Source: Kineosporia succinea
GTDB taxonomy: Bacteria > Actinomycetota > Actinomycetes > Actinomycetales > Kineosporiaceae
Assembly (NCBI RefSeq): GCF_030811555.1
Contig: NZ_JAUSQZ010000001.1
Span: 2,663,241-2,727,240, forward strand
DNA: 64,000 bases
Reading direction: 5' to 3'
Shown here: positions 1 to 64,000 of the stretch, in pieces
Numbering within the stretch: position 1 is the stretch's first letter
Layout of the letters: every line of letters begins with the position of its first letter
The notes under the pieces: generated by a model
Seen by the model: the letters and a program-made list of their open reading frames with translations, nothing else
What the model was told of the DNA's origin: nothing
The model's database searches: none
Made by a program: the position numbers and the translations under genes

Positions 1-168
1 CAGGTGGGTGACCCCGTGCCCGACGTCGAGCCAGGTGCGCACGATCGACTGCTGCGCGGTGGAGTCGGAGGTGTAGACCACGCGCGGATGCCGCAGCACG
101 GCCAGAAGACAGGCCACGAACGCGGGCAGGACGACCGCGGCGAGCACCCGGGGGGTTCGCTTCGGCAA
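1..168 (-). CDS. N-terminal fragment of a membrane protein (runs off the window)
   Basis: An open minus-strand frame enters the window at base 1 and reads back to a TTG at 166-168 or a GTG at 145-147; an in-frame TAG lies further upstream and there is no ATG. The translation starts with a basic stretch, then a hydrophobic segment (VLAAVVLPAFVACLLAVL) and continues RHPRVVYTSDSTAQQSIVRT, as at the first membrane span and following extracytoplasmic loop of a polytopic protein. Only about 50 residues are visible, so the family cannot be named. Start choice is uncertain because no clear ribosome binding site is seen. Confidence 0.5.
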   Translation of the reverse strand, partial: MPKRTPRVLAAVVLPAFVACLLAVLRHPRVVYTSDSTAQQSIVRTWLDVGHGVTHL

Positions 169-246
169 GGGGGCCCTTCGTCGCGGTCCGGTCGGCTCGC
201 GGCCAGACTAGAGCCTGCCCACCGGATCAGGGCCGGCTCGTACGGA

Positions 247-738
247 TCAGGGCGGGCTGGCGCCGGGGCAGTCGTCGCCGTCCGGGTCCAGCGCCTGGTG
301 GATGCGCTTGCCGATCTCGCCCAGGTGCCGCACCTGGGCCCGGGTCAGCGGGTCGATCACGAACTGGCGCACCGCGTCGGCGTGCCCGGGGGCGGTCGCC
401 ACCACCTTGTCCCACCCGGCGTCGGTGAGCGTGGCCACGGTGTAGCGCCCGTCGGCCGGGTCGGGGGCCCGCACCACCCAGCCCTGCTTCTCGAGCCGCT
501 TCACCACGTGCGACAGCCGCGACAGCGAACCGTTGGCCAGCAGCGCCAGGTAGCTCATGCGCAGCCTGCGGCCCTCGGCCTCGGACAGGCCGGCCATCAC
601 CGTGTACTCGAAGTGCGTGATGCCCGCATCGCGTTGCAGCTGGGCGTCGAGCGCGGCCGGGAGCATGAACACGATGCCGGCCATGGCCCTCCAGGAGGCC
701 AGCTCTTCGGGGTCCAGCCAGCGTGTTCCGTCGTTCAT
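247..738 (-). CDS. MarR-family transcriptional regulator
   Basis: A 163-residue protein with the MarR layout: an N-terminal helix (WLDPEELASWRAM), a winged helix-turn-helix in the middle (LSRLSHVVKRLEKQGWVVR as recognition helix, then DPADGRYTVATLTDAGWDKV as the wing) and a C-terminal dimerisation helix (QVRHLGEIGKRIHQAL). Length matches the family. It is divergent from the DoxX gene at 839, and the gap holds two matching TTGA-N4-TCAA dyads, so it most likely represses that gene and itself. The inducing ligand cannot be told from sequence. ATG start at 736-738. Confidence 0.9.
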   Translation of the reverse strand: MNDGTRWLDPEELASWRAMAGIVFMLPAALDAQLQRDAGITHFEYTVMAGLSEAEGRRLRMSYLALLANGSLSRLSHVVKRLEKQGWVVRAPDPADGRYTVATLTDAGWDKVVATAPGHADAVRQFVIDPLTRAQVRHLGEIGKRIHQALDPDGDDCPGASPP

Positions 739-766
739 GAGGACCAGCCTAAGCCAGCTCCATGAC

Positions 767-811
767 TTGACGCTTCAAGCTGAACGGCCCTACCTTCACT
801 TGAAGCATCAA
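767..811. promoter_or_regulatory. Twin MarR-type operators over the doxX promoter
   Basis: Two exact copies of the dyad TTGA-N4-TCAA lie at 767-778 and 800-811, 33 bp centre to centre, about three helical turns. A plausible plus-strand promoter sits among them: -35 TTGACG at 767-772 and -10 TACCTT at 791-796 with an 18-bp spacer. Binding at both dyads would block this promoter. Assignment to the adjacent MarR protein is inference from position. Confidence 0.6.
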
Positions 812-838
812 CTCAATCGAGCAAAGGGGAACACGGCG

Positions 839-1213
839 ATGAACGTCGTTCTGTGGGTGGTGGCGGCGCTCCTGGCCGGGGCGTTCCTGGCGGCCGGTGC
901 GATGAAGCTGCTGCAGCCGAAGGGCAAGCTGATCGAGAGCGGCATGGGCTGGGCCGCCGACTACAGCGACACCCAGGTGAAGCTGATCGGGGCCGTGGAG
1001 GTGCTGGGTGCGCTCGGCCTGATCCTGCCCGCCGCCCTCGACATCGCGCCGGTGCTCACGCCGCTCGCGGCCGCGGGCCTGTTCGTGACCATGGTCGGCG
1101 CCGTGGTCGTGCACCTGCGCCGGGGTGAGACCGGCGGTGCGGTGCCCGGTGTGGTGCTCGGCCTGCTCGCGCTGTTCGTCGCCGTGATGCGCTTCGGGCC
1201 GAACAGCTTCTAG
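839..1213 (+). CDS. DoxX family membrane protein
   Basis: A 124-residue protein with four predicted membrane helices (MNVVLWVVAALLAGAFLAAGAMKLL; VKLIGAVEVLGALGLILPAAL; LAAAGLFVTMVGAVVVHL; VLGLLALFVAVMRF). The GAMKLL turn after helix 1 and the G-A-V-E-V-L-G-A-L-G-L motif in helix 2 are typical of DoxX/DoxD-like proteins. A ribosome binding site (AAAGGGGA) sits about 10 bases before the ATG. Many DoxX proteins pair with MarR or Rrf2 repressors and are linked to oxidative or thiol stress; that role here is inference. Divergent from the MarR gene. Confidence 0.85.
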   Translation: MNVVLWVVAALLAGAFLAAGAMKLLQPKGKLIESGMGWAADYSDTQVKLIGAVEVLGALGLILPAALDIAPVLTPLAAAGLFVTMVGAVVVHLRRGETGGAVPGVVLGLLALFVAVMRFGPNSF

Positions 1214-1226
1214 GACAGGGCCTAAG

Positions 1227-1817
1227 GTGCTGCGGGTGGCCGCAGATCGGAAGTTCACGCCCGAGCAGCTCCGGCAGTTCCAGGACTCGACGGTTCCCGA
1301 TCTGCTGGCCCCCGGCCTGAAACTGCTCTTCGTCGGCATCAACCCGGGTCTGTGGACCGCCGCGGTGCAGGCCCACTTCGCCCGGCGGGGCAACCGGTTC
1401 TACCCGGCGCTGTACCGCTCCGGGCTCACCGACCGGCTCATCGACGCCTCGAACGGCTATGCGCCCGAAGACCTTCAGCACCTGCACGACCGCGGCCTCG
1501 GCATCAGCAACATGGCGCAGCGGGCCACGGCGAAGGCCGACGAGCTGACGCCGCAGGAGCTGCTCGCGGGTGCCCGGCGGCTCGAGGAGCTGGTCGGGCG
1601 GGTGCGGCCGGTGGTGGTCGCCTTCCTCGGGATCACCGCCTACCGCGTGGCTTTCGAGCTGCCCCGGGCCCGCACCGGCCGGCAGGACCGCGAGATGCAC
1701 GGCGCCCAGGTGTGGGTCGCGCCGAACCCGAGCGGGCTCAACGCGCACGTGCAGCTGCCGGCGCTCGCCGGGTCGTTCCGCGAACTCGGGCTCGCGGCAG
1801 GCGTGCTTCAGGCCTGA
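1227..1817 (+). CDS. mug: G/U mismatch-specific DNA glycosylase
   Basis: A 196-residue Mug/TDG-family uracil-DNA glycosylase, which excises uracil or thymine from G:U and G:T mismatches. The first active-site motif GINPG (in LLFVGINPGLWTAAV) and the second motif NPSGLNAH are both present, with the Asn of GINPG being the catalytic position in this family. The FARRGNRFYPAL segment is also family-typical. The likely GTG start is 13 bases after the doxX stop, so the two may be co-transcribed. The 3' end overlaps the convergent Fur-family gene by 10 bases. Confidence 0.93.
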   Translation: MLRVAADRKFTPEQLRQFQDSTVPDLLAPGLKLLFVGINPGLWTAAVQAHFARRGNRFYPALYRSGLTDRLIDASNGYAPEDLQHLHDRGLGISNMAQRATAKADELTPQELLAGARRLEELVGRVRPVVVAFLGITAYRVAFELPRARTGRQDREMHGAQVWVAPNPSGLNAHVQLPALAGSFRELGLAAGVLQA

Positions 1818-2230
1818 CGAGACTGAGTCATCGCGCAGTCGTTGCAGATGCCCCAGAAGACCACCTCGGCCTCGTCGACCCGGGCGAACCCCGGATGCGC
1901 ACCCGGCACCAGGCAGGGCGCCTCGGCGATCTCGCAGTCGACGTCGGCCACCGCACCGCACGAGCGGCAGACCAGGTGGTGGTGGTTGTCGCCCACCCGG
2001 GTCTCGTAGCGCGTGGCCGAGCCGGCCGGTTCGATGCGCCGCACCAGCCCGGAGTTCGCCAGGTCGTCGAGCGCGTTGTAGATGGTCTGGTTGGACAGCT
2101 GCCCGTCGACCGCCTGGGACAGGTCGGTGACCGTGGAGTGCGGACGCGTGAGCAGGGCCTCGAGCACGGCCCGGCGCGGCGCCGTACTGCGCAGGCCCGC
2201 GCCTCGCAGAAGCACCGCCGAATCCGTCAC
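1808..2230 (-). CDS. Fur-family transcriptional repressor (CatR/FurA type)
   Basis: A 140-residue Fur-superfamily repressor. The N-terminal winged helix has the expected LRSTAPRRAVLEAL and NQTIYNALDDLANSGLVRR segments. The metal-binding half has GDNHHHLVCRSCG and a second pair in GICNDC, giving two CxxC structural zinc sites, plus DVDCEIAEAPCL. The DVDC and AEVVFWGIC segments resemble the CatR/FurA peroxide-sensing group rather than ferric Fur, but no katG is adjacent. A GTG at 2228-2230 is chosen as start because the sequence before it does not look like Fur. An AT-rich dyad lies just upstream. Confidence 0.85.
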   Translation of the reverse strand: MTDSAVLLRGAGLRSTAPRRAVLEALLTRPHSTVTDLSQAVDGQLSNQTIYNALDDLANSGLVRRIEPAGSATRYETRVGDNHHHLVCRSCGAVADVDCEIAEAPCLVPGAHPGFARVDEAEVVFWGICNDCAMTQSRQA

Positions 2231-2250
2231 GACAACGACTGTACGCCTTG

Positions 2251-2267
2251 TTTTGAGCCCGTCAAAA
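2251..2267. promoter_or_regulatory. AT-rich dyad upstream of the Fur-family gene, candidate autoregulatory operator
   Basis: TTTTGA at 2251-2256 and TCAAAA at 2262-2267 form a perfect inverted repeat around GCCCG. In this GC-rich genome such an AT-rich dyad stands out. It lies 20 bases before the fur start, between that gene and the upstream hydrolase stop, where an autoregulatory Fur-type box would be expected. It is too weak and lacks a T-run for a terminator. Confidence 0.5.
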
Positions 2268-2273
2268 GAACAG

Positions 2274-2924
2274 TCAGCGGGCCAGCCAGCCCAGTACCGT
2301 CTCGGTGAACTCCCGCGGCAGCATGTCGTGCACACTGTGCCCGCCGCCGAGCGTCACCAGTTCGGCGTCCGGCACCCGGGCCACCACCTCGGCGAGCCAC
2401 TCCTGCGGCACGTGGCTGGTCTCGCCCCCGCCGATCACCAGGGTCGGCGCCTTCACCGTGGACAGGCGCTCGCGCAGCTCCAGGTCGCCCGCGTCGATCT
2501 GCGGACGCATCTGCACCACCACCTCCCAGTCGAGGGGCAGGTCGCCTGCGGGCCGGGCGGGCAGCTCGCGCGGTGGGAAGGGCGGGCCCGGGGCCACGTC
2601 CTCCGCCACCAGCCGGCCCACCAGGTCGGGCCGCTCGACGGCGAGCCGGAAAGCGACCATCCCGCCCAGGGAATGGCCGATCACCACCGCGTCGCGCACC
2701 TCGAGCGAGTCGAGCAGCTCCACCACGTCGTCGAAGAACAGCTGGTAGCTGTACTCGCCCGGGTACTCGCTCGGCCGGTGCCCGCGCAGGGTCACATTGA
2801 TGACGCGGTACCCGGCCTCGAAGGCGGGCAGCAGGGGCTCCCAGCTGGCGCCGCCCTCGCCCATGCCGTGCAGCAGCACCATCGACGGGCCGGAGCCGGT
2901 ATCGGTGTAGTGCAGGAAAGTCAC
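2274..2924 (-). CDS. Alpha/beta hydrolase
   Basis: A 216-residue alpha/beta hydrolase fold protein. The oxyanion loop is LLHGMGEGG near residue 18, the nucleophile elbow is GHSLGGM near residue 84, an Asp/Glu candidate lies near VIGGGET, and the catalytic His is in GGGHSVHD near the C-terminus. It has no signal peptide and is likely cytoplasmic; substrate unknown. Its GTG start overlaps the stop of the endonuclease gene by four bases (GTGA), so the two are translationally coupled and the hydrolase is the second gene. Confidence 0.85.
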   Translation of the reverse strand: MTFLHYTDTGSGPSMVLLHGMGEGGASWEPLLPAFEAGYRVINVTLRGHRPSEYPGEYSYQLFFDDVVELLDSLEVRDAVVIGHSLGGMVAFRLAVERPDLVGRLVAEDVAPGPPFPPRELPARPAGDLPLDWEVVVQMRPQIDAGDLELRERLSTVKAPTLVIGGGETSHVPQEWLAEVVARVPDAELVTLGGGHSVHDMLPREFTETVLGWLAR

Positions 2925-4168
2925 TGTGCGAACACCTCATTCACCCATTCCGGGTGGTCGATGAACGGGTTGCGGTTGTGCTGGAACCGTTCGAAGATCA
3001 GGTCGTTGCGGTTGCGCTCGAAGCTGTCCGGCGGGTCTTCGGCACTCCACTCCAGCAGTGTCGAGAGCTTCCCGAAACGGGGGGCGCTGCCGCCGGTGGT
3101 CTTCTCGTCGAGCGTGAGGTCGGCGAAACCGTCGCCACCGTCGTAACGCACGGCCATGTAGAAGATCATCCGGGCCACGTCGCCCTTCACCGCGTCGCGC
3201 GGTTCCCAGGAGTCGGAGTCGGTGAAATTGCCCGGGGCCTCACCGGATTCGCTGCCACCTTCGTCGAAGTCCTTGTTGCTGCGGTCGGAGTTCACCGTCA
3301 CGTCCTCGGGACGCAGGTGGTGCAGGTCGGTGCCCGGGCCGGTGGCGGTGCCGAAGTCTCCGTGCGACTTGGCCCAGACGTGCTCGCGGTTCCAGTCGTC
3401 GGCGTCACCGCCGTTCAGGCTCTTCGACCGGCTGGTGCCGCTGTAGAGCAGGATCACGTTGCCGGAGTTCTTCGGATCTTCGTCGGTGACCTTCAGGGCG
3501 TCCCAGACCGCGTCGTACGACAGCTTCTGCGCGTCGGTCGAGATGATCTGGTGCAGGGCCTGGTGCAGGTCGTTGCCGGTCTTGCCCTGCGCGTCGGCGT
3601 AGTAGTCACCCCCGCTCGGGGGTGTGGTCGCGATGGGGGACGTGGTGGTCGGCCCGGGCGTGGTGGTTCCGGTGGGCGTCGGGTCGGCACCCGAAACCGC
3701 CATCGCGGTCGGCGATTTCAGACCTGGGTGAGCGAAGTAGGCGGTCAGGGAGCCGCTCACGTCGAGCTGTGCCCCGAGCCGCCCCGGGTTGCTCTTGAGC
3801 CCGAACTGGCTGCGGTAGGCGCTGCTCACCTGCACGTAGAGCATGGCCGAGGTGTCGGTGGCGGAGGGGCTGTCGGCCAGGGCGATCGCGGTGTCACCGC
3901 TGAACCCCGTGCGTCTGACCTGATCGGTGCCGGTCGGCTCGCCCACGACGTAGCCGCGGACGGTCTGGCTGCCCCCGGTCTGCTGCGCCACGGCCTGGGC
4001 CACGGTGAGGGCCGAGGCCGCGGCGGCGACCGGCTGGGCCTGGGTCACGCGTTCCGCGGCCGAGGCTGTCGGTGGGGTGGCGCAGGCCGTCAGGCTGCTC
4101 AGGGAGGCCAGAGTGATGACTGTTACAGGCAGGGCGATCCAGGTCACCCGGTGCGCAGTGGTGGTCAC
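2921..4168 (-). CDS. Secreted endonuclease I family lipoprotein
   Basis: A 415-residue exported nuclease. The N-terminus carries a signal sequence ending in a lipobox (LTAC, Cys near residue 29), so membrane anchoring is likely. Residues about 55-155 form an OB-like domain of the kind found in YhcR-type nucleases (RGYVVGEPTGTDQV... AQLDVSGSLTAYF). After a Pro/Thr linker, residues about 190-415 are an endonuclease I domain with the His-metal finger REHVWAKSH and the NSDRSNKDF segment. Probably degrades extracellular DNA or RNA. A GTG at 4166-4168 is preferred over the TTG two codons earlier because a GGGGAAG ribosome binding site is then 8 bases away. Confidence 0.88.
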   Translation of the reverse strand: MTTTAHRVTWIALPVTVITLASLSSLTACATPPTASAAERVTQAQPVAAAASALTVAQAVAQQTGGSQTVRGYVVGEPTGTDQVRRTGFSGDTAIALADSPSATDTSAMLYVQVSSAYRSQFGLKSNPGRLGAQLDVSGSLTAYFAHPGLKSPTAMAVSGADPTPTGTTTPGPTTTSPIATTPPSGGDYYADAQGKTGNDLHQALHQIISTDAQKLSYDAVWDALKVTDEDPKNSGNVILLYSGTSRSKSLNGGDADDWNREHVWAKSHGDFGTATGPGTDLHHLRPEDVTVNSDRSNKDFDEGGSESGEAPGNFTDSDSWEPRDAVKGDVARMIFYMAVRYDGGDGFADLTLDEKTTGGSAPRFGKLSTLLEWSAEDPPDSFERNRNDLIFERFQHNRNPFIDHPEWVNEVFAQ

Positions 4169-4187
4169 GAGCAATATCTTCCCCTAT

Positions 4188-4724
4188 GTGACCACCGACC
4201 ACGTGATCCGTGACGCCACGCTCGGGGATGCGGACGCCTGCGCCGCGATCTACGAGCCGTACGTACGGGACACGACGCTGAGCTTCGAGGAGATGCCGCC
4301 GACGGGCGGCGAGATGGCCGGGCGGATCGCCCGGGCCATGGAGAAACACGCCTGGCTGGTGCTGGAACGCGACGGGGAGGTGGTGGGTTACGCCTACGGC
4401 GGCCGTCTCGGTGTCCGCCCCGCCTACCGCTGGTCGTGCGAGGTCAGCGTCTACATGGCCCGCGACCGGCAGCGCCAGGGCGGAGGCCGGGCTCTGTACG
4501 AGGCGCTGCTGGAGCGTCTTGAGCAGCGCGGCTACCGGCAGGCCCTGGCCGTCATCTCGGTGCCCAACGAGCCGAGTGTGGGGCTGCACGAGTCCCTGGG
4601 CTTCAAGCCGGTCGGGCTCTACGAGAACGTCGGCTACAAGAAGGGCCAGTGGCTGACGACAGCGTGGATGCAGCGTCAGCTGGGCGAGGGAGCTTCCCCG
4701 GGCCGCCCGCCCGAGCCGCGCTGA
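4188..4724 (+). CDS. GNAT-family N-acetyltransferase (phosphinothricin acetyltransferase-like)
   Basis: A 178-residue GNAT enzyme of the Pat/Bar-like group. It begins VIRDATLGDADACAAIYEPYVRDTTLSFEEMPP, has the conserved GYAYGGRLGVRPAYRWSCEVSVYM strand, the acetyl-CoA loop (RQRQGGGRALYEAL) and the C-terminal LHESLGFKPVGLYENVGYK motif. Family members acetylate amino groups of small amino acid analogues such as phosphinothricin or methionine derivatives; the true substrate is unknown. The GTG at 4188 is chosen as start; a second GTG lies five codons later. Divergent from the endonuclease gene with only a 19-base gap. Confidence 0.85.
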   Translation: MTTDHVIRDATLGDADACAAIYEPYVRDTTLSFEEMPPTGGEMAGRIARAMEKHAWLVLERDGEVVGYAYGGRLGVRPAYRWSCEVSVYMARDRQRQGGGRALYEALLERLEQRGYRQALAVISVPNEPSVGLHESLGFKPVGLYENVGYKKGQWLTTAWMQRQLGEGASPGRPPEPR

Positions 4725-4772
4725 CCGGCTGACCCGGCCACCACTGGGGACCACCATCGACCCGATCACGAG

Positions 4773-4807
4773 ATGCCCCCGGCCACCACGAAGGTGACCG
4801 GGGGCAT
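4773..4807. terminator. Bidirectional hairpin terminator between acetyltransferase and 5'-nucleotidase genes
   Basis: ATGCCCCCGG at 4773-4782 pairs with CCGGGGGCAT at 4798-4807, and CACC/GGTG pairs inside after one mismatch, leaving a five-base loop. It lies between two convergent genes. No T-run follows on the plus strand, so efficiency is uncertain. Confidence 0.65.
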
Positions 4808-4825
4808 CGGCCCGGGAGGGGACGA

Positions 4826-6676
4826 TCAGGGAAGCGGCGTGACCCGGTTCGGGGTCGGGCCGGTGACCGGGCTGTTCGCGGTCAGGTAGTTGTTGAAGGC
4901 GTCCAGGTCGACGCCACCACCGATCCGGTTGGTGCCTTCCTTGAGAACGGTGAAGCCGTCACCACCGTCGGCCAGGAACGAGTTGACCGTGATCCGGTAG
5001 GTGCTGGCCGGGCTGACGGCCGTGCCGCCCAGCTTGATGGTCGACGCGTCCACCTTGCTGCCGATCGCGGCCGCCTTCGAGTAGCTGTAGGTGAAGCCGT
5101 CCGAGACGCCGAGGTGCAGGAACTTGACCGAGCCGTCGGTCTGCGTCGTCCACTGCTGCTCGAGCATGGTGTCGAGCTGCGCGCCGGTCACGTCCATCGA
5201 GACCAGCAGGTTGCCGAACGGCTGCACCGTGAACGACTCGCCGTAGGTGACCTTGCCGTCGCCCTCACCGGCCGCGGAGCCGGCGTAGGTCAGGTCGGCC
5301 CGCACGCCGCCGGGGTTCATGAACGCGACCTGCGAGCCGCCGTCGGCCGCGGCCCGGGTGGCGGCGAGCTGGGCGTCGGCGATCAGGTCACCGAGGCTGG
5401 ACTCGCCGTCGCGGCTGACGCTGCGCTGGATGTCGCCCGTGATCTCACCGATCACCTTGTTGCTGATGGGCGCGGCCAGGGCCTTCCACTTGGCGATCGC
5501 CTTCGTCTGGTCCGAGGCCGGCTTCTGGTCGCGGTCGACGAGGATGTTCTTGGAGGTCACCTGGTTGCGGACGACGTCCTTGGTCTTCTTGTCGATCTTC
5601 AGGGTGGTCTCGGTGACCGTGCGCCCGTAGGACAGGTCGCTGGTGACCTGACGCGGGTTGCCCTTCGGGTCGGGGATGCTGCAGTTGTACGAGTTGTGCG
5701 TGTGGCCGGTGACGACCAGGTCGATGCTGGCGTCCAGGGTCTTCGCGATGTTCACGATCGGGCCCGAGATACCGGCCGCGCTCCCGGAGTTGCAGTCGTA
5801 GTCGTAGGTGGCGCCGGTGGGCGGGATGCCGCCCTCGTGCAGCAGCACCACGATCGCCTCGACGCCCTTCTTGCGAAGGTCCTTGGCGGCCAGGTTGGCG
5901 CTGGCGACCTCGTCGTTGAAGGTGACGTCCTTGACCCCGGCCGGGGCGACCAGCTCGGGCGTGCCCTCGAGGGTCATGCCGATGAAGCCGACCTTGACGC
6001 TGTCGACCTTCTTGATCGTGGTGGGGGGCAGCACGGTGCGGCCGGTGGAGGCCTTGAACCAGTCGCCGTACGTCTTGGCCTTCTTCGGCTTGGTGACCTT
6101 GACGCCGTCCTTGTACTCGACGTTGGCCGCCAGGTACTCGAAGTCGGCGCCGCTGTAGCCGTCCTTGTCGAAGCAGCCCTCGGTCGGGTGGCAACCGCCG
6201 TACTGCATGCGCAGCAGCTCGGACACGCCCTCGTCGAACTCGTGGTTGCCGACGCTGGAGACGTCGACGTCCATGTTGTTGAGCGTCTCGATGCTCGGCT
6301 CGTCCTTGAACAGGCCGGACATCGAGGGGGAGGCGCCGATCAGGTCGCCGGCGGCGACGGTGAGCGAGTGCGGCTTGCCCTTGCGGAGGGTGCGGAGCTC
6401 GCTGGTCAGGTACTCCGAACCGCCGGCCAGGACCGAGCCGGAGGTGGTCGTGACGGTGCCGTCGGTGCCGGTCGGCGGCTCGAGGTGGCCGTGGTAGTCG
6501 TTGAAGCTCAGGATCTGGAGGTCGACGGTCTTCGACTTCTTGGGCGCGTCGTGCTTCGCCGCAGCCGCGTCGCTGGCCTGGGCCGGTGACGAAGGCAGTG
6601 CGAACAGGGCTGCTGCGACGGTGCTCGCGGTGATCGCCGCGGTGAGCCCGCCTCTGCGCGTGATGAGGGGCTTCAT
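4826..6676 (-). CDS. Secreted bifunctional metallophosphatase/5'-nucleotidase
   Basis: A 616-residue UshA-like enzyme. A twin-arginine-like but ordinary signal peptide (MKPLITRRGG... PAQA) precedes a Ser/Lys linker. The metallophosphatase domain has the metal motifs LSFNDYHGHLE (Asp60, His62), AAGDLIGASP, GNHEFDEG, VVLLHEGG and VTGHTHNSYN. The C-terminal 5'-nucleotidase domain (about residues 410-610) contains GDLIADAQ, MNPGGVRADL and FLADGGDGF, which shape the nucleotide pocket. It should hydrolyse extracellular nucleotides to recover phosphate and nucleosides. No cell-wall sorting signal is seen, so it is probably released or loosely bound. Confidence 0.93.
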   Translation of the reverse strand: MKPLITRRGGLTAAITASTVAAALFALPSSPAQASDAAAAKHDAPKKSKTVDLQILSFNDYHGHLEPPTGTDGTVTTTSGSVLAGGSEYLTSELRTLRKGKPHSLTVAAGDLIGASPSMSGLFKDEPSIETLNNMDVDVSSVGNHEFDEGVSELLRMQYGGCHPTEGCFDKDGYSGADFEYLAANVEYKDGVKVTKPKKAKTYGDWFKASTGRTVLPPTTIKKVDSVKVGFIGMTLEGTPELVAPAGVKDVTFNDEVASANLAAKDLRKKGVEAIVVLLHEGGIPPTGATYDYDCNSGSAAGISGPIVNIAKTLDASIDLVVTGHTHNSYNCSIPDPKGNPRQVTSDLSYGRTVTETTLKIDKKTKDVVRNQVTSKNILVDRDQKPASDQTKAIAKWKALAAPISNKVIGEITGDIQRSVSRDGESSLGDLIADAQLAATRAAADGGSQVAFMNPGGVRADLTYAGSAAGEGDGKVTYGESFTVQPFGNLLVSMDVTGAQLDTMLEQQWTTQTDGSVKFLHLGVSDGFTYSYSKAAAIGSKVDASTIKLGGTAVSPASTYRITVNSFLADGGDGFTVLKEGTNRIGGGVDLDAFNNYLTANSPVTGPTPNRVTPLP

Positions 6677-6864
6677 GGGGGCAAGCTATCCAGACCCTGT
6701 GTGTCCGATCCAGGCGTGGAAGGGCAAAATGCTCTGGGCGGGACATAATTGATCTGCTGTTCACACAGCTCGTGCCCGGGGTCCGTGGTGGATGGCCGGT
6801 CGGGTCGCCGGCGATATTCTCTTCTCCGGTGAGGTGCGGACTTGTGTGAGGCGGGTGTCCTCCC

Positions 6865-7494
6865 GTGACGGGGTCGCTGATCGCGCGGCCGGCGGGGGAG
6901 CGCGGCTATCTCGTCGATGTGCCCGAGGCCGATCCGGCCCGGGTGGCCGCGGCGCTGCGTGTCGTGGCCGGGCGGCGGGGTGTCGGACTGGTCGACGTGG
7001 TGCCGGGGATGTCGACGGTGCTCGTCGTGCTGTCGGATGCCTTGCCCGGCCCGGCCTTCCGGGCGCTGCTGGCGGAGGTCGGGCGGGAGCCGGTGACCGA
7101 GTCCGGGGAGAGCGGAACGATCACGATCGACGTGCGGTACGACGGTCCGGATCTGGCTGAAGTGGCATCGCTGAGCGGGCTTTCGGAGTCGGAGGTGGTG
7201 CGGGTTCACACCGGGACCGATTTCCGGGCCGCGTTCAGCGGGTTCGCACCCGGTTTCGTCTATCTCACCGGCGTTCCCGAGTCGTTGCGGGTGCCTCGGC
7301 GGGCCGCGCCGCGGGCGGCGCTGCCGGGTGGGTCGGTGGCGCTGGCCGATCAGTTCACGGCCGTCTACCCTCGGCGCAGTCCCGGGGGCTGGCGGCTGAT
7401 CGGTACCACCGACGTGCCGTTGTGGGACGAGACCCGGGATCCTCCGGCCGTGATCCGGCCCGGGATGACCGTGCGGTTCCGGGCGGTCGGCTGA
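6865..7494 (+). CDS. pxpB: 5-oxoprolinase subunit PxpB (KipI family)
   Basis: A 209-residue KipI/PxpB-family protein. Hallmarks are the FAPGFVYLTGVPESLRVPRR segment, PGGSVALADQFTAVYP and SPGGWRLIGTTDVPLWD near the C-terminus. With PxpC and PxpA it forms the prokaryotic ATP-dependent 5-oxoprolinase that recycles 5-oxoproline to glutamate; KipI in Bacillus also inhibits kinase KinA. The stop overlaps the start of pxpC (TGATG). The third subunit, PxpA (LamB/YcsF family), is not in this window. GTG start at 6865. Confidence 0.92.
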   Translation: MTGSLIARPAGERGYLVDVPEADPARVAAALRVVAGRRGVGLVDVVPGMSTVLVVLSDALPGPAFRALLAEVGREPVTESGESGTITIDVRYDGPDLAEVASLSGLSESEVVRVHTGTDFRAAFSGFAPGFVYLTGVPESLRVPRRAAPRAALPGGSVALADQFTAVYPRRSPGGWRLIGTTDVPLWDETRDPPAVIRPGMTVRFRAVG

Positions 7495-8348
7495 TGTTGC
7501 GCGTGCTCGATCCAGGGCTCTTCACCACCGTTCAGGACGAGGGCCGGCCCGGACGCGCCCATCTCGGGGTGCCGCCGTCGGGCGCGCTCGACCGGGCGTC
7601 GTTCCGGCTGGCCAATCGTCTGGTCGGGAATGCCGCGGGCGCAGCGGTTCTCGAGACCACGGTGCGCGGGCCCCGGCTGGTCTGGGAGGGAGCCGCACCG
7701 GTGACGGTCGCCGTCACCGGTGCCCCCGCGTCCGTCATTCTCGACGGGCGCCCGGCGGCCTTCGACGCGGCGGTGCGGGTCGGGCCCGGGCAGAGGCTCG
7801 AGATCGGCTCGGTCACCGCGGGTCTGCGCTCCTACATCGCCTTTTCGGGTGGCCTGATGGTGGACGTGGTGCTCGGCAGCCGTTCCACGGACGTGCTGTC
7901 CGGACTGGGACCTTCGCCCCTGGCCGCGGGTGACGTGCTGCCCGTCGGGTTGCCCTCACCGGTGCCGGTGGTGGATTTCGTCGCGCCACCGGGCATTCTC
8001 GGTGAGCCGGTGCTCGATGTCGTTCCCGGGCCCCGCGCCGACTGGTTCACCGAAGCGGCGCTGGTGACCCTCGTCCGTACGCCCTGGAAGGTCTCCTCGA
8101 CCAGTAACCGGGTGGGACTGCGGCTGGAGGGGGTGCCGCTGGAACGCCGCCGCCCGCAGGAGCTGCCGTCGGAGGGCACGGCGACCGGGAGCCTGCAGGT
8201 GCCCGGAAACGGCCTGCCCGTGCTGTTTCTCGGCGATCATCCGGTCACCGGAGGGTATCCGGTGATCGGCGTCGTCACCCGTTCCTCGCTCGACCGGGCG
8301 GCCCAGGCGGCGCCGGGCACGACCCTGCGGTTCCGGCTCCGGGGTTGA
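7494..8348 (+). CDS. pxpC: 5-oxoprolinase subunit PxpC (biotin-dependent carboxyltransferase family, KipA)
   Basis: A 284-residue KipA/PxpC protein beginning MLRVLDPGLFTTVQDEGRPG, the family signature, followed by GVPPSGALDRASFRLANRLVGN, the SNRVGLRLEG motif and a C-terminal LFLGDHPVTGGYPVIGVV segment. It pairs with PxpB in 5-oxoproline hydrolysis. Length is slightly below the usual 300-330 residues. The ATG shares bases with the pxpB stop, so the two are coupled. Start chosen at this ATG because the upstream frame does not resemble the family. Confidence 0.92.
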   Translation: MLRVLDPGLFTTVQDEGRPGRAHLGVPPSGALDRASFRLANRLVGNAAGAAVLETTVRGPRLVWEGAAPVTVAVTGAPASVILDGRPAAFDAAVRVGPGQRLEIGSVTAGLRSYIAFSGGLMVDVVLGSRSTDVLSGLGPSPLAAGDVLPVGLPSPVPVVDFVAPPGILGEPVLDVVPGPRADWFTEAALVTLVRTPWKVSSTSNRVGLRLEGVPLERRRPQELPSEGTATGSLQVPGNGLPVLFLGDHPVTGGYPVIGVVTRSSLDRAAQAAPGTTLRFRLRG

Positions 8349-8414
8349 CCTTGACGCTGGTGTGAATGTTTACCGTGGCGGCGGCCGAGTGAGAACGACC
8401 TGGGGAGTACCGCC

Positions 8415-9239
8415 ATGCTGACCGGAATCTTCACCCCCGTCACCGACGGGCAGATCACGCCGGCGCGTCTCGGCCGGGAGGTCGAGGACCGGGGTTTCGA
8501 ATCGCTTTTCGTGCCCGAGCACTCGCACATCCCGAGCCGCTTCGAGACCCCGACCCCCGACGGCAACCCGCTCAGCGGCGACTACTACCGAAACCTCGAC
8601 CCGTTCGTCACCCTGACCGCGGCCGCGGTCGCGACCACCCGGCTGCGGCTCGGCACCGCGGTGACCCTGGTGGCGCAGCGCGACCCGATCCACCTGGCCA
8701 AGGAGCTGGCGAGCATCGACCTGGTGTCGGGCGGCCGGGTCGAGCTGGGGGCCGGGGCGGGCTGGCTGCGTGAGGAGATCGCCAACCACGGCACCGACCC
8801 GGCCACCCGCGTCCGGCTGCTGATGGAACGGCTGGCCGCGGTGAAGGAGATCTGGACCCGGGACGAGGCTTCCTTCCACGGGCGTTTCGTGGACTTCGAG
8901 CCGATCCAGGTGTGGCCCAAGCCGGTGCAGCGGCCGCACCCTCCGGTCTGGCTGGCGGGCTGGGGGCCGACCACGTTCAGCCGGGTGGTGAGCTCGGGGA
9001 GCGGGTGGATGGCGCCGGTGGCGCTGCCGGTCCCGGAGCTGGAGCGGGGGATGAAGGAACTGGCCACCTCAGCCTCGCCGGCCCCGGTGCCGGTGATCGC
9101 GACGCTGCTCGACGCCACGGAGCGCGATGTCGAGGCGGTGCGGGAGCTGGGGGTGCACCGGCTGCTGCTGGGGCTGGGGAACGTGGCGCCGGAGGCGCAG
9201 ACGTTGCGGCGGCTCGACCGGTACGCGGAGCTGCTGTGA
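8415..9239 (+). CDS. LLM-class F420-dependent oxidoreductase
   Basis: A 274-residue luciferase-like monooxygenase-fold protein (TIM barrel). Typical segments are LGREVEDRGFESLFVPEHSHIP, the strand TRLRLGTAVTLVAQRDPIHLAKELASIDLVSGGRVELGAGAGWL, and the substrate-side VWPKPVQRPHPPVWLAG. These features match the F420-dependent subgroup common in actinomycetes rather than FMN-dependent RutA. Substrate unknown. It follows pxpC by 66 bases on the same strand, so it may belong to the same transcription unit. An ATG with GGGGAG upstream supports the start. Confidence 0.85.
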   Translation: MLTGIFTPVTDGQITPARLGREVEDRGFESLFVPEHSHIPSRFETPTPDGNPLSGDYYRNLDPFVTLTAAAVATTRLRLGTAVTLVAQRDPIHLAKELASIDLVSGGRVELGAGAGWLREEIANHGTDPATRVRLLMERLAAVKEIWTRDEASFHGRFVDFEPIQVWPKPVQRPHPPVWLAGWGPTTFSRVVSSGSGWMAPVALPVPELERGMKELATSASPAPVPVIATLLDATERDVEAVRELGVHRLLLGLGNVAPEAQTLRRLDRYAELL

Positions 9240-9246
9240 GAGCCGT

Positions 9247-9278
9247 CGCGGGGAGGGCTTTTGGGGCGCCTCCCCGCG
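9247..9278. terminator. Hairpin between LLM oxidoreductase and permease genes
   Basis: CGCGGGGAGG at 9247-9256 pairs with CCTCCCCGCG at 9269-9278 across a 12-base loop. It lies between convergent genes and probably terminates both, though no T-run follows. Confidence 0.5.
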
Positions 9279-9285
9279 TCGGGGC

Positions 9286-10671
9286 TCAGCTGCGTTCGGC
9301 CTTGAGCTGCTGCTTGAGGTGCGCCGGGGCCACGGCCCGGGCCAGGTGCCAGCCGGCGACCGCGATGATCGTGCCCAGGGCGATGCCGGACAGCGAGAAG
9401 TCGTCGCTGACCTTCAGGCTGGTGTTGCCGATGGCCACGATGATCCCGGCGGCCAGCGGCACCAGGTTGATCGGGTTGCCGAAGTCGATCTTGTTCTCGA
9501 TCCAGATCTTGGCCCCGAGCAGGCCGATCATGCCGTAGAGCACCACCGTGATGCCGCCGAGCACGCCGCCCGGGGTGGCCGCGACCAGGGCGCCGAACTT
9601 GGGGCAGAGGCCGAAGAGGATGGCGACGACCGCGGCCACGTAGTAGGCGGCGGTGGAGTAGACGCGGGTGGCGGCCATGACGCCGATGTTCTCGGCGTAG
9701 GTGGTGGTGGGGGAGCCGCCGACCGCCGTCGCCAGCACGGTGCCCACGCCGTCACCGGCGATGGCGCGGCCCATCATCGGGTCGAGGTCGGTCTTCGTCA
9801 TCTCGCCCACGGCCTTCACGTGGCCCGCGTTCTCCGCGATCAGGGCGATCACGGCCGGGAGCACGAGCAGGATGAAGGCGGCGGAGAAGGTGGGGGTGTG
9901 CCAGCCCGCGACCTCGAGGCCGTCCGGGCTGACCGTGGTCCGCGCCGGGAAGCCGAACCAGGAGGCGCTCTCGACGCCGTCCCAGACCACGCGCCAGTGG
10001 GTGTCCACCTCGCCGGTACCCGCGTTGAACGACGTGATCCGGCCGAAGACGCGGTCGAGGCCCCATGAGAGCAGGTAGCCGAAGACCAGGGCCAGGAAGA
10101 TCGCGATCCGGCCGATGAAACCGCCCACGGCCACGCTGAGCACGATCACGAAGAGCATCACCAGCAGGGCCACCCACTGGTCCTGCGGCCAGTAGGTCTC
10201 GGCGACCACCGGGGCCAGGTTGAAGCCGATCAGCATCACCACGGCGCCGGTCACGGCCGGGGGCAGGATCTCGTTGACCATCCGGGAGCCGGCGAAGTGG
10301 ATCAGCACGCCGACGGCGACGAGCACCAGGCCGGAGACCAGGATCGCGCCGGTGACGTCGGAGGAGTCACCGCCCTGGGCCCGGATCGCGGCCGCCACAC
10401 CCACGAACGAGGCGCTGGTGCCCAGGTACGACGGCACCTTGTTCTGCACGATCAGCAGGAACAGGATCGTCGCGACGCCGCTCATCATGATCGCGAGCTG
10501 GGGGTTGAGGCCCATGAGGATCGGGAAGACGAAGGTCGCCCCGAACATGGCCACCACGTGCTGGGCTCCGAGCCCGACGGTGCGGTCCCAGCGCAGCCGC
10601 TCGTCCGGTGCGACGACGTCGCCCGGGGCGAGGGTCTTGCCGTCGCCGTGCAGCTTCCATCCGATGGCCAT
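9286..10671 (-). CDS. NCS2-family uracil/xanthine permease
   Basis: A 461-residue polytopic transporter of the nucleobase:cation symporter-2 family with about 12-14 hydrophobic segments. Diagnostic parts are GAQHVVAMFGATFVFPIL in helix 1, the GTSASFVGVAAAI region, the GGSPTTTYAENIGVMAATRVYS substrate/cation-binding loop and TPGGVLGGITVVLYGMIG. The PTTTYAENIGV form resembles uracil permeases (UraA/PyrP/RutG) more than purine ones. It is divergent from the DUF2877 gene, and the 295-bp gap holds an inverted repeat that could be a shared operator. Confidence 0.9.
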   Translation of the reverse strand: MAIGWKLHGDGKTLAPGDVVAPDERLRWDRTVGLGAQHVVAMFGATFVFPILMGLNPQLAIMMSGVATILFLLIVQNKVPSYLGTSASFVGVAAAIRAQGGDSSDVTGAILVSGLVLVAVGVLIHFAGSRMVNEILPPAVTGAVVMLIGFNLAPVVAETYWPQDQWVALLVMLFVIVLSVAVGGFIGRIAIFLALVFGYLLSWGLDRVFGRITSFNAGTGEVDTHWRVVWDGVESASWFGFPARTTVSPDGLEVAGWHTPTFSAAFILLVLPAVIALIAENAGHVKAVGEMTKTDLDPMMGRAIAGDGVGTVLATAVGGSPTTTYAENIGVMAATRVYSTAAYYVAAVVAILFGLCPKFGALVAATPGGVLGGITVVLYGMIGLLGAKIWIENKIDFGNPINLVPLAAGIIVAIGNTSLKVSDDFSLSGIALGTIIAVAGWHLARAVAPAHLKQQLKAERS

Positions 10672-10843
10672 CTGGCCCCTTTCCTCGTTACCTGCGCGAA
10701 GCGTAGGAGGGCCGGGGTGCGGTCGTCACCAAGCGTGGCGCTCTTTTTACGCGAACCTCACAAAACCCCCGCGTCACACCCGTTCTGACGTACGTGTGCG
10801 TGTCCGACTGGTCGCCCCTCGTGGTGGCTCGTGCTCCTACGAG

Positions 10844-10862
10844 ACAGACTCTGCGCGTCTGT
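10844..10862. promoter_or_regulatory. Inverted repeat in the permease/DUF2877 divergent region
   Basis: ACAGAC at 10844-10849 and GTCTGT at 10857-10862 form a perfect 6-7-6 dyad inside the 295-base gap 10672-10966. It is nearer to the DUF2877 gene. It looks like a transcription factor site, possibly of GntR type, but no regulator is encoded nearby. Nothing else distinctive was seen in this gap apart from a strong GGAGG ribosome binding site at its right end. Confidence 0.35.
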
Positions 10863-10966
10863 ACATCTCGATGCCCGATCTGTCGCCGAAGTCGGGTAGC
10901 TTCAGCAGCGTTCCTCAGACGTGCTGTTGTCCGTGGAGTTACTTCGCGGACGTTCGGAGGTAAGAA

Positions 10967-11839
10967 ATGACGGCCGCGAGCCTGACCCTGTTCCCACTGC
11001 TCGCCGGTCCGGCGAGACCGGCGCGGGTGAGTGCGATCGTCTCCGGTGCCGTCTATCTCGAGCTGGATCCGGTGCTCGACGACCCCGACGGTTACCGTCC
11101 GGGCGCCGTCGTCGCGCTGCTCGACCCGGGCGCGGTGCAGCTGCCCATCGGCCTCACCCTGCCGCCCGGCGTTGCCGACCTGGTGCCCGTGACGGTCGAC
11201 GGTGACCCCGTCAGCCCCGGCCCGATCGTCTTCGGCCACGGTGCCGTCTCGATGGCCGGCACGCGCCTGCCGGTGCTGCGCTGGTGGAACCCGAACGTGT
11301 CCAAGCAGGTGCTGCCGCCGCCGGCCCCCGAGCTGCTGCCGACGGCCCTGCTCGACCAGCTCCTCGAAGACGCCGCCGAGCCGCTGGCGGCCGGTCTGGA
11401 GCTGCTGCGGGCCGGCGACACGACGGCCGCGTTCGAGGCCCTGATCGGTACCGGCCCGGGCCTGACCCCGGCCGGTGACGACGCCCTCGTCGGCGCGCTG
11501 GCCGCGCTCGCGGCCTGGGCGCCGCGCTCCACGGCCCACCGTCTGCTGGCCGACGGCGTGGCCGGTTCCGACGGGCGCACCACGGCGATCTCCGCCGCGC
11601 TGCTGCGCTCGGCGGTGTCCGGTGCGGTGGTGCCCCAGCTGGTGCGGTTCGTGGGCGCCCTGGCCACGGGTGACCCGGCGGCGATCCGCCCGGCGCTCGA
11701 CGACGTGCTGCCGGTGGGGGCCAGCTCCGGCGCCGCGATGGCGGCCGGTGCGGTGGCCCAGCTGGTCGGGCTGCTGCAGGGCCCGACCCGGCGGCCGGTG
11801 GCGATCGACGCGACCGGCCCGATCGGTGCGTTGATGTAG
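10967..11839 (+). CDS. DUF2877 domain protein (AllH/YlbF-like)
   Basis: A 290-residue protein of the DUF2877 family. The key motif is LIGTGPGLTPAGDDALVGAL near residue 165, preceded by VRWWNPNV-like sequence (LRWWNPNVSKQVL) and followed by GASSGAAMAAGAVAQL near the C-terminus. In Escherichia coli the DUF2877 protein YlbF (AllH) works with FdrA (AllF) and YlbE (AllG) as oxamate carbamoyltransferase in allantoin-derived nitrogen use. Neither partner is present here, so its activity is uncertain. Next to a nucleobase permease, a role in purine or pyrimidine nitrogen recovery is a reasonable inference. Confidence 0.8.
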   Translation: MTAASLTLFPLLAGPARPARVSAIVSGAVYLELDPVLDDPDGYRPGAVVALLDPGAVQLPIGLTLPPGVADLVPVTVDGDPVSPGPIVFGHGAVSMAGTRLPVLRWWNPNVSKQVLPPPAPELLPTALLDQLLEDAAEPLAAGLELLRAGDTTAAFEALIGTGPGLTPAGDDALVGALAALAAWAPRSTAHRLLADGVAGSDGRTTAISAALLRSAVSGAVVPQLVRFVGALATGDPAAIRPALDDVLPVGASSGAAMAAGAVAQLVGLLQGPTRRPVAIDATGPIGALM

Positions 11840-11850
11840 AGACGTCGCGA

Positions 11851-11885
11851 ATGCCCCCCGCGCCCGGCGCGGGGGGCATTTCTTG
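11851..11885 (+). terminator. Rho-independent terminator after the DUF2877 gene
   Basis: A 13-bp perfect stem, ATGCCCCCCGCGC at 11851-11863 with its complement at 11867-11879, closes on a three-base loop and is followed by TTCTTG. It lies 11 bases after the stop. Confidence 0.85.
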
Positions 11886-12207
11886 TTTGTCCGGCGGGGA
11901 CCGCCTTTTCGTGCCGCGGTGGGACATGCGGCCACGCCACGATATCGAAGATCATTCGGAAGTCGCCCATCCGGGCGGCATTTGGTGACGCCGCGCGGTC
12001 GACTTCGGACATCTCGGTCCGGGTGTCCCCCGAAAGGGGTTGCTGCTTCCGCAAATTCACGCGGGAAATTGTTGCAACGCGTGGTTCTACCTATGCGTAG
12101 GGGTGAGCATGTGGCTTGTGTCGTCAACCCGTTGGGGTGGGCGTCGATAGGCAACCCGGTGAGGCCTCAAGGTGGGGCCTCGGAAAGCCCTCTCGCGGAG
12201 GAATCGC
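11886..12207 (+). promoter_or_regulatory. Gene-free leader region of TIG protein A
   Basis: About 320 bases without a convincing gene. Close to the next start codon, GAGGCC at 12161-12166 pairs with GGCCTC at 12176-12181 to form a leader hairpin, followed by the ribosome binding site GCGGAGGA at 12196-12203. The paralogous gene at 18006 has a hairpin in the same place, which suggests a conserved 5' untranslated leader. No promoter was clearly recognised. Confidence 0.4.
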
Positions 12208-13275
12208 ATGCGCACCCCCAAATTCACGGCTAAGCGGGCCATTGGCCTGGCCGCTGCCGCTGCCCTGGCCGTCGCGGGCACCGTGACCTTCGCCAGTTCC
12301 TCTCAGGCCGCCGCTCAGTCGCTGAAGCTGAGCTACTCGACCGGTGGAGAGACCGCCGGCCGCATTCTTTCGGTGACCGGTAAGGGTTTTGAGAACGCGG
12401 CCGGTGTGAACCAGGTCGGCAAGGTCTTCTTCTCGGCCACTGCTTGCACCAATACCCCGACTGCCGATCTCGTACTGGCCGCTGACATCAACCATGTGTC
12501 GGCCACCAACATCACTTTGAAGACGCCGGCCCTGACCGGGTCTGTCGGGGGCAAGGCCTTGTTCCTCTGTGTGAACAACAAGGCCGACACCGAGGTGCTC
12601 GGCACGGCCAAGTACACCGTTTACCTGGCTCCGGTCGACAACACCACCACGCCCCTCAGCGTGACCTCCGGTCCGACCTGGGGTGGTACGACCCTGACCG
12701 TGACGGGTGAGAACTTCACGCCGAAGACCAAGGTGCTCGTCGGTGGCAAGGAACTGACCAAGACCAAGGTCGTGATCGGTTCCGGGCGCGTTGTCGACGG
12801 TACGGCTGGTGACGACACCATCACCGGAACTCTGCCGGTGAGCACGGCGGGCGCCAAGGACGTGGTCGTGCAGACCGAGGGTGGTAAGGACACCGAGGTC
12901 GGCGCGTTCACCGTGGTCGGGGCCCTGAAGGTCAGCCCGGACAACCTCGGGCTGGGGGTGACCAGGGCCATCACCGTGACCGGTTCGGACTTCGACAGCA
13001 AGAGCTTCGTCGATGCCTGGGCCGCCAACAAGTCCGTGGTCGTGCTGGCCCGGGCCGGCGTGACGGCCGCGCTGGCCGACACCGCCGCACCCGCGAACAG
13101 CCTGCCCTGCGTGGCTGTTCAGGTCGTCGACGACACCACGCTCACCTGCAAGGTGACCACGCTCGCCGCGGATGCCGGTGCCTACACCGTGCAGGTCATC
13201 GACGCCGGGGCCACGACCAACTCGGCCTTCACCGGAGTCTCGAAGGACGCCACGGTCTCGGTCTCGGCCTTCTGA
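12208..13275 (+). CDS. Secreted IPT/TIG-domain protein A
   Basis: A 355-residue exported protein. The signal peptide (MRTPKFTAKRAIGLAAAAAL... SSSQAAA) is almost identical to that of the paralogue at 18006. The mature part is beta-rich with IPT/TIG immunoglobulin-like repeats, clearest in SGPTWGGTTLTVTGENF with VLVGGKEL after it, and LSVTGKGF and ITVTGSDF at the starts of the others. Four Cys (ACTNTP, FLCVN, LPCVAV, LTCKV) could make two disulfides. No membrane anchor or sorting signal is present, and the protein ends in Phe. Probably a cell-surface or sheath component; function unknown. Confidence 0.85.
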   Translation: MRTPKFTAKRAIGLAAAAALAVAGTVTFASSSQAAAQSLKLSYSTGGETAGRILSVTGKGFENAAGVNQVGKVFFSATACTNTPTADLVLAADINHVSATNITLKTPALTGSVGGKALFLCVNNKADTEVLGTAKYTVYLAPVDNTTTPLSVTSGPTWGGTTLTVTGENFTPKTKVLVGGKELTKTKVVIGSGRVVDGTAGDDTITGTLPVSTAGAKDVVVQTEGGKDTEVGAFTVVGALKVSPDNLGLGVTRAITVTGSDFDSKSFVDAWAANKSVVVLARAGVTAALADTAAPANSLPCVAVQVVDDTTLTCKVTTLAADAGAYTVQVIDAGATTNSAFTGVSKDATVSVSAF

Positions 13276-13295
13276 TCCAGGACCACCTGAAACAC

Positions 13296-13339
13296 CCGGA
13301 GCCCGGTCCCCCGCGGAGGGGGCCGGGCTCCGGTCTTTT
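13296..13339. terminator. Strong bidirectional terminator between TIG proteins A and B
   Basis: CCGGAGCCCGG at 13296-13306 pairs with CCGGGCTCCGG at 13323-13333, and CCCCC/GGGGG extends the stem after a bulge, with loop GCGGA. TCTTTT follows on the plus strand and the minus side has a TGTTTCA stretch. It serves both convergent genes. Confidence 0.85.
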
Positions 13340-13345
13340 GGCGAA

Positions 13346-15049
13346 CTAGCCGTTGTTGCTGATGCTGATCACCGACTTGCTCGTGAACAGCTGCGTCGCG
13401 CCGCTGAAGTCGCCGCTCGGCGTGACGACGACCTGGTACACGCCCTCCGTCACCGTGTTCGGCACCGTGATGGTCGCGGACTTGCCCTTGGCGTCGAGCT
13501 TTTCGGACGCCGGTGTCACCGTGATGTCGTTGGTCGTGGAGGCGCCGTCCGCGACCTTGTGCAGCTTGAAGGTTCCGGAAAGGCCCACACCGGAGAGCTT
13601 CACGTCACCGCCCGCCGTCGTCAGCACCGTCTTGCTGATCGACGTGATCCCGGCCGCGTAGTTCACGTTCACCGGCGAGAAGGCCACGCCCTGCTGGTAG
13701 ATCGTGATCGGCGCGGTCTGGCCCGGGGTGCCCGCGGGGAGGGTGGCCTCGACCGTGTCGGCGTCGACGTACTTGAGTGTGACGGTCTTGGAGGTGGTCT
13801 TGGCGCCCACCGTCACGCTGGTCGTGGCCGTGACCTTCTTCGCGGAGAACTCCTTGGCGGTCGCGCCCAGGTTAATCCCGGCGATGTCGAGGTTGACCTT
13901 GCCGCCGCCACCGAGAACCGCGCTCGAGGCCGCGGTGACGGCACCCGGGGTGACCGCGAGCAGCTTGTCCGTCGCCTTGCCGGAGTCGGCGCTGAAACCG
14001 AAGCCGGTCTTGAGCACGACCCGGTACTCACCGGCGGTCAGGGCGGCCACGTCGGCCTTGACCGGTGTCGTCAGCACGGCCTGGGTCTGCTTGAGCGAAC
14101 CGGACTTGACCGTCACCGCGATGTCTCCCGTCGCGTCCACCGCTGCCGCCGGTCGCAGGTAGACGCCGTTGCCGCTCTCGCCGAGCACCCCCAGATTGCT
14201 TCCGGTCAGGGTGATCTCGCCGGCCGCGGCAGTGCTGAACCCGGCCGCCGACAGCTTGGTGATCTTCGGGGCCACGTACTTCACGTCGAGCTTGGTCGCC
14301 GGTGAGAGGGTCGTGAACCGCACCCCGGCCTTCGGCGTGAGCGACACCCGCCAGGTGCCTTCCTTGCCGGTCACGCCCGCCGGCAGCTTCACCAGGACCT
14401 GGGAGTCCTTGACCACCACGTAACCCGACGTCGAGGTGGCGAGCGTGGCGGCGTCCGCGACCGCGGAAAGGGTGACGGCGCTCGCCGAGTCGCCGGCCAC
14501 CTGCGTGGTCAGGGAGACGCCGTCGATCTGGGAGAGGCCCGTGCCCGAGATCGTGCCGACGCGCGTGCCGTCGGTGGTGTCGACCTTCCAGGACACACTG
14601 TTGACCTTGGCCTCGTACGTGACTTCGAGGGTGCCCTGCGACTCCGCGTCCTTCAGCAGATCGATGGTGGACGCGGTGCCACCGGTTCCGGCCGGCAGCG
14701 CGACGCGCACCTTGCTCGACGAGACGTAGGTCAGCGTGAGCTTCTGGCTGTTCGAGGCACCCGCGGGAGTGGCCGTGGCGGTCCACTTTCCGGCCTTGAA
14801 CTCGGCCTCCGTGCCGAACGGGGTGGTGCCGGACGCCGCGGTGATCTCGAGCTTCGCGTTGCCGGTGGCGAGCTGGTAGGCGTCGGCGACGGAGAACGCG
14901 GCCGGGCTGTCCGCGGCCAGAAGGTACTGACCGGCCGAGGCCTTCACGAACGAGGCGCCGGGGGCGGCGCTCGCGACCGGCGCGAACAGGCCGAGGCCGA
15001 GGGCGGTGGCGGCGGTGATACCCAGGACCCGGTTACGCGTGGTGCTCAT
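13346..15049 (-). CDS. Secreted multi-IPT/TIG protein B
   Basis: A 567-residue exported protein: signal peptide MSTTRNRVLGITAATALGLGLFAPVASAA, then roughly 520 residues of Ig-like beta repeats. TIG-type repeat starts are visible at APKITKLSAAGFSTAAAGEITLTGSNL, AVLGGGGKVNLDIAGINL and ISKTVLTTAGGDVKLSGVGL. It ends TSKSVISISNNG. From about residue 60 to the end it is collinear with the C-terminal part of the papain-like protein C (shared YVAPKIT, ALPAGTGGT, DSGKATDK and TSKSVIS blocks). It has no Cys and no wall anchor. Surface or matrix role is inferred. Confidence 0.85.
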   Translation of the reverse strand: MSTTRNRVLGITAATALGLGLFAPVASAAPGASFVKASAGQYLLAADSPAAFSVADAYQLATGNAKLEITAASGTTPFGTEAEFKAGKWTATATPAGASNSQKLTLTYVSSSKVRVALPAGTGGTASTIDLLKDAESQGTLEVTYEAKVNSVSWKVDTTDGTRVGTISGTGLSQIDGVSLTTQVAGDSASAVTLSAVADAATLATSTSGYVVVKDSQVLVKLPAGVTGKEGTWRVSLTPKAGVRFTTLSPATKLDVKYVAPKITKLSAAGFSTAAAGEITLTGSNLGVLGESGNGVYLRPAAAVDATGDIAVTVKSGSLKQTQAVLTTPVKADVAALTAGEYRVVLKTGFGFSADSGKATDKLLAVTPGAVTAASSAVLGGGGKVNLDIAGINLGATAKEFSAKKVTATTSVTVGAKTTSKTVTLKYVDADTVEATLPAGTPGQTAPITIYQQGVAFSPVNVNYAAGITSISKTVLTTAGGDVKLSGVGLSGTFKLHKVADGASTTNDITVTPASEKLDAKGKSATITVPNTVTEGVYQVVVTPSGDFSGATQLFTSKSVISISNNG

Positions 15050-15180
15050 CTGGTTCTGCCCCTTGAAACGTCGGAGGGAAGGATGCCCCGTGCTCTGTCA
15101 CCAACAGTGCCCGAGTGATCGCTGTCCGTGAACCACCTAAAGAGTGAAAGCAGTTGTCTCATAAGCACTTACAAAACACT

Positions 15181-15212
15181 GCGGCCCCGCACTGACAAGG
15201 GTGCGGGGCCGC
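15181..15212 (-). terminator. Rho-independent terminator of protein C
   Basis: GCGGCCCCGCAC at 15181-15192 pairs perfectly with its complement at 15201-15212 over an eight-base loop. Read on the minus strand, the hairpin follows the stop of protein C by 12 bases and is followed by TGTTTTG. The remaining gap to protein B (15050-15180) should contain the promoter of B, including a TAAG-CA-CTTA dyad. Confidence 0.85.
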
Positions 15213-15224
15213 GGTGAGTGAGTC

Positions 15225-17699
15225 TCAGGCCACGTCGGAGTAGGAGATCACCGACTTGCTCGTGAAAACCCTTGATGCGCCGGTGAATCGAACCTCGTAG
15301 ATGCCCTCGGTCGCCGCCGGCATCGCGAAGGTCGCCCACGTGCCCTGGGGGTCGATCTGGAGCGGCGTGAGGCTCACGTCGCGGCTGGTGCCGGCGCCCT
15401 CGGCGACCGGATGAAGCGTCCAGGTGCCCGAAAGACCCACGCCGGTGAGGCGTACAGCGCCTCCGCTCGTCGGTAGAACGGCCTTGCTGATACCCGTGAT
15501 CGCGGCGCCGTAGGTGATGCTCACCGCCGGAGCCGGAACGCCCTGCCGGTACAGGATGACGTCAGCCTGCTGGCCGGGTGTGCCCGACGGAATCGCCGCC
15601 TGCACGGTGGTGTCCGAAAACCACTTCAGTGTAACGCTTTTCTTACCGGCCTTCGCCGTGATCCTCCGGGCCGAGAACTCCTTGGCCGAGCTGCCGAAGC
15701 CGGTGCCGGTGAGCACCACCTTGCCGCCGCTGGCCACGACGGCCGCCGTGTCGCTGGTCGACGGGGCGGGCGTCACGGCCTCGATCTTGTCGGTGGCCCT
15801 GCCCGAGTCGCCGGTCTCGCCCATGCCGGTCCTCAGCACCACCCGGTACTGGCCCGCAGGCAGGGCGGGCACGGTGAATTCGATCAGGAGCGGTTTGACG
15901 GACGTGGTGGTCACGTTGACGTCCTGGCCCCCGTTGGTGCTGCTGTCCGTCGGGCGGAGCAGGACCGATCCGGCCTCGTCCGGATCGACGGCCGCGAGAT
16001 TCGTGCCGGTGAGCGTCACGGACGTGCCACCAGCGGTGGAGGCGCCGGAGACGGACAGGCGGGTGATCTTCGGGGCGACGTACGTGACGTCCAGTTTGGT
16101 CGCGGGGCTGACCGGGCTGAACGCCGCCCCACTGCTCGCGGCGAACGAGACCCGCCAGCTGCCGGGGTTGCCCGGTACGTCGGCGGGCAGCTTCACGAAG
16201 GCCCGGGAGTCCTTCTCCAGGAAGACTCCTCCGCCGGCGGCCGAGGCGAGGGCGTCCTGCGACATCACGGTCGGCAGATTGATCTGGCCGTTTCCGCCGA
16301 CCGAGCTCAGCTTCCAGGCCTGCGTCCTCGAAAGGCCGGTGCCGCTGACGGTTCCGGTGCGGGTGCCGTTCCGGGGGTCGGGCTTCCAGGCCACGGAGGT
16401 GACCTTCCCGAGGTACGAGGTGGTGACCGACCCGGCAGGCACGCCGTTCTTGACGATCTGGATCGTGGCGTCGGTTCCGCCCGTCCCGGCCGGAAGGGCC
16501 AGGCGCAGGCGGGTGCTGGACACGTAGGTCGGGCTGACCTTGCGGGTGGTGCTGACCCCGGTGGTGCCGGTGCTGGTGATCAGGGCCGTGTACTTCGCGC
16601 CGCGGAACTCGGTGGCGTTCGCACCCAGGTTGCCGGTCGTGCTCAGCTCGAGCTTGGCGTTGCCGGTGGCGGGCTGCTGCGTCGAGCCGACGACGCTGAA
16701 CGTGCTCGGGGCGACAGGGTCGTCCGAGTCGTCACCGGGAACGGGCGTGTTGTCGGCGAAGGCGTCGAGAGTGTAGGCCTCGCGGGCCTTGGCCTCGATG
16801 AAATCCCAGGAGAGGGTGGCGTATCCGTCGGATCCCCACCAGGTGCCCCAGGAGTTCTGGATCTGCACGCCGGTGGCGTTGTACCCGACGGCCATGATCG
16901 CGTGACCACCCAGGTCCGCGCCGGTGGCCTCGGCCGCGGTCATGACCGCGTCATGGCCGCCGTAGCCCAGGTAATAGAACTCGTTGAACACCGGAATGCC
17001 CAGGGCCACCGGCTTTTCGGACGACAGGGCCGCCTTGATCGCGTTGGTCTTGCCCAGGGCGTTGGTGGACTGGAAGAGCGTCTGGTACGAGTTCGCCGCG
17101 TACGGCGCGGCGGCGGCCCTGTCGGCCGTGGAAGGCGTGATGCGGAAGGTGGTGTCGTCGCCGGAGTACCTGGACTTCGGGGCGATGCCCTGGCTGACGA
17201 GCTTGTTGTACCCGTCGGAGAAGTACGCGCCGCCGCCGCCGGACTTGCTGCCGTCGACGTAGATCTGCGAGTACATGTACATCGGCGCGAAGGGCTGACC
17301 GCCCTTGGCCGTCCTGTTCGCGTACCAGCCGGCCATGGCGTAGCCGATGGTCCAGGCCACGCACGAGTCCACGCTGCCCTGGTCGCCGACGGGAACCGCC
17401 CACTGCTTCAGGTCCACGGACGCGGGGTAGCTCGACGCGCTGCGCAGCGGAATGCTGGCCCTGTTCGGCACGGTGAGCTCGAGCGGCGTCTTCAGCCCGG
17501 TGCCCTTGTCGCGGAAGTCGGGCCGGGTCCCGGTGGTGGTGGCGGCCGGCTGGAACGCGGCGCCGGCGGCGCTGGCGGCCGGCGCGAGCATCGCGGCACC
17601 CAGGCTCATCGACAGCGCAAAAACAGTGATGCGAGCGGTGTTTCGTCGACCGCGAGTGGTGCTGCGACTGGTCTGCCGATCAGGGGGAACCAAGCTCAT
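15225..17699 (-). CDS. Secreted papain-family (C1) peptidase fused to IPT/TIG repeats, protein C
   Basis: An 824-residue exported protein. After a signal peptide (ITVFALSMSLGAAMLAPAASA) and a short pro-region comes a papain-like domain: SYPASVDLKQWAVPVGDQGSVDSCVAWTIGYAM holds the catalytic Cys, LGGHAIMAVGYN the His and IQNSWGTWWGSDGYA the Asn. The usual Trp after the Cys is displaced (SCVAW). From about residue 330 to the end it is a TIG-repeat array collinear with protein B, ending TSKSVISYSDVA. It could process or cross-link the neighbouring surface proteins. ATG at 17697-17699 is preferred; an in-frame GTG lies two codons upstream. Confidence 0.88.
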   Translation of the reverse strand: MSLVPPDRQTSRSTTRGRRNTARITVFALSMSLGAAMLAPAASAAGAAFQPAATTTGTRPDFRDKGTGLKTPLELTVPNRASIPLRSASSYPASVDLKQWAVPVGDQGSVDSCVAWTIGYAMAGWYANRTAKGGQPFAPMYMYSQIYVDGSKSGGGGAYFSDGYNKLVSQGIAPKSRYSGDDTTFRITPSTADRAAAAPYAANSYQTLFQSTNALGKTNAIKAALSSEKPVALGIPVFNEFYYLGYGGHDAVMTAAEATGADLGGHAIMAVGYNATGVQIQNSWGTWWGSDGYATLSWDFIEAKAREAYTLDAFADNTPVPGDDSDDPVAPSTFSVVGSTQQPATGNAKLELSTTGNLGANATEFRGAKYTALITSTGTTGVSTTRKVSPTYVSSTRLRLALPAGTGGTDATIQIVKNGVPAGSVTTSYLGKVTSVAWKPDPRNGTRTGTVSGTGLSRTQAWKLSSVGGNGQINLPTVMSQDALASAAGGGVFLEKDSRAFVKLPADVPGNPGSWRVSFAASSGAAFSPVSPATKLDVTYVAPKITRLSVSGASTAGGTSVTLTGTNLAAVDPDEAGSVLLRPTDSSTNGGQDVNVTTTSVKPLLIEFTVPALPAGQYRVVLRTGMGETGDSGRATDKIEAVTPAPSTSDTAAVVASGGKVVLTGTGFGSSAKEFSARRITAKAGKKSVTLKWFSDTTVQAAIPSGTPGQQADVILYRQGVPAPAVSITYGAAITGISKAVLPTSGGAVRLTGVGLSGTWTLHPVAEGAGTSRDVSLTPLQIDPQGTWATFAMPAATEGIYEVRFTGASRVFTSKSVISYSDVA

Positions 17700-18005
17700 G
17701 ATCACCGAGTGTGCATGTTGTTGATCGTTCAGTGAACGGCCGCCCGGGTGATCAGTGGGCCTGGTGCCCAACCCTCACCCGATTGCGCGGGCATGCTCCA
17801 GGCTTGCTCAGGATTGCCGCAGTTCTGGCACCGCTCTTCAGGTTCTCTTGCGTCTACCACCCCGTACCGTGCCCGCGGCCATCAATCGGCTGTGCTCCGT
17901 CCGGGTGACAGGCCAGAACTCTGCGTCAAATGCGATCACTCCGCGTCGATATGCATTCCGGTGGGGTTCACGAGGAACCCCGAAGCCCCCTCACGGAGGA
18001 GACGC
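17700..18005 (+). promoter_or_regulatory. Divergent promoter region of proteins C and D, with leader hairpin
   Basis: 306 bases without a gene. A perfect dyad CGTTCA-G-TGAACG lies at 17726-17738, 27 bases before the start of protein C. GGGGTTC at 17963-17969 pairs with GAACCCC at 17975-17981 to form a hairpin just before the CGGAGGAG ribosome binding site of protein D; an analogous hairpin precedes protein A. No clear -10/-35 pair was recognised. Confidence 0.4.
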
Positions 18006-19142
18006 ATGCGCACCCCCAAGTTCACCGCCAAGCGCGCCCTGGGCCTGGCGGCTGCTGCTGCCATCGCCGTCACCGGCACGGTTTCGGCTGCCGGCACCTC
18101 GCAGGCCGCGGTTCAGAGCCTGAAGCTCAACGTGGCGACGGTCGGCGCCGCCGCCAACCAGGTCATCACGATGACGGGTAAGGACTTCCAGACCGCGGCG
18201 GGCACCGCGAAGATCGACCTGATGTACTTCACGACGGCCACGAGCTGCACGGCCATGAGCTCCATCACGGGTGCTGCGAACATCGCCGTCACCCCGGCCA
18301 ACGTCAACATCGTGTCCGCCACCAAGGCGACCTTCCTGACGCCGAGCCTCGCCAGCTTCACCCCGACCACGGCGGGTGTCGCGATCCTCCTGTGCGCGCA
18401 GAACTCCGGCGGCACCGAGGTCGTCGGTTCGGCGAAGCTCAAGCTCTACAAGGCTCCGGTCATCAACAGCAGCCTCGGTGGTGTCGGCGGCGTGAGCAGC
18501 AACACCGGCGCCGTCTTCGGTGGCTCGACCATCACCATCACCGGTGAGAACTTCAGCACCAAGACCACGGCCACGATCGGCGGCAAGGCGCTGACCAGCG
18601 TCAAGGTGGTCAAGGGCACCGGCACCACCGACTCCGGCAACGCCGGTGACGACACCCTGACCGGTACGGTTCCGGCCGGCACCGGCACGGGCAAGGCCAT
18701 CACGGTCACGGGTGAGGGTGGCTCGGTCTCCTCGAGCGCCACCTTCAGCTACCTCGACGCTCTCAAGGTCTCCCCGGCCGTGGGCTCCGGCGCCGACAAC
18801 AACGTCATCACGCTGACCGGCGTCGGCTTCAAGGACAAGTCGTTCGTGAACCTGGCGTCCGCGTTCGCCGACACCAAGTCGCTCGTCGCGGTCGTTCCGG
18901 CGGCCTCCAGCTACATCGCCGGCACCACCACGAACAGCAACATCACCACCGGTGGTACGGCGCCGAAGGTCTGCGACACGGTCCAGGTCGTCAGCGACAC
19001 CGAGCTCACCTGCCAGCTGCCCGACCTCACCGGCGTCAACTCCGGTGGGTACAACATCCGCATCCTGACGGGTGGCACCACCAACGTTGCCGGCGTCACC
19101 GCGGTCTCCCGGGCGGCCGTCTACACCGCGGCCGCGTTCTGA
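18006..19142 (+). CDS. Secreted IPT/TIG-domain protein D, paralogue of A
   Basis: A 378-residue exported protein with nearly the same signal peptide as protein A (MRTPKFTAKRALGLAAAAAI... SQAAVQSLKL). The TIG core is VFGGSTITITGENFSTKTTATIGGKAL, with further repeat starts at ITMTGKDF and ITLTGVGF. Four Cys (SCTAMS, LLCAQN, KVCDTV, LTCQLP) sit in the same positions as in A, supporting two conserved disulfides, and it also ends in Phe. Compared with A, the middle and C-terminal loops are longer. Function unknown; together with A it forms the outer pair of the four-gene surface island. Confidence 0.85.
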   Translation: MRTPKFTAKRALGLAAAAAIAVTGTVSAAGTSQAAVQSLKLNVATVGAAANQVITMTGKDFQTAAGTAKIDLMYFTTATSCTAMSSITGAANIAVTPANVNIVSATKATFLTPSLASFTPTTAGVAILLCAQNSGGTEVVGSAKLKLYKAPVINSSLGGVGGVSSNTGAVFGGSTITITGENFSTKTTATIGGKALTSVKVVKGTGTTDSGNAGDDTLTGTVPAGTGTGKAITVTGEGGSVSSSATFSYLDALKVSPAVGSGADNNVITLTGVGFKDKSFVNLASAFADTKSLVAVVPAASSYIAGTTTNSNITTGGTAPKVCDTVQVVSDTELTCQLPDLTGVNSGGYNIRILTGGTTNVAGVTAVSRAAVYTAAAF

Positions 19143-19176
19143 TCCACCGCAAGCAGTAGTACCTGGACCATCCCGC

Positions 19177-19213
19177 GAGCCCGGCCCCGTACAGGGGCCG
19201 GGCTCCCGGCTTT
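19177..19213 (+). terminator. Rho-independent terminator after protein D
   Basis: GAGCCCGGCCCC at 19177-19188 pairs perfectly with GGGGCCGGGCTC at 19194-19205 over loop GTACA, followed by CCGGCTTTT. The stem shares the GAGCCCGG core with the terminator after protein A. Confidence 0.88.
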
Positions 19214-19300
19214 TGCCGACGCCGGCCAAATCGCTGTCCAACCGCCGTGCCCATGGGTGAAGATGCAGCGGTTGTCCGAACGAGGCGGAGGTCGAAGGAC

Positions 19301-19987
19301 GTGGCGATCGATTTTCTCAGTGTGCTCGAGGGCCGGATGCAGCGGTTCGCGGCGTTGCTCGAGCGCGACGACCTCACCGCACCCGTTCCCTCGACGCCGG
19401 GCTGGAGCCTGTTCGACCTGGCCGACCACCTCGGCGGCGTCCATCAGTGGGCCGCTCATGCCATCGTGCACGGCAATCCCGACGGGACCCCGACGAAGGC
19501 CCCGGCCCGGCATCCGGCCGACTGGTACCGCGAGTCGGCCGCCGGGCTGATGACGGTGCTGGCGGACGAGGCCCGGCCCGCCTGGCACTTCGGGTCCGAG
19601 ACCCCCAGGATCGCCGGCTGGTGGCGCCGCCGTCAGGTGCACGAGGTCACCGTGCACCTCTGGGACGCGCAGAACGCGCTGGGTGCAGCGGAGGCCATCG
19701 ATCCGGACCTGGCCGAGGACGGCATCGACGAGGTCCGGCACGTGTTCTTCCCCCGGCAGGTGCGGCTGCGGCGGATCCCGCCGCTGAGCCGGAGCGTGCA
19801 GATCGGCGAGCACGTGTTCGGCGGCGACGGCACCGGCGACGTGCGACCCGAGGCCACCGTGACCGGTCCGGCCGAGGTGCTGTACCTCGCTCTGTGGCAA
19901 CGGGTCTCGCCGCACGACCCCCGGCTGGTCGTCAGTGGCGACCGGGAGGCGGTCACCCAGGTGCTCACCGCCCAGGTGACCGCGTGA
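19301..19987 (+). CDS. Maleylpyruvate isomerase N-terminal/DinB-like family protein
   Basis: A 228-residue protein of the mycothiol-dependent maleylpyruvate isomerase-like family. The N-terminal four-helix bundle has PGWSLFDLADHLGGVHQWAAH, whose His residues are candidate metal ligands, together with RRRQVHEVTVHLWDAQNALG; the C-terminal part (PRLVVSGDREAVTQVL) is the small MDMPI_C-type domain. Members are metal enzymes that transfer or use low-molecular thiols such as mycothiol; the reaction here is unknown. The GTG at 19301 is preferred for its GAAGG upstream and fit to the family; in-frame starts at 19247 and 19253 are possible. Confidence 0.75.
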   Translation: MAIDFLSVLEGRMQRFAALLERDDLTAPVPSTPGWSLFDLADHLGGVHQWAAHAIVHGNPDGTPTKAPARHPADWYRESAAGLMTVLADEARPAWHFGSETPRIAGWWRRRQVHEVTVHLWDAQNALGAAEAIDPDLAEDGIDEVRHVFFPRQVRLRRIPPLSRSVQIGEHVFGGDGTGDVRPEATVTGPAEVLYLALWQRVSPHDPRLVVSGDREAVTQVLTAQVTA

Positions 19988-20004
19988 CCGCGACGGCCAC
20001 GGCC

Positions 20005-20844
20005 TCAGAGAGGCTGAGCGGCAACCGTTTCCGCGATCTCGCGGATCTGGGCCGGAGTCACCCGGCAGCAGCCGCCGATGATCCGGGCGCCGGCGGCGAT
20101 CCAGTCCTCGACCGGGAAGACGGATTCGGAGGACGCCGGGGTCCACGACCGGGCCGAGGCGTCCCAGCCCTCGCCACTGTTGGGGTACGCGACCGCGGGC
20201 AGCGCGCCCGACCGGGCCACCACGTCCGCAATGAAGGCGGGCTCGGTGCAGTTCGCCCCCACCGCGACCACCGGTGAGACCGATGCCGCCATCGTGAAGG
20301 CCTCGGAAACCGGCTCGCCCCGGCGGGTTTCCAGCCCTGCGGGGGTGAGGCTCAGCCAGGCCGGGAACTGCAGGTCGTCGAGTTCGGCGAGCAGGGCCTC
20401 GACCTCGAGCAGCGACGGAATGGTCTCCACCGCGAGGACGTCCACGCCCGCCTCGGCCAGGGCGGCGAGCCGGGGGCGGTGAAAGGCCCGCAGCGTCTGG
20501 ACGTTCATGCCCGGGTAGTCGCCGGTGTACTCGGCGCCGTTGGCGAGCGTCGCCCCGTAGGGGCCGACGGAACCCGCGACCAGGGCGGGGGCGTCGGACA
20601 CGGCCTCGCGGGCCAGGCGCACCGACGTCGGCATCAGCTCCAGCGGTGCCTGGTAGCTCGCCGTGGTGACGATGTCGGCGCCGGCCTCGAGAAACGCCCG
20701 GTGCGCGTCGATGATCGCGGTGGGGTTGTCGATCAGCAGCTGCGCCGACCACAGGGCACCCGAGATGTCGTGGCCCTGACGTTCGAGTTCGGTGGACAGG
20801 CCCCCGTCGAGGACGAGGGGCCTGCCCGAGAGATCGAGGACCAC
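20005..20844 (-). CDS. mmuM: Homocysteine S-methyltransferase
   Basis: A 279-residue MmuM-type enzyme that makes methionine from homocysteine with S-methylmethionine (or AdoMet) as donor. It starts VLDLSGRPLVLDGGLSTELERQGHD, has the ASYQAPLELM segment, and carries the zinc ligands in GANCTEP and IIGGCCRVTP. Residues TPAGLETRRGEPV and AYPNSGEGWD are also family-typical. The GTG start lies two bases after the stop of the DUF4235 gene, so both are likely in one unit. Upstream in-frame sequence is not homologous and is excluded. Confidence 0.92.
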   Translation of the reverse strand: MVLDLSGRPLVLDGGLSTELERQGHDISGALWSAQLLIDNPTAIIDAHRAFLEAGADIVTTASYQAPLELMPTSVRLAREAVSDAPALVAGSVGPYGATLANGAEYTGDYPGMNVQTLRAFHRPRLAALAEAGVDVLAVETIPSLLEVEALLAELDDLQFPAWLSLTPAGLETRRGEPVSEAFTMAASVSPVVAVGANCTEPAFIADVVARSGALPAVAYPNSGEGWDASARSWTPASSESVFPVEDWIAAGARIIGGCCRVTPAQIREIAETVAAQPL

Positions 20845-20846
20845 GG

Positions 20847-21122
20847 TCAGTCCCGGACCAGCGCCTTGGGCATCTTGCCGGTCGACCGCACGTAGTAGGC
20901 GGCTGCCTGACGGGTGGCGAACATGCGGGCCACACCCATGATCGCGCCCGAGAGCGCGGCCCAGGCGATGGCTTCCTTCCAGGTCGTCTCCGGGTCTTCG
21001 GGCACCGTCGGCGGCTTGTTGCCCGTGGCGCCCTTCCAGATCAGGTTCAGACTCTGGTTGGCCGCCTGTGCCGCGGCGATCGCGGACACGGCCGACAGGA
21101 CCTTCCACATCACCGAATTCAT
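20847..21122 (-). CDS. DUF4235 family small membrane protein
   Basis: A 91-residue actinobacterial DUF4235 protein. It has two hydrophobic segments (MWKVLSAVSAIAAAQAANQSL and EAIAWAALSGAIMGVARMFATRQAAAYY) separated by a Pro/Asp-rich loop (GNKPPTVPEDPETTW), the usual layout. Function is unknown in the family. It immediately precedes mmuM on the same strand. The ATG at 21120-21122 has no competing start. Confidence 0.85.
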   Translation of the reverse strand: MNSVMWKVLSAVSAIAAAQAANQSLNLIWKGATGNKPPTVPEDPETTWKEAIAWAALSGAIMGVARMFATRQAAAYYVRSTGKMPKALVRD

Positions 21123-21192
21123 GCCTGATCTCCTCGTTCGCGGACGTGTCGTGCCAGGACCATCCTGCCCTGAAGATCAGGCTGCGGCATCG

Positions 21193-21351
21193 TCAGAGCA
21201 GCGAGAAGATCCAGCGCACCACCGGTACGAGCACCGGGGCACTGATGCCGAACATGCCCAGGAGGATCAGCAGCGCGACGACCCGGGCCAGCGGGCTGGG
21301 CCCGTGTCCGGACTGCGTGGTGCTGCGAAGCATCCTGAGGATCACCGTCAC
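21193..21351 (-). CDS. Short single-span membrane peptide (hypothetical)
   Basis: An open frame of about 52 codons from a GTG at 21349-21351 (or 46 codons from the ATG at 21331-21333). The peptide has a basic/polar start (MLRSTTQSGHGPSPLAR) and a single hydrophobic span (VVALLILLGMFGISAPVLVPVV) with RWIFSLL at the end. It lies upstream of the DUF4235 gene on the same strand. No strong ribosome binding site is seen, and the gene is called from hydrophobicity and position only. Confidence 0.45.
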   Translation of the reverse strand: MTVILRMLRSTTQSGHGPSPLARVVALLILLGMFGISAPVLVPVVRWIFSLL

Positions 21352-21423
21352 AGGGTGGCACGGGATCGCTGCGCTGTCCTAGGGGTCCACAGCAACCGCT
21401 GAGTAGGTGTACGGTCACAAGAG

Positions 21424-21510
21424 CGACAGGGGAGCGCCACAAGGGCGCTGAGAGTGCGAGCGATCGCAGACCCTCGAACCTGATCCGGGTCATGCCGGCG
21501 AAGGGAGTCG
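21424..21510 (+). ncRNA. TPP (THI element) riboswitch
   Basis: All core elements of the thiamine pyrophosphate riboswitch are readable: P1 arms CGAC at 21424-21427 and GTCG at 21507-21510, the GGGGAGCGCC start, GGGCGCTGAGAGTGC with the conserved CTGAGA at 21448-21453, and the pyrophosphate-sensor half AACCTGATCCGGGTCATGCC followed by GCGAAGGGA. It precedes a thiamine-precursor ECF transporter, so TPP should switch that operon off. Confidence 0.95.
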
Positions 21511-21569
21511 AGCTTTCTCGGTTCTGGCCGAGGTGTGTGCCACCAGCATGCGCCGACCGTCGAAACCCC

Positions 21570-21585
21570 CCTCCGATGACGGAGG
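21570..21585 (+). promoter_or_regulatory. Shine-Dalgarno sequestering hairpin of the TPP riboswitch
   Basis: CCTCCG at 21570-21575 pairs with CGGAGG at 21580-21585 over loop ATGA. The second arm contains the GGAGG that serves the start codon at 21596. This points to translational control: the hairpin should hide the ribosome binding site when TPP is bound. Pairing with the aptamer itself was not tested. Confidence 0.6.
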
Positions 21586-21595
21586 TGCACGGGAC

Positions 21596-22354
21596 ATGAG
21601 CAGTACCCCTTGGAGTGGGCCACGGTTGTTCACGGCGGTCGGTGCCGTCGTGCTGGCCGCGGTGATCTACCTGGTCGGGCTACCGGAGGGCATGTCGGTC
21701 TTCGGTACCACCCTGGCCGACCTGACGCTGCCCGCCGCGTTGTTCGTGGGCACGGCGGGGGTCGCGGTCACCGCGGCCACGGCCCGGGCGGGGCGCTGGC
21801 GGGTGGTCGACATCGTCACGGCCAGTGTGCTGGGGGTGGCGGGTGGCCTGGTGTTCGCGATCTGGAACGCCGCGTCGACGCCGCTGCGTGACGCGATGGT
21901 GCCCCCGGCGTCCGCGCTCGTGGTGGGGGTGTGGCTGTTCCCGGCGGTGCTGGGTGCGCTGGTGGTGCGTAAGCCGGGGGCTGCGGTCTACACCGAGCTG
22001 GTCGCGGCGACGCTGTCGGCGTTGGTCGGCAACGAGTGGGGATTCGCGACGGTCTGGTACGGCCTGGTCGAGGGGATGGGGGCCGAGGTCGTCTTCGCGC
22101 TGCTGCTGTACCGCCGCTACGGCCTGCCGTCCGCGTTGTTCGCAGGGGCCGGGGCGGGAGTCGTGGTCGGCCTGATGGACAGCCTGATCTACTACCCCGA
22201 GGTCAGCCCGGGGGTGAAGCTGGCCTACGTGGTGATCGCGACCGGCTCCGGCGTGGTGATCGCGGGGCTCGGGTCGTGGCTGCTCACGGGGGCGCTGGCC
22301 CGCACCGGAACACTCGCTCCGCTCGCCTCGGGACGTAGTGCCGAACGTGTCTGA
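21596..22354 (+). CDS. ykoE: ECF transporter S component, YkoE type (thiamine precursor)
   Basis: A 252-residue membrane protein with about six helices (LFTAVGAVVLAAVIYLVGL through VIATGSGVVIAGLGSWLLTGALA). The AALFVGTAGVAVTA and TLSALVGNEWGFATVWYGLVEGMGAEVVFALLLYRRYG segments match YkoE, the substrate-capturing unit for hydroxymethylpyrimidine or thiamine. TPP riboswitch control supports this substrate. It is the first gene of the ykoE-ykoD-ykoC set. ATG at 21596 is chosen because GGAGG lies ten bases upstream; an in-frame ATG at 21548 is an alternative. Confidence 0.88.
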   Translation: MSSTPWSGPRLFTAVGAVVLAAVIYLVGLPEGMSVFGTTLADLTLPAALFVGTAGVAVTAATARAGRWRVVDIVTASVLGVAGGLVFAIWNAASTPLRDAMVPPASALVVGVWLFPAVLGALVVRKPGAAVYTELVAATLSALVGNEWGFATVWYGLVEGMGAEVVFALLLYRRYGLPSALFAGAGAGVVVGLMDSLIYYPEVSPGVKLAYVVIATGSGVVIAGLGSWLLTGALARTGTLAPLASGRSAERV

Positions 22355-23966
22355 GTCTTCTCCACCGGTGGTCGAGGCCCGGGACTGGGGGTGGCGGCAC
22401 TCAACCCGGAAGGCCTGGGCCGTGCGGGGTCTCGACCTGCGGATCGAGCCCGGTGAGCGGGTGCTGCTGCTCGGGGCCAGTGGCGCCGGCAAGTCCACGT
22501 TGCTGGCCGGGCTGGCGGGGCTTCTCGACCCGGAGGAGTCCGGGGGTGACGAGGAGGGATCACTGCTTCTGGACGGGGTGGTCGCCCGGCGCGCGCGGGT
22601 GGACGCGGTGCGGGCCGGGCAGGCGCTGACCGGGCTTCTGCTGCAGGACCCGCAGGCTCAGACCGTGCTGGCCCGCTGCGGTGACGACGTGGCCTTCGGG
22701 CTGGAGAACCACGCCGTGCCGACGTCGGAGATCTGGCCGCGGGTGGCGAAAGCGCTGGACGGGGTCGGGTTTCCGTACCCGGTCGAGCACCCGACCGGGC
22801 GGCTGTCGGGTGGGGAGCGGCAGCGGCTGGCGCTCGCCGGGGTGCTCGCGCTCGGTCCGGGTCTGCTGCTGCTCGACGAGCCGACCGCGATGCTCGATCC
22901 GGCCGGGGCCGATCTGGTGCGGCGCAGCATCGCGACCGTGCTCGAGATGACCGGCGCCGGTTGCGTTCTCGTTGAACACCGGGTCGAGCCGTGGCTGCCG
23001 TTCATCGATCGGGTCGTGGTGCTCGAGCCCGGCGGCGGGGTGTTCGCCGACGGCGCCCCGGGGCAGGTCTTCGCCGAGCAGGCTTCCGCACTGGTCGCCG
23101 CCGGGGTCTGGGTTCCCGGGGTGCGTTCCCGATGGCGGACGCGCGGTACGGCGAATCTCCCGGGCGCCGGTTCCGGGGGCTCGCCACTGCTCACGGCCGA
23201 GCCCCGGCCGGCGGCCGCGGCCGCGTCGGTGGCCGAGCCCCTGCTCACGGCGGAGGGGCTCGCCGCCCGGCGGCCGGGGCAGACCGAACCGCCGGTGCGC
23301 GACGTCGACCTGACGGTGCGGGCCGGTCGGGCGCTGGCGGTCACGGGGCCCAACGGGGCCGGAAAGTCCACGCTGGCGCTGACTCTGGCCGGATTGACCC
23401 CACCGGCGGCCGGTTCGCTGACGGCCTCCGGGATACTGGCGAACGGTGCCGGGCCGCATCCGCACCGCTGGCGGGCCGGGCAGCTGGTCAGCCGGATCGG
23501 CACGGTGTTCCAGGATCCGCAGCACCAGTTCGTCGCGTCGACCGTGGCCGGGGAACTGGCGGTCGGCCCGGAACGGGCGGCGGGTCGTCGCGGGTGGTTC
23601 GGGCGTACGGCGAACCCCGATGCCGGGGGCACCTCCTCGGCCCGAAGGGTCAGGGGGACCCCCATCGAGATCGACGAACTGCTGCGACGCCTGCGGTTGG
23701 ACCACCTGGCGCGCGCCAACCCCTACACGCTGAGCGGTGGTGAACAGCGGCGGCTCTCGGTCGCGACCGTGCTGGCGACCGCGCCCGGTGTGCTGGTGCT
23801 CGACGAGCCGACCTTCGGCCAGGACGCCCGCACCTGGACCGAACTCACCGCGCTGCTGCTGGAACTGCTCGGTGAGGGCCGGGCCGTGGTGGCGGCGACG
23901 CACGACCTGGAGCTGGTCGAGGCGCTCGCGGGCGACGGTGACACGGGGGAGGTGCTGGAGCTGTGA
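22338..23966 (+). CDS. ykoD: Fused double ATPase of ECF transporter, YkoD type
   Basis: A 542-residue protein with two ABC ATPase domains. Domain 1 has Walker A GASGAGKST (near residue 50), Q-loop LLLQDPQAQ, signature LSGGERQRLALAG and Walker B LLLLDEPTA. Domain 2 has GPNGAGKST, VFQDPQHQF, LSGGEQRRLSVA and VLVLDEPTF. A Pro/Ala-rich linker joins them near residue 285. It energises the transporter with YkoE and YkoC. The GTG start overlaps the ykoE stop by 17 bases; a GTG at 22347 would shorten this to eight. Confidence 0.92.
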   Translation: MPNVSESSPPVVEARDWGWRHSTRKAWAVRGLDLRIEPGERVLLLGASGAGKSTLLAGLAGLLDPEESGGDEEGSLLLDGVVARRARVDAVRAGQALTGLLLQDPQAQTVLARCGDDVAFGLENHAVPTSEIWPRVAKALDGVGFPYPVEHPTGRLSGGERQRLALAGVLALGPGLLLLDEPTAMLDPAGADLVRRSIATVLEMTGAGCVLVEHRVEPWLPFIDRVVVLEPGGGVFADGAPGQVFAEQASALVAAGVWVPGVRSRWRTRGTANLPGAGSGGSPLLTAEPRPAAAAASVAEPLLTAEGLAARRPGQTEPPVRDVDLTVRAGRALAVTGPNGAGKSTLALTLAGLTPPAAGSLTASGILANGAGPHPHRWRAGQLVSRIGTVFQDPQHQFVASTVAGELAVGPERAAGRRGWFGRTANPDAGGTSSARRVRGTPIEIDELLRRLRLDHLARANPYTLSGGEQRRLSVATVLATAPGVLVLDEPTFGQDARTWTELTALLLELLGEGRAVVAATHDLELVEALAGDGDTGEVLEL

Positions 23967-24754
23967 CCGCCCTGCTGCACGGCCTGGACATCCGCGAGGC
24001 CTCGCGCGCTCCGCTGGCCCGGGCCGATCCGGCCGCCAAACTGGCGGTGGCCACGGTGATCTCGGTCGCGCTCATCCTCACGGTCGACCCGGTGACGGCC
24101 GGTGTGGCCCTGGCTCTCGAGCTGGCGTTCCTGCCGTGGTGCGGCCTGTCACCGCGAAAACTGTTCCGCAGTAGCTGGATCATCCTGCTCGGCGCCGTTC
24201 CGGCCGGCCTCCTGACCCTGGTGTTCGGCGTGGACGGCGGCGACGTCCTGCTCGGCCTGGGCCCGGTCTCGGTCACCGAGGGCTCGCTCAGCTCGGCGGT
24301 CGCGATCACCCTGCGCATCCTGGCGATCGGCCTGCCCGGCGTCGTGCTGCTGGCCACCACCGATCCCACCGACCTGGCCGACTCGCTGGCCCAGATCCTG
24401 CGACTGCCGCACCGTTTCGTGCTCTCCGCGTTGGCTGCCCTGCGGCTGGTCGGACTGCTGGCCCAGGAGTGGCAGACCCTGACCATGGCCCGTCGCGCCC
24501 GGGGGTTCGACCACGGACTGCGGCAGCTGCTGGGCCAGGTGTTCGCGCTGCTGGTGATCGCGATCCGCCGAGGGACGGTGCTGGCCACCACCATGGAGGC
24601 CCGCGGCTTCGGCGTGGACGCCCCCCGCACCTGGGCCCGCCCCGCCCACTTCGGCCTCTTCGACTGGGCCGTGGTGCTCGGCGGTGTGGCCGTGGCTGCC
24701 CTGGCCACCGGCGCCGGTCTGTGGCTGGGAACCTGGAACCTGGTGCTCGCCTAG
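23963..24754 (+). CDS. ykoC: ECF transporter T component, YkoC type
   Basis: A 263-residue EcfT-family membrane protein that couples the S component to the ATPases. The two Ala-Arg-Gly signatures are present as RRARGFDHG and MEARGFGVD, in the cytosolic coupling helices. Five to six membrane helices are visible (LAVATVISVALILTV, SWIILLGAVPAGLLTLVFG, LRILAIGLPGVVLLA, VFALLVIAI, WAVVLGGVAVAALATG). The GTG start overlaps the ykoD stop by four bases. The stop codon itself is the first part of a 40-bp tandem repeat. Confidence 0.9.
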   Translation: MTALLHGLDIREASRAPLARADPAAKLAVATVISVALILTVDPVTAGVALALELAFLPWCGLSPRKLFRSSWIILLGAVPAGLLTLVFGVDGGDVLLGLGPVSVTEGSLSSAVAITLRILAIGLPGVVLLATTDPTDLADSLAQILRLPHRFVLSALAALRLVGLLAQEWQTLTMARRARGFDHGLRQLLGQVFALLVIAIRRGTVLATTMEARGFGVDAPRTWARPAHFGLFDWAVVLGGVAVAALATGAGLWLGTWNLVLA

Positions 24755-25031
24755 CCGGTCTGCGAGCCGGCCCTTGAATCGGGTGCTCGCTTAGCCGGTC
24801 TGCGAGCGGGCCCCTGAGCCGGGTGCTCGCCCAGCCGGTTTGCGAGCCGGACCCTGAGCCGGGTGCTTGCTTAGCCGGTCTGCGAGCGGGCCCCTGAATC
24901 GGGTGCTCGCTTAGCCGGTCTGCGAGCGGGCCCCTGAATCGGGTGCTTGCTTAGCCGGTCTGCGAGCGGGCCCCTGAATCGAGTGCTCGCCTGGCCGGTC
25001 TGCGAGTGGGCTCCTGAACCGGGTGCTGGCA
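24752..25031 (+). repeat. Seven tandem copies of a 40-bp repeat
   Basis: Seven consecutive 40-base units run from the ykoC stop codon to 25031, each of the form TAGCCGGTCTGCGAGC..., then GGGCCCCTGA, and ending GGGTGCTCGCT, with a few substitutions per copy. An eighth degenerate start follows to about 25060. The last coding bases of ykoC (GGTGCTCGCC) match the end of the unit, so the array seems to have grown from the gene's 3' end. There are no spacers, so it is not CRISPR. In unit 1 GCCGG and CCGGC can pair. Confidence 0.9.
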
Positions 25032-25091
25032 TGGCCGTCTGCGTGGACGGGCCTGAGATGTGGCTGCACTGGTCGCTCGCATGGCTCGCGC

Positions 25092-25139
25092 GCGAACCTG
25101 CTGCTTTCGATTATCGATAATCGAAAGCAGCAGGTTCGC
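25092..25139. repeat. Perfect 48-bp palindrome with AT-rich centre
   Basis: Every base from 25092 to 25139 pairs with its mirror: arms begin GCGAACCTGCTGCTTTCG and the centre is ATTATCGATAAT. After a three-base bulge GGCTCG (25083-25088) and CGAGCC (25140-25145) extend it. No T-run follows on either strand, so it does not look like an ordinary terminator. It lies in a gene-free stretch 340 bp after ykoC and 230 bp after the NuoF-like gene. The AT core contrasts strongly with the surroundings. Confidence 0.9.
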
Positions 25140-25191
25140 CGAGCCGGGTTGCTGGCGCGACGGGTATCCGGCCGGTTCGGGTGTGGGGACC

Positions 25192-25366
25192 GGAGCGTGG
25201 GGCGGTGAGGGTCGGTGCGTGGGGTCGGGGCGTTGGGCCGGTGCGTTGGGCCGGGGCGTTGGGCCGGGCGTGAGGTCCGTGCGTGAGGGTCGGTGCGTGA
25301 GGGCCGGTGCGTGGGATCGGAGCGTGGGGCGGGTGCGTTGGGCCGGAGCGTGGGGTCGGACGGGTT
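25192..25366. repeat. G/T-rich degenerate repeat tract
   Basis: About 175 bases made of variants of GGTGCGTGGGG, GGAGCGTGGGG and GGGGCGTTGGGCC, with strong purine and G bias on the plus strand and many GGG runs that could form G-quadruplexes. No open frame here looks real. With the 40-bp repeats and the palindrome it fills the whole 616-base gap 24755-25370; no gene was seen there. Confidence 0.6.
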
Positions 25367-25370
25367 CGGG

Positions 25371-26627
25371 TCAGGCGTAGGTGCAGTAGCCGTCTACGTG
25401 CTGGTCGATCTCCGGGCGGAAGGTTTCGAGCATGGAGCGCACCAGGCGGGCGGTGCCGTCCGGGTGTGAGCAGGCGCCGCGGCCGGTGACGAGGCCGGTC
25501 AGTTGCTCGATCCGTTCCACCAACCCGGCCGCCTCACGATGGGAGCGGGTGAGCGGGAGACGCGTGCACGCGTCCGCCATTGCCGGTAAGCCGTTGGTGC
25601 AGGGGCCACAGCGCTTGGCGCGTTGCCCGGCCAGGTAGTCGACGATCGACGCGGTGTAGGTCAGGGGGCAGTCGCCGGGCAGCATCGGGAGCAGGACGCC
25701 GGCACCGAGTTTGGCGCCGAACCGGGCCAGGTCGCTGGGGCTGAGCGTGCAGTTGGTGACCTGCTGGGGCGAGAGCCAGGTGCCGTGGTAGCCGCCGAGC
25801 AGCAGCGGGCGCTCCGGGTCGTAGCCGCAGAACTCCAGCATCTCGGCCAGGGGGACGCCGTGCGGGGCCTCGAGCACCAGGCCGCCCGGGCCGTCGGCCG
25901 AGATCGACAGCAGCCGGGTGCCGGGCTCGGCCGGGGTGCCCCAGCGCGCGTACCGTTCCGGGCCGAGGTCGCTCACCGCGGCCAGGTGGGCCAGCGTCTC
26001 GGCGTTCGACAGCATGGTCGGCCGCCCCCGCAGCCCGGAGATGGCGGTCGGGGTGCGCGTGGTGACGGGCAGATTGTCGCGCCCGGCCACCATCTCCAGC
26101 ACCGCCGCCGACTGCCCGCCGACGAAACCGCCGCTGGTGACGTGCATCTCGAAGGCGACGGCCTTGCGTCCGCGCGGACGCTCCTTGATCGCGTGCTTGA
26201 TCGCGGCGGCCACGTGCGGCCGCTCACCCGGAACGGCGACGTGCACGTGGTGGATGTCGAGCGTCTCGGCCAGCAGCTGGGCGCCGTCGAGCACCAGGTG
26301 CGGCGCCGAGAACATCATCGCGCTGTCCTTGGCGCTGGCCGGCTCACCCTCCGAGCAGTTCACCACCAGCTCGCGCTTCTTGCCCGACTCGAGGGCCGCC
26401 TGCAGCTTGCGGGCGAACGGGAACTCGGCCCCACCTCGCCCGGTCAGGCCGATCTTCCAGCTCATCTCGATCAGCTGCTGCGCGTCACGGCGGGCCGGCT
26501 CGTTCCACAGCCGCCGGTGCTGGGACAGGCTGCCGTCGCCGTCCGGCCCGACCCCGCGCAGCAGCAGCGGGCCGTCGAGCAGCGAGACCACACCGTGGAA
26601 ACCGGCCTCGACCTCGGTGTGGGTCAT
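25371..26627 (-). CDS. NuoF-like NADH dehydrogenase family flavoprotein
   Basis: A 418-residue NuoF-family protein not in a complex I operon. The FMN/NADH part has GLTGRGGAEFPFARKL, VNCSEGEPASAKDSAMM and a soluble-ligand-binding-like region with LGGYHGTWL. The iron-sulfur domain has CGPC near residue 340 and GACSHPDG near 383, but the first Cys of the usual CxxCxxC is not there. It probably feeds electrons from NAD(P)H or ferredoxin to the adjacent membrane haem protein. The ATG overlaps the stop of that gene (ATGA). Last gene of a four-gene operon. Confidence 0.85.
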   Translation of the reverse strand: MTHTEVEAGFHGVVSLLDGPLLLRGVGPDGDGSLSQHRRLWNEPARRDAQQLIEMSWKIGLTGRGGAEFPFARKLQAALESGKKRELVVNCSEGEPASAKDSAMMFSAPHLVLDGAQLLAETLDIHHVHVAVPGERPHVAAAIKHAIKERPRGRKAVAFEMHVTSGGFVGGQSAAVLEMVAGRDNLPVTTRTPTAISGLRGRPTMLSNAETLAHLAAVSDLGPERYARWGTPAEPGTRLLSISADGPGGLVLEAPHGVPLAEMLEFCGYDPERPLLLGGYHGTWLSPQQVTNCTLSPSDLARFGAKLGAGVLLPMLPGDCPLTYTASIVDYLAGQRAKRCGPCTNGLPAMADACTRLPLTRSHREAAGLVERIEQLTGLVTGRGACSHPDGTARLVRSMLETFRPEIDQHVDGYCTYA

Positions 26628-27226
26628 CGGCGTCGCCGTCCGGCCGGGGACTGACGCTCCAGGCGCCGTTCCGTGCCCAGCGTGCCCACGCGGACCACCA
26701 CGGCCCAGACCACGATGCCGACGCAGAGCACGCTGATCGCCATCGACCAGGTTTCGGTGTTGTCGGTGCCGATGCCGAAACCGTGCACCAGCCCGGCCAC
26801 CCAGCCCAGGTACGAGGTCAGGTGGATCGCCCGCCAGGTGCGCGAGCGGAACCGGGTGCGGGACAGGCCGGTGAGCACCGTGAGGATCACGAAGTCGGTG
26901 GCCAGCGTGCCGAGACCCAGCCACAGCGGCTCGTACTCGCCCCGGAACGGGACGAAGACGTCCCACCAGCGGATGTTCACGAACTCGTCGATCACCGCGA
27001 GCACCGCGTGCGCGATCAGCAGCGCGACCGCGAGCAGCGAGATGTTGCGGTGCAGGTGCTGCGTGACGAACCGGGGCCAGAACCGCGACGACGCCCGTAG
27101 CGTCGAGAGCACGCCGAGCGCCACGGACAGGGTCATCAGGAGCAGCAGGATCACGCCGGTACCGCGGTTGAGGAACCAGAGCAGGCGGTCGTCCTTGAAG
27201 GCCTCGGTGAAGAAGTCGGGGCTCAT
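26624..27226 (-). CDS. Ferric reductase-like transmembrane haem protein
   Basis: A 200-residue membrane protein with five to six helices and the haem-ligand His pattern of ferric reductase-like domains: HLHRNISLLAVALLIAHAVL in one helix pair and RAIHLTSYLGWVAGLVHGFGIG in another. It lacks the FAD/NAD-binding half of full ferric reductases, so electrons must come from a partner, most simply the NuoF-like protein encoded next. Both its ends overlap neighbours by four bases (ATGA), showing tight coupling with apbE and the NuoF-like gene. Confidence 0.85.
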   Translation of the reverse strand: MSPDFFTEAFKDDRLLWFLNRGTGVILLLLMTLSVALGVLSTLRASSRFWPRFVTQHLHRNISLLAVALLIAHAVLAVIDEFVNIRWWDVFVPFRGEYEPLWLGLGTLATDFVILTVLTGLSRTRFRSRTWRAIHLTSYLGWVAGLVHGFGIGTDNTETWSMAISVLCVGIVVWAVVVRVGTLGTERRLERQSPAGRRRR

Positions 27227-28239
27227 CCGTTCACTGCGCCCAGCGGCCAGCCGGCCACCCGGTGCACCGTGCCGTCGGCCGCGACCAGGCGCGCGGCGAC
27301 GTCTTCGTGCTCGAGCCACTCCACGGCCGCCCGGCCGCGCACGATCGACGCGGTGCTGATCGCGTTCGCCTCCACGCAGGAGACCCCGCAGGCCGTGACC
27401 GTGCGGAAGGTCGCGTCGACCGGCCGGCCGGTGCGCGGGTCGAGCAGATGGTGCAGCTCGCCGTCGTTCCACCAGCGGCGGGCCAGCACCGACGAGGTGG
27501 CCAGGCCGCCCTCGGTGATCACCACCACCTCGGCCCCGGGAGCCGCGACGTCTTCGGGCAGTTCGGTGATCGACACCCGCCAAGGATGCGTGCCCGGGGC
27601 GGTGTCCGGAAGTAGCCCGACCGCGACATCACCCCCCAGGCTGATCACCAGATCGGTTCCCACCTCGCTCGGCACGGTCTCGGCGATCAGGTCGGCGGCG
27701 AACGCCTTGCCGGTCGCGCCGAGGTCGAGCGACACGTCGTCCGGAACTCGCATTGCACCCTGCGGGTCGATCTCGATCTCTCGCCAGGCGCCGGTGCGGG
27801 CCGGGTAGGAGGCCTGCGCCGGGTCGCCGGAGACCAGCCCGGGCATCACGGTGGAGTCCATCGCCTGACCCGTCGCCATCAGGCGCCGCAGCTCGTCGAT
27901 GTCGCGGTCGTAACCGAGCGCGAGCAGCTGCCGCCCGAGTGTCGGGTCGACCAGGCCGTCGGTCGCCTCGGCCGCCCACACCGCCGCCGACACCGCCCGG
28001 CACAGCAGCGGTGTCACCCCCACCCAGGTCCCCGCGTAACGGTTGGTCCGGGCCAGGTCGGAGTCGGTGCGGAACCGGCTCGCCGCCTTGTCCACCTCGG
28101 CCAGGATGCGCTCGCAGGCCGCCCGCGCCGCCTCGAGCTTCTCGGCGTCGGCCACCACCAGCGCGGCGTAACTGCCCAGCGCGCTCCAGCGAGCGGTGCC
28201 GTACTCGAGCGTCTGGCCCGCGTCAGAGACCGGGGGCAT
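27223..28239 (-). CDS. apbE: FAD:protein FMN transferase (ApbE)
   Basis: A 338-residue ApbE-family enzyme that attaches FMN covalently to a Thr or Ser of extracytoplasmic electron-transfer proteins. Seen are LGSYAALVV (the usual MGT replaced), SRFRTDSDLARTNR, ATDGLVDPTLGRQLLALGYDRD, VSLDLGATGKAFAADLIAE, ISLGGDVAVG and the C-terminal VTACGVSCVEANAISTASIVRG. No obvious signal peptide is visible from the ATG at 28237-28239, so it may act in the cytosol or be exported by an unseen start. No protein with the FMN-acceptor motif is encoded nearby. Confidence 0.92.
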   Translation of the reverse strand: MPPVSDAGQTLEYGTARWSALGSYAALVVADAEKLEAARAACERILAEVDKAASRFRTDSDLARTNRYAGTWVGVTPLLCRAVSAAVWAAEATDGLVDPTLGRQLLALGYDRDIDELRRLMATGQAMDSTVMPGLVSGDPAQASYPARTGAWREIEIDPQGAMRVPDDVSLDLGATGKAFAADLIAETVPSEVGTDLVISLGGDVAVGLLPDTAPGTHPWRVSITELPEDVAAPGAEVVVITEGGLATSSVLARRWWNDGELHHLLDPRTGRPVDATFRTVTACGVSCVEANAISTASIVRGRAAVEWLEHEDVAARLVAADGTVHRVAGWPLGAVNG

Positions 28240-28242
28240 CGA

Positions 28243-28779
28243 TCAGGACCCGCTCGAGGGCACGGCCGGGGGAGACGTCGTGGTGCTCGTGGTCGTCGTG
28301 CTCGTCTCGGTCTCCTCCGCCTCGTCGGCGGTGGTCGTCTCCGCCGGGGTGGTGGGCTTGGAGGTGGTCGTCGAGGTCTTGGTGGTCGCCCTGGGCTGCG
28401 AGGCCTCGGAACTGGGGACGTCGTCCGCACCGGAGCCGGTCTGCGAACCGTCGGTCTGTGATCCGCCGGTTTCGGTCGACGTCTGGGTGGTCCGGGTGCC
28501 ACCGCCCGAGTTCTGCTTCTTCCGGGCCGGCCGGGGCGTGCCGGTGGCCTCGGTCTCGGGGGTGGCCGAGTCGTCGGTGGTCTGGGTGTCGTCGGGCGTC
28601 GCCTGGGGCTGCTGTGCCTGCCAGGCCGCGGCTTTCGCCTCGTCCTTCTCCCGGGTCTGCGACGCCGCCAGGGCCGTGGTGCCGCCGACGGCCACGAGGG
28701 CGACCGCGGCGACGCCGGCGGTCAGGGTGCCGGCGACCCGAAGGCCGCGGTCTCGGTCGTCAGGGCTCACGGAACGCAC
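28243..28779 (-). CDS. Membrane-anchored Ser/Thr-rich protein (hypothetical)
   Basis: A 178-residue protein with a short basic cytosolic end, one membrane span (VAGTLTAGVAAVALVAVGGTTALA) and a low-complexity outside tail rich in Thr, Ser, Pro, Glu and Gln. No FMN-acceptor motif (S/T-G-A-T/S) and no Cys are present, so it does not look like the ApbE substrate. It is the first gene of the apbE operon, three bases before apbE. It could be an anchor or spacer in the cell wall; function unknown. Confidence 0.6.
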   Translation of the reverse strand: MRSVSPDDRDRGLRVAGTLTAGVAAVALVAVGGTTALAASQTREKDEAKAAAWQAQQPQATPDDTQTTDDSATPETEATGTPRPARKKQNSGGGTRTTQTSTETGGSQTDGSQTGSGADDVPSSEASQPRATTKTSTTTSKPTTPAETTTADEAEETETSTTTTSTTTSPPAVPSSGS

Positions 28780-28949
28780 CCAGCCACTGTGGGGTCAGCT
28801 CGGTGAAGAGCCGGTCATCCAATTCTCAAATAAACGTCAACCAGATGAGATCCCCCCAGGTCGCCGTACGCGAGCGATCACGGTCGGCCAACGATCACCA
28901 AAGGGGGTGAACCGCCGCGAATTACGCACCGCCGAGCACGACGGGAGGA

Positions 28950-30323
28950 TCAGGAGGACTGACCGACCAGCTTGCGGAACCTCTGCCCCAGGCTGCCCCC
29001 GGCTCCCTTGCGCCGCTGCCGCATGCGCTCGCGGGTGCGGGTCTCGGCCGGGCTCAGCACGACCTGCACCTTCGCCCCGCCGAGCCGGGACTTGCCCAGC
29101 TCCAGCCGCCCGCCCGAGGCGATCGCGGCCCGCCGCACGATGTCCAGACCGAGGCCCGACGAACCGGCGTTGCTGTGCCCCCGGGCCACCACGTCGGCCC
29201 CCGGCAGACCGGGCCCGCCGTCCTGCACGGCCAGCACGATCTCGTGGGCCGCGTTGGTGTTCACCGTGACCTCGAGCGGCACACCCTCCTCGGTGTGCGC
29301 GAACACGTTGTCGATCAGCACGTCCACCACGTCGGTGAGCTCCACCGGGTCGATCCGCGCCCAGGTGGGCCGGCTCGGCAGCCAGGTGCGCAGCGATCGT
29401 CCCTGCTCGTCGGCCAGCGCCGACCAGAACGCCACGCGCTCGCCGACCAGTGCCGCCACGTCGCACCGGGAGGTCACGTTCGCCTTCACCGGGCGCCGCG
29501 CGTCCTGCACCACCGCGCTCACCGTGCGCTCGAGGGTGGCCACGTGCTCCTCGATGCGCCGCGCCACCTCCGGGTCGGTCACGCTCTCCACGTCCAGCCG
29601 CAACGCGGTGACCGGGGTGCGCAGACGGTGCGAGAGGTCGGCCACCGACTCCCGTTCGGAGATCAGCAGCTGCTCGATGCGGGCCGAGAGCCGGTTCAGC
29701 GCCCCGGCCATGGCCACCACCTCGGGCGGCCCGTGCTCGGGACTGCGGATGTCGAGCCGGCCGTCGCGGATCGAGTCCGCCGCCGCGGCCAGGTCTTTGA
29801 TCGGGTCGCTGAGTCTTCGGGCCAGCGTGTCGGCGGCCCCGACCGAGAGCGCGAGCAGCAGCGTGCCCAGCGCGGCCAGGATCAGGCTGGCCCGCCCGAC
29901 GTCCCGGTGCAGCTCGGCGCCGCTGACCTCGGTGCGCACGATGTACGCGCCCTCGGTGCTCAGCGCCGGCGCGTAGACCACGGCCTGGCCGTCGTTGCGG
30001 GTGGTGAAGGCCAGCCCGGTGCGCGCGGTGTCGATGTTCTCGGAGTCGTCGGCGACCTGGGCCCCGAGCGTGGAGTTGTCGGGCAGGAAGATCGTGGTGA
30101 TGCCCAGCGGGTCAGGCCCGGAGGCGGCCTTGTCGAGCTCGGCCTTCGCCGTGTCGGCCCCCGAGGAGGCCGCGATCTGGGCGAGGTTCGTCGCGTCGGC
30201 CGTGACGGTGGCCAGCGTGCGTTCCTCGGCCAGCGAGCGCAGCAGCAGGGTGAGCGGGATCAGGAAGGCCAGGACCACGGCGGACGTGGTCGCGGCGACG
30301 AGCAGGGTGAGACGCCAGCGCAC
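28950..30323 (-). CDS. Sensor histidine kinase
   Basis: A 457-residue membrane kinase. Helix 1 (LTLLVAATTSAVVLAFLIPLTLLL) and helix 2 (ASLILAALGTLLLALSVGAADTLA) enclose an extracytoplasmic sensor of about 120 residues. A HAMP domain (RRLSDPIKDLAAAADSIRDG) leads to the H-box ADLSHRLRTPVTAL, the N-box VDVLIDNVFAHTEEG and ATP lid motifs QDGGPGLP and SSGLGLDIV. The C-terminal tail is basic. It is downstream of the response regulator gene at 30371 and probably co-transcribed. The signal is unknown. Confidence 0.92.
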   Translation of the reverse strand: MRWRLTLLVAATTSAVVLAFLIPLTLLLRSLAEERTLATVTADATNLAQIAASSGADTAKAELDKAASGPDPLGITTIFLPDNSTLGAQVADDSENIDTARTGLAFTTRNDGQAVVYAPALSTEGAYIVRTEVSGAELHRDVGRASLILAALGTLLLALSVGAADTLARRLSDPIKDLAAAADSIRDGRLDIRSPEHGPPEVVAMAGALNRLSARIEQLLISERESVADLSHRLRTPVTALRLDVESVTDPEVARRIEEHVATLERTVSAVVQDARRPVKANVTSRCDVAALVGERVAFWSALADEQGRSLRTWLPSRPTWARIDPVELTDVVDVLIDNVFAHTEEGVPLEVTVNTNAAHEIVLAVQDGGPGLPGADVVARGHSNAGSSGLGLDIVRRAAIASGGRLELGKSRLGGAKVQVVLSPAETRTRERMRQRRKGAGGSLGQRFRKLVGQSS

Positions 30324-30370
30324 GGGTCACCTGCTCCTCAGGGTTCGGGACGGCACAGGTCGAGGCTGGA

Positions 30371-31057
30371 TCAGTCGGTGCCGGGGGCGACCAGACGGAT
30401 CCCCACGCCGCGGGTGCTGTGCAGGTAGCGCGGCTCTGCGGCCGACTCCCCGAGCTTGCGGCGCAACCAGGACAGATGCACGTCGATGGTGCGGTCCCCG
30501 CCACCGTACGGCTGCTGCCAGACCTCGGCGAGCAGTTCGCGCTTACTGACCACCTCGCCGGCCCGCTGGGCCAGGGCCAGCAGCAGGTCGAACTCCTTGC
30601 GCGACAGTTCCAGCGGCTCACCGTCGAGGGTGGCCACGCGGGTGCGCGCGTCGAGCGCCAGACCGCCGACCGTGAGCGGGCCCTCGGTCTTCTGCGGCCC
30701 GCCGCGGCGCAGCACCGCGCGGATCCGGGCGTCGAGGTGGTCGGCGCCGAAGGGCTTGGTGACGAAGTCGTCGGCCCCGGCGTCGAGGGCGCGGACGGCG
30801 TCCGTGTCCTCGTCGCGGGCCGTCACGACGATCACCGGCACCTCGCTCACGGCACGCAGCATCGTCAGCACCTGGATGCCGTCGACGTCGGGCAGACCGA
30901 GGTCGAGCAGGACTACGTCCGGCCGATCGTCGATCACCGACTGCAGGCCGGGAAGACCTCCCGGCTGCCATTGCACTGCGTGACCGCGATCGGTCAGAGC
31001 TCTGGAGAGGGCCGCGCGGATTCCCGCGTCGTCCTCGATGATCAGAATGACCGCCAC
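30371..31057 (-). CDS. OmpR/PhoB-family response regulator
   Basis: A 228-residue regulator. The receiver domain has the acidic pair in IIEDDAG, the phosphoacceptor Asp in VVLLDLGLPD, the Thr of VTARDED and Lys of FVTKPFG, all intact. The C-terminal winged helix contains LELSRKEFDLLLALAQRAGEVVSKRELLAEVW and the RTIDVHLSWLRRKLGE recognition region. GTG at 31055-31057 begins right at the receiver; longer in-frame starts would add unrelated residues. It pairs with the kinase at 28950. A perfect 23-bp dyad lies 30 bases upstream. Confidence 0.92.
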   Translation of the reverse strand: MAVILIIEDDAGIRAALSRALTDRGHAVQWQPGGLPGLQSVIDDRPDVVLLDLGLPDVDGIQVLTMLRAVSEVPVIVVTARDEDTDAVRALDAGADDFVTKPFGADHLDARIRAVLRRGGPQKTEGPLTVGGLALDARTRVATLDGEPLELSRKEFDLLLALAQRAGEVVSKRELLAEVWQQPYGGGDRTIDVHLSWLRRKLGESAAEPRYLHSTRGVGIRLVAPGTD

Positions 31058-31086
31058 GTGCGCGACGGTACCGGCTGTGGAGTGGT

Positions 31087-31109
31087 TCCGGACATTCTGA
31101 ATGTCCGGA
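31087..31109. promoter_or_regulatory. Perfect 23-bp dyad in divergent promoter region
   Basis: TCCGGACATTC at 31087-31097 and GAATGTCCGGA at 31099-31109 are exact inverted copies around a single T. The site is central between the response regulator gene (leftward) and the secreted protein gene at 31158 (rightward), so it is a strong candidate operator for one or both. Whether the local response regulator binds it is unknown. Confidence 0.7.
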
Positions 31110-31157
31110 TCTCCACCCGCACGGCTCAACGCTATGGTGCCGACGGAGGTGATTTGG

Positions 31158-32153
31158 GTGAAACGCCGGATCGTGGGCACGCTACTTGTGTGGCTGGCGG
31201 CAGTCGCGACGGTTGCCGCTATCGCGTCGTTCGCGATCGGCGAGGCCGGTCGTCAGGTGACGTCCTCGCCGGTCTCCGCCCCGTCACCGATCGCAGTTTC
31301 GTCCTCGGCCGCATCGCCGGCAGTCACGCACAGTGGCGTCTCCGGTACGGGCCCGGACGTCGGTCCGACCCCGTTCCCGGGGGCCTCCCGTCCGGGTCGC
31401 CACAGCCGCGCGGTGGACACCGACGGCGGCCGGATCCAGGCTCGTTGTGCTGGGGAAGAGGTCAGTCTCGACGGTGGGTACGCCCGGCCCGAGGGTGGCT
31501 GGCGCGCCCGGATCCACTCCGCGCAGACGGCCCGGCTGGAGGTCGTGTTCTCGCTCGGGCGCTCCCGGGCGGTCCTGGTCACGGCTGTTTGTGAAGGCGG
31601 CGCACCGGCTTTCCGGGCGGCCGCGGTCGATCCGGATCGCCCGGACGCCTCGTCCAGAACCGCGTCCGGTGGCGCGGGCGGGCAGCCGGAGGCCGGTGTG
31701 ACGGAAATCTCGTCGCCTCCGACCCGGCCGGACCAGTCCCCTGCCCCGTCGTACTCCGGCGATCCGTCCCCTTCGAGCGGTTCGACCGTTCCGCCTCCGG
31801 TCGCGAGTCCGGCGGAGCCCACCTCGTCCGGCACCTCTGCTCCGGCGCTCCCGGGCCGGCCCGCGCCCTCCACCACCCCGGAGGTGACCGGGGAGCCGTC
31901 GGTGAGCGGAACGTCCGCCGGTTCGCAGGAGTCTGAGGATCCGGAAGCTTCGCCGGAGCCGGGAAGTGCCGAAAGCGCGCAGGGTGCGGGCGGTTCGCCC
32001 GGCTCGACCGGACAGGTGACGGATGCCCCGGACCAGGGATCCGGGCCCTCGGCCACGTCATCATCGGGTGACTGTGAGGACGCGGGTGCAGCGACGGTGC
32101 CGGAGGGCATCTGTGAGTCGGCGGACCCCGGATCCATCCCCGTCGCGATGTGA
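31158..32153 (+). CDS. Membrane-anchored secreted protein with Pro/Ser/Thr-rich tail
   Basis: A 331-residue protein. The GTG start has a near-perfect ribosome binding site GGAGGTGAT. One membrane span (IVGTLLVWLAAVATVAAIASFAIG) is followed by a linker, a compact domain of about 70 residues (GGRIQARCAGEEVSLDGGYARPEGGWRARI... VLVTAVCEGGAPAF) with two Cys likely in a disulfide, then some 150 residues rich in Pro, Ser, Gly and Thr and a final segment with two more Cys (SGDCEDAG, EGICES). The small domain resembles ones found in other actinomycete membrane proteins. Divergent from the response regulator, which may control it. Confidence 0.7.
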   Translation: MKRRIVGTLLVWLAAVATVAAIASFAIGEAGRQVTSSPVSAPSPIAVSSSAASPAVTHSGVSGTGPDVGPTPFPGASRPGRHSRAVDTDGGRIQARCAGEEVSLDGGYARPEGGWRARIHSAQTARLEVVFSLGRSRAVLVTAVCEGGAPAFRAAAVDPDRPDASSRTASGGAGGQPEAGVTEISSPPTRPDQSPAPSYSGDPSPSSGSTVPPPVASPAEPTSSGTSAPALPGRPAPSTTPEVTGEPSVSGTSAGSQESEDPEASPEPGSAESAQGAGGSPGSTGQVTDAPDQGSGPSATSSSGDCEDAGAATVPEGICESADPGSIPVAM

Positions 32154-32202
32154 GCCGATCGGGTTTTCTTTCCGGGCCGGGAACACCGGCCGCCCTTCGA
32201 TA

Positions 32203-32223
32203 GTTGAGCGAGGCAGACTCAAG
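32203..32223. promoter_or_regulatory. HAIR element 1 (HspR operator) before dnaK
   Basis: GTTGAGC-N7-ACTCAAG closely matches the HspR consensus CTTGAGT-N7-ACTCAAG. It lies 87 bases before the dnaK start, in the expected promoter zone. HspR is encoded at the end of this operon, giving autoregulation. Confidence 0.85.
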
Positions 32224-32265
32224 TTAGATCAGTCCCGAATTGACTGACTGCGGAGACTGCATCAA

Positions 32266-32286
32266 CCTGAGTGAGGGCCACTCAGC
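32266..32286. promoter_or_regulatory. HAIR-like element 2 before dnaK
   Basis: CCTGAGT-N7-ACTCAGC is a perfect inner dyad (CTGAGT/ACTCAG) with the HAIR spacing but one changed position in each arm. It lies 24 bases before the dnaK start and 63 bp after element 1, six helical turns, so two HspR dimers could act together. Confidence 0.65.
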
Positions 32287-32309
32287 TCTTATCGAAGGGA
32301 ACCAAGATC

Positions 32310-34181
32310 ATGGCAAGAGCGGTCGGAATCGACCTCGGAACCACCAACTCCGTCGTGGCCGTGCTCGAGGGCGGCGAGCCCACCGTCATCGCGAACGCCG
32401 AGGGCGGTCGCACCACGCCGTCCGTCGTGGCGTTCGCCAAGTCCGGCGAGCCGCTGGTCGGCGAGGTCGCCAAGCGCCAGGCCGTCACGAACGTCGAGCG
32501 GACCATTCGCTCCGTCAAGCGGCACATGGGCACGGACTGGAACATCGCGATCGACGACAAGAAGTACACGTCGCAGGAGATCTCGGCCCGTGTGCTTCAG
32601 AAGCTCAAGCGCGACGCGGAGGAGTACCTCGGCGAGACCGTCACCGACGCGGTGATCACGGTCCCGGCCTACTTCAACGACTCACAGCGGCAGGCCACCA
32701 AGGAGGCCGGCGAGATCGCGGGCCTCAACGTGCGCCGCATCATCAACGAGCCCACCGCCGCGGCCCTCGCCTACGGTCTGGAGAAGGGCAAGGCTGACGA
32801 GCGCATCCTGGTCTTCGACCTCGGTGGCGGCACGTTCGACGTCTCCCTGCTCGAGGTCGACGTCGAAGAGGGTGGCAGCACCGCCATCCAGGTCGTCTCG
32901 ACCGCCGGTGACAACCACCTCGGTGGTGACGACTGGGACCAGCGCGTCATGGACCACCTGGTCAACACGGTGAAGAGCTCGACCGGTGTCGACCTGTCGA
33001 AAGACAAGATCGCCATGCAGCGTCTGCGTGAGGCCGCCGAGCAGGCGAAGAAGGAACTGTCCAGCGCGACGTCCACGACGATCTCGCTGCAGTACCTCTC
33101 GATGACCGAGAACGGTCCGGTCCACCTGGACGAGAAGCTCACCCGGGCCCAGTTCCAGCAGATGACGGCCGACCTGCTCGAGCGCACCAAGGCGCCGTTC
33201 CAGTCGGTCATCAAGGAGGCGGGCATCTCCGTCTCCGAGATCGACCACATCGTGCTCGTCGGTGGTTCCACGCGTATGCCCGCCGTGAGCGAGCTGGTGC
33301 GTGAGCTGACCGGTGGCAAGGAGCCCAACAAGGGCGTCAACCCGGACGAGGTCGTCGCCATCGGCGCCGCCCTGCAGGCCGGCGTCATCCTCGGAGACCG
33401 CAAAGACGTCCTGCTCCTCGACGTCACCCCGCTCAGCCTGGGCATCGAGACCAAGGGCGGCGTGATGACCAAGCTCATCCACCGCAACACCGCGATCCCG
33501 ACCAAGGCGTCCGAGGTCTTCACCACGGCCGACGACAACCAGCCGCAGGTGCTCATCCAGGTCTTCCAGGGTGAGCGTGAGCTGGCGCGCGACAACAAGC
33601 CGCTGGGCAACTTCGAGCTCACCGGTATCGCTCCCGCCCCCCGGGGCGTGCCGCAGATCGAGGTCACCTTCGACATCGACGCCGACGGCATCGTGAACGT
33701 GTCCGCGAAAGACCGCGGCACGGGCAAGGAGCAGGCGATGCGGATCACCGGCGGCTCGGCCCTGTCCAAGGACGAGATCGACCGCATGGTGAAGGAGGCC
33801 GAGCAGCACGCTGAGGAAGACCGTCAGCGTCGCGACGAGGCCGAGGTCCGCAACGGCGCCGAGCAGCTCGTCTACTCCACCGAGAAGTTCCTGCGCGACA
33901 GCGAGGACAAGCTTCCCGAAGAGGGCAAGGCCAAGGTCAACACGGCCATCGCCGAGCTGAAGACGGCGCTCGAGGGCACCGACATCAACGAGATCAAGGC
34001 CAAGCAGGAGGCCCTGTCCACGGCCAGCCAGGAACTCGGCGCGGCGCTCTACGCGCAGCAGTCCGAGGGTGGGGCCGAGGGTGCGGCCCCCGGTGCCGGC
34101 GCCGCGGGTGCGTCCGCCGGTAGCTCGTCGAAGAACGACGACGACGTGGTCGACGCCGAGATCGTCGACGAGGACAAGTGA
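32310..34181 (+). CDS. dnaK: Molecular chaperone DnaK (Hsp70)
   Basis: A 623-residue Hsp70. The N-terminal ATPase has [72 protein letters not shown] and [13 protein letters not shown]; the substrate domain starts after [14 protein letters not shown]; the C-terminal tail ends with the acidic DAEIVDEDK. It folds and protects proteins with GrpE and DnaJ and is the co-repressor partner of HspR in actinomycetes. The ribosome binding site GAAGGGA precedes the ATG. The stop overlaps grpE. Confidence 0.98.
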
Positions 34182-34942
34182 TGGGTGAGCAGACTGTCGA
34201 TCCGTCGGAGAACGGCTCCTCGGGGCCGGTAGTCCGCGACCGACGTCGGCTCGACCCGGAAACCGGTCAGGTGCGCGAGGAGTCGGCGGAAACGGGCGAG
34301 ACCACGGAGGGGGCCAAGGCCGGCAAGAAGCCGGCCCACGCCTCCGACGCCCCGGTCGACGCCAAGGCCGAGGCCGACGGCGAGAGCCCGGCCGAGGCCG
34401 ACGCCGAAGGTCAGGGCGACACCGGTACCAAGGCTGACGAGTCGTCCTCGGACGACGACGAGAAGGGAACGGAGGAGGTTTCGCTGGACGGCATCCTGGC
34501 CGACCTCGACGCCGCCCGGTCCTCGGCCGCGGAGCGACTCGACGACCTGCAGCGTCTGCAGGCCGAGTTCGTGAACTACCGGCGCCGGGTCGATCGTGAC
34601 CGCGACGTGTCGAAGGAGACGGCGATCGCCGGTGTGCTGGAGGCCCTGCTTCCGGTGCTCGACGACGTCCACCTCGCCCGTCAGCACGGCGATCTGGAGT
34701 CCGGCCCGTTCGCGGCGATCGCCGAGAAGCTCGAGGCGGTGCTGGAGCGGTTCGGTCTGGTCCGCTACGGCGAGGCCGGCGAGGAGTTCGACCCGTCCGT
34801 CCACGAGGCGCTGATGCGCACCGAGGCGGAACTGGCCGAAGGCACCACGACGACCACGGTCGTCCAGGTGCTGCAGCCCGGCTATCGCAGTGGTGACCGG
34901 GTGCTGCGGGCAGCCCGGGTCGCCGTGGCCGACCCAAACTGA
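34181..34942 (+). CDS. grpE: Nucleotide exchange factor GrpE
   Basis: A 253-residue GrpE, the DnaK nucleotide exchange factor. It has a long acidic, low-complexity N-terminus (about 100 residues rich in Glu, Asp, Ala), the coiled-coil with LQRLQAEFVNYRRRVDRDRD, and the C-terminal beta domain with FGLVRYGEAGEEFDPSVHEALM and VLQPGYRSGDRVLRAARVAVA. The ATG shares its A with the dnaK stop (TGATG). The N-terminal extension is longer than in E. coli (197 residues) but common in actinomycetes. Confidence 0.96.
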   Translation: MGEQTVDPSENGSSGPVVRDRRRLDPETGQVREESAETGETTEGAKAGKKPAHASDAPVDAKAEADGESPAEADAEGQGDTGTKADESSSDDDEKGTEEVSLDGILADLDAARSSAAERLDDLQRLQAEFVNYRRRVDRDRDVSKETAIAGVLEALLPVLDDVHLARQHGDLESGPFAAIAEKLEAVLERFGLVRYGEAGEEFDPSVHEALMRTEAELAEGTTTTTVVQVLQPGYRSGDRVLRAARVAVADPN

Positions 34943-34956
34943 CACCTCGCCCGTGA

Positions 34957-34997
34957 CCGGAGCGGGAATCGGCTGAGCCGGCCGATTCCCGCTCCGG
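34957..34997 (+). promoter_or_regulatory. 17-bp intercistronic stem-loop between grpE and dnaJ
   Basis: CCGGAGCGGGAATCGGC at 34957-34973 pairs perfectly with 34981-34997 over a seven-base loop. No T-run follows, so it is unlikely to end transcription fully. It may stabilise the dnaK-grpE part of the mRNA, mark a processing site or attenuate dnaJ and hspR expression. Confidence 0.7.
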
Positions 34998-35024
34998 GCC
35001 TCCCGGCGGCTCAAGGAGAGACAC

Positions 35025-36107
35025 ATGGCGGGCCAGGACTGGTTCGAAAAGGACTTCTACTCGGTACTCGGAGTGCCGCAGAACGCCAGTGCGGCAGACA
35101 TCAAGAAGGCGTACCGCAAGGTCGCGCGTACTCACCATCCGGACGCCAACCCGGGTGACAACGCGGCCGAGAAGCGGTTCAAGGAGGTCGGCGAGGCCTA
35201 CGCGGTGCTCTCCGACCCCGAGCAGCGCCAGCAGTACGACGCGATCCGCGCGATGTCCCGCGGCGGAGCACGTTTCACGGCCGGTGGAGCCGGTCCCGCC
35301 GGCGGTGCCAGTGGTGCGGGCTTCGAAGACCTGCTGGGCAACCTGTTCGGCGGCGGTGTGCCGGGCGCGGGCATGCCTGGTGCCGGTCAGCAGCGGGTGC
35401 GGTACACCACCACCGGTGGCCCGGGCGCGGGTCCGGGCCGGGGCGGCGCCGAGTCCCCGATCTTCGAAGACATGCTCAACGGCCTCTTCCCGCCCGGCAG
35501 CGGTGGCGGCAACGGCTACCGTTCCCCGCGCGGCCCGATGCGGGGCGGCGACCTCAACGCCACCGCCACCCTGACCTTCCGTCAGGCGATGGAGGGCGCA
35601 CAGCTCAATCTCCGGGTCGACGACCCGCAGGCCGGTCTGCGCACCATCACGGCACGCATCCCCGCCGGGGTGCGCGACGGCCAGAAGGTGCGCCTGCGCG
35701 GCAAGGGCAAGTCGTCCGACATGGGGGGTGAGCCGGGCGACCTGTGGGTCACGGTGTCGGTCGAGCCGCACCCGATCTTCACGCTCGACGGTGCCGACGT
35801 CCGCATCACCGTGCCGGTCACCTTCCCGGAGGCCGTCTTCGGCACCGAGATCGAGGTGCCCACCCCCGACGGTGCCCGGGTGAAGCTCAAGGTGCCCGCC
35901 GGAACGCCCTCCGGCCGCACCCTGCGGGCCCGGGGCCGAGGCGTGAAAACCGCCAAGCGCACCGGTGATCTGCTGGTGACGCTGCAGGTGGCGGTGCCCC
36001 AGCGGGTCGACAGCAAGGCCCGGGAGGCGCTGAACACGTTCGCGGAGGCGACGGCCGGGGAGAACCCCCGCTCCGGGCTCTTCGCCCATCTCGACGACAA
36101 ACCCTAG
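35025..36107 (+). CDS. dnaJ: DnaJ-family co-chaperone lacking the zinc finger (CbpA-like)
   Basis: A 360-residue J-domain protein. The J domain (residues about 10-72) has the HPD motif in [13 protein letters not shown] Gly-rich region with [12 protein letters not shown] and [12 protein letters not shown] follows, then two C-terminal beta domains ([55 protein letters not shown]). There is not a single CxxCxGxG motif, so it is a type II, CbpA-like protein instead of the zinc-finger DnaJ often found in dnaK operons. GAGAGA precedes the ATG. Confidence 0.93.
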
Positions 36108-36128
36108 GCAGGACACGGAGGCCCGGCG

Positions 36129-36596
36129 ATGGCTGACGAGATCAACGTCGAGTTCAGCGGCGAGTTCAGCGTCGACCCGGACGCGCCCATCTTCGTGATC
36201 TCGGTGGCGGCCCAGCTCGCCGGGATGCACCCGCAGACGCTGCGGCAGTACGACCGGCTCGGCCTGGTGACCCCGGGCCGGTCGGCCGGCCGGGGTCGCC
36301 GCTACTCGCCCCGCGACGTCGCGTCTCTGCGCGAGGTGCAGCGCCTTTCCCAGGAGGAGGGCGTGAACCTGGCCGGGATCAAGCGGATTCTCGATCTGGA
36401 GTACGAGAACCGGGCTCTGCGGGGCCAGGTCGACGCCCTGATGAAAGAGCTCCAGGTACTCCAGGCCAAACTGCGCGGTGCGGGCCGGGTGTTCGCGGCC
36501 GAACCGGGCGGCGACATCGTGGCGGTGGCCCCCGGGCGCCGCCCGCAGCGGCCTGTCACCTCGACGGCGCTGGTCGTGTGGCGTCCCGGCCGGTAG
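36129..36596 (+). CDS. hspR: Heat-shock repressor HspR (MerR family)
   Basis: A 155-residue MerR-type repressor. The winged helix starts PIFVISVAAQLAGMHPQTLRQYDRLGLVTPGRSAGRGRRYSPRDVASL, the exact HspR form, followed by LSQEEGVNLAGIKRIL and a coiled-coil (EYENRALRGQVDALMKELQVLQAKL). It represses the dnaK operon and clpB at HAIR sites with DnaK as co-repressor; three such sites are in this window (32203, 32266, 55301). Last gene of the operon. Confidence 0.97.
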   Translation: MADEINVEFSGEFSVDPDAPIFVISVAAQLAGMHPQTLRQYDRLGLVTPGRSAGRGRRYSPRDVASLREVQRLSQEEGVNLAGIKRILDLEYENRALRGQVDALMKELQVLQAKLRGAGRVFAAEPGGDIVAVAPGRRPQRPVTSTALVVWRPGR

Positions 36597-36601
36597 AACT
36601 G

Positions 36602-37090
36602 ATGACCATGGAATCAGATCTGCGTGCCCTCATCGATGAGATCGAAGACCAGGAGCGCCGTCTCCGGCTTCCCGGCTTCGACAACGACGACGCCTGGCAG
36701 ATCGGCATCATCCTGGTCGAGCTGGCCGCCTCCCGCCGCGCCCCGGTGACGGTCGACCTGCGCCGCAACGGCCAGCAGCTCTTCCACTACGCCCTGCCCG
36801 GCACCAACGCCGACAACGACGCCTGGATCCGCCGTAAGGCCGCCGTGGTCGACCGGTTCGGCCTCTCCTCGCTGCTCGTCGGGCGCCAGGCGCTCGCCGA
36901 CGGCGTCACCTTCGAAGAGCGTTTCCGCCTCGACCCGGCCGATTACGCCGCGCACGGCGGCTCGTTCCCGGTTCACGTGCACGGCGTCGGGGTGGTCGGA
37001 ACCGTGACGGTGTCGGGTCTGCCCGAGGTCGACGACCACATGATGGTCGTGGCCGGGCTCGAGCAGTATCTCGAAGACCTCAGTAAGTAG
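36602..37090 (+). CDS. UPF0303/heme-degrading-domain family protein
   Basis: A 162-residue protein of the UPF0303 (HbpS/DUF336-like) family. Features are DDAWQIGIILVELAASRRAPVTVDLRRNGQQLFHYALPGTNADNDAWIRRKAAVVDRFG and the Gly/His segment AAHGGSFPVHVHGVGVVGTVTVSGLPEVDDHMMVV near the C-terminus. Related proteins bind haem or cobalamin-like ligands, but no activity can be assigned. It starts five bases after hspR and may be read with the heat-shock operon. The end overlaps the convergent membrane protein gene by 11 bases. Confidence 0.8.
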   Translation: MTMESDLRALIDEIEDQERRLRLPGFDNDDAWQIGIILVELAASRRAPVTVDLRRNGQQLFHYALPGTNADNDAWIRRKAAVVDRFGLSSLLVGRQALADGVTFEERFRLDPADYAAHGGSFPVHVHGVGVVGTVTVSGLPEVDDHMMVVAGLEQYLEDLSK

Positions 37091-37556
37091 CGCCCCGGCG
37101 CGCGCCCACGGCCACCGCGGTCAGGGCGACCGCCAGCAGCAGCACGCCCCCCACCCAACCGCCGCCGCTCAGCCGCCCGGCCACCGCGAGCCCCAGGGCC
37201 AGCACGGCCGGCGGCACCGGCGCGGCCCGCAGGCTGTCGGCCCCGCTCAGCCCGGCCCGGCGCAGGCTGCGCGCCGCCACGAACGCCCCTGAACCGCAGG
37301 CGAACCCGGCCACCAGGGCGGACAGCAGGGTGAAGAGCCGCGCGTGGGCCTGGCCGGTGGTGTAGTCGGCGGTGCCCAGGAACACCGCGACCAGCAGCGT
37401 CTGCGGCACCAGGAAACCGATGACCGCGGTGGCCAGACCCGCGACCGTGCCCATCAGCAGCCGCCCCGGGGTGGGTTCGGCCCCCGGGGTGAGCTCGTCG
37501 GGCAGCACCCACCACGACCGGCGACGGCGTCGCGTCTCGCTCCGGTAACGACCCAT
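37080..37556 (-). CDS. Four-span membrane protein (hypothetical)
   Basis: A 158-residue protein with a very basic, tryptophan-containing N-terminus (RSETRRRRRSWWVLPDEL) and four hydrophobic segments (LLMGTVAGLATAVIGFLVPQTLLVAVFLG; FTLLSALVAGFACGSGAFVA; VPPAVLALGLAVAGRL; WVGGVLLLAVALTAVAVG). No family was recognised. It is divergent from the Tad pilus operon, sharing a 104-base gap with it, and convergent with the UPF0303 gene. Confidence 0.6.
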   Translation of the reverse strand: MGRYRSETRRRRRSWWVLPDELTPGAEPTPGRLLMGTVAGLATAVIGFLVPQTLLVAVFLGTADYTTGQAHARLFTLLSALVAGFACGSGAFVAARSLRRAGLSGADSLRAAPVPPAVLALGLAVAGRLSGGGWVGGVLLLAVALTAVAVGARRGATY

Positions 37557-37660
37557 GACCGATTTCCCCGTATTGACCGTTTGGGTACGGAATCCTCTGT
37601 TACCTTACTTCAACCCAAGGTCACGAACGCCAGTTTCTGCATCGCTGGAGGGTGGCAAGG

Positions 37661-38398
37661 ATGAATCCGCGGCAGCGGCGCGGCGTGCTGCTCATGGGAG
37701 TCGCCGTTCTCGGTGCGGTGGCTGTCTTCCTGCTCATCGCCGGCTATGTGAGCGACATTGGCCACCGGGTCGGCCCGATGACCACCAGCTACCGCTTCAC
37801 CGACGAGGTGAAGAAGTACGCCCCGATCACCGCCGACGACATCGAAGAGGTCGAGCTTCCCTCGAAATGGTTGCCCGAGGCGGCGATCCAGTCGTTCGAC
37901 ACCTCCCGCGGCCTGGTCGCCACCAGCGACATCCCGGCCGGGGCGATGCTGCAGGAGGGCATGGCCTCGTCGCCGCCCGAGCTGAAACCCGGCCAGAGCG
38001 AGATCGCCATCCTGATCGACGCCGAGACCGGCGTCGGTGGCAAGATCCAGACCGGCGACCTGGTCGACATCTACGGCACGTTCAGCGTGAGCAGCACCGA
38101 CGCGCAGGGCGGCAGCGAGAAGGCCGACCAGGCGCGGGTGATCGTCAGCAACGCCCAGGTGCTCGCGATCGGGGCGCTGCAGAAGATCGACTCCCCCGAC
38201 CAGGAGGAGTTCCGCCAGACCGAGGTCGTGCCCGTCACCTTCGCCCTCGACCGCGAAGACAGCCTGAAGGTCACCTACGCCGAGAGTTTCGCCACCAAGG
38301 TCCGGCTCGCCCTGGTCGCCCCGGGCACGCGCTCGCAGCCGCCGGGCAGCAACGGCGTGCTCGAGGGCTCCCAGCTCCTGAAGGCAGGCCGAGGATGA
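37661..38398 (+). CDS. cpaB: Flp pilus assembly protein CpaB/RcpC
   Basis: A 245-residue CpaB-like protein, first gene of the Tad operon. One membrane span (GVLLMGVAVLGAVAVFLLIAGYV) leads to an SAF-like domain (YAPITADDIEEVELPSKWLP... LVATSDIPAGAMLQEGM) and the RcpC domain (QSEIAILIDAETGVGGKIQTGDLVDIYGTFSV). In actinomycetes, which lack an outer-membrane secretin, it probably acts in the membrane or wall during pilus assembly. GGAGGG precedes the ATG at 37661; an upstream GTG at 37652 is possible. The 3' end overlaps the next gene (ATGA). Confidence 0.88.
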   Translation: MNPRQRRGVLLMGVAVLGAVAVFLLIAGYVSDIGHRVGPMTTSYRFTDEVKKYAPITADDIEEVELPSKWLPEAAIQSFDTSRGLVATSDIPAGAMLQEGMASSPPELKPGQSEIAILIDAETGVGGKIQTGDLVDIYGTFSVSSTDAQGGSEKADQARVIVSNAQVLAIGALQKIDSPDQEEFRQTEVVPVTFALDREDSLKVTYAESFATKVRLALVAPGTRSQPPGSNGVLEGSQLLKAGRG

Positions 38399-38616
38399 AC
38401 CGGCAGCAGCCGGGCCGAGCGACGAGCCGGCCGCAGCCGAAACCGCAGCCCCAGCCGAAACCGCAGCCGAAACCGCAGCCGCAGCCGCAGCCGAAACCCC
38501 AGCCCCAGCCGCAGCCGAAACCCCAGCCCCAGCCGCAGCCGAAACCGCAGCACCAGCCCCAGCCCCAGCCGAAATCGAAACCGCAGCCGGGCCGCCGCAG
38601 CCGGGGCGCGAGATGA
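38395..38616 (+). CDS. QP/KP-repeat small basic protein inside the Tad operon
   Basis: A 73-residue protein built almost only of Pro, Gln and Lys: after MNRQQPGRATSR come repeats of the form PQPKPQPQPKPQP, ending PGRRSRGAR. The start overlaps the cpaB stop and the stop overlaps the next start, each by ATGA, exactly like the other operon genes, which argues that it is translated. At DNA level a 24-bp unit is perfectly duplicated at 38491-38514 and 38515-38538. No membrane span. The composition recalls the extended Pro-rich part of TonB or wall-spanning linkers; function unknown. Confidence 0.65.
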   Translation: MNRQQPGRATSRPQPKPQPQPKPQPKPQPQPQPKPQPQPQPKPQPQPQPKPQHQPQPQPKSKPQPGRRSRGAR

Positions 38617-40184
38617 ACCGCCGCCTGCTCCTCGGCAGCGCCGACGAGCTCGTGGTGCAACGTGTCTCGTCGGTCTGCGAAGAACTCGGCGACGAACTGG
38701 TGCACGTCTGCGTCACCTCCAACGAGGTGCCCGACGCGGTCTCCGGTTTCCAGCCCGACGTGCTGATCCTGGCCGAGAGCCTGGGCCCGGTACCGGTTCT
38801 CGACCTGATCCGGCAGATCGCCCGGCAAGACCCGTTCGTCGGCATCCTGCTGCTCAGCTCCACCTCCGATCCGGAGCTGTTCCGGGTCGCGATGGAGGCC
38901 GGCGCCCGCAGCATCGCCCCGCTCGGCTTCACCATCGACGACCTGGGCCAGCGCATCGAGAGTGCCGCGGCCTGGGCCGGCATCGTGCGCAGCCACATCG
39001 CCGGCGACACCTCCCGCGTGCTGGGCAGCGGTCACGTGGTGGCCCTGGCCGGCAGCAAGGGCGGCGTCGGCACCAGCACCCTGGCCGTGCACACCGCCCT
39101 CGAGGCCGCCGCCGACGGCCGCCGTACCTGCCTCGTCGACCTCGACCTGCAGACCGGTGACCTCTCCACCCTCCTGAACATCAGCCACCGCCGCGACGTC
39201 ACCGATCTGATCGGCCTGGTCGGCGAGATCTCCGGGCAGACCCTCGACGACGTCCTGTTCCGCCACACCTCCGGGCTGCACGTCCTGCTCGGCCCGCGCG
39301 AGGGCGAACGCGCCGAGGAGATCACCGAGGCCGTGGGCCGCGCGGTGATCGGTGCCCTGAAGTCTCGGTTCGACGTGGTGGTGGTCGACGTCGGCAGCGT
39401 GCTCACCCCGGCCGGCGCGTCCGCGGTCGAGATCGCCGACCGCGCCGTGCTGGTCGCCACCCCCGACGTGCTGAGCATGCGCGGGTGCCGCCGCACCGCC
39501 CGCCTGTGGGACCGGCTGCGGCTGCGGCCCGAGAAAGACGTCACCGTGCTGCTCAACCGCATCTCCCGGGGTGTGGAGGTGCAACCCGACCTGGCCGCCC
39601 GGCTGGCGCGACTGCCCATCAGCGAGGTGGGCGTCCCCGCGTCCTTCCGCTCGTTCGAGGCCGCCGCCAACACCGGCGACCCCCAGCGGCTCGTCGACCG
39701 CGACACCCGCCGCGCCCTGGCCCGGGTGGCCGAGTCACTCGGAGTCCGTCAACCCGCCGAAACTGCCCGCCGATCGGCCGAAACCGGCCGTCGGGCCGCG
39801 CGCCGTCGTGACGCCGGGCAGGTGGCCATCGAATTCATGGGCCTGCTGCCCCTTCTCGGCATCGTGCTGGCCTGCCTCGTCCAGGGCGTGCTGATCGGCT
39901 ACGGCCACGTGCTCGCCGGGCAGGCGGCGGCCGCGGCGGCGCGGGTGGCGGTCTCTCCCGACCGGAGCGACGGCGACATCGAGGCCCGGGCCCGTCAGGA
40001 ACTGCCCGGCGCCTGGCAGGACGGGCTGACGGTCACGGTCGGAGACCGCTGGTCGGACCCGGACTCCGAGGTCACGGTGCGCGTCACCACCCCGTCGTTC
40101 ATCCCGGGCGTCACCGGTCTTTTCGGTGACGCGCTGATCGCCGAGTCCACCGCCCAGATGCGGTTCGAGGGGCGCCGGCCATGA
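38613..40184 (+). CDS. TadZ/CpaE ATPase fused to a TadE-like pseudopilin
   Basis: A 523-residue fusion. Residues about 1-125 are a receiver-like domain (DVLILAESLGPVPVLDLI), and 135-380 are a MinD/ParA-type ATPase with deviant Walker A AGSKGGVGTST, LVDLDLQTGD and VVVVDVGS, together a typical TadZ. Residues about 400-523 are a TadE-like pseudopilin: RDAGQVAIEFMGLLPLLGIV gives Gly402|Gln403 with Glu407 at +5, the class III prepilin cleavage pattern, then a membrane helix and an extracytoplasmic tail. Prepilin peptidase could thus release the pilin part. No separate start for the TadE part is seen. Confidence 0.85.
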   Translation: MNRRLLLGSADELVVQRVSSVCEELGDELVHVCVTSNEVPDAVSGFQPDVLILAESLGPVPVLDLIRQIARQDPFVGILLLSSTSDPELFRVAMEAGARSIAPLGFTIDDLGQRIESAAAWAGIVRSHIAGDTSRVLGSGHVVALAGSKGGVGTSTLAVHTALEAAADGRRTCLVDLDLQTGDLSTLLNISHRRDVTDLIGLVGEISGQTLDDVLFRHTSGLHVLLGPREGERAEEITEAVGRAVIGALKSRFDVVVVDVGSVLTPAGASAVEIADRAVLVATPDVLSMRGCRRTARLWDRLRLRPEKDVTVLLNRISRGVEVQPDLAARLARLPISEVGVPASFRSFEAAANTGDPQRLVDRDTRRALARVAESLGVRQPAETARRSAETGRRAARRRDAGQVAIEFMGLLPLLGIVLACLVQGVLIGYGHVLAGQAAAAAARVAVSPDRSDGDIEARARQELPGAWQDGLTVTVGDRWSDPDSEVTVRVTTPSFIPGVTGLFGDALIAESTAQMRFEGRRP

Positions 40185-40530
40185 AGGAGCGGGGGCAGGC
40201 ATCGATCGAGTTGCTCGGCGCCATACCGTTCATCGCCCTCGCCTTCCTCGCCGCCCTGCAGCTGACCGTCGCGGCCGCCACCGCCCAGGCCGCCAGTGCG
40301 GCCGCCCGGGCCGCCGCCCGCACGGCCAGCCAGGGCGACGGCGACCCGGCCGCCTCGGCGCGCCGGAGCGTCCCCGATTGGCTCGAAGACGATCTGGCGG
40401 TCGAGATCGGCGGCGGGGAGAGCCCTTCGGTGCAGGTCACCGTGACCATGCCGATCGTGCTGCCCGGTCTGGGCGGTGGCCCGCAGGTGCACCGCACCGC
40501 CTGGTTCGAGAGCGAGACGGCGAGGGCGCC

Positions 40531-40540
<10 letters not shown>
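40181..40540 (+). CDS. TadE-like minor pseudopilin
   Basis: A 119-residue TadE-family protein. KERGQASIELLGAIPFIALAFLAALQL has the prepilin cleavage site after Gly with Glu at +5 and the following membrane helix; the outside part ends in VTVTMPIVLPGLGG. TadE-type proteins are minor pilins or assembly factors of the Flp pilus. The start overlaps the fusion gene stop by ATGA, and the 3' end overlaps tadA by ten bases. Confidence 0.85.
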
Positions 40541-41840
<1,300 letters not shown>

Positions 41841-41844
<4 letters not shown>

Positions 41845-42755
41845 TCCTCGCCCTGGCGGCGGTCACCCTGCTGGTGGCCGTGATCGGTTGTCTGCAGTGG
41901 GTTCTCGGCGCCAACGAGCGGGAGGCGCTGACCAGCCGCACGGCCCTCGAGGTGGTCGAGCGGTCGGGGGCGCGGTGGGTCAACCGGCTCGATGCGCGCC
42001 TCCGGCGCACCTGGCACGGGCGGTGGTTGCAGCTGCGCCTCGACCGCGCCGGGGTGCGGTGGCGAATGGGGGACGTGTGGGTCGCCCTGGCGGGTCTCGC
42101 GGTGGTGGTGTTCGTGGTCGCCTCCCGGATGCTGAGCTGGTGGTTCGCCGTGCTCGCGGCCGCCGCCGCGGTGCGGCTGGCGCTGACGGTGCTCGACCGG
42201 CGCGAGTCGCGGCGCCGGGAGGCGTTCGTGGCCCAGCTGCCCGAGGTGGCCCGCGTGCTCTCCAACGCCACCTCGGCCGGGCTGGCGCTGCGCTCGGCGA
42301 TCCGGATGGCGGGCGAGGACCTCGACGAGCCGGCCTCGTCGGAGATGTCGCGCCTGGCCCACGAACTCGACGTCGGCACCCCGTTGAACGATGCGCTCGA
42401 CCATCTCCAGCAGCGCCTGCCCAGTCGTGAGTTGTCGCTGCTGACAAGAACTCTCATCATCCAGGCGCGGGCCGGCGGTGCGGTGGTGACGGCTCTGCGC
42501 GGTATGTCCGACACCCTGGAGGCCCGTAAGGACCTGCGCCGAGAGGTACGCACCATGCTCTCCGGCGCGGTGTTCACCAGCTGGATCGTGCTCATCCTGG
42601 GGGCCGGCTCGCTGCTGATGATGAACGTGATCGCCCCGGGCACGCTGAACAAGGTCACGTCGTCGCTGATCGGCCAGATCATCCTGGTGCTCGCGCTGGG
42701 GATGTACGCGGCCGGGTTCTGGATGATCCGCCGCACCACCCGGATCGACGTCTGA
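41841..42755 (+). CDS. tadB: Tad pilus inner-membrane protein TadB
   Basis: A 304-residue T2SSF-domain protein. There is an N-terminal span (MILALAAVTLLVAVIGCLQWVLG), two central spans (VWVALAGLAVVVFVVASRML; WFAVLAAAAAVRLAL), the cytosolic domain with AQLPEVARVLSNATSAGLALRSAIRMAGEDLDEP and ELDVGTPLNDALDHLQQRL, and two C-terminal spans. It forms the membrane platform with TadC. The GTG overlaps tadA by four bases. Confidence 0.93.
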
Positions 42756-43648
42756 TGAGCGGGCACGGGCTGGCCCTGGGGATGGCCGCGCTGCTGGTCT
42801 ATCTCTTCGGCCTGTACGGGTGGCAGCTGCTCAAGGCCCCGCCCGAGGTCGCCCTGCCCGACACCGGTTCGGTGCCGGTGGTGCGCACCAGCCGCTTCCC
42901 GCTGGTGTCGCGGTTCTACCGGTTCCTCGGCCGCCGCACCGGCCCGGCCCTCAGTGGTCTGCTCGGCCCACGCTGGCGCCTGGAGGTGCGCAACCTGCTG
43001 GCCGCCGCCGGGCAGCCGCGTGATCTGGACGTGGCCGGGTTCGCCGAGCTGCAGGGTGCCTACGCGGTGCTCGGCCTGCTCGGCGGCCTGCTGCTGGTGG
43101 TGCGCGGCCTACCGACGCTCGCCGCCCTGGCCGCCCTGCTGCTCGTGGCCTATCCCACGATCTGGCTGTGGAGTGAGGCCCAGCGCCGGCAGCGCCGCAT
43201 CGAGCAGGAGCTGCCCGACTTCCTCGACGTGCTGGCGATCACCGTCACGGCCGGGCTGGGCTTCCGGGCGGCGATGGAACGGGTGGGGGAGACGCTCGAG
43301 GGGCCGCTCGCCGAGGAGGTCCGGCGCACGATGCGCCGGATGGACATCGGGGTGCACCGCCGCGAGGCGTTCCTCGAACTGCGCGACCGCAACCCCCGTT
43401 CGTCCACCATGGGGCTGTTCGTCACCGCGATGATCCAGGCCGAGGAGCTGGGCGCACCGCTGGCCGACACCCTGAACCAGCTGGCCGAGGACATGCGCCG
43501 GGAGTTCGCCCAGATCGCGCGGCGCCGGGCGGCGCGGGCCGCGCCGCGGGTCAGCCTGATCATCACCATGGTGATCATGCCGGCGGTGGTCGCGCTGATC
43601 GTGCTGGCGCTGTTCCTGGGCTCCGACGTGGATCTGGGGTCGTTGTGA
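42755..43648 (+). CDS. tadC: Tad pilus inner-membrane protein TadC
   Basis: A 297-residue T2SSF-domain protein with the same architecture as TadB: an N-terminal span, AVLGLLGGLLLVVRGLP and LAALLLVAYPTIWLWSEA in the middle, the cytosolic part EQELPDFLDVLAITVTAGLGFRAAMERVGE with MDIGVHRREAFLELRDR, and a C-terminal span (VSLIITMVIMPAVVALIVLALFLG). ATG overlaps the tadB stop (TGATG) and its own stop overlaps the kinase gene (GTGA). Confidence 0.93.
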   Translation: MSGHGLALGMAALLVYLFGLYGWQLLKAPPEVALPDTGSVPVVRTSRFPLVSRFYRFLGRRTGPALSGLLGPRWRLEVRNLLAAAGQPRDLDVAGFAELQGAYAVLGLLGGLLLVVRGLPTLAALAALLLVAYPTIWLWSEAQRRQRRIEQELPDFLDVLAITVTAGLGFRAAMERVGETLEGPLAEEVRRTMRRMDIGVHRREAFLELRDRNPRSSTMGLFVTAMIQAEELGAPLADTLNQLAEDMRREFAQIARRRAARAAPRVSLIITMVIMPAVVALIVLALFLGSDVDLGSL

Positions 43649-44823
43649 GCGAGGTCGGCCGGCTCGCCCGCTACCTGCTGATCCCGCGCGTCGCGGCCCC
43701 GGTGCTGACCCTGGTCGCGCTGCGGGCTGATCCGCCGGCGGTCGCACTGCTGCTGGGGGCGCTGTCCGGTCTGAACCTCCTGGCCCTGCGGTTCTGGACG
43801 CGGTTGCCGCACGGTCGGCTGCATCTGCTGCTCGACCAGGTGCTGGCTCTGGGTGTGCTGGGCGTCGTGGGGTCCGGGACGCCGATGGTGCTGTACCTGA
43901 TGGCGAGTGGTGTGCTGGCCGGGCTGACCTACCGGGCCCGGCCCGTTCTCGTCGCGGGCATCCTCACCTCGCTGACCTACGGGGGCTTCCTGATGCTGCG
44001 GGCCGGATACGTGCCGGGGGAGATCGACCTCCACACCACGATCACCCTGCCCGCCCTGCTGCTCGGGGCGGGGCCCGCCGGGGTGGCGGTGCGGCGGCTG
44101 CTGGTGCGGCAGGAACGCACGGCCACGCAGCTCTGGAAGCTTCGGCGCACCCATGCGGTTCGGGAAGAACGGCTGCGCGTCGCCCGCGACCTGCACGACT
44201 CGCTGACCAAGGATCTGCACGGTGTCTGGCTGCTCAGTCGTACTCTGCGGGCAGCACTGGAACGTGGTGACCAGGATTCGGTGCGCGAGGCCGCCGGGGT
44301 GATCGGTGAGACCGCCCAGGGACTGGCCGGGCAGTCGCGGATGGTGATCCGGGGGTTGCGTGAATCGGGTCCGGCCGTGGGTGGTCTCGTGGAGGCGCTG
44401 CACGAGCGGGCTGCGGGGGTGTCGGCGGGGCATCAGCTGGCCGTCGAAATTCAAGCCCACGAGGTGGATCTCGACGATGCTTCCCGGAATGTGCTGCTGA
44501 TGGTTGCTTCCGAGGCGCTGCACAACGTGGTCAAGCACGCGCGGGCCCGCACGGTGACCCTGACGCTGGCGGCGCGCGCTGATGCGGTGGTGCTGGAGAT
44601 CGAGGACGACGGGGTCGGTTTCGCGATCACGCCGGGTTTCGGTCCGGGGCACTACGGGCTCCTGGGCATGCGGGAGCGGGCGGCCCGCAGCGGCGGGGAG
44701 TTCGCGATCCGCAGTGCGCCGGGCGACGGGACGAGGGTGCGGCTGACGCTGCCGGTGCGAAGATCTCCGGTCCCCGCTCGCGGTGAGGCGTTTCTCCACC
44801 GGGCCCGGGTCAGTCGTGCCTGA
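43645..44823 (+). CDS. NarX-type sensor histidine kinase in the Tad operon
   Basis: A 392-residue kinase of the HisKA_3 class. About five N-terminal hydrophobic segments (from VAAPVLTLVALRADPPAVALLLGALSGLNLLAL to LPALLLGAGPAGVAVRRLL) form a membrane sensor. The phosphoacceptor is in LRVARDLHDSLTKDLHGVWLLSR, and the ATPase has MVASEALHNVVKHARA, IEDDGVGF and GHYGLLGMRERAARSGG. Overlaps on both sides show it is part of the pilus operon, so it probably senses a surface or membrane cue for piliation. Confidence 0.92.
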   Translation: MSEVGRLARYLLIPRVAAPVLTLVALRADPPAVALLLGALSGLNLLALRFWTRLPHGRLHLLLDQVLALGVLGVVGSGTPMVLYLMASGVLAGLTYRARPVLVAGILTSLTYGGFLMLRAGYVPGEIDLHTTITLPALLLGAGPAGVAVRRLLVRQERTATQLWKLRRTHAVREERLRVARDLHDSLTKDLHGVWLLSRTLRAALERGDQDSVREAAGVIGETAQGLAGQSRMVIRGLRESGPAVGGLVEALHERAAGVSAGHQLAVEIQAHEVDLDDASRNVLLMVASEALHNVVKHARARTVTLTLAARADAVVLEIEDDGVGFAITPGFGPGHYGLLGMRERAARSGGEFAIRSAPGDGTRVRLTLPVRRSPVPARGEAFLHRARVSRA

Positions 44824-45511
44824 GCGCGAAGCCCGTTCACCCGTGACGGTTCTCGTGGCCGACGACAACCCGGTGATCCGGATCGGCCTGCGTCAGCTGC
44901 TCACCGCCGAGCCGGCCACCCGGCTGGTGGGCGAGGCCCGTGACGGTGCCGAGGCCCTGCGCCGGGCCCGGGAGCTGCGGCCCGACGTGGTGCTGCTCGA
45001 CGTGCGCATGCCCGGCACCTCCGGCCTCGACGTGCTGCCCGAGCTGGCCACCTTCACCTGCGTGCTGATGCTGACCTCGAGCGAGGAGGACGAGACGGTG
45101 CGCCGGGCCGTGCGGGACGGGGCGCGGGGCTACCTGGTCTACGGCACGTTCGACGAGAGCACCGTGGTGCAGAACATTCTCGCGGCGGCCGGGGGCGGGT
45201 CGGTGTTCAGCGCCTCGGCGGTGCGGGTGCTGGCGTCGGAGCGATCCGCCGCGGCCCCGGCGGTGCGGGCCGCCGACCCGGCCGTGGCGGCGCTGCTGTC
45301 CGACCGGGAGGCCGGGGTGATGGAACTGCTCGCCGCCGGGCGCACGAACGGGGAGATCGCCCAGCTGCTCTTCGTGGCCCCGAAGACGGTGAAGAACCAC
45401 GTGAACCGGATCTTCGCCAAGCTCGGGGCGCGCAGTCGCCGCGAGGCGGTGGAGATTTGGGCCCGCGCTGGGCCCGCCGGGCCCTCGTCCGGCCCGGCCC
45501 CGCGCCACTAG
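44816..45511 (+). CDS. NarL/LuxR-type response regulator lacking the conserved receiver lysine
   Basis: A 231-residue regulator. The receiver has VADDNPVIRIGLRQLL, the Asp in VVLLDVRMPG and LTSSEEDE, but the usual GYLLK motif reads GYLVYG, so Tyr replaces the switch Lys. The C-terminal LuxR helix-turn-helix (LLSDREAGVMELLAAGRTNGEIAQLLFVAPKTVKNHVNRIFAKLGARSR) is complete. GTG at 44816 overlaps the kinase stop; another GTG at 44843 begins right at the receiver. It likely controls the pilus operon or the pilin gene just downstream. Confidence 0.9.
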   Translation: MPEREARSPVTVLVADDNPVIRIGLRQLLTAEPATRLVGEARDGAEALRRARELRPDVVLLDVRMPGTSGLDVLPELATFTCVLMLTSSEEDETVRRAVRDGARGYLVYGTFDESTVVQNILAAAGGGSVFSASAVRVLASERSAAAPAVRAADPAVAALLSDREAGVMELLAAGRTNGEIAQLLFVAPKTVKNHVNRIFAKLGARSRREAVEIWARAGPAGPSSGPAPRH

Positions 45512-45538
45512 CCTCGGTTCTCTCTGAGGGGAGCACAG

Positions 45539-45739
45539 ATGATCCAGATCTACCTCGGGTTGCTGGCTTTGGGGCACCGGGTCCGGCGTCGCGACGACCG
45601 CGGGCAGACCGCGGCCGAGTACATGGGCATCGTCGTGATCGTGGCCATCATCATCGTGGCCATCGCGACCAGCGGTATCGGCACCACCATCGCCGGCAAC
45701 ATCACCACCAAGATCTCGCAGATCTTCGGCGCCACCTGA
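45539..45739 (+). CDS. flp: Flp family type IVb pilin
   Basis: A 66-residue major pilin. The prepilin site RGQTAAEYMGIVVIVAIIIVAI has Gly|Gln with Glu at +5 followed by Tyr, the Flp signature, then the membrane helix and a short polar tail ending IFGAT. The leader is about 22 residues. GGGGAG lies eight bases before the ATG. It is separated from the regulator gene by only 27 bases. Confidence 0.93.
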   Translation: MIQIYLGLLALGHRVRRRDDRGQTAAEYMGIVVIVAIIIVAIATSGIGTTIAGNITTKISQIFGAT

Positions 45740-45747
45740 CGTCCGCG

Positions 45748-46455
45748 GTGCTGCGCGGCCGGGCTACGGGGCGGGAGGAGGGCCAGATCGCTCCGGCCCT
45801 CCTCCTCGTGGTGGTCGCACTGCTCTTCCTCGGCCTGCTCTTCGCCCAGGTGGGCAGCGCCTCCGACCAGAAGACCCAGACCCAGACGGCGGCCGACTCG
45901 GCGGCCGTGGCCGCGACCCATCAGTTCCGCGACGCCACCGTGCTCCGGGCCGCGGCCACGATCCCCTGGCAGGTGCGTCCCCTGTTCGCGCCCCTGACCG
46001 CCTGGGAACCCGACCTGACCGCCGCCGCCTGCGCCGCCGCACAACGCAACTGGGGTGAGAACCCGCACGAGGGGGCCGGACTCGGCTGCACCGACGTCTC
46101 GCTGTCGAGCACCGGCGACGGCGTGCGGGTGGAGGTGCTGGCCCCGCCCGGCCAGGTCGTCGACGGCCCGGCCGACGTGGCGGCACAACGGGCCCGGGCG
46201 AGCGTGGTCTCCCGGGTCACGTTCGTGCGCTGCCCCCAGTTCGCGCAGCCGAAGGCGGCGGCGCTGGCCCACTGGCTCGTCGACCGCGTGGCGGAGCGGC
46301 TCGGTCGCGCCTCCGGCTGTTTCACCCCGGTCGACGGGATCAACCTGGGCATCCTCGACACCTGGCCGTTCCCGCCGGCCCGGGCCGCGATCGGCCCGCC
46401 GGAAGAGATCCTCGACGCGGTGCGTGAGAGCTTCCGCATCGAGATCATCGACTGA
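45748..46455 (+). CDS. TadG-like pilus-associated protein
   Basis: A 235-residue protein with an N-terminal pseudopilin-like segment EEGQIAPALLLVVVALLFLGLLFAQVGSASDQKTQTQTAADSAAVAA, typical of TadG/Rv3654c-like proteins; +5 is Ala instead of Glu. The outside part has five Cys (TAAACAAA, GLGCTD, VRCPQF, SGCFTP), unusual in this operon. The GTG at 45748 starts eight bases after the Flp stop and has no clear ribosome binding site, suggesting coupled translation. It overlaps the convergent gene by 11 bases. Confidence 0.75.
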   Translation: MLRGRATGREEGQIAPALLLVVVALLFLGLLFAQVGSASDQKTQTQTAADSAAVAATHQFRDATVLRAAATIPWQVRPLFAPLTAWEPDLTAAACAAAQRNWGENPHEGAGLGCTDVSLSSTGDGVRVEVLAPPGQVVDGPADVAAQRARASVVSRVTFVRCPQFAQPKAAALAHWLVDRVAERLGRASGCFTPVDGINLGILDTWPFPPARAAIGPPEEILDAVRESFRIEIID

Positions 46456-47314
46456 AGCCGCAGAACACGCAGCGCGCGGCGGCGGCCACCAGCGGGGCGC
46501 CGCACCAGTCGCAGGGGCTGTGTGGCTGCACCGGGACCCGCGCGACCACCCAGGCCGCCGGGTCTTTCGGCACCGCGACGAACTCGGTGGCCTCCTCGTC
46601 GCCCCAGAAGCCGGGCAGGTCGAGCTCGGTGCGCACCCGGTGAGGTTCCTCGGTGCCGCCCAGCACACCCTCCAGCGACGGCGGCAGCGGCTGCGGCCCG
46701 GCGATCAGCACCCGCACCCCGACCGGCCCGAAGTGCGCCCGGGTGAACCCGTCCGACGACGGGTCGCGGGAGATCTGGCGCACGGCCGCGGCCGGGGTGA
46801 GCTGCACCGCGAACTGCCGCCGCCCGGGCAGTACCGAGGCCAGGTGCTGCCCGATGCCGACGCCGGGCAGGTCCAGCCCGGACACCGAGCGCAGCACCGC
46901 GATGTCGACGAGCTCGGCGGCCAGCGTGGGCAGCAGCGAGACCACGAGCGACGTCGGCCGGCCCGCGACCCCCAGGGCCTGTTCGGCGATGCGGGCGAGG
47001 GCGTAGTGGCCGAGCGGTCCGCCGGGCAGCGCGACCACGGTGATCTCCACCTCCAGAGCGGCCTGGGCCAGGGCCATCTCGCGGGCCACGGCCACCTCGG
47101 CGCTCTCCCCGCAGAGCACGATGAGCCGGGACCCGTCGAACGTCATGCTCTCGATCAGGCCGAGCCGGGTGGCGGCCGGCAGCCTCAGCAGCCCGCCCGG
47201 CGCGTCGTCGCCCGACCAGGTGCTGAGGTCGTCGGCGAGCATGATCCGGCTCGGCCGTTCGATCTCCTCACGCATCACCGGCGGCGGGATGCGTGGCTGC
47301 GGTTCGGTACTCAT
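46445..47314 (-). CDS. Hypothetical protein with C-terminal zinc ribbon
   Basis: A 289-residue soluble protein without signal or membrane span. The C-terminal 25 residues hold a zinc-ribbon pair, CDWCG and CVFCGF. The body contains MTFDGSRLIVLCGESAEVAVAREMALAQAALEVEITVVALPGGPLGHYALARIAEQALG, which reads like an alternating alpha/beta fold, and VVSLLPTLAAELVDIAVLRSV. No family recognised. It is the last gene of a three-gene operon (47874, 47311, 46445) facing the Tad operon; its start overlaps the lipoprotein stop by four bases. Confidence 0.65.
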   Translation of the reverse strand: MSTEPQPRIPPPVMREEIERPSRIMLADDLSTWSGDDAPGGLLRLPAATRLGLIESMTFDGSRLIVLCGESAEVAVAREMALAQAALEVEITVVALPGGPLGHYALARIAEQALGVAGRPTSLVVSLLPTLAAELVDIAVLRSVSGLDLPGVGIGQHLASVLPGRRQFAVQLTPAAAVRQISRDPSSDGFTRAHFGPVGVRVLIAGPQPLPPSLEGVLGGTEEPHRVRTELDLPGFWGDEEATEFVAVPKDPAAWVVARVPVQPHSPCDWCGAPLVAAAARCVFCGFSR

Positions 47315-47886
47315 TCGGACACCTCACCCGCCCTCAGGGTGCTCGGGATCTCCTCGAGACGGCAGGTCTCGAGGGCGTTCACCGGTCCGGCCGTGTTCAG
47401 TGAGATCAGGGTGCCGTCGTCGGTGAGGTACTGCCGCACCACGAGCAGGCCCTGCGTGGACCCGTCGCCGAGCGGATACCGGCTGCGCTGGCTCACCCCG
47501 GCCACCGTGCCCGGCACCGGACCGACGGGCTCGTTCACCTCGATCACTCCGCCCGGTTCCCGGCCGGCGCCGAACGCCGCGATGGCGGCGGCCGGGAAGG
47601 CACCGCGAAAGTCCTCCTGCGAACCGGCGATCACGATGCACCAGCCCTCGTCGGTCTCGGTGCGCCAGGTGCGCACGTCGGTGCCCGACGACTCCGGTTC
47701 GTAGGGCACGTCGTCGGGCATCTCGAAGTGCAGCGCGCCCGTGCTCTCGGTGTGGTGGGCGAGCCCGGAGACCGGGAGCACCTGGGTGCGGCCGTCGTTG
47801 ACCGGGGCCGCGGTGTCGCGGACGCCCACATCGGTGATGCAACCGCTCAGCACGAACAGCAGAACCGCCACCACTAGGGCCCGCAT
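47311..47886 (-). CDS. Lipoprotein (hypothetical)
   Basis: A 191-residue lipoprotein: MRALVVAVLLFVLSGC gives a lipobox with Cys at about residue 16. The exported domain has two further Cys (EGWCIVIAG and LETCRLEEI) that may pair, and mixed beta-like segments such as LLVVRQYLTDDGTLISLNT. No family recognised. The ATG at 47884-47886 is preferred; a GTG lies three codons upstream. It overlaps the preceding membrane protein gene and the following zinc-ribbon gene, so the three are one operon. Confidence 0.65.
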   Translation of the reverse strand: MRALVVAVLLFVLSGCITDVGVRDTAAPVNDGRTQVLPVSGLAHHTESTGALHFEMPDDVPYEPESSGTDVRTWRTETDEGWCIVIAGSQEDFRGAFPAAAIAAFGAGREPGGVIEVNEPVGPVPGTVAGVSQRSRYPLGDGSTQGLLVVRQYLTDDGTLISLNTAGPVNALETCRLEEIPSTLRAGEVSE

Positions 47887-49136
47887 GTCTGCCACCGCAC
47901 GAGCCCCTGACCGGGCGCGTAGTAGAAGTCGTCGCCGGGCCGGGCCCCCTTCACGGTCAGCCCGCCCTGAAGCCCGAGACCGACCTCGGGGGAGGCATTC
48001 TCGGACCGGTACGCGCTGACGGTGACCGAGGTTCCCGCGCGGCCGGCGTCCAGCTCCCGGTAGAGCGAGGTGACAGCGTCGGGGTCCGCGTCGCCCCGGT
48101 CGAGCAGCAGCGGCACCCCCAGTTCATGCAGGGCGTCGGCGGCGAGGTCGGCGTTGGCCGCGTTGCCTGCTGAATCCGTGGGGCCGGGGTCACGCAGGTC
48201 GATCCGGATGGTGACCCGCCCGGTGAAGGGCGGCAGCTCGGTCGGTGCCGACTCGTCCAAAAGCCTGGTGAGCAGGTCGGAACCGGTGTCGGCAGCGGGC
48301 GTGAGCCACCCTCGCAACTGCCCGGCCGACTCCACCACCAGCTGCTCGGGACTGCCCTGCCGGTCGAAGGCGATACTGGCCACGGTCATCCCGGGCCCGT
48401 AGCCGCGCAGCCGCAGGGCGGTCGCCGCGCTCGGCGAGAGCTCGACGAAAAGTGTGGTCACCGGCCGGGCCTCGTGGGTGACCCGGACCTCGGCGACCCC
48501 GGTGACCCCGCCGGAGACGAGCGGGCCGGTGACGCCCGAGCGGGCCTGGGCGCCGAGATCGAGGGCCGACCCGGCGTCGACGAACGTGGCGTGCGGCGTG
48601 GCCACCATCTCGCCGGGCAGTGGGTGCCCGTCGACCGCCCCGGCGATCCGGGCCATCAGGCCGGTCGGGTCGGCCGCCCGTAGCCGTTCGCGCACCGGTT
48701 CGTGCTGGGCCGCGGTGATGTAGGCCCGGGCCGCCGCCTGCGTGGGGAACTCGGTGACCTCGCCGCCGCGCACCGAGCCGGGAACGTCGTCGCGGCGCAC
48801 GAACCAGTGCACGACCGCGTTCTTGTCCACGGTGCGGGCCAGTGTCAGGCGGCCGGAACTGCCCAGGTCGTCGGTGAAGACCACGGCGTCGTCGGGCACC
48901 ACGTCGGCGTGGCTGAGCACGTGGCAGGCGGCTTCGGGGGCGATCGGCAGCGTCGCGCACCCGGTGTCGCCCTCACCGCACAGCCCGGCCCGCACCGCGT
49001 GCCCGGCCACCGGCATCAGCACCGCCGTGACCAGCACGGCCGTCGCGGCGCCGCCGAGCACGCCGAGGTACCGGACCGGTGACGGCCCGGCGTCCGGCAG
49101 AGCCGCGCGAGCGGGGCGGCGGGCGATCAGGCTCAT
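47874..49136 (-). CDS. Single-span membrane protein with large extracytoplasmic domain (hypothetical)
   Basis: A 420-residue protein: short basic cytosolic end, one membrane span (YLGVLGGAATAVLVTAVLMPVAGHAV), then an outside domain of about 380 residues. Cys are in AGLCGEGDTGCATL, EAACHVLS and the C-terminal WQTCGP, probably disulfides. No catalytic motif was recognised. First gene of the three-gene operon that ends at 46445. Proximity to the pilus operon suggests an envelope role, but this is only positional. ATG at 49134-49136, with an in-frame GTG just before. Confidence 0.6.
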   Translation of the reverse strand: MSLIARRPARAALPDAGPSPVRYLGVLGGAATAVLVTAVLMPVAGHAVRAGLCGEGDTGCATLPIAPEAACHVLSHADVVPDDAVVFTDDLGSSGRLTLARTVDKNAVVHWFVRRDDVPGSVRGGEVTEFPTQAAARAYITAAQHEPVRERLRAADPTGLMARIAGAVDGHPLPGEMVATPHATFVDAGSALDLGAQARSGVTGPLVSGGVTGVAEVRVTHEARPVTTLFVELSPSAATALRLRGYGPGMTVASIAFDRQGSPEQLVVESAGQLRGWLTPAADTGSDLLTRLLDESAPTELPPFTGRVTIRIDLRDPGPTDSAGNAANADLAADALHELGVPLLLDRGDADPDAVTSLYRELDAGRAGTSVTVSAYRSENASPEVGLGLQGGLTVKGARPGDDFYYAPGQGLVRWQTCGP

Positions 49137-49211
49137 CACTGGTCACTGTGCCTCACCACAGGGTTACATGGTGGCAAATGGCGTGATTGTTACTTTTCGG
49201 AGAGTGATCGA

Positions 49212-49541
49212 GTGACCGGGTTGCTGCTGGACGGCGTCGAGGTGGCCGAGGTCGAGGTGGCCACGAGCTACCGGGCCCGGGCGCGGGGGCTGCTCGGGCG
49301 CGACGGGATAGAGACCGGGCTGGTGCTGAGGCCGGGATCGAGCGTGCACACGTTCGGCATGCGCTTCGCCATCGACGTGGTGCACGTGCGGCGCGACGGT
49401 CTGGTGCTGGCCGTGACCACCCTGGCTCCCGGGCGGATGGGCCGGCCTCGTCCGCGGTCGCGCTGGATCCTGGAGACCGAGGCCGGACGGGCCCGGTCCT
49501 GGGGGATCGAGCCGGGGCGGAACCTGACGCTGCGTGGTTAG
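49212..49541 (+). CDS. DUF192 family protein
   Basis: A 109-residue DUF192 protein. The domain begins VEVATSYRARARGLLGRDGIETGLVLRPGSSVHTFGMRFAIDVVHVRRDGLVLAV and ends with WILETEAGRARSWGIEPG, all family hallmarks. Unlike many members it has no signal peptide. Function unknown, but genes like this are often beside Tad pilus operons in actinomycetes. The 247 bases after it (49542-49788) contain no gene; a CGTCA-N4-TGACG dyad at 49663-49676 is the only notable element. Confidence 0.85.
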   Translation: MTGLLLDGVEVAEVEVATSYRARARGLLGRDGIETGLVLRPGSSVHTFGMRFAIDVVHVRRDGLVLAVTTLAPGRMGRPRPRSRWILETEAGRARSWGIEPGRNLTLRG

Positions 49542-49788
49542 GCCCTATGTGGTGAGTCGCTACGGCCCTGACGCGCAGGACCGACCCTCATCACTTTCGG
49601 TCACTCGTCCAGTTGTCTGGCGATCGGTAAGCCACTCATAACCGGGCGTTATCAATTCCTTGCGTCATGCGTGACGACCTTCACTCAGCGTATGTAAATG
49701 CGTGTTTGGGCCCTACAGTGATGCCACGCCGGGGGGCGATGGTGCCGGTGGAGGCCGGGACTGTGAGTGATCGAGATCTAGGGGTGGG

Positions 49789-50205
49789 ATGCAGCATGGG
49801 CTCGATCAGGTGATGGAGGGGTCGGGTTGGCGTCTTCGGAGGGGAGACGCCGGCCGGGCCACCCCGGACGTCGAGACGGTCCGGGGCTGGTGGCTCGACC
49901 TGCTCGGCGGCCGCCGGTCCCGGGCCGAGGTCGGCGCCCTGGCCGTGCGTTGGGGGCGTGACGAGCGCCTGGCCTGTCCCTTCGTGCGGCGCGCGCTACG
50001 GAACCTGCGGCAGGCGGCCCGGTTCCGGGCCGACACCGGTGCCCCCGTGCGTCCCCTGACCGAACTCGCGGCCGCCTACGAGACCTGGTGCGCCGACGTG
50101 CGTCTGGCCCGGGAAGACCCGCAGGCCTGGCGAATGCTGGCGCGCGACCGCACTCTCGCGGTACTGGAGACCAGAAGGCGGCAAAGCCACGTGCTCGCAC
50201 GCTGA
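49789..50205 (+). CDS. Hypothetical arginine-rich protein
   Basis: A 138-residue basic, Arg- and Trp-containing protein predicted mostly helical (RATPDVETVRGWWLDLLGGRRSRAEVGALAVRWGRDERL; FVRRALRNLRQAARFRAD; LTELAAAYETWCADVRLAREDPQAWRMLARDRTLAVLE). GGGGTGGG precedes the ATG. No signal peptide or membrane span. The family was not recognised; a nucleic-acid-binding role is possible from charge but not shown. Confidence 0.6.
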   Translation: MQHGLDQVMEGSGWRLRRGDAGRATPDVETVRGWWLDLLGGRRSRAEVGALAVRWGRDERLACPFVRRALRNLRQAARFRADTGAPVRPLTELAAAYETWCADVRLAREDPQAWRMLARDRTLAVLETRRRQSHVLAR

Positions 50206-50349
50206 TTCGCTCAGGCCGGCAACTCCGCGCGACGGGAATGCGACCGGCTGTGGTGGACGTACCCGCCCCGGGGTGACGTTTCCGCGCAGGTGCCCCGAAA
50301 CGTCCTCACGCCCCTAGGGTCCTGCTACCCGCACCGACTGGAGAATGCC

Positions 50350-51450
50350 GTGAAGGCAAGAACCGTGGCCGTTCTCGGGCTCACGGCCGCCCTGGTGGGT
50401 GCGGTTCCGGCCCAGGCCGCCGTGACGCCCACCCCGACCGCGATGTCGCCGGACGACCTGACCGCGCAGACGGTTCCCGTTCTGGGGTCGACCACGGTGC
50501 GCAAGGAGATGGACGGGACCGAGACCACCGCCACGGTACTGGTGAACGCCGTGCGCCGGATCCCGGGCGCCACGGTGCTCTACTACTCGGCCGGCCTGCC
50601 CGAAGGGGCGCGGCCGGAGAGCTGGTACGACTTCCAGTCCAGTTCCTACGACCGTCTGATGGGGACCGGGGGCATCGGGGCGGTTCGCCTGGTGGACTTC
50701 TCGAACGAGAAGATCTACGCGCCCCTGTACGAGAACGACGGCAGCAGCAAGGGTGCCGTGATGAGCTCGCCGGCCAAGGCGTGGCCCGACTACGAGCCCG
50801 GTGGCACCTTCTACACCTTCTACGCGGTGATGCCGGAGCTGCCCGCCGACCTGAACAGTGTGGACGTGCGGATCGGCCACGGCGACGTGGTGCAGAACCT
50901 GCCGATCGACGACGGTGTGCTGGAACCGGCCGTGCCGCAGGAGGAACCGATCCGGATGGGCGAGGCCTGGCCGCAGATCGACCAGGCCGCCGCGGCGCGA
51001 TCGCTGCGGCCCCAGGACTCGGTGCGCGACCTGGTGACGAAGGTGGCCAGCGCCGACGGCTCGTACACCGAGGAGACCGTGGAGGAGACGACCACGGTCG
51101 ACCTCTCGTCGGACGTGCTGTTCGGGGTCGACTCGGCCGCGCTCGACCCGGCGGCCGGTGACGTGTTGCAGAGGGCGGCGGACGCGGTGAACGAGGCGTC
51201 GGAGGGCGGGCCGGTCGAGATCGTCGGCCACACCGACTCCGACGGCAGCGACGAGCACAACCTCGACCTGTCGAAGCGCCGGGCGCGGGCGGTGGCCCGG
51301 GCGCTGAAGCCCCTGATCGCGGTTTCCGGTGTCACGTACCAGATTTCCGGGCGCGGCGAGAAGGACCCGGTGAGTGGCAACGACACCGAGGAGGGCCGCA
51401 AGGCCAACCGCCGGGTGAGCGTGGTCTTCGGACCGGGGGTGGCGAAGTGA
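50350..51450 (+). CDS. Secreted OmpA-domain protein, module copy 1 gene A
   Basis: A 366-residue exported protein. Signal peptide VKARTVAVLGLTAALVGAVPAQAA; residues about 40-235 form an unassigned domain (VPVLGSTTVRKEMDGTETTATVLVNAVRRIPGATVLYYS... GTFYTFYAVMPELPADLNSVDVRIGHGDVV); residues about 255-366 are an OmpA-like peptidoglycan-binding domain (DVLFGVDSAALDPAAGDVL, EIVGHTDSDGSDEHNLDLSKRRARAVARAL, GRGEKDPV... NRRVSVVF). It should be held at the wall. Its first domain is repeated in the gene at 52067. GTG with GGAG upstream; stop overlaps the next gene. Confidence 0.85.
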   Translation: MKARTVAVLGLTAALVGAVPAQAAVTPTPTAMSPDDLTAQTVPVLGSTTVRKEMDGTETTATVLVNAVRRIPGATVLYYSAGLPEGARPESWYDFQSSSYDRLMGTGGIGAVRLVDFSNEKIYAPLYENDGSSKGAVMSSPAKAWPDYEPGGTFYTFYAVMPELPADLNSVDVRIGHGDVVQNLPIDDGVLEPAVPQEEPIRMGEAWPQIDQAAAARSLRPQDSVRDLVTKVASADGSYTEETVEETTTVDLSSDVLFGVDSAALDPAAGDVLQRAADAVNEASEGGPVEIVGHTDSDGSDEHNLDLSKRRARAVARALKPLIAVSGVTYQISGRGEKDPVSGNDTEEGRKANRRVSVVFGPGVAK

Positions 51451-52070
51451 AGCGGTCGGTGACGGTCGTGGCGATCGGGCTGGTGCTGGTCGCCGTCGCC
51501 GCGGGGATCTGGTTGCTCCGTGGGGCCGAGCCGGGCGCCGACGTGCCCGCGGCCCAGTCGCGAGCCCTGACCGGTGATCCCACGGTGGGGGAGCTGACCA
51601 GCACCTACCTGGGCGCCGACCCGCCGCAGGCCGGGCCGGTGGCCACCGGGCAGGGCGTGATCTACGCGTCCGACCGCACCACCTACCAGCGGTTCGAGTC
51701 GCCCGGCACCCTGAAGATCCTGGCGGTGGACGTCAGCGAGTCGTCCACCCACGTGCGGATCTCGCTGAGCGCCGAGAAGGAACTCACCCTGGACAACAGT
51801 GAGTACGTCGAGAGCACGCTGCCCGGATTCCACACCGCCGTACTGGTTTCGGAGCAGGCCGACGTCTCGATGACCGGCGCGCGCTGGACCGGCACGAACG
51901 ATCTGTGGGGCGACTGCACCTGCGGCTCGCGGCCGAAGGTGATCGACGCCGACGGTGTCGAGGTCAGCCTGCTGTTTCCGGCCCTGGCCGACTCGGCGAC
52001 CGAGATCCAGCTCAAGATACCCGGTTTCGTCCCCCTGACCGCCCCCGTCACCCGAGTGGGTACCCCGTGA
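51447..52070 (+). CDS. Membrane-anchored partner protein, module copy 1 gene B
   Basis: A 207-residue protein with a single N-terminal span (VTVVAIGLVLVAVAAGIWLL) and an outside domain (GQGVIYASDRTTYQRFESPGTLKILAVDVSESSTHVRISLSAEKE; ARWTGTNDLWGDCTCGSRPKVIDADGVEVSLLFPALADSATEIQLKIPGFVPLT). The DCTCG pair may form a disulfide. It is homologous over its full length to the gene at 52735. GTGA overlaps on both sides tie it to genes A and A'. No known family recognised. Confidence 0.75.
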   Translation: MKRSVTVVAIGLVLVAVAAGIWLLRGAEPGADVPAAQSRALTGDPTVGELTSTYLGADPPQAGPVATGQGVIYASDRTTYQRFESPGTLKILAVDVSESSTHVRISLSAEKELTLDNSEYVESTLPGFHTAVLVSEQADVSMTGARWTGTNDLWGDCTCGSRPKVIDADGVEVSLLFPALADSATEIQLKIPGFVPLTAPVTRVGTP

Positions 52071-52738
52071 AGCAGATCGTCGCCCTGGCCCTGACCGGGG
52101 TGCTGGCCTCGGGCACGCCCGCCGCCGCCCCGGACGGTGAGCAGGAGGTGCCCGTGCTGGGTTCCACCGTGGTCAGCACGACGATGGAGTCCGAGTCGGC
52201 CAAGGCGACCGTGCTGGTGAACGGCGTGCGCCGGATCGACGGCGCCACGGTCGTCTACTACTCCGTGGGGCTGCCGTCAGGGGTGGAGACGCCCTCCTGG
52301 TACGACCTCAACTCCACGGCCTACGACCGGGCGAAGGCCGGGTCGGGCGGTTCGGGCAACGTGCGGCTGGTCGACTTCGCGGGCAACCGGATCTACGCGC
52401 CGCTGGCCCGGCTGACCAAGTACGGCAGTGAGGAGGCCATCGTCTCGCCCACCACGGCCTGGCCCCGAGAACAGCCCGGCGGCGTCTTCCACACGTTCTA
52501 CGCGGTGCTCCCGCAATTGCCCGAAGACCTGCGAACGGTGGACGTGATGGTCGGGCACGGCGACATCGTGCACGACGTCGTGGTCGAGGACGGGGTGCTG
52601 GAACCGGCCTCGCTGCAGGAGGACCCGATGGTGATGGGCGAGGTCTGGCCGTTGATCGACCAGGTGGCCGCGAAGAACTCGACGGCCCCGGAGGACTCGG
52701 TGCGCCCGCTGGTGGCCCGGGTCGGGGAGAACGGATGA
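52067..52738 (+). CDS. Secreted protein, module copy 2 gene A', lacking the OmpA domain
   Basis: A 223-residue exported protein. A short signal peptide (VKQIVALALTGVLASGTPAAA) is followed by a domain collinear with residues 40-235 of the protein at 50350: VPVLGSTVVSTTMESESAKATVLVNGVRRIDGATVVYYSVGLP, SWYDLNSTAYDR, VRLVDFAGNRIYAPL, VFHTFYAVLPQLPEDLRTVDVMVGHGDIVHD, PLIDQVAAKN. It stops right after PEDSVRPLVARV, where its homologue enters the OmpA domain. It therefore looks like a duplicate without the wall-binding part. Confidence 0.78.
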   Translation: MKQIVALALTGVLASGTPAAAPDGEQEVPVLGSTVVSTTMESESAKATVLVNGVRRIDGATVVYYSVGLPSGVETPSWYDLNSTAYDRAKAGSGGSGNVRLVDFAGNRIYAPLARLTKYGSEEAIVSPTTAWPREQPGGVFHTFYAVLPQLPEDLRTVDVMVGHGDIVHDVVVEDGVLEPASLQEDPMVMGEVWPLIDQVAAKNSTAPEDSVRPLVARVGENG

Positions 52739-53334
52739 ACGCCGAACTGCGCAGGGTCGCCCTGGTGCTCGGGGCCGGGCTGGTCGTGGTCGCCGTGGCG
52801 GGCCTGATCTTCTGGCGCAGCGGCGGTCTGGACCGGCTGATCGGGGGCGACGACTCGATGACCGTGCAGGAGGCCGCCGACCGGTACCTGGAGCAGGCCC
52901 CGGCCGGCGACGGGCCGCTGGCCTCGGAGCAGGGCGTGATCTATGCGTACTCCCCGGAGGACTACTCGAACTACGAGGCGACCAGCACCCTGAGTGTGCT
53001 CGCCCTGGAGGCCGGGAAGTCGTCCACGCACGTGCGGTTCTCGCTGAGCGCGCAGGAGGAGCACCAGATCACCACGAGCCGGTACACCGGAAGTGGCGGG
53101 CAGGGGTTCCGCACCGCGACGGTCACCGCGAACGGCCAGACGATCAACGGTGCCGAGTGGACGGGCCCGGAGGGCGGCACGAAGGACTGCACCTGTGGCC
53201 GGGCGCCGGAGAGCGTGGGTCCGGCCGGGGTCGAGATCAGCCTGCTGCTGCCCGCGCTGCCGGAGGCGGTCACGGAGATCCAGCTGTCCGTGCCGGGTTT
53301 CGTGCCCCTGACGGTGGCGGTGCCGGGCCGATGA
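52735..53334 (+). CDS. Membrane-anchored partner protein, module copy 2 gene B'
   Basis: A 199-residue homologue of the 51447 protein: one span (VALVLGAGLVVVAVAGLIFW), then EQGVIYAYSPEDYSNYEATSTLSVLALEAGKSSTHVRFSLSAQEE and GAEWTGPEGGTKDCTCGRAPESVGPAGVEISLLLPALPEAVTEIQLSVPGFVPLTV. The DCTCG motif is kept. ATGA overlap with gene A'. Last of the four-gene A-B-A'-B' operon; a strong hairpin follows at 53351. Confidence 0.75.
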   Translation: MNAELRRVALVLGAGLVVVAVAGLIFWRSGGLDRLIGGDDSMTVQEAADRYLEQAPAGDGPLASEQGVIYAYSPEDYSNYEATSTLSVLALEAGKSSTHVRFSLSAQEEHQITTSRYTGSGGQGFRTATVTANGQTINGAEWTGPEGGTKDCTCGRAPESVGPAGVEISLLLPALPEAVTEIQLSVPGFVPLTVAVPGR

Positions 53335-53350
53335 GACCGGTGACGCCGAT

Positions 53351-53379
53351 CCGGGCGGGACAGGGCTCGTCCCGCCCGG
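53351..53379. terminator. Hairpin terminator between the OmpA module and the LURP-like gene
   Basis: CCGGGCGGGAC at 53351-53361 pairs perfectly with GTCCCGCCCGG at 53369-53379 over a seven-base loop, with an outer GGTGAC/GTCACC pairing. It lies between convergent genes. No T-run follows. Confidence 0.65.
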
Positions 53380-53393
53380 GACCGGTCACCGGG

Positions 53394-53996
53394 TCAGCGT
53401 GACTGCAGGGCGTCCAGCGCCACCGCCATGGCGGCGGCCAGGCGGCCGTCGACGCGGGCGCCCGGCACCTCGACCTCGTACCGGTCGCGCAGGGAACGCT
53501 TGCGCTGCGAGCTCAGCAGCACGGTGCCCTCCGGGTCGGTGAAGTCGAAGTGGAACACGAACGGCGAGGGCAGGTCGCTGATGAAGGGGATGAACTCCCA
53601 GACCCGGCGGGCGATCGCGACGTTCTTGTTGCGCTCGGTGCCGAACAGCTCGACCGGGCTGTTGGCGAAGCCCAGGTGCCAGGAGCTGCGCAGCAGGGAC
53701 TTGCCGAAGTCCTTGCGGAACCAGCCGATGGCCTGACCGGAGGCGTCCAGAACGTCGTAGGTGGCGCCCAGGTCGAGGCGCTGGCGGGCCTTGAAGCTGA
53801 AGACCGGCTGCGTGCGGTTCTCGTCCGTGTAGAAGGTGACCTCTTCCTTGAAGGCGAGGCGCTTCTGCTGGGCGAAGGCGAGCAGTGCACCGGTGTTGCC
53901 GTCGGGCAGCAGCTCCCGGATCTCGTACCGGTTGACCATCAGGGTGATCTTCTGGGTCACCGCGAAACGCTCGACGGTGGTCAGGTCGGCGGACAT
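53394..53996 (-). CDS. LURP-one-related/scramblase-like protein
   Basis: A 200-residue protein of the LURP-one-related (Tubby-like) family. It has VTQKITLMVNRYEIRE at the start, strands with LLAFAQQKRLAFKEEVTFYTDENRTQPVFSFKARQRLDLGATYDVLDASGQAIGWFRKDFGKSLLRSSW and a final FDFTDPEGTVLLSSQRKRSLRDRYEVEV. Bacterial members are soluble beta-barrel proteins of unknown function, possibly membrane-associated. The ATG at 53994-53996 is preferred (GAGG 12 bases upstream); an ATG four codons earlier has no space for a ribosome binding site. Confidence 0.75.
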   Translation of the reverse strand: MSADLTTVERFAVTQKITLMVNRYEIRELLPDGNTGALLAFAQQKRLAFKEEVTFYTDENRTQPVFSFKARQRLDLGATYDVLDASGQAIGWFRKDFGKSLLRSSWHLGFANSPVELFGTERNKNVAIARRVWEFIPFISDLPSPFVFHFDFTDPEGTVLLSSQRKRSLRDRYEVEVPGARVDGRLAAAMAVALDALQSR

Positions 53997-54494
53997 GCGT
54001 TCACGCATCCTCTGTGTAAGGCCGAGCGAAGTGAAGAGCGGTCATTCTTACGCAAAGTGGCAGAGCGCGTCTGGCACTTCGCGAGGATCACGCGCAGTAG
54101 TAGACCACCGCGATTTCGTCGATATGACCTCAACACTCCTTGACGTCGTATTGGGTGGTCTGGGAAGTTTTTCCTGCAACGTTCCGAAGGGTTCGTAACG
54201 ATCCGTAGGAACCAGCCCCCAAGCTCTCAGCTCCGAAGAGGACACTCTGCGTGAGGCTTTCGCCCGCATGAGTCCGACAGGCTGCGGGGCCTGGGTGGTG
54301 CGACATCGAGCGCGCCGCCCAGGTCCCGTCTTCAATCCTCCGGTGCCCGAGTGGCCGGATCGCCCCGATCGCGATCTCATTCCAACCGATGGCCCCGACT
54401 GTCACTCGACGGGCCAGGTATGTCACGGTTACCCGTCGGTGCGCCAAGGTCGTCCGTTCAGCTCCTTCCCAGCCCGTTCGTGAAAGGTTCGGTC
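53997..54494. other. Gene-free region with a stem-loop at 54055-54079
   Basis: About 500 bases between divergent genes. AAGTG-G-CAGA at 54055-54064 pairs with TCTG-G-CACTT at 54070-54079 around GCGCG with one G-G mismatch. Parts of the region are less GC-rich than the neighbours (around 54100-54190), consistent with promoters for one or both flanking genes. No tRNA, small RNA or short gene could be supported. Confidence 0.35.
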
Positions 54495-55208
54495 GTGATC
54501 ATCCGTCGGCTCATCGGGGTCGTTCTCGTGCTGCTCGTGCTGCTGGTCATCGTCGACCGCGTGACCTGGTGGGCAGCCCGCCGCGTGGTGGCCGAGAGAG
54601 TCCAGAGCGAGGCCGGTCTGGCCGAGCGCCCGGACGTCGAGGTGCACGGCTTCCCGCTGCTCACCCAGGCGCTCAGCGGCAAGTACAACCAGGTCAACGC
54701 CAAGGTCAACGACCTCACCGTGCAGGACGGCGTGACCGTCGACCAGCTCGACGTCGAGATGCGCGGCATCCACGCGAACTTCGGCGACATCCTCAACCAC
54801 CGTCTCGGCGACGTGCCGGTCGACTCCGCCGTGGCCGAGGCCACCGTCGGGTTCTCCGCGATCGACAAGGTGGTCGCCGAGAACATGCCCGACGACAACC
54901 TGAAGGTGGAGTTCACCCAGGGCGACGGCGGCCGGCTCTCGATCACCGGCACCTACCAGAACAGCCTGGGCAGCACCCAGATCCAGGGCGATGCCTCGGT
55001 CACGATCAAGGACGGCGACCTGGTGCTCGAGCTGACCCAGGACTCGCTGCAGGACGTGCCGGCGGTGCTGCGCCCGCAGGTGACCACGCTGCTCAACCGC
55101 TCGTACCACCTGCCCGAGCTGCCCTTCGGCTTCACCGCGCAGGACGTGACGGTGGGTGACAGCGGCGTGACCGTGAAGGCGACGACCACCCAGGTCCAGC
55201 TCGGCTGA
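54495..55208 (+). CDS. LmeA/DUF2993-family phospholipid-binding protein
   Basis: A 237-residue DUF2993 protein. One N-terminal span (IGVVLVLLVLLVIVDRVTWWAARRVV) is followed by QSEAGLAERPDVEVHGFPLLTQALSGKYNQVNAKVNDLTVQDGVTVDQLDVEMRGIHANFGDIL, the family hallmark, and a beta-rich C-terminal half ending LPFGFTAQDVTVGDSGVTVKATTTQVQL. In mycobacteria LmeA supports lipomannan elongation by keeping MptA active; the same role here is inference. GTG start at 54495 with GAAAGG upstream. Confidence 0.85.
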   Translation: MIIRRLIGVVLVLLVLLVIVDRVTWWAARRVVAERVQSEAGLAERPDVEVHGFPLLTQALSGKYNQVNAKVNDLTVQDGVTVDQLDVEMRGIHANFGDILNHRLGDVPVDSAVAEATVGFSAIDKVVAENMPDDNLKVEFTQGDGGRLSITGTYQNSLGSTQIQGDASVTIKDGDLVLELTQDSLQDVPAVLRPQVTTLLNRSYHLPELPFGFTAQDVTVGDSGVTVKATTTQVQLG

Positions 55209-55224
55209 CCGCGAGGCCTCACGT

Positions 55225-55263
55225 AAGGGCCGGTATCTCCCGACGGGGAGGTGCCGGCCCTTT
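55225..55263 (+). terminator. Rho-independent terminator after the LmeA-like gene
   Basis: A 17-bp stem with two G-U wobbles runs from 55225-55241 to 55246-55262 with loop GACG; the core is GGGCCGG/CCGGCCC, followed by TTTG. It separates this gene from clpB. Confidence 0.85.
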
Positions 55264-55300
55264 GCCGTTCGGTCGTGCGCCGGGCGCCCGGAGAAGCTAA

Positions 55301-55321
55301 CTTGAGTGGAACAGACTCAAC
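55301..55321. promoter_or_regulatory. HAIR element (HspR operator) before clpB
   Basis: CTTGAGT-N7-ACTCAAC matches the HAIR consensus in all but the last base. It lies 59 bases before the clpB start. HspR encoded at 36129 should repress from this site. Confidence 0.9.
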
Positions 55322-55379
55322 TCTGTGAGCGTTGTGCAGATCGGTCAGCAAGAACCGGCATCGGAGGTAACGGAGAACC

Positions 55380-58028
<2,649 letters not shown>

Positions 58029-58040
58029 TCCGTCATGAAG

Positions 58041-58074
58041 AAGGCCCCCTGCTCGGGAGAGCGGGGGGCCTTTT
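58041..58074 (+). terminator. Rho-independent terminator after clpB
   Basis: AAGGCCCCC at 58041-58049 and GCTC/GAGC inside pair with GGGGGCCTT; the loop is four bases (GGGA) and TTTT follows at 58071-58074. It lies 12 bases after the stop and before the convergent subtilase gene. Confidence 0.9.
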
Positions 58075-58093
58075 CAATGCTGGACGCGGTGGG

Positions 58094-60154
58094 TCACCGG
58101 GCTGTCCAGATCACCTTGTCCGTGCTGGTCTTCACCAGTTCGAGCTTGCCGGTGCTCACCAGCCGCAGCCGGTTCGCGCCCCGGCCCGACGTCTTCGAGG
58201 TCCAGGCGGTGGTGCCGTTGGAGTTGACCAGCGTCAGGTTGCCCGCCTTGTTCAGGGTCAGCCAGTCGGCGTTCTTGGCCCCGGTGCTCCAGATGACGCC
58301 CTTGCCCGTCTGCGTCACCGTGAGGTTGCCGTTGTCGCGGAAGGCCAGGCTGTACTGCCCGTTGGGCGAGCGCAGGGTGCGGCCGCCGCGGTAGAGCGCC
58401 TTGCCCGCGTTCAGGGTGGACCGGCCCGAGATGTTCTGCGCCGGTGCCGTCTTCTGGGCCTTGTTGCTGGTCCAGACCGTCTTCTTGGTGCTGTTGGTGG
58501 TGATCGTCAGTCGGCCCTGGTCGGTGACCTTCAGCGTGGCGGCGCCGCCCCCGGTCGCGGACGACCAGGTGCGCCGGCCGTAGGCGTTGTACGAGACCAG
58601 GTTTCCGGTGCTCGTCATGCGGGTCCAGGCCGCGCCCCGGCCGCTGTGCCACAGCACCCGGCCACCGGGCTTGGTGAGCGTCAGGTCTTTTCCGCTCTGC
58701 GCCAGCGTGTAGAGGCCGTTGGGGCTGGTGATCTTGCTGCCGTTGCGCAGCACCGTGCCGTTGGTGATCGAGGTCTTCGAGGTGGTCGCGGCCGGGGCCT
58801 TCGCCTTCTGCGTGGCGAACAGCAGCCGGCGCGGCCACTTGGTGCTGACCTTGGTGATCATGTTCTCGCCGGCGGTGCCGACGATCGCGTCCTGCACCTG
58901 CTTGGGCGTGGCCTTGGGGTGGTTCTGCAGGTACAGCGCGACGGCACCGGTGACGTGCGGCGTGGCCATCGAGGTGCCGGACAGCGTGGCGGTACGGGTG
59001 TCACCGGTGGACCAGGTGGACTTGATCGACAGACCCGGCGCGTACACGTCCACACAGTCGCCGTAGTTGGAGAACGTGGCCTTCTTGTCGGTCTTGGTCG
59101 AGGCGCCGACCACGATCGCGGCCTTCACGTCGCTCGGTGAGACGTCGCAGGCCGGGATGCCGTTGCCGGAGGCGTCGCCGTTGCCGGCCGCGATCACCAC
59201 GGTGACGCCGTCGGCGATCAGCTTCTTCACCGCGCCCTCGACGACCGGATCGGCGCCGCCCTCGTTGGTGAGGCTGAGGTTGGCCACGGCCGGGGTGCCG
59301 CTCTTGTGGTGCTTGGCGATCCAGTCGAGCCCGTTGGCGACGATCGAGCTGGTGCTGCCGCCCTCGCAGTCGAGCACCCGCACCGGCACCAGCGAGACCT
59401 CTTTGGCCACGCCGTAGGTGGTGCCGCCGATGGTGCCGGCCACGTGGGTGCCGTGCCCCTCGCAGTCCTCGGTGCTGGTGTCGCTGCCGCCGAGCGTGGA
59501 GGTGCCGCCGGAGACCCGGCTCTTGCCCTTCGCGCCGCTCAGCGTGGTGCTGAAGTCGGTGTGGGTGCTGCGGATGCCGGTGTCGACCACGTAGGCGGTG
59601 ACACCCTTACCGGTGTTCGTGTAGTAGTACGAGCCGTTCAGCTTCGACGAGTGCTGGTCGATGCGGTCCAGACCCCACTCGGCGTCCTTCTGCGTGCCGC
59701 TCGTGGCCGTCGAGGAGTACCGCTGGTTCACCGCGACGTAGTCGACCGCCGGGTCCTCGCGGATGTCCTTCAGCTCGTCGCCGGTCAGCGTGGCCGAGTA
59801 GCCCTGCAGGGCGTCGGTGAACTGCGAGTGCACGTCGGCGCCCGCGTCCTTGCCGCGTTCGACGGCCGAGGCCACCAGGGACTGGGCCGAGGAGGTGGCG
59901 CCGTCGACGCCCGCGGCCTTCAGGCCGGCCTGGTCTTTCAGCATGACCAGGTACTCGCCGGCGATCGCGCTCCGGCTGCCGGTGCCGACCAGCGGCGCGA
60001 GGTCGGGGGCACCGCCCAGCGCGGCGGGCAGAGCGTCAGCGACGGGTGTCAGGGTCACCACGGCCACCGTCGCGACCGTCAGCCCGACGGCAGTCCTGAT
60101 CAACGCTTTCCGGCGGGGTAGGGCCCGATGGGGGGCGCGGGGATCCGTCGTCAC
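58094..60154 (-). CDS. Secreted S8 subtilase with two C-terminal lectin-type domains
   Basis: A 686-residue exported protease. Signal peptide (KALIRTAVGLTVATVAVVTLTPVADA), I9 propeptide (AGEYLVMLKDQAG... YSATLTGDELKDIREDPAVDYV), then a proteinase K/aqualysin-type domain with Asp in VVDTGIRSTH, His in CEGHGTHVAGTIGG, Asn in VIAAGNGDASG and Ser in LSGTSMATPHVTGA. The C-terminal 280 residues hold two bulb-type-lectin-like repeats (LRNGSKITSPNGLYTLAQSGKDLTL; LYRGGRTLRSPNGQYSLAFRDNGNLTV) that may bind glycans. GTG at 60154 chosen; GTG at 60163 is also possible. Confidence 0.9.
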   Translation of the reverse strand: MTTDPRAPHRALPRRKALIRTAVGLTVATVAVVTLTPVADALPAALGGAPDLAPLVGTGSRSAIAGEYLVMLKDQAGLKAAGVDGATSSAQSLVASAVERGKDAGADVHSQFTDALQGYSATLTGDELKDIREDPAVDYVAVNQRYSSTATSGTQKDAEWGLDRIDQHSSKLNGSYYYTNTGKGVTAYVVDTGIRSTHTDFSTTLSGAKGKSRVSGGTSTLGGSDTSTEDCEGHGTHVAGTIGGTTYGVAKEVSLVPVRVLDCEGGSTSSIVANGLDWIAKHHKSGTPAVANLSLTNEGGADPVVEGAVKKLIADGVTVVIAAGNGDASGNGIPACDVSPSDVKAAIVVGASTKTDKKATFSNYGDCVDVYAPGLSIKSTWSTGDTRTATLSGTSMATPHVTGAVALYLQNHPKATPKQVQDAIVGTAGENMITKVSTKWPRRLLFATQKAKAPAATTSKTSITNGTVLRNGSKITSPNGLYTLAQSGKDLTLTKPGGRVLWHSGRGAAWTRMTSTGNLVSYNAYGRRTWSSATGGGAATLKVTDQGRLTITTNSTKKTVWTSNKAQKTAPAQNISGRSTLNAGKALYRGGRTLRSPNGQYSLAFRDNGNLTVTQTGKGVIWSTGAKNADWLTLNKAGNLTLVNSNGTTAWTSKTSGRGANRLRLVSTGKLELVKTSTDKVIWTAR

Positions 60155-60378
60155 GACCCGCACTCTACGGGTGTATCCGTGCGTGATGTCTGCGCCGTGA
60201 CGTCACGTAGAGGCCAAAACCGCGCGTTCCGTGATCGCCATCATCTGTTTCGGTGAGAGCTTGACTCCCCCTTCCGGACCACCTATTTCGTGCTTGACCA
60301 AGATTTAAATGGCGGACGCTGAGCGGCTTGGGCGTGTCTCGCGTCCTTCGGGTCCTCCCGCGGGTCGGGGACGACAAA

Positions 60379-60420
60379 AACGGACGACGTGGGCACCGAT
60401 CGGTGCCCACGTCGTCCGTT
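60379..60420 (-). terminator. Rho-independent terminator of the exonuclease III gene (42-bp perfect palindrome)
   Basis: Bases 60379-60420 form a perfect palindrome, arms AACGGACGACGTGGGCACC with centre GATC. On the minus strand it follows the xthA stop and is continued by a T-run (the plus strand shows ACAAAAA at 60374-60380), the standard terminator form. The rest of the gap 60155-60433 contains no gene; TTGACT near 60260 is promoter-like but faces no gene. Confidence 0.88.
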
Positions 60421-60433
60421 GCTCGAAGCGGTT

Positions 60434-61216
60434 CTACGTCAGCTCGACGATCACCGGAGCGTGGTCGGAGGCGCCCTTGCCCTTGCGCTCCTCGCGGTCG
60501 ATCACGGCGGTCTTGACCCGGTCGGCGAGAGCCTGCGAGGCGAGCACGAAGTCGATGCGCATGCCCTGCCTCTTCGGGAAGCGCAGCTGCGTGTAGTCCC
60601 AGTAGGTGTAGGCGCCCGGGGTGTGGGGGCGCACCACGTCGGCGAAGCCCGCGTCGACGACACCGGTGAAGGCGTCGCGCTCGGGCTGCGACACGTGCGT
60701 GCTGCCCTCGAAGGCGGCCATGTCCCAGACGTCTTCGTCGAGCGGGGCCACGTTCCAGTCACCCATCAGGGCGATCTGGGCCTGCGGGTCGGCGCTCAGC
60801 CAGTCCTGCCCGGCGGCGCGCAGCGCGGCGAGCCACTCCAGCTTGTAGGCCAGGTGCGGGTCTTCGAGGGTGCGGCCGTTCGGGATGTAGAGACTCCACA
60901 CCCGCACCCCGCCGCAGGTGGCGCCGATGGCCCGGGCCTCGGCGACCGCCGGGTCGCCCCACGTCGGCATGGCCGGGAAGCCGTGCTCGACGTTCTCGAT
61001 GCCGACCCGGGAGATGATCGCGACGCCGTTCCACTGCGAGTGGCCCAGGTGCGCGACCTGGTAGCCGATCTCCTCGAAGCGGGCGGTGGGGAACTGCTCG
61101 TCCTTGCACTTGGTCTCCTGGACGGCGACGACATCCACGTCGCTGCGCTCCAGCCAGGCCACGGCACGGTCGACCCGTGCCCGCATCGAGTTCACGTTCC
61201 AGGTAGCGATCCGCAC
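60434..61216 (-). CDS. xth: Exodeoxyribonuclease III
   Basis: A 260-residue ExoIII/AP endonuclease used in base excision repair. Motifs: RIATWNVNSMRAR, VAVQETKC, NGVAIISR, YIPNGR, MGDWNVAP, the FPKRQGMRIDFVLAS segment and SDHAPVIVEL with the catalytic His. The GTG at 61214-61216 begins exactly at the conserved N-terminus; upstream in-frame sequence is unrelated. It ends in a strong terminator. The Mug glycosylase at 1227 is a second repair enzyme in the window but not linked. Confidence 0.95.
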   Translation of the reverse strand: MRIATWNVNSMRARVDRAVAWLERSDVDVVAVQETKCKDEQFPTARFEEIGYQVAHLGHSQWNGVAIISRVGIENVEHGFPAMPTWGDPAVAEARAIGATCGGVRVWSLYIPNGRTLEDPHLAYKLEWLAALRAAGQDWLSADPQAQIALMGDWNVAPLDEDVWDMAAFEGSTHVSQPERDAFTGVVDAGFADVVRPHTPGAYTYWDYTQLRFPKRQGMRIDFVLASQALADRVKTAVIDREERKGKGASDHAPVIVELT

Positions 61217-61482
61217 GCCGCGAGCGTACCCGGCTGGATGCGGCTGATTACGCCTCACCCGAATGCCTGCCGACCGCCCGGGTGAGTTGTGCACGGGCTG
61301 TGTGCATCGAGTGCGGCGATTCCCTCGCCATTCGGACTCCCCGGGCGGCCCCGGCGTCAATTCGGGTTACTCCAAGTGGGTGACGACTCCCTCCGGGCGG
61401 GTGCAAGTGGTCACCTCAAGATGACGACTGACTACGCACTGCGATGAACTGTCATGCGAACAGACGTTAACTGGATGGAGCG

Positions 61483-64000
61483 ATGGGACATCTCTGGGTG
61501 ACCACGAAGAGTCCCGCCACCCGTGCCGCCATGGGTGCCGGTGTGCTCCTGGTGCTCGTGATCGGCCTGGTCCCGAGCCTGCTCGGCCGCCCGGCCGAGC
61601 TCGCCGGGATGAGCACGCTGCCCTGGTGGGTGTTCGCCGTGGCGTTCGCCGTCACCGAGGCCTGTGGGCTGAACGTGGGCGTGCGGGGCCGGCGCTGGGC
61701 GATCTCGCTGAGTGGGATCCCGCTGGCCGCCGGCCTCTACCTGGCCGACCCGGCCGGGCTGCTGGCCGCGCGGCTGGTGGGCAGCCTGCTGGTGTCGGCC
61801 TGGTACCGCCGGCACAGCCCGATGACCCTGCTGACCGGTGCTTTTGCGGTCACCGCGGGCACCGGGACGGCCGAGCTGCTGTTCCGTTTCCTGGTGCTGC
61901 GGCACGACCTGCTCAGCTACTCCGGCCGCACCATGACGTTGCTGGTGGTGGTGCTGGCCGCGCTGGTCGAGATCACTCTGCTGCTGCGGGTGCACTTCGA
62001 CGCCTCCGGGCGCCGCGGTGAGGCGCTGCGTCTGCTGGTGCGGGCCCTCGCGGCGGGTGTGATGGGAGCGGCGATCGGCCTGCTGCCCGTGCTGTCGATC
62101 AGCCGTGGTGAGGCCGTGCTGCCCGGCATCGTGCTCGGGCCCGGCCTGGTGGTCGGTTTCCATGCCTTCGCGATGCTGTCCGACCGGCACCACCGGCTGC
62201 GGCGACTGTACGACCTGTCCGAGGCGCTGGCCCACGTGCCGGCCCCGGCGCGGGCCATCCCGCTGGTGCTCGAGCAGTCCGCCGACCTGCTGCGGGCGAG
62301 GTACGCGGAACTGGTGCTGGAGGAGAACACCCTCAGTGCCGACCGCCGGCTCTGGAGCTTCCGGGCCGGTCAGGTCGTGGGGCCCCGCACCCCGGCCGAC
62401 GACCTCCTCACCCTGCCGTTCCCGCCCGAGACGGGGCGGCTCGTGCGGGGCCGGGGCCGCGCCGAGCGCGAGTTCCTGCGGGCTCGCGGCGTGTGCCAGG
62501 CGGTGCTGGTGCCGCTGCGTATCGACGACCGCGTGGTCGGGCACCTCCTGGTCGGCGAACGGGCCGGTGGCGAACGCGGATTCGCGGCCGCCGACCTGAC
62601 CACCCTGGAGACCGTGGCCGCCCGCGCCGCCGTCGCGCTGGGCAACGGGCACCTGCTGGAGCGGTTGCAGTTCGAGGCCCGGCACGACGAGCTCACCGGG
62701 CTGCCCAACCGCCTCGACTTCCGCGCCCAGCTCGACGAGTGCGTCGGTGACCTGATGTCGACCGGCCGCCCCTGCGCGGTCATGCTGCTCGACTTCAACG
62801 GCTTCAAGGCGATCAACGACAGCCTCGGTCACCAGGCCGGTGACCAGCTGCTGCGGGAGCTGGCCGGACGGTTCCGCGAGGTCGCGGGCCGCGGCGTGAC
62901 CATCGCCCGGCTCGGCGGCGACGAGTTCGCCGCCCTGGCGCCCGGCATGGGTGACGGCGCCGCCCGCGCGCTGGCGCGTCGCCTGCTCTCCGCCTTCGAC
63001 GAGCCGGTGCTGGTGGACGGCAACGAGCTGCGCGCGGCGGGCTCGCTCGGCGTGGCGGTCGGACCCGAGCAGGGCACGACCGGGGCCGAGCTGCTGCGCC
63101 GGGCCGACGTCGCGATGTACGTCGCCAAGTCGGCCGGCGGCGGGTACCGGATGTTCAACCGCACCATGGACCTCCCGGCCTCCCAGGTGCACACGCTGGC
63201 GACAGCGCTCGAGGTGGCGCTGCGCACCGACAGCATCCAGATCGCCGTGCAGCCGATGGTCGACCTGGTCACCGGCCGGGTGCACGCCCTCGAGGCGCTG
63301 GCCCGCTGGAAGCACCCGGAGCTCGGCGAGGTGCCGCCGGAGGACTTCTTCGCGGCGGCCGAGCGCAGCGGGATGGTCGGCGAGCTCTCCCGCCGGGTGC
63401 TCGACCAGGCCCTGTCCGCGGCCCGGGACTGGCTGGAGAACGGCCGTCAGGTGCGGGTCGCGATCAACCTGGCCCCGGGCTGGCTGGCCGACCCGACGCT
63501 GCCCGAGCAGATCACCACCGCGCTCGCGGTGCACGACCTGCCCGCCGAGCAGCTCTACCTGGAGTTCAGCGAGGGCGACGTGATCGACGAGCCCGACCAC
63601 GCGGTGACGGCCCTGGCCCGGTTGCGGGCGCTCGGGGTGCGGTTGTCGGTGGACGACTTCGGCACCGGCTACTCGTCCCTCACCTTCCTGAGCCGGTTGC
63701 CGGTCGACCAGATCAAGATCCACCAGTCGTTCGTGCAGGAGCTCCGCTCGGGCGGGCGCACCCGGGCGGTGGTGCAGTCGATCATCGACCTCGGGCGCAA
63801 CCTGGGGCTGGAGGTGGTGGCCGAGGGGGTCACCGACGCGCACACCCGGATCGAGCTCAAACGCATGGGCTGCGGATTCGGGCAGGGCTACTACTTCGAC
63901 GCGCCGATGGCCGTGGGGGAGCTGTCCTGGCTGGCCGGGCGCCGTCTGAACGGGTTCGGGCACATCGGCCAGGTCGCGTTCCCGCCGGCGCCGCGGGTGC
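61483..64000 (+). CDS. Membrane GGDEF-EAL cyclic-di-GMP protein with GAF domain (3' end cut by window)
   Basis: At least 839 residues; the frame is open to the window end. Residues about 15-240 hold six or seven membrane segments, 255-395 a GAF-like domain, then RHDELTGLPNRLDF leads into GGDEF with an intact GGDEF at about 478-482 (no RxxD inhibitory site before it). The EAL domain has HALEALARW near 604, AINLAPGWL, LYLEFSEGDV, LSVDDFGTGYSSL and VVAEGVTD. The usual KID is KIH (Lys745-Ile-His747). It could make and/or degrade c-di-GMP. ATG with GGATGGAG upstream. Confidence 0.92.
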   Translation, partial: MGHLWVTTKSPATRAAMGAGVLLVLVIGLVPSLLGRPAELAGMSTLPWWVFAVAFAVTEACGLNVGVRGRRWAISLSGIPLAAGLYLADPAGLLAARLVGSLLVSAWYRRHSPMTLLTGAFAVTAGTGTAELLFRFLVLRHDLLSYSGRTMTLLVVVLAALVEITLLLRVHFDASGRRGEALRLLVRALAAGVMGAAIGLLPVLSISRGEAVLPGIVLGPGLVVGFHAFAMLSDRHHRLRRLYDLSEALAHVPAPARAIPLVLEQSADLLRARYAELVLEENTLSADRRLWSFRAGQVVGPRTPADDLLTLPFPPETGRLVRGRGRAEREFLRARGVCQAVLVPLRIDDRVVGHLLVGERAGGERGFAAADLTTLETVAARAAVALGNGHLLERLQFEARHDELTGLPNRLDFRAQLDECVGDLMSTGRPCAVMLLDFNGFKAINDSLGHQAGDQLLRELAGRFREVAGRGVTIARLGGDEFAALAPGMGDGAARALARRLLSAFDEPVLVDGNELRAAGSLGVAVGPEQGTTGAELLRRADVAMYVAKSAGGGYRMFNRTMDLPASQVHTLATALEVALRTDSIQIAVQPMVDLVTGRVHALEALARWKHPELGEVPPEDFFAAAERSGMVGELSRRVLDQALSAARDWLENGRQVRVAINLAPGWLADPTLPEQITTALAVHDLPAEQLYLEFSEGDVIDEPDHAVTALARLRALGVRLSVDDFGTGYSSLTFLSRLPVDQIKIHQSFVQELRSGGRTRAVVQSIIDLGRNLGLEVVAEGVTDAHTRIELKRMGCGFGQGYYFDAPMAVGELSWLAGRRLNGFGHIGQVAFPPAPRV

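What the first reader, a model, noticed from the sequence alone, without database searches (positions are those of the whole stretch)
38613..40184. TadZ-TadE fusion with a prepilin cleavage site at the joint
A cytoplasmic TadZ ATPase runs in frame into a TadE pseudopilin, with Gly402|Gln403-Val-Ala-Ile-Glu407 at the junction. Prepilin peptidase could cut the two apart, guaranteeing equal amounts and placing the ATPase at the assembly site. Such an arrangement is not part of the usual Tad model.
Basis: partly seen in the sequence, partly recalled or inferred. Interest (0 to 1): 0.65.

Follow-up and report, generated by a model that had tools for sequence, protein, structure and literature searches.

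The report
Pilus ATPase fused to minor pilin
In many actinobacteria the ATPase that organises a hair-like surface pilus and one of the pilus's minor subunits are encoded as a single protein, joined at a site that the cell's pilin-trimming enzyme would be expected to cut, so a whole enzyme seems to take the place of a short disposable leader peptide.

Summary
One open frame, 38613-40184 (523 aa), holds a two-domain TadZ (top PDB match 3fkq), a short basic linker, and a TadE-like pseudopilin starting at Gly402|Gln403-Val-Ala-Ile-Glu407. It is neither a sequencing error nor a one-off. Of 146 distinct relatives of this TadZ subfamily that I held, 89 are fused and 57 are not, in at least three classes of Actinomycetota. 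My site finder did not ask for Gly, yet Gly is at -1 in 89 of 89 fused proteins, at the end of a linker that otherwise varies in length and sequence; +5 is Glu in 85 and Asp in 4. Among the 57 unfused relatives a separate TadE follows tadZ in 49 by script and 2 more by eye, usually with its own 10-30 aa leader and a G|xxxxE site, and unfused loci carry on average one more free pseudopilin gene. Fusion state changed repeatedly on a tree. Best reading: TadZ stands in for the leader, and prepilin peptidase releases TadE. Cleavage is inferred, not shown. None of nine literature searches showed a report of it. New variant of a known kind.

The parts
37652..38398 (+). rcpC/cpaB, upstream gene of the tad operon
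   Evidence: PF16976 E 3.3e-20; TIGR03177 84 bits, over its cut-off 71
38613..40184 (+). tadZ-tadE fusion gene, 523 aa plus stop
38646..38951 (+). receiver-like N-terminal domain of TadZ (residues 12-113)
   Evidence: Response_reg E 0.00054, under its cut-off; matched by 20 of 24 homologues at E up to 0.01; AF2 model and 3fkq match
39033..39746 (+). MinD/ParA-type ATPase domain of TadZ (about residues 141-378), deviant Walker A K149GGVGTS
   Evidence: AAA_31 E 1.7e-9; K149, G150, G151, G153, D176, D259 invariant in 78 aligned fused proteins
39747..39818 (+). basic linker (about residues 379-402) ending in Gly402; predicted cut between bases 39818 and 39819
   Evidence: Gly at -1 in 89 of 89 fused homologues; G402 is the only invariant column outside the TadZ domain in 78 aligned
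39819..40181 (+). TadE-like pseudopilin (residues 403-523), transmembrane helix first
   Evidence: PF07811 on the half alone E 0.0029, matched by 58 of 78 homologous halves at E up to 0.01; AF2 pLDDT 92.6, helix 2-44 plus small alpha/beta head
40181..40540 (+). second, free TadE/TadF-like pseudopilin; MKERG|QASIE read as a 5-aa leader
   Evidence: PF07811 E 0.0096, under cut-off; NF041390 E 1.2e-5, under cut-off; 34% identical to the fused TadE region
40531..41844 (+). tadA motor ATPase (ATG at 40531 chosen by eye)
   Evidence: PF00437 E 2.8e-68
41841..42755 (+). tadB platform protein
   Evidence: PF00482 E 4.1e-18
42755..43648 (+). tadC platform protein
   Evidence: PF00482 E 4.4e-25
45539..45739 (+). 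flp-like major pilin, DRG|QTAAEY site read in the sequence
   Evidence: Flp_Fap E 0.00025, under its cut-off; similar frames in 47 of 193 loci searched
45652..46455 (+). TadE/G-like gene
   Evidence: PF13400 E 1.4e-7

Best explanation
A genuine, old gene fusion in a tad (type IVc) pilus operon. The whole TadZ (receiver-like domain plus MinD-like ATPase) occupies the position of the leader peptide of the pseudopilin TadE. The chain is inserted with TadZ in the cytoplasm and the TadE helix in the membrane; the cytoplasm-facing active site of prepilin peptidase cuts after Gly402, giving TadZ with a short basic tail and a mature TadE that begins with Gln403 and carries Glu407 at +5. Shown here: the fusion, its conservation, the invariant Gly, the interchange with separate genes. 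Inferred: topology, cleavage, and the likely benefit (TadZ and TadE are delivered together to one membrane site before they part).
For: Fusion kept in 89 of 146 distinct subfamily members held; 21 of the 23 other order-level fused proteins are only 28-38% identical to the window's. Gly at -1 in 89 of 89 by a finder that did not require it, against 15.1% Gly in the rest of the last 60 linker residues; -3 Asp or Glu in 94%. Linker 15-236 aa, median 33, yet Gly402 is the only invariant column outside TadZ in 78 aligned. Unfused relatives: a separate TadE just downstream in 49 of 57 by script and 2 by eye; 46 of the 49 have a start within -17 to +6 bases of the tadZ stop, 40 of 49 a leader of 30 aa or less. 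Free pseudopilins between tadZ and tadA: fused loci 0 (20) or 1 (25) of 45; unfused 0 (1), 1 (8), 2 (24) of 33: the fusion absorbs one gene. The genome has a prepilin peptidase, PF06750 plus PF01478. Published account: leader variable in length, ends in Gly or Ala, active site on the cytoplasmic side very close to the membrane (passages of PMC10191384).
Against: No direct evidence of cleavage. A review gives leaders as 6-51 residues (passage of PMC6916266); 402 is far outside, and a folded ATPase might hinder the peptidase. The window's TadE half is under the curated cut-offs, and no solved relative of its fold was found. The only prepilin peptidase found lies about 2.6 Mb away beside a pilM gene and is of PilD type. 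The acid at +5 was required by my finder, and for unfused TadE also Gly or Ala at -1, so those two counts are biased. The 89 sequences are related, so no probability can be given. Two of six genomes of the genus lack a close relative (best E 4.4e-22 and 2.6e-21), so the fused gene is dispensable.
Confidence: 0.74

Rival explanations
1. The fusion stays whole: TadE's helix is a permanent membrane anchor that tethers TadZ at the machine, and the pseudopilin domain works as a fixed platform part rather than as a released subunit.
For: Topology fits (TadZ inside, helix in membrane). CpaE is described as membrane-associated through a C-terminal amphipathic helix (passage of PMC13170226), so a stronger anchor is conceivable. 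Minor pilins TadE/TadF were not detected in sheared M. luteus pili (passage of PMC4322843).
Against: A tether needs no Gly at -1, yet Gly is there in 89 of 89. Relatives with separate genes have a TadE with its own leader and such a site.
Confidence: 0.16
2. TadE is also or only made by internal translation start inside the linker, so no cleavage of the long form is needed.
For: An in-frame GTG lies 31 codons before the cut in the window, and in-frame GTGs lie 27-29 codons before it in both congeners. 52 of 89 fused genes have some in-frame start codon in the stretch examined.
Against: 37 of 89 fused genes have no in-frame ATG, GTG or TTG in codons -40 to -5; only 9 have an ATG; 15 of 89 have a start with a Shine-Dalgarno-like stretch, the window's not among them. 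Third codon positions in the linker are freely variable in the Kineosporia trio.
Confidence: 0.07
3. Assembly or annotation artefact: two genes joined by a missed stop or frameshift.
Against: Same fusion in independent assemblies of two congeners and in many other genera; codon-wise conservation through the joint.
Confidence: 0.01

Closest known systems
TadZ/CpaE of Tad (type IVc) pili; PDB 3fkq from E. rectale
   Same: Receiver-like domain plus MinD/ParA ATPase with deviant Walker A; lies in a tad operon; top Foldseek match 3fkq, E 4.9e-15, 384 alignment columns, 16% identity (that 3fkq is the solved TadZ is recalled, its title in the call says NtrC-like two-domain protein)
   Different: The rmsd to 3fkq is 8.5 over both domains, so their orientation differs; TadZ in the passages seen is stand-alone, here about 145 residues of linker and pseudopilin follow
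TadE/TadF pseudopilins (PF07811, NF041390)
   Same: G|xxxxE site, one N-terminal helix, small head; next to a second pseudopilin
   Different: No start codon and leader of its own; a 402-residue enzyme stands in the leader's place; the window's copy scores under the curated cut-offs
Ssd/CpaE homologue of Actinobacteria (TIGR03815)
   Same: Same superfamily, residues 138-374 match with 76 bits; the genome also has a separate unfused TadZ-like ATPase (C1:4604876, 388 aa frame)
   Different: 76 bits is below the curated 154.45; the stand-alone ATPases compared are only distantly related (E 1e-22 and the like)
Other fusions in type IV filament loci: TadB-TadC in M. luteus tad-2 (passage of PMC4322843) and PilM-PilN in C. 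difficile (passage of PMC6916266)
   Same: Partners of one filament machine joined in one chain
   Different: The passages mention no processing site between the halves

Membership tests
TadZ | MinD/ParA-type ATPase domain with deviant Walker A (KGGVGTS) | tested here: met
   motif read in the sequence; that TadZ has an atypical Walker A is from passages of PMC6668835 and PMC13170226
TadZ | N-terminal atypical receiver domain | tested here: met
   AF2 model aligns to two-domain 3fkq; Response_reg in 20 of 24 at E up to 0.01, in the window's under its cut-off. PF16968 TadZ_N matched only 1 of 24
TadZ | Gene in a tad operon with rcpC, tadA, tadB, tadC | tested here: met
   in the 78 long named loci examined rcpC is upstream in 78 and tadA downstream in 70
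TIGR03815 Ssd equivalog | Score over curated cut-off 154.45 bits | tested here: not met
   76 bits
TadE pseudopilin (PF07811) | Score over curated cut-off 22.9 bits | tested here: not met
   window half alone 18.1 bits, E 0.0029; 58 of 78 homologous halves match at E up to 0.01. Called TadE-like through these homologues, not by the window's own score
TadE pseudopilin | Class III signal: Gly at -1, acid at +5, hydrophobic helix | tested here: met
TadE pseudopilin | Pilin-like shape: long N-terminal helix with a small head | tested here: inconclusive
   AF2 shows helix 2-44 plus alpha/beta head, pLDDT 92.6; no pilin among the structure matches shown
Prepilin peptidase substrate | Cut after Gly by prepilin peptidase | not testable with these tools
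   needs proteomics or blotting; a peptidase gene is present

The most novel reading that the evidence does not exclude
Prepilin peptidase acts here as a maturation switch for a folded cytoplasmic enzyme: TadZ-TadE first assembles as a membrane-anchored TadZ array, and the cut after Gly402 both frees TadE to prime the pilus and changes TadZ from tethered to free, so one proteolytic step times pilus initiation.
Probability: 0.22. Interest if true: 0.78.

Novelty: new variant of a known kind. Interest (0 to 1): 0.58.

Why it matters
A folded ATPase of about 400 residues as a prepilin leader would be far beyond the 6-51 residues given in a review of monoderm type IV pili (passage of PMC6916266). 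[quoted passage not shown] a natural fusion of TadZ with TadE, made or undone several times, points to close co-localisation of the two and gives a simple handle (one glycine, one product ratio) to test it in non-pathogenic Streptomyces or Kineosporia. It also warns that domain scans can hide the missing tadE: Pfam at E 0.01 does not detect the TadE part in the full-length window protein.

Tried and rejected
Looked for further TadZ-TadE fusions in the same genome. The other PF07811 places in long open frames (L002, L004) are not joined to an ATPase, as read by eye in the frames listed; a search with the whole protein found one other TadZ-like ATPase, without a pilin tail. Plasmid collection: 42 records match, none covers 80% of the query. 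Viral contigs: 17 pattern matches, no relative. Fold comparison of the TadE half: best Foldseek E 1.4, VIA-align Z up to 6.8 to pantothenate synthetases and peptidases, judged background; no pilin in the rows shown. Sequence profile of TadE against PDB: three matches at E 0.35 to 1, photosystem II protein K, judged chance. Internal start as a general mechanism: rejected on 37 of 89 without a start. Artefact: rejected.

Errors of my own that were corrected: L049 was first called fused by my finder (Pro-rich tail) and relabelled unfused; L008 and L039 are truncated copies of L006 and L014 and were dropped. So 92 fused of 148 became 89 of 146. The first tree gave 9 changes with those errors, the second 11. 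L163 has Glu at +4 and L133 has its TadE in another frame than my filter allowed; both were read by eye only. The fused share is not a prevalence: the 80 named loci are the capped best matches to a fused query, and the genome search gave loci for a limited number of matches a call. Whether the fusion occurs outside Actinomycetota was not surveyed beyond the plasmid and viral collections.

Full report
What is there. Window bases 38613-40184 are one open frame of 523 codons plus stop. Residues 1 to about 378 are a TadZ: a receiver-like domain and a MinD/ParA-type ATPase. The AlphaFold2 model of the whole chain (mean pLDDT 92.1, pTM 0.62; weak at 131-137 and around 381-400) has as its best PDB match 3fkq, a two-domain protein of Eubacterium rectale (E 4.9e-15, TM-score 0.41 by query and 0.57 by target, rmsd 8.5). 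That 3fkq is the solved TadZ is recalled; a solved E. rectale TadZ is cited in passages of PMC6668835 and PMC13170226. Residues 379-402 are a basic linker. Residues 403-523 are a TadE-like pseudopilin: helix 2-44 and a small alpha/beta head when modelled alone (pLDDT 92.6). The operon is rcpC, tadZ-tadE, a second free pseudopilin, tadA, tadB, tadC, a histidine kinase and response regulator, an flp-like and a TadE/G-like gene.

Which organism. The window lies in an 8.07 Mb contig. A same-genus genome has a contig of the same length, 800,538 bases, as Kineosporia babensis JCM 31032, and another matches K. rhizophila JCM 9960, 749,192 bases; so the window is most likely from Kineosporia. Of the six genomes of the genus, four hold the fused gene (one of them twice) and two have only distant ATPases.

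Is the frame real. The two close congeners are 87-88% identical and fused. Between the three, third codon positions in the linker differ in 64-68% of 22-25 codons, first in 5-13%, second in 14-24%: the linker is translated, and its length changes by whole codons (cut after residue 402, 399 or 398).

How widespread. In 396 genomes of the order, 26 hold 27 loci at E 1e-45 or better: 24 fused, 2 with separate genes (L049, L050), 1 cut off by a contig end (L053). Sixteen weaker matches looked at include 12 stand-alone frames of 387-424 aa and four longer mechanical frames; none showed a pilin helix behind the ATPase. The class sample had 69 of 394 genomes at E 1e-30 and the phylum sample 25 of 396; fusion state was read only for loci fetched. 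A scan of named genomes kept the best 80 of 527 loci; those found fused include Streptomyces, Actinacidiphila, Actinomadura, Thermobifida, Streptomonospora, Aeromicrobium, Solirubrobacter, Nitriliruptoraceae and Egibacteraceae records. Together: 158 loci, 148 distinct, 146 after cleaning, 89 fused and 57 unfused. Fused members with names fall in Actinomycetes, Nitriliruptoria and Thermoleophilia.

The joint. The site finder asked only for an acid at +5 and a hydrophobic stretch. Gly is at -1 in 89 of 89; +1 is Gln 49, Ala 26, Ser 9, others 5; +5 Glu 85, Asp 4; -3 Asp 75%, Glu 19%; net charge of -15 to -1 has median +4. All 89 joints were printed and look like pseudopilin starts. Positions -4 to -20 have entropies of 2.3-3.7 bits, position -1 zero. 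The rest of the last 60 linker residues holds 15.1% Gly. In 78 aligned fused proteins the 12 invariant columns are 11 in TadZ and Gly402. The sequences are related, so no probability is given; the 24 order-level proteins, of which 21 are 28-38% identical to the window's, all have Gly.

The natural experiment. In 49 of the 57 unfused relatives a separate TadE follows the tadZ stop: 46 of the 49 have a start between -17 and +6 bases of it; taking the longest leader that starts near the stop, 40 of 49 are 10-30 aa and the rest up to 94. An example is DRG|QVAIEFLGMVP in several Streptomyces. The filter asked for Gly or Ala at -1 and an acid at +5. Two more were seen by eye, one locus ends at the contig end, and five distant ones (L189-L192, L194) have none found. 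Between tadZ and tadA, fused loci hold 0 (20) or 1 (25) free pseudopilin gene of 45 loci; unfused hold 0 (1), 1 (8) or 2 (24) of 33 (same filter, so zeros may be misses). On the tree of the TadZ part alone the state needs 11 changes, at least 6 forced by starred branches. Rooted on four distant TadZ, the deepest branches after one unfused row (L194) are fused, which favours one old fusion with repeated splitting; the trees are quick ones with long branches, so direction is not firm.

Mechanism. A prepilin leader is cytoplasmic and is cut by a membrane peptidase whose active site faces the cytoplasm (passages of PMC10191384). TadE and TadF are known substrates (title of Tomich 2006 as cited in PMC4322843). 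The fused TadZ lies where the leader should be. The genome has one Peptidase_A24 match, of PilD type, about 2.6 Mb away beside a pilM gene; peptidase genes away from the tad genes are described as usual in actinobacteria (passages of PMC4322843). The inference of cutting rests on the invariance of Gly and the interchange with separate genes. The rival of a permanent tether explains neither; internal initiation fails in 37 of 89 genes, though Kineosporia has in-frame GTGs.

What it might be for. [quoted passage not shown] A chain that carries both would bring TadE to that place. Equal amounts as a purpose is not supported by that model. This paragraph is inference.

Novelty. Nine searches (listings with titles, abstract starts and counts seen) and passages of PMC4322843, PMC3244431, PMC10191384, PMC6668835, PMC9531140, PMC6916266 and PMC13170226 showed no mention of a TadZ-TadE fusion. 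The other listed papers were not opened; subscription papers and preprints are not in that library, and domain databases may well list the architecture. So: a known pair of proteins in a new arrangement, a new variant of a known kind.

Noticed in passing
window 46445-47314 (-): A 289-aa protein without Pfam match at E 0.01 and with a C-terminal CDWCG...CVFC motif has similar frames in 33 of 193 loci searched; in the 7 named records among the 10 listed it lies upstream of tadZ on the same strand. It may be an undescribed Tad-linked gene.
   Followed up: partly
window 43645-44823 and 44783-45511 (+): A histidine kinase and a LuxR-type response regulator sit between tadC and flp; similar frames occur in 29 and 28 of 193 loci, downstream of tadZ in the rows listed, suggesting a regulator tied to this pilus.
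   Followed up: partly
window 32271-37090 (+): The tad operon lies behind dnaK, grpE, dnaJ, a MerR-type regulator and an HbpS-like gene; the dnaJ neighbour was found only in the two Kineosporia loci L065 and L090 among 193 loci with short flanks.
   Followed up: partly
window 38430-38603: A tandem array of GC-rich units (periods 6, 24 and 36) fills most of the gap between rcpC and the fusion gene.
   Followed up: partly
L015 and L026 (both genome G008): One congener carries two fused TadZ-TadE paralogues on the same contig, the second only 38% identical to the window's.
   Followed up: no
L145:1363-2166 (-) and 121-1170 (-): The only prepilin peptidase found in the genome is of PilD type with the A24_N_bact domain and lies beside a pilM gene (PF11104 E 2.1e-46), so it may have to serve a type IVa and the Tad pilus together.
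   Followed up: partly
L134: A record titled Glycomyces fuscus groups inside Nocardiopsis on the TadZ tree; possibly a misnamed genome.
   Followed up: no
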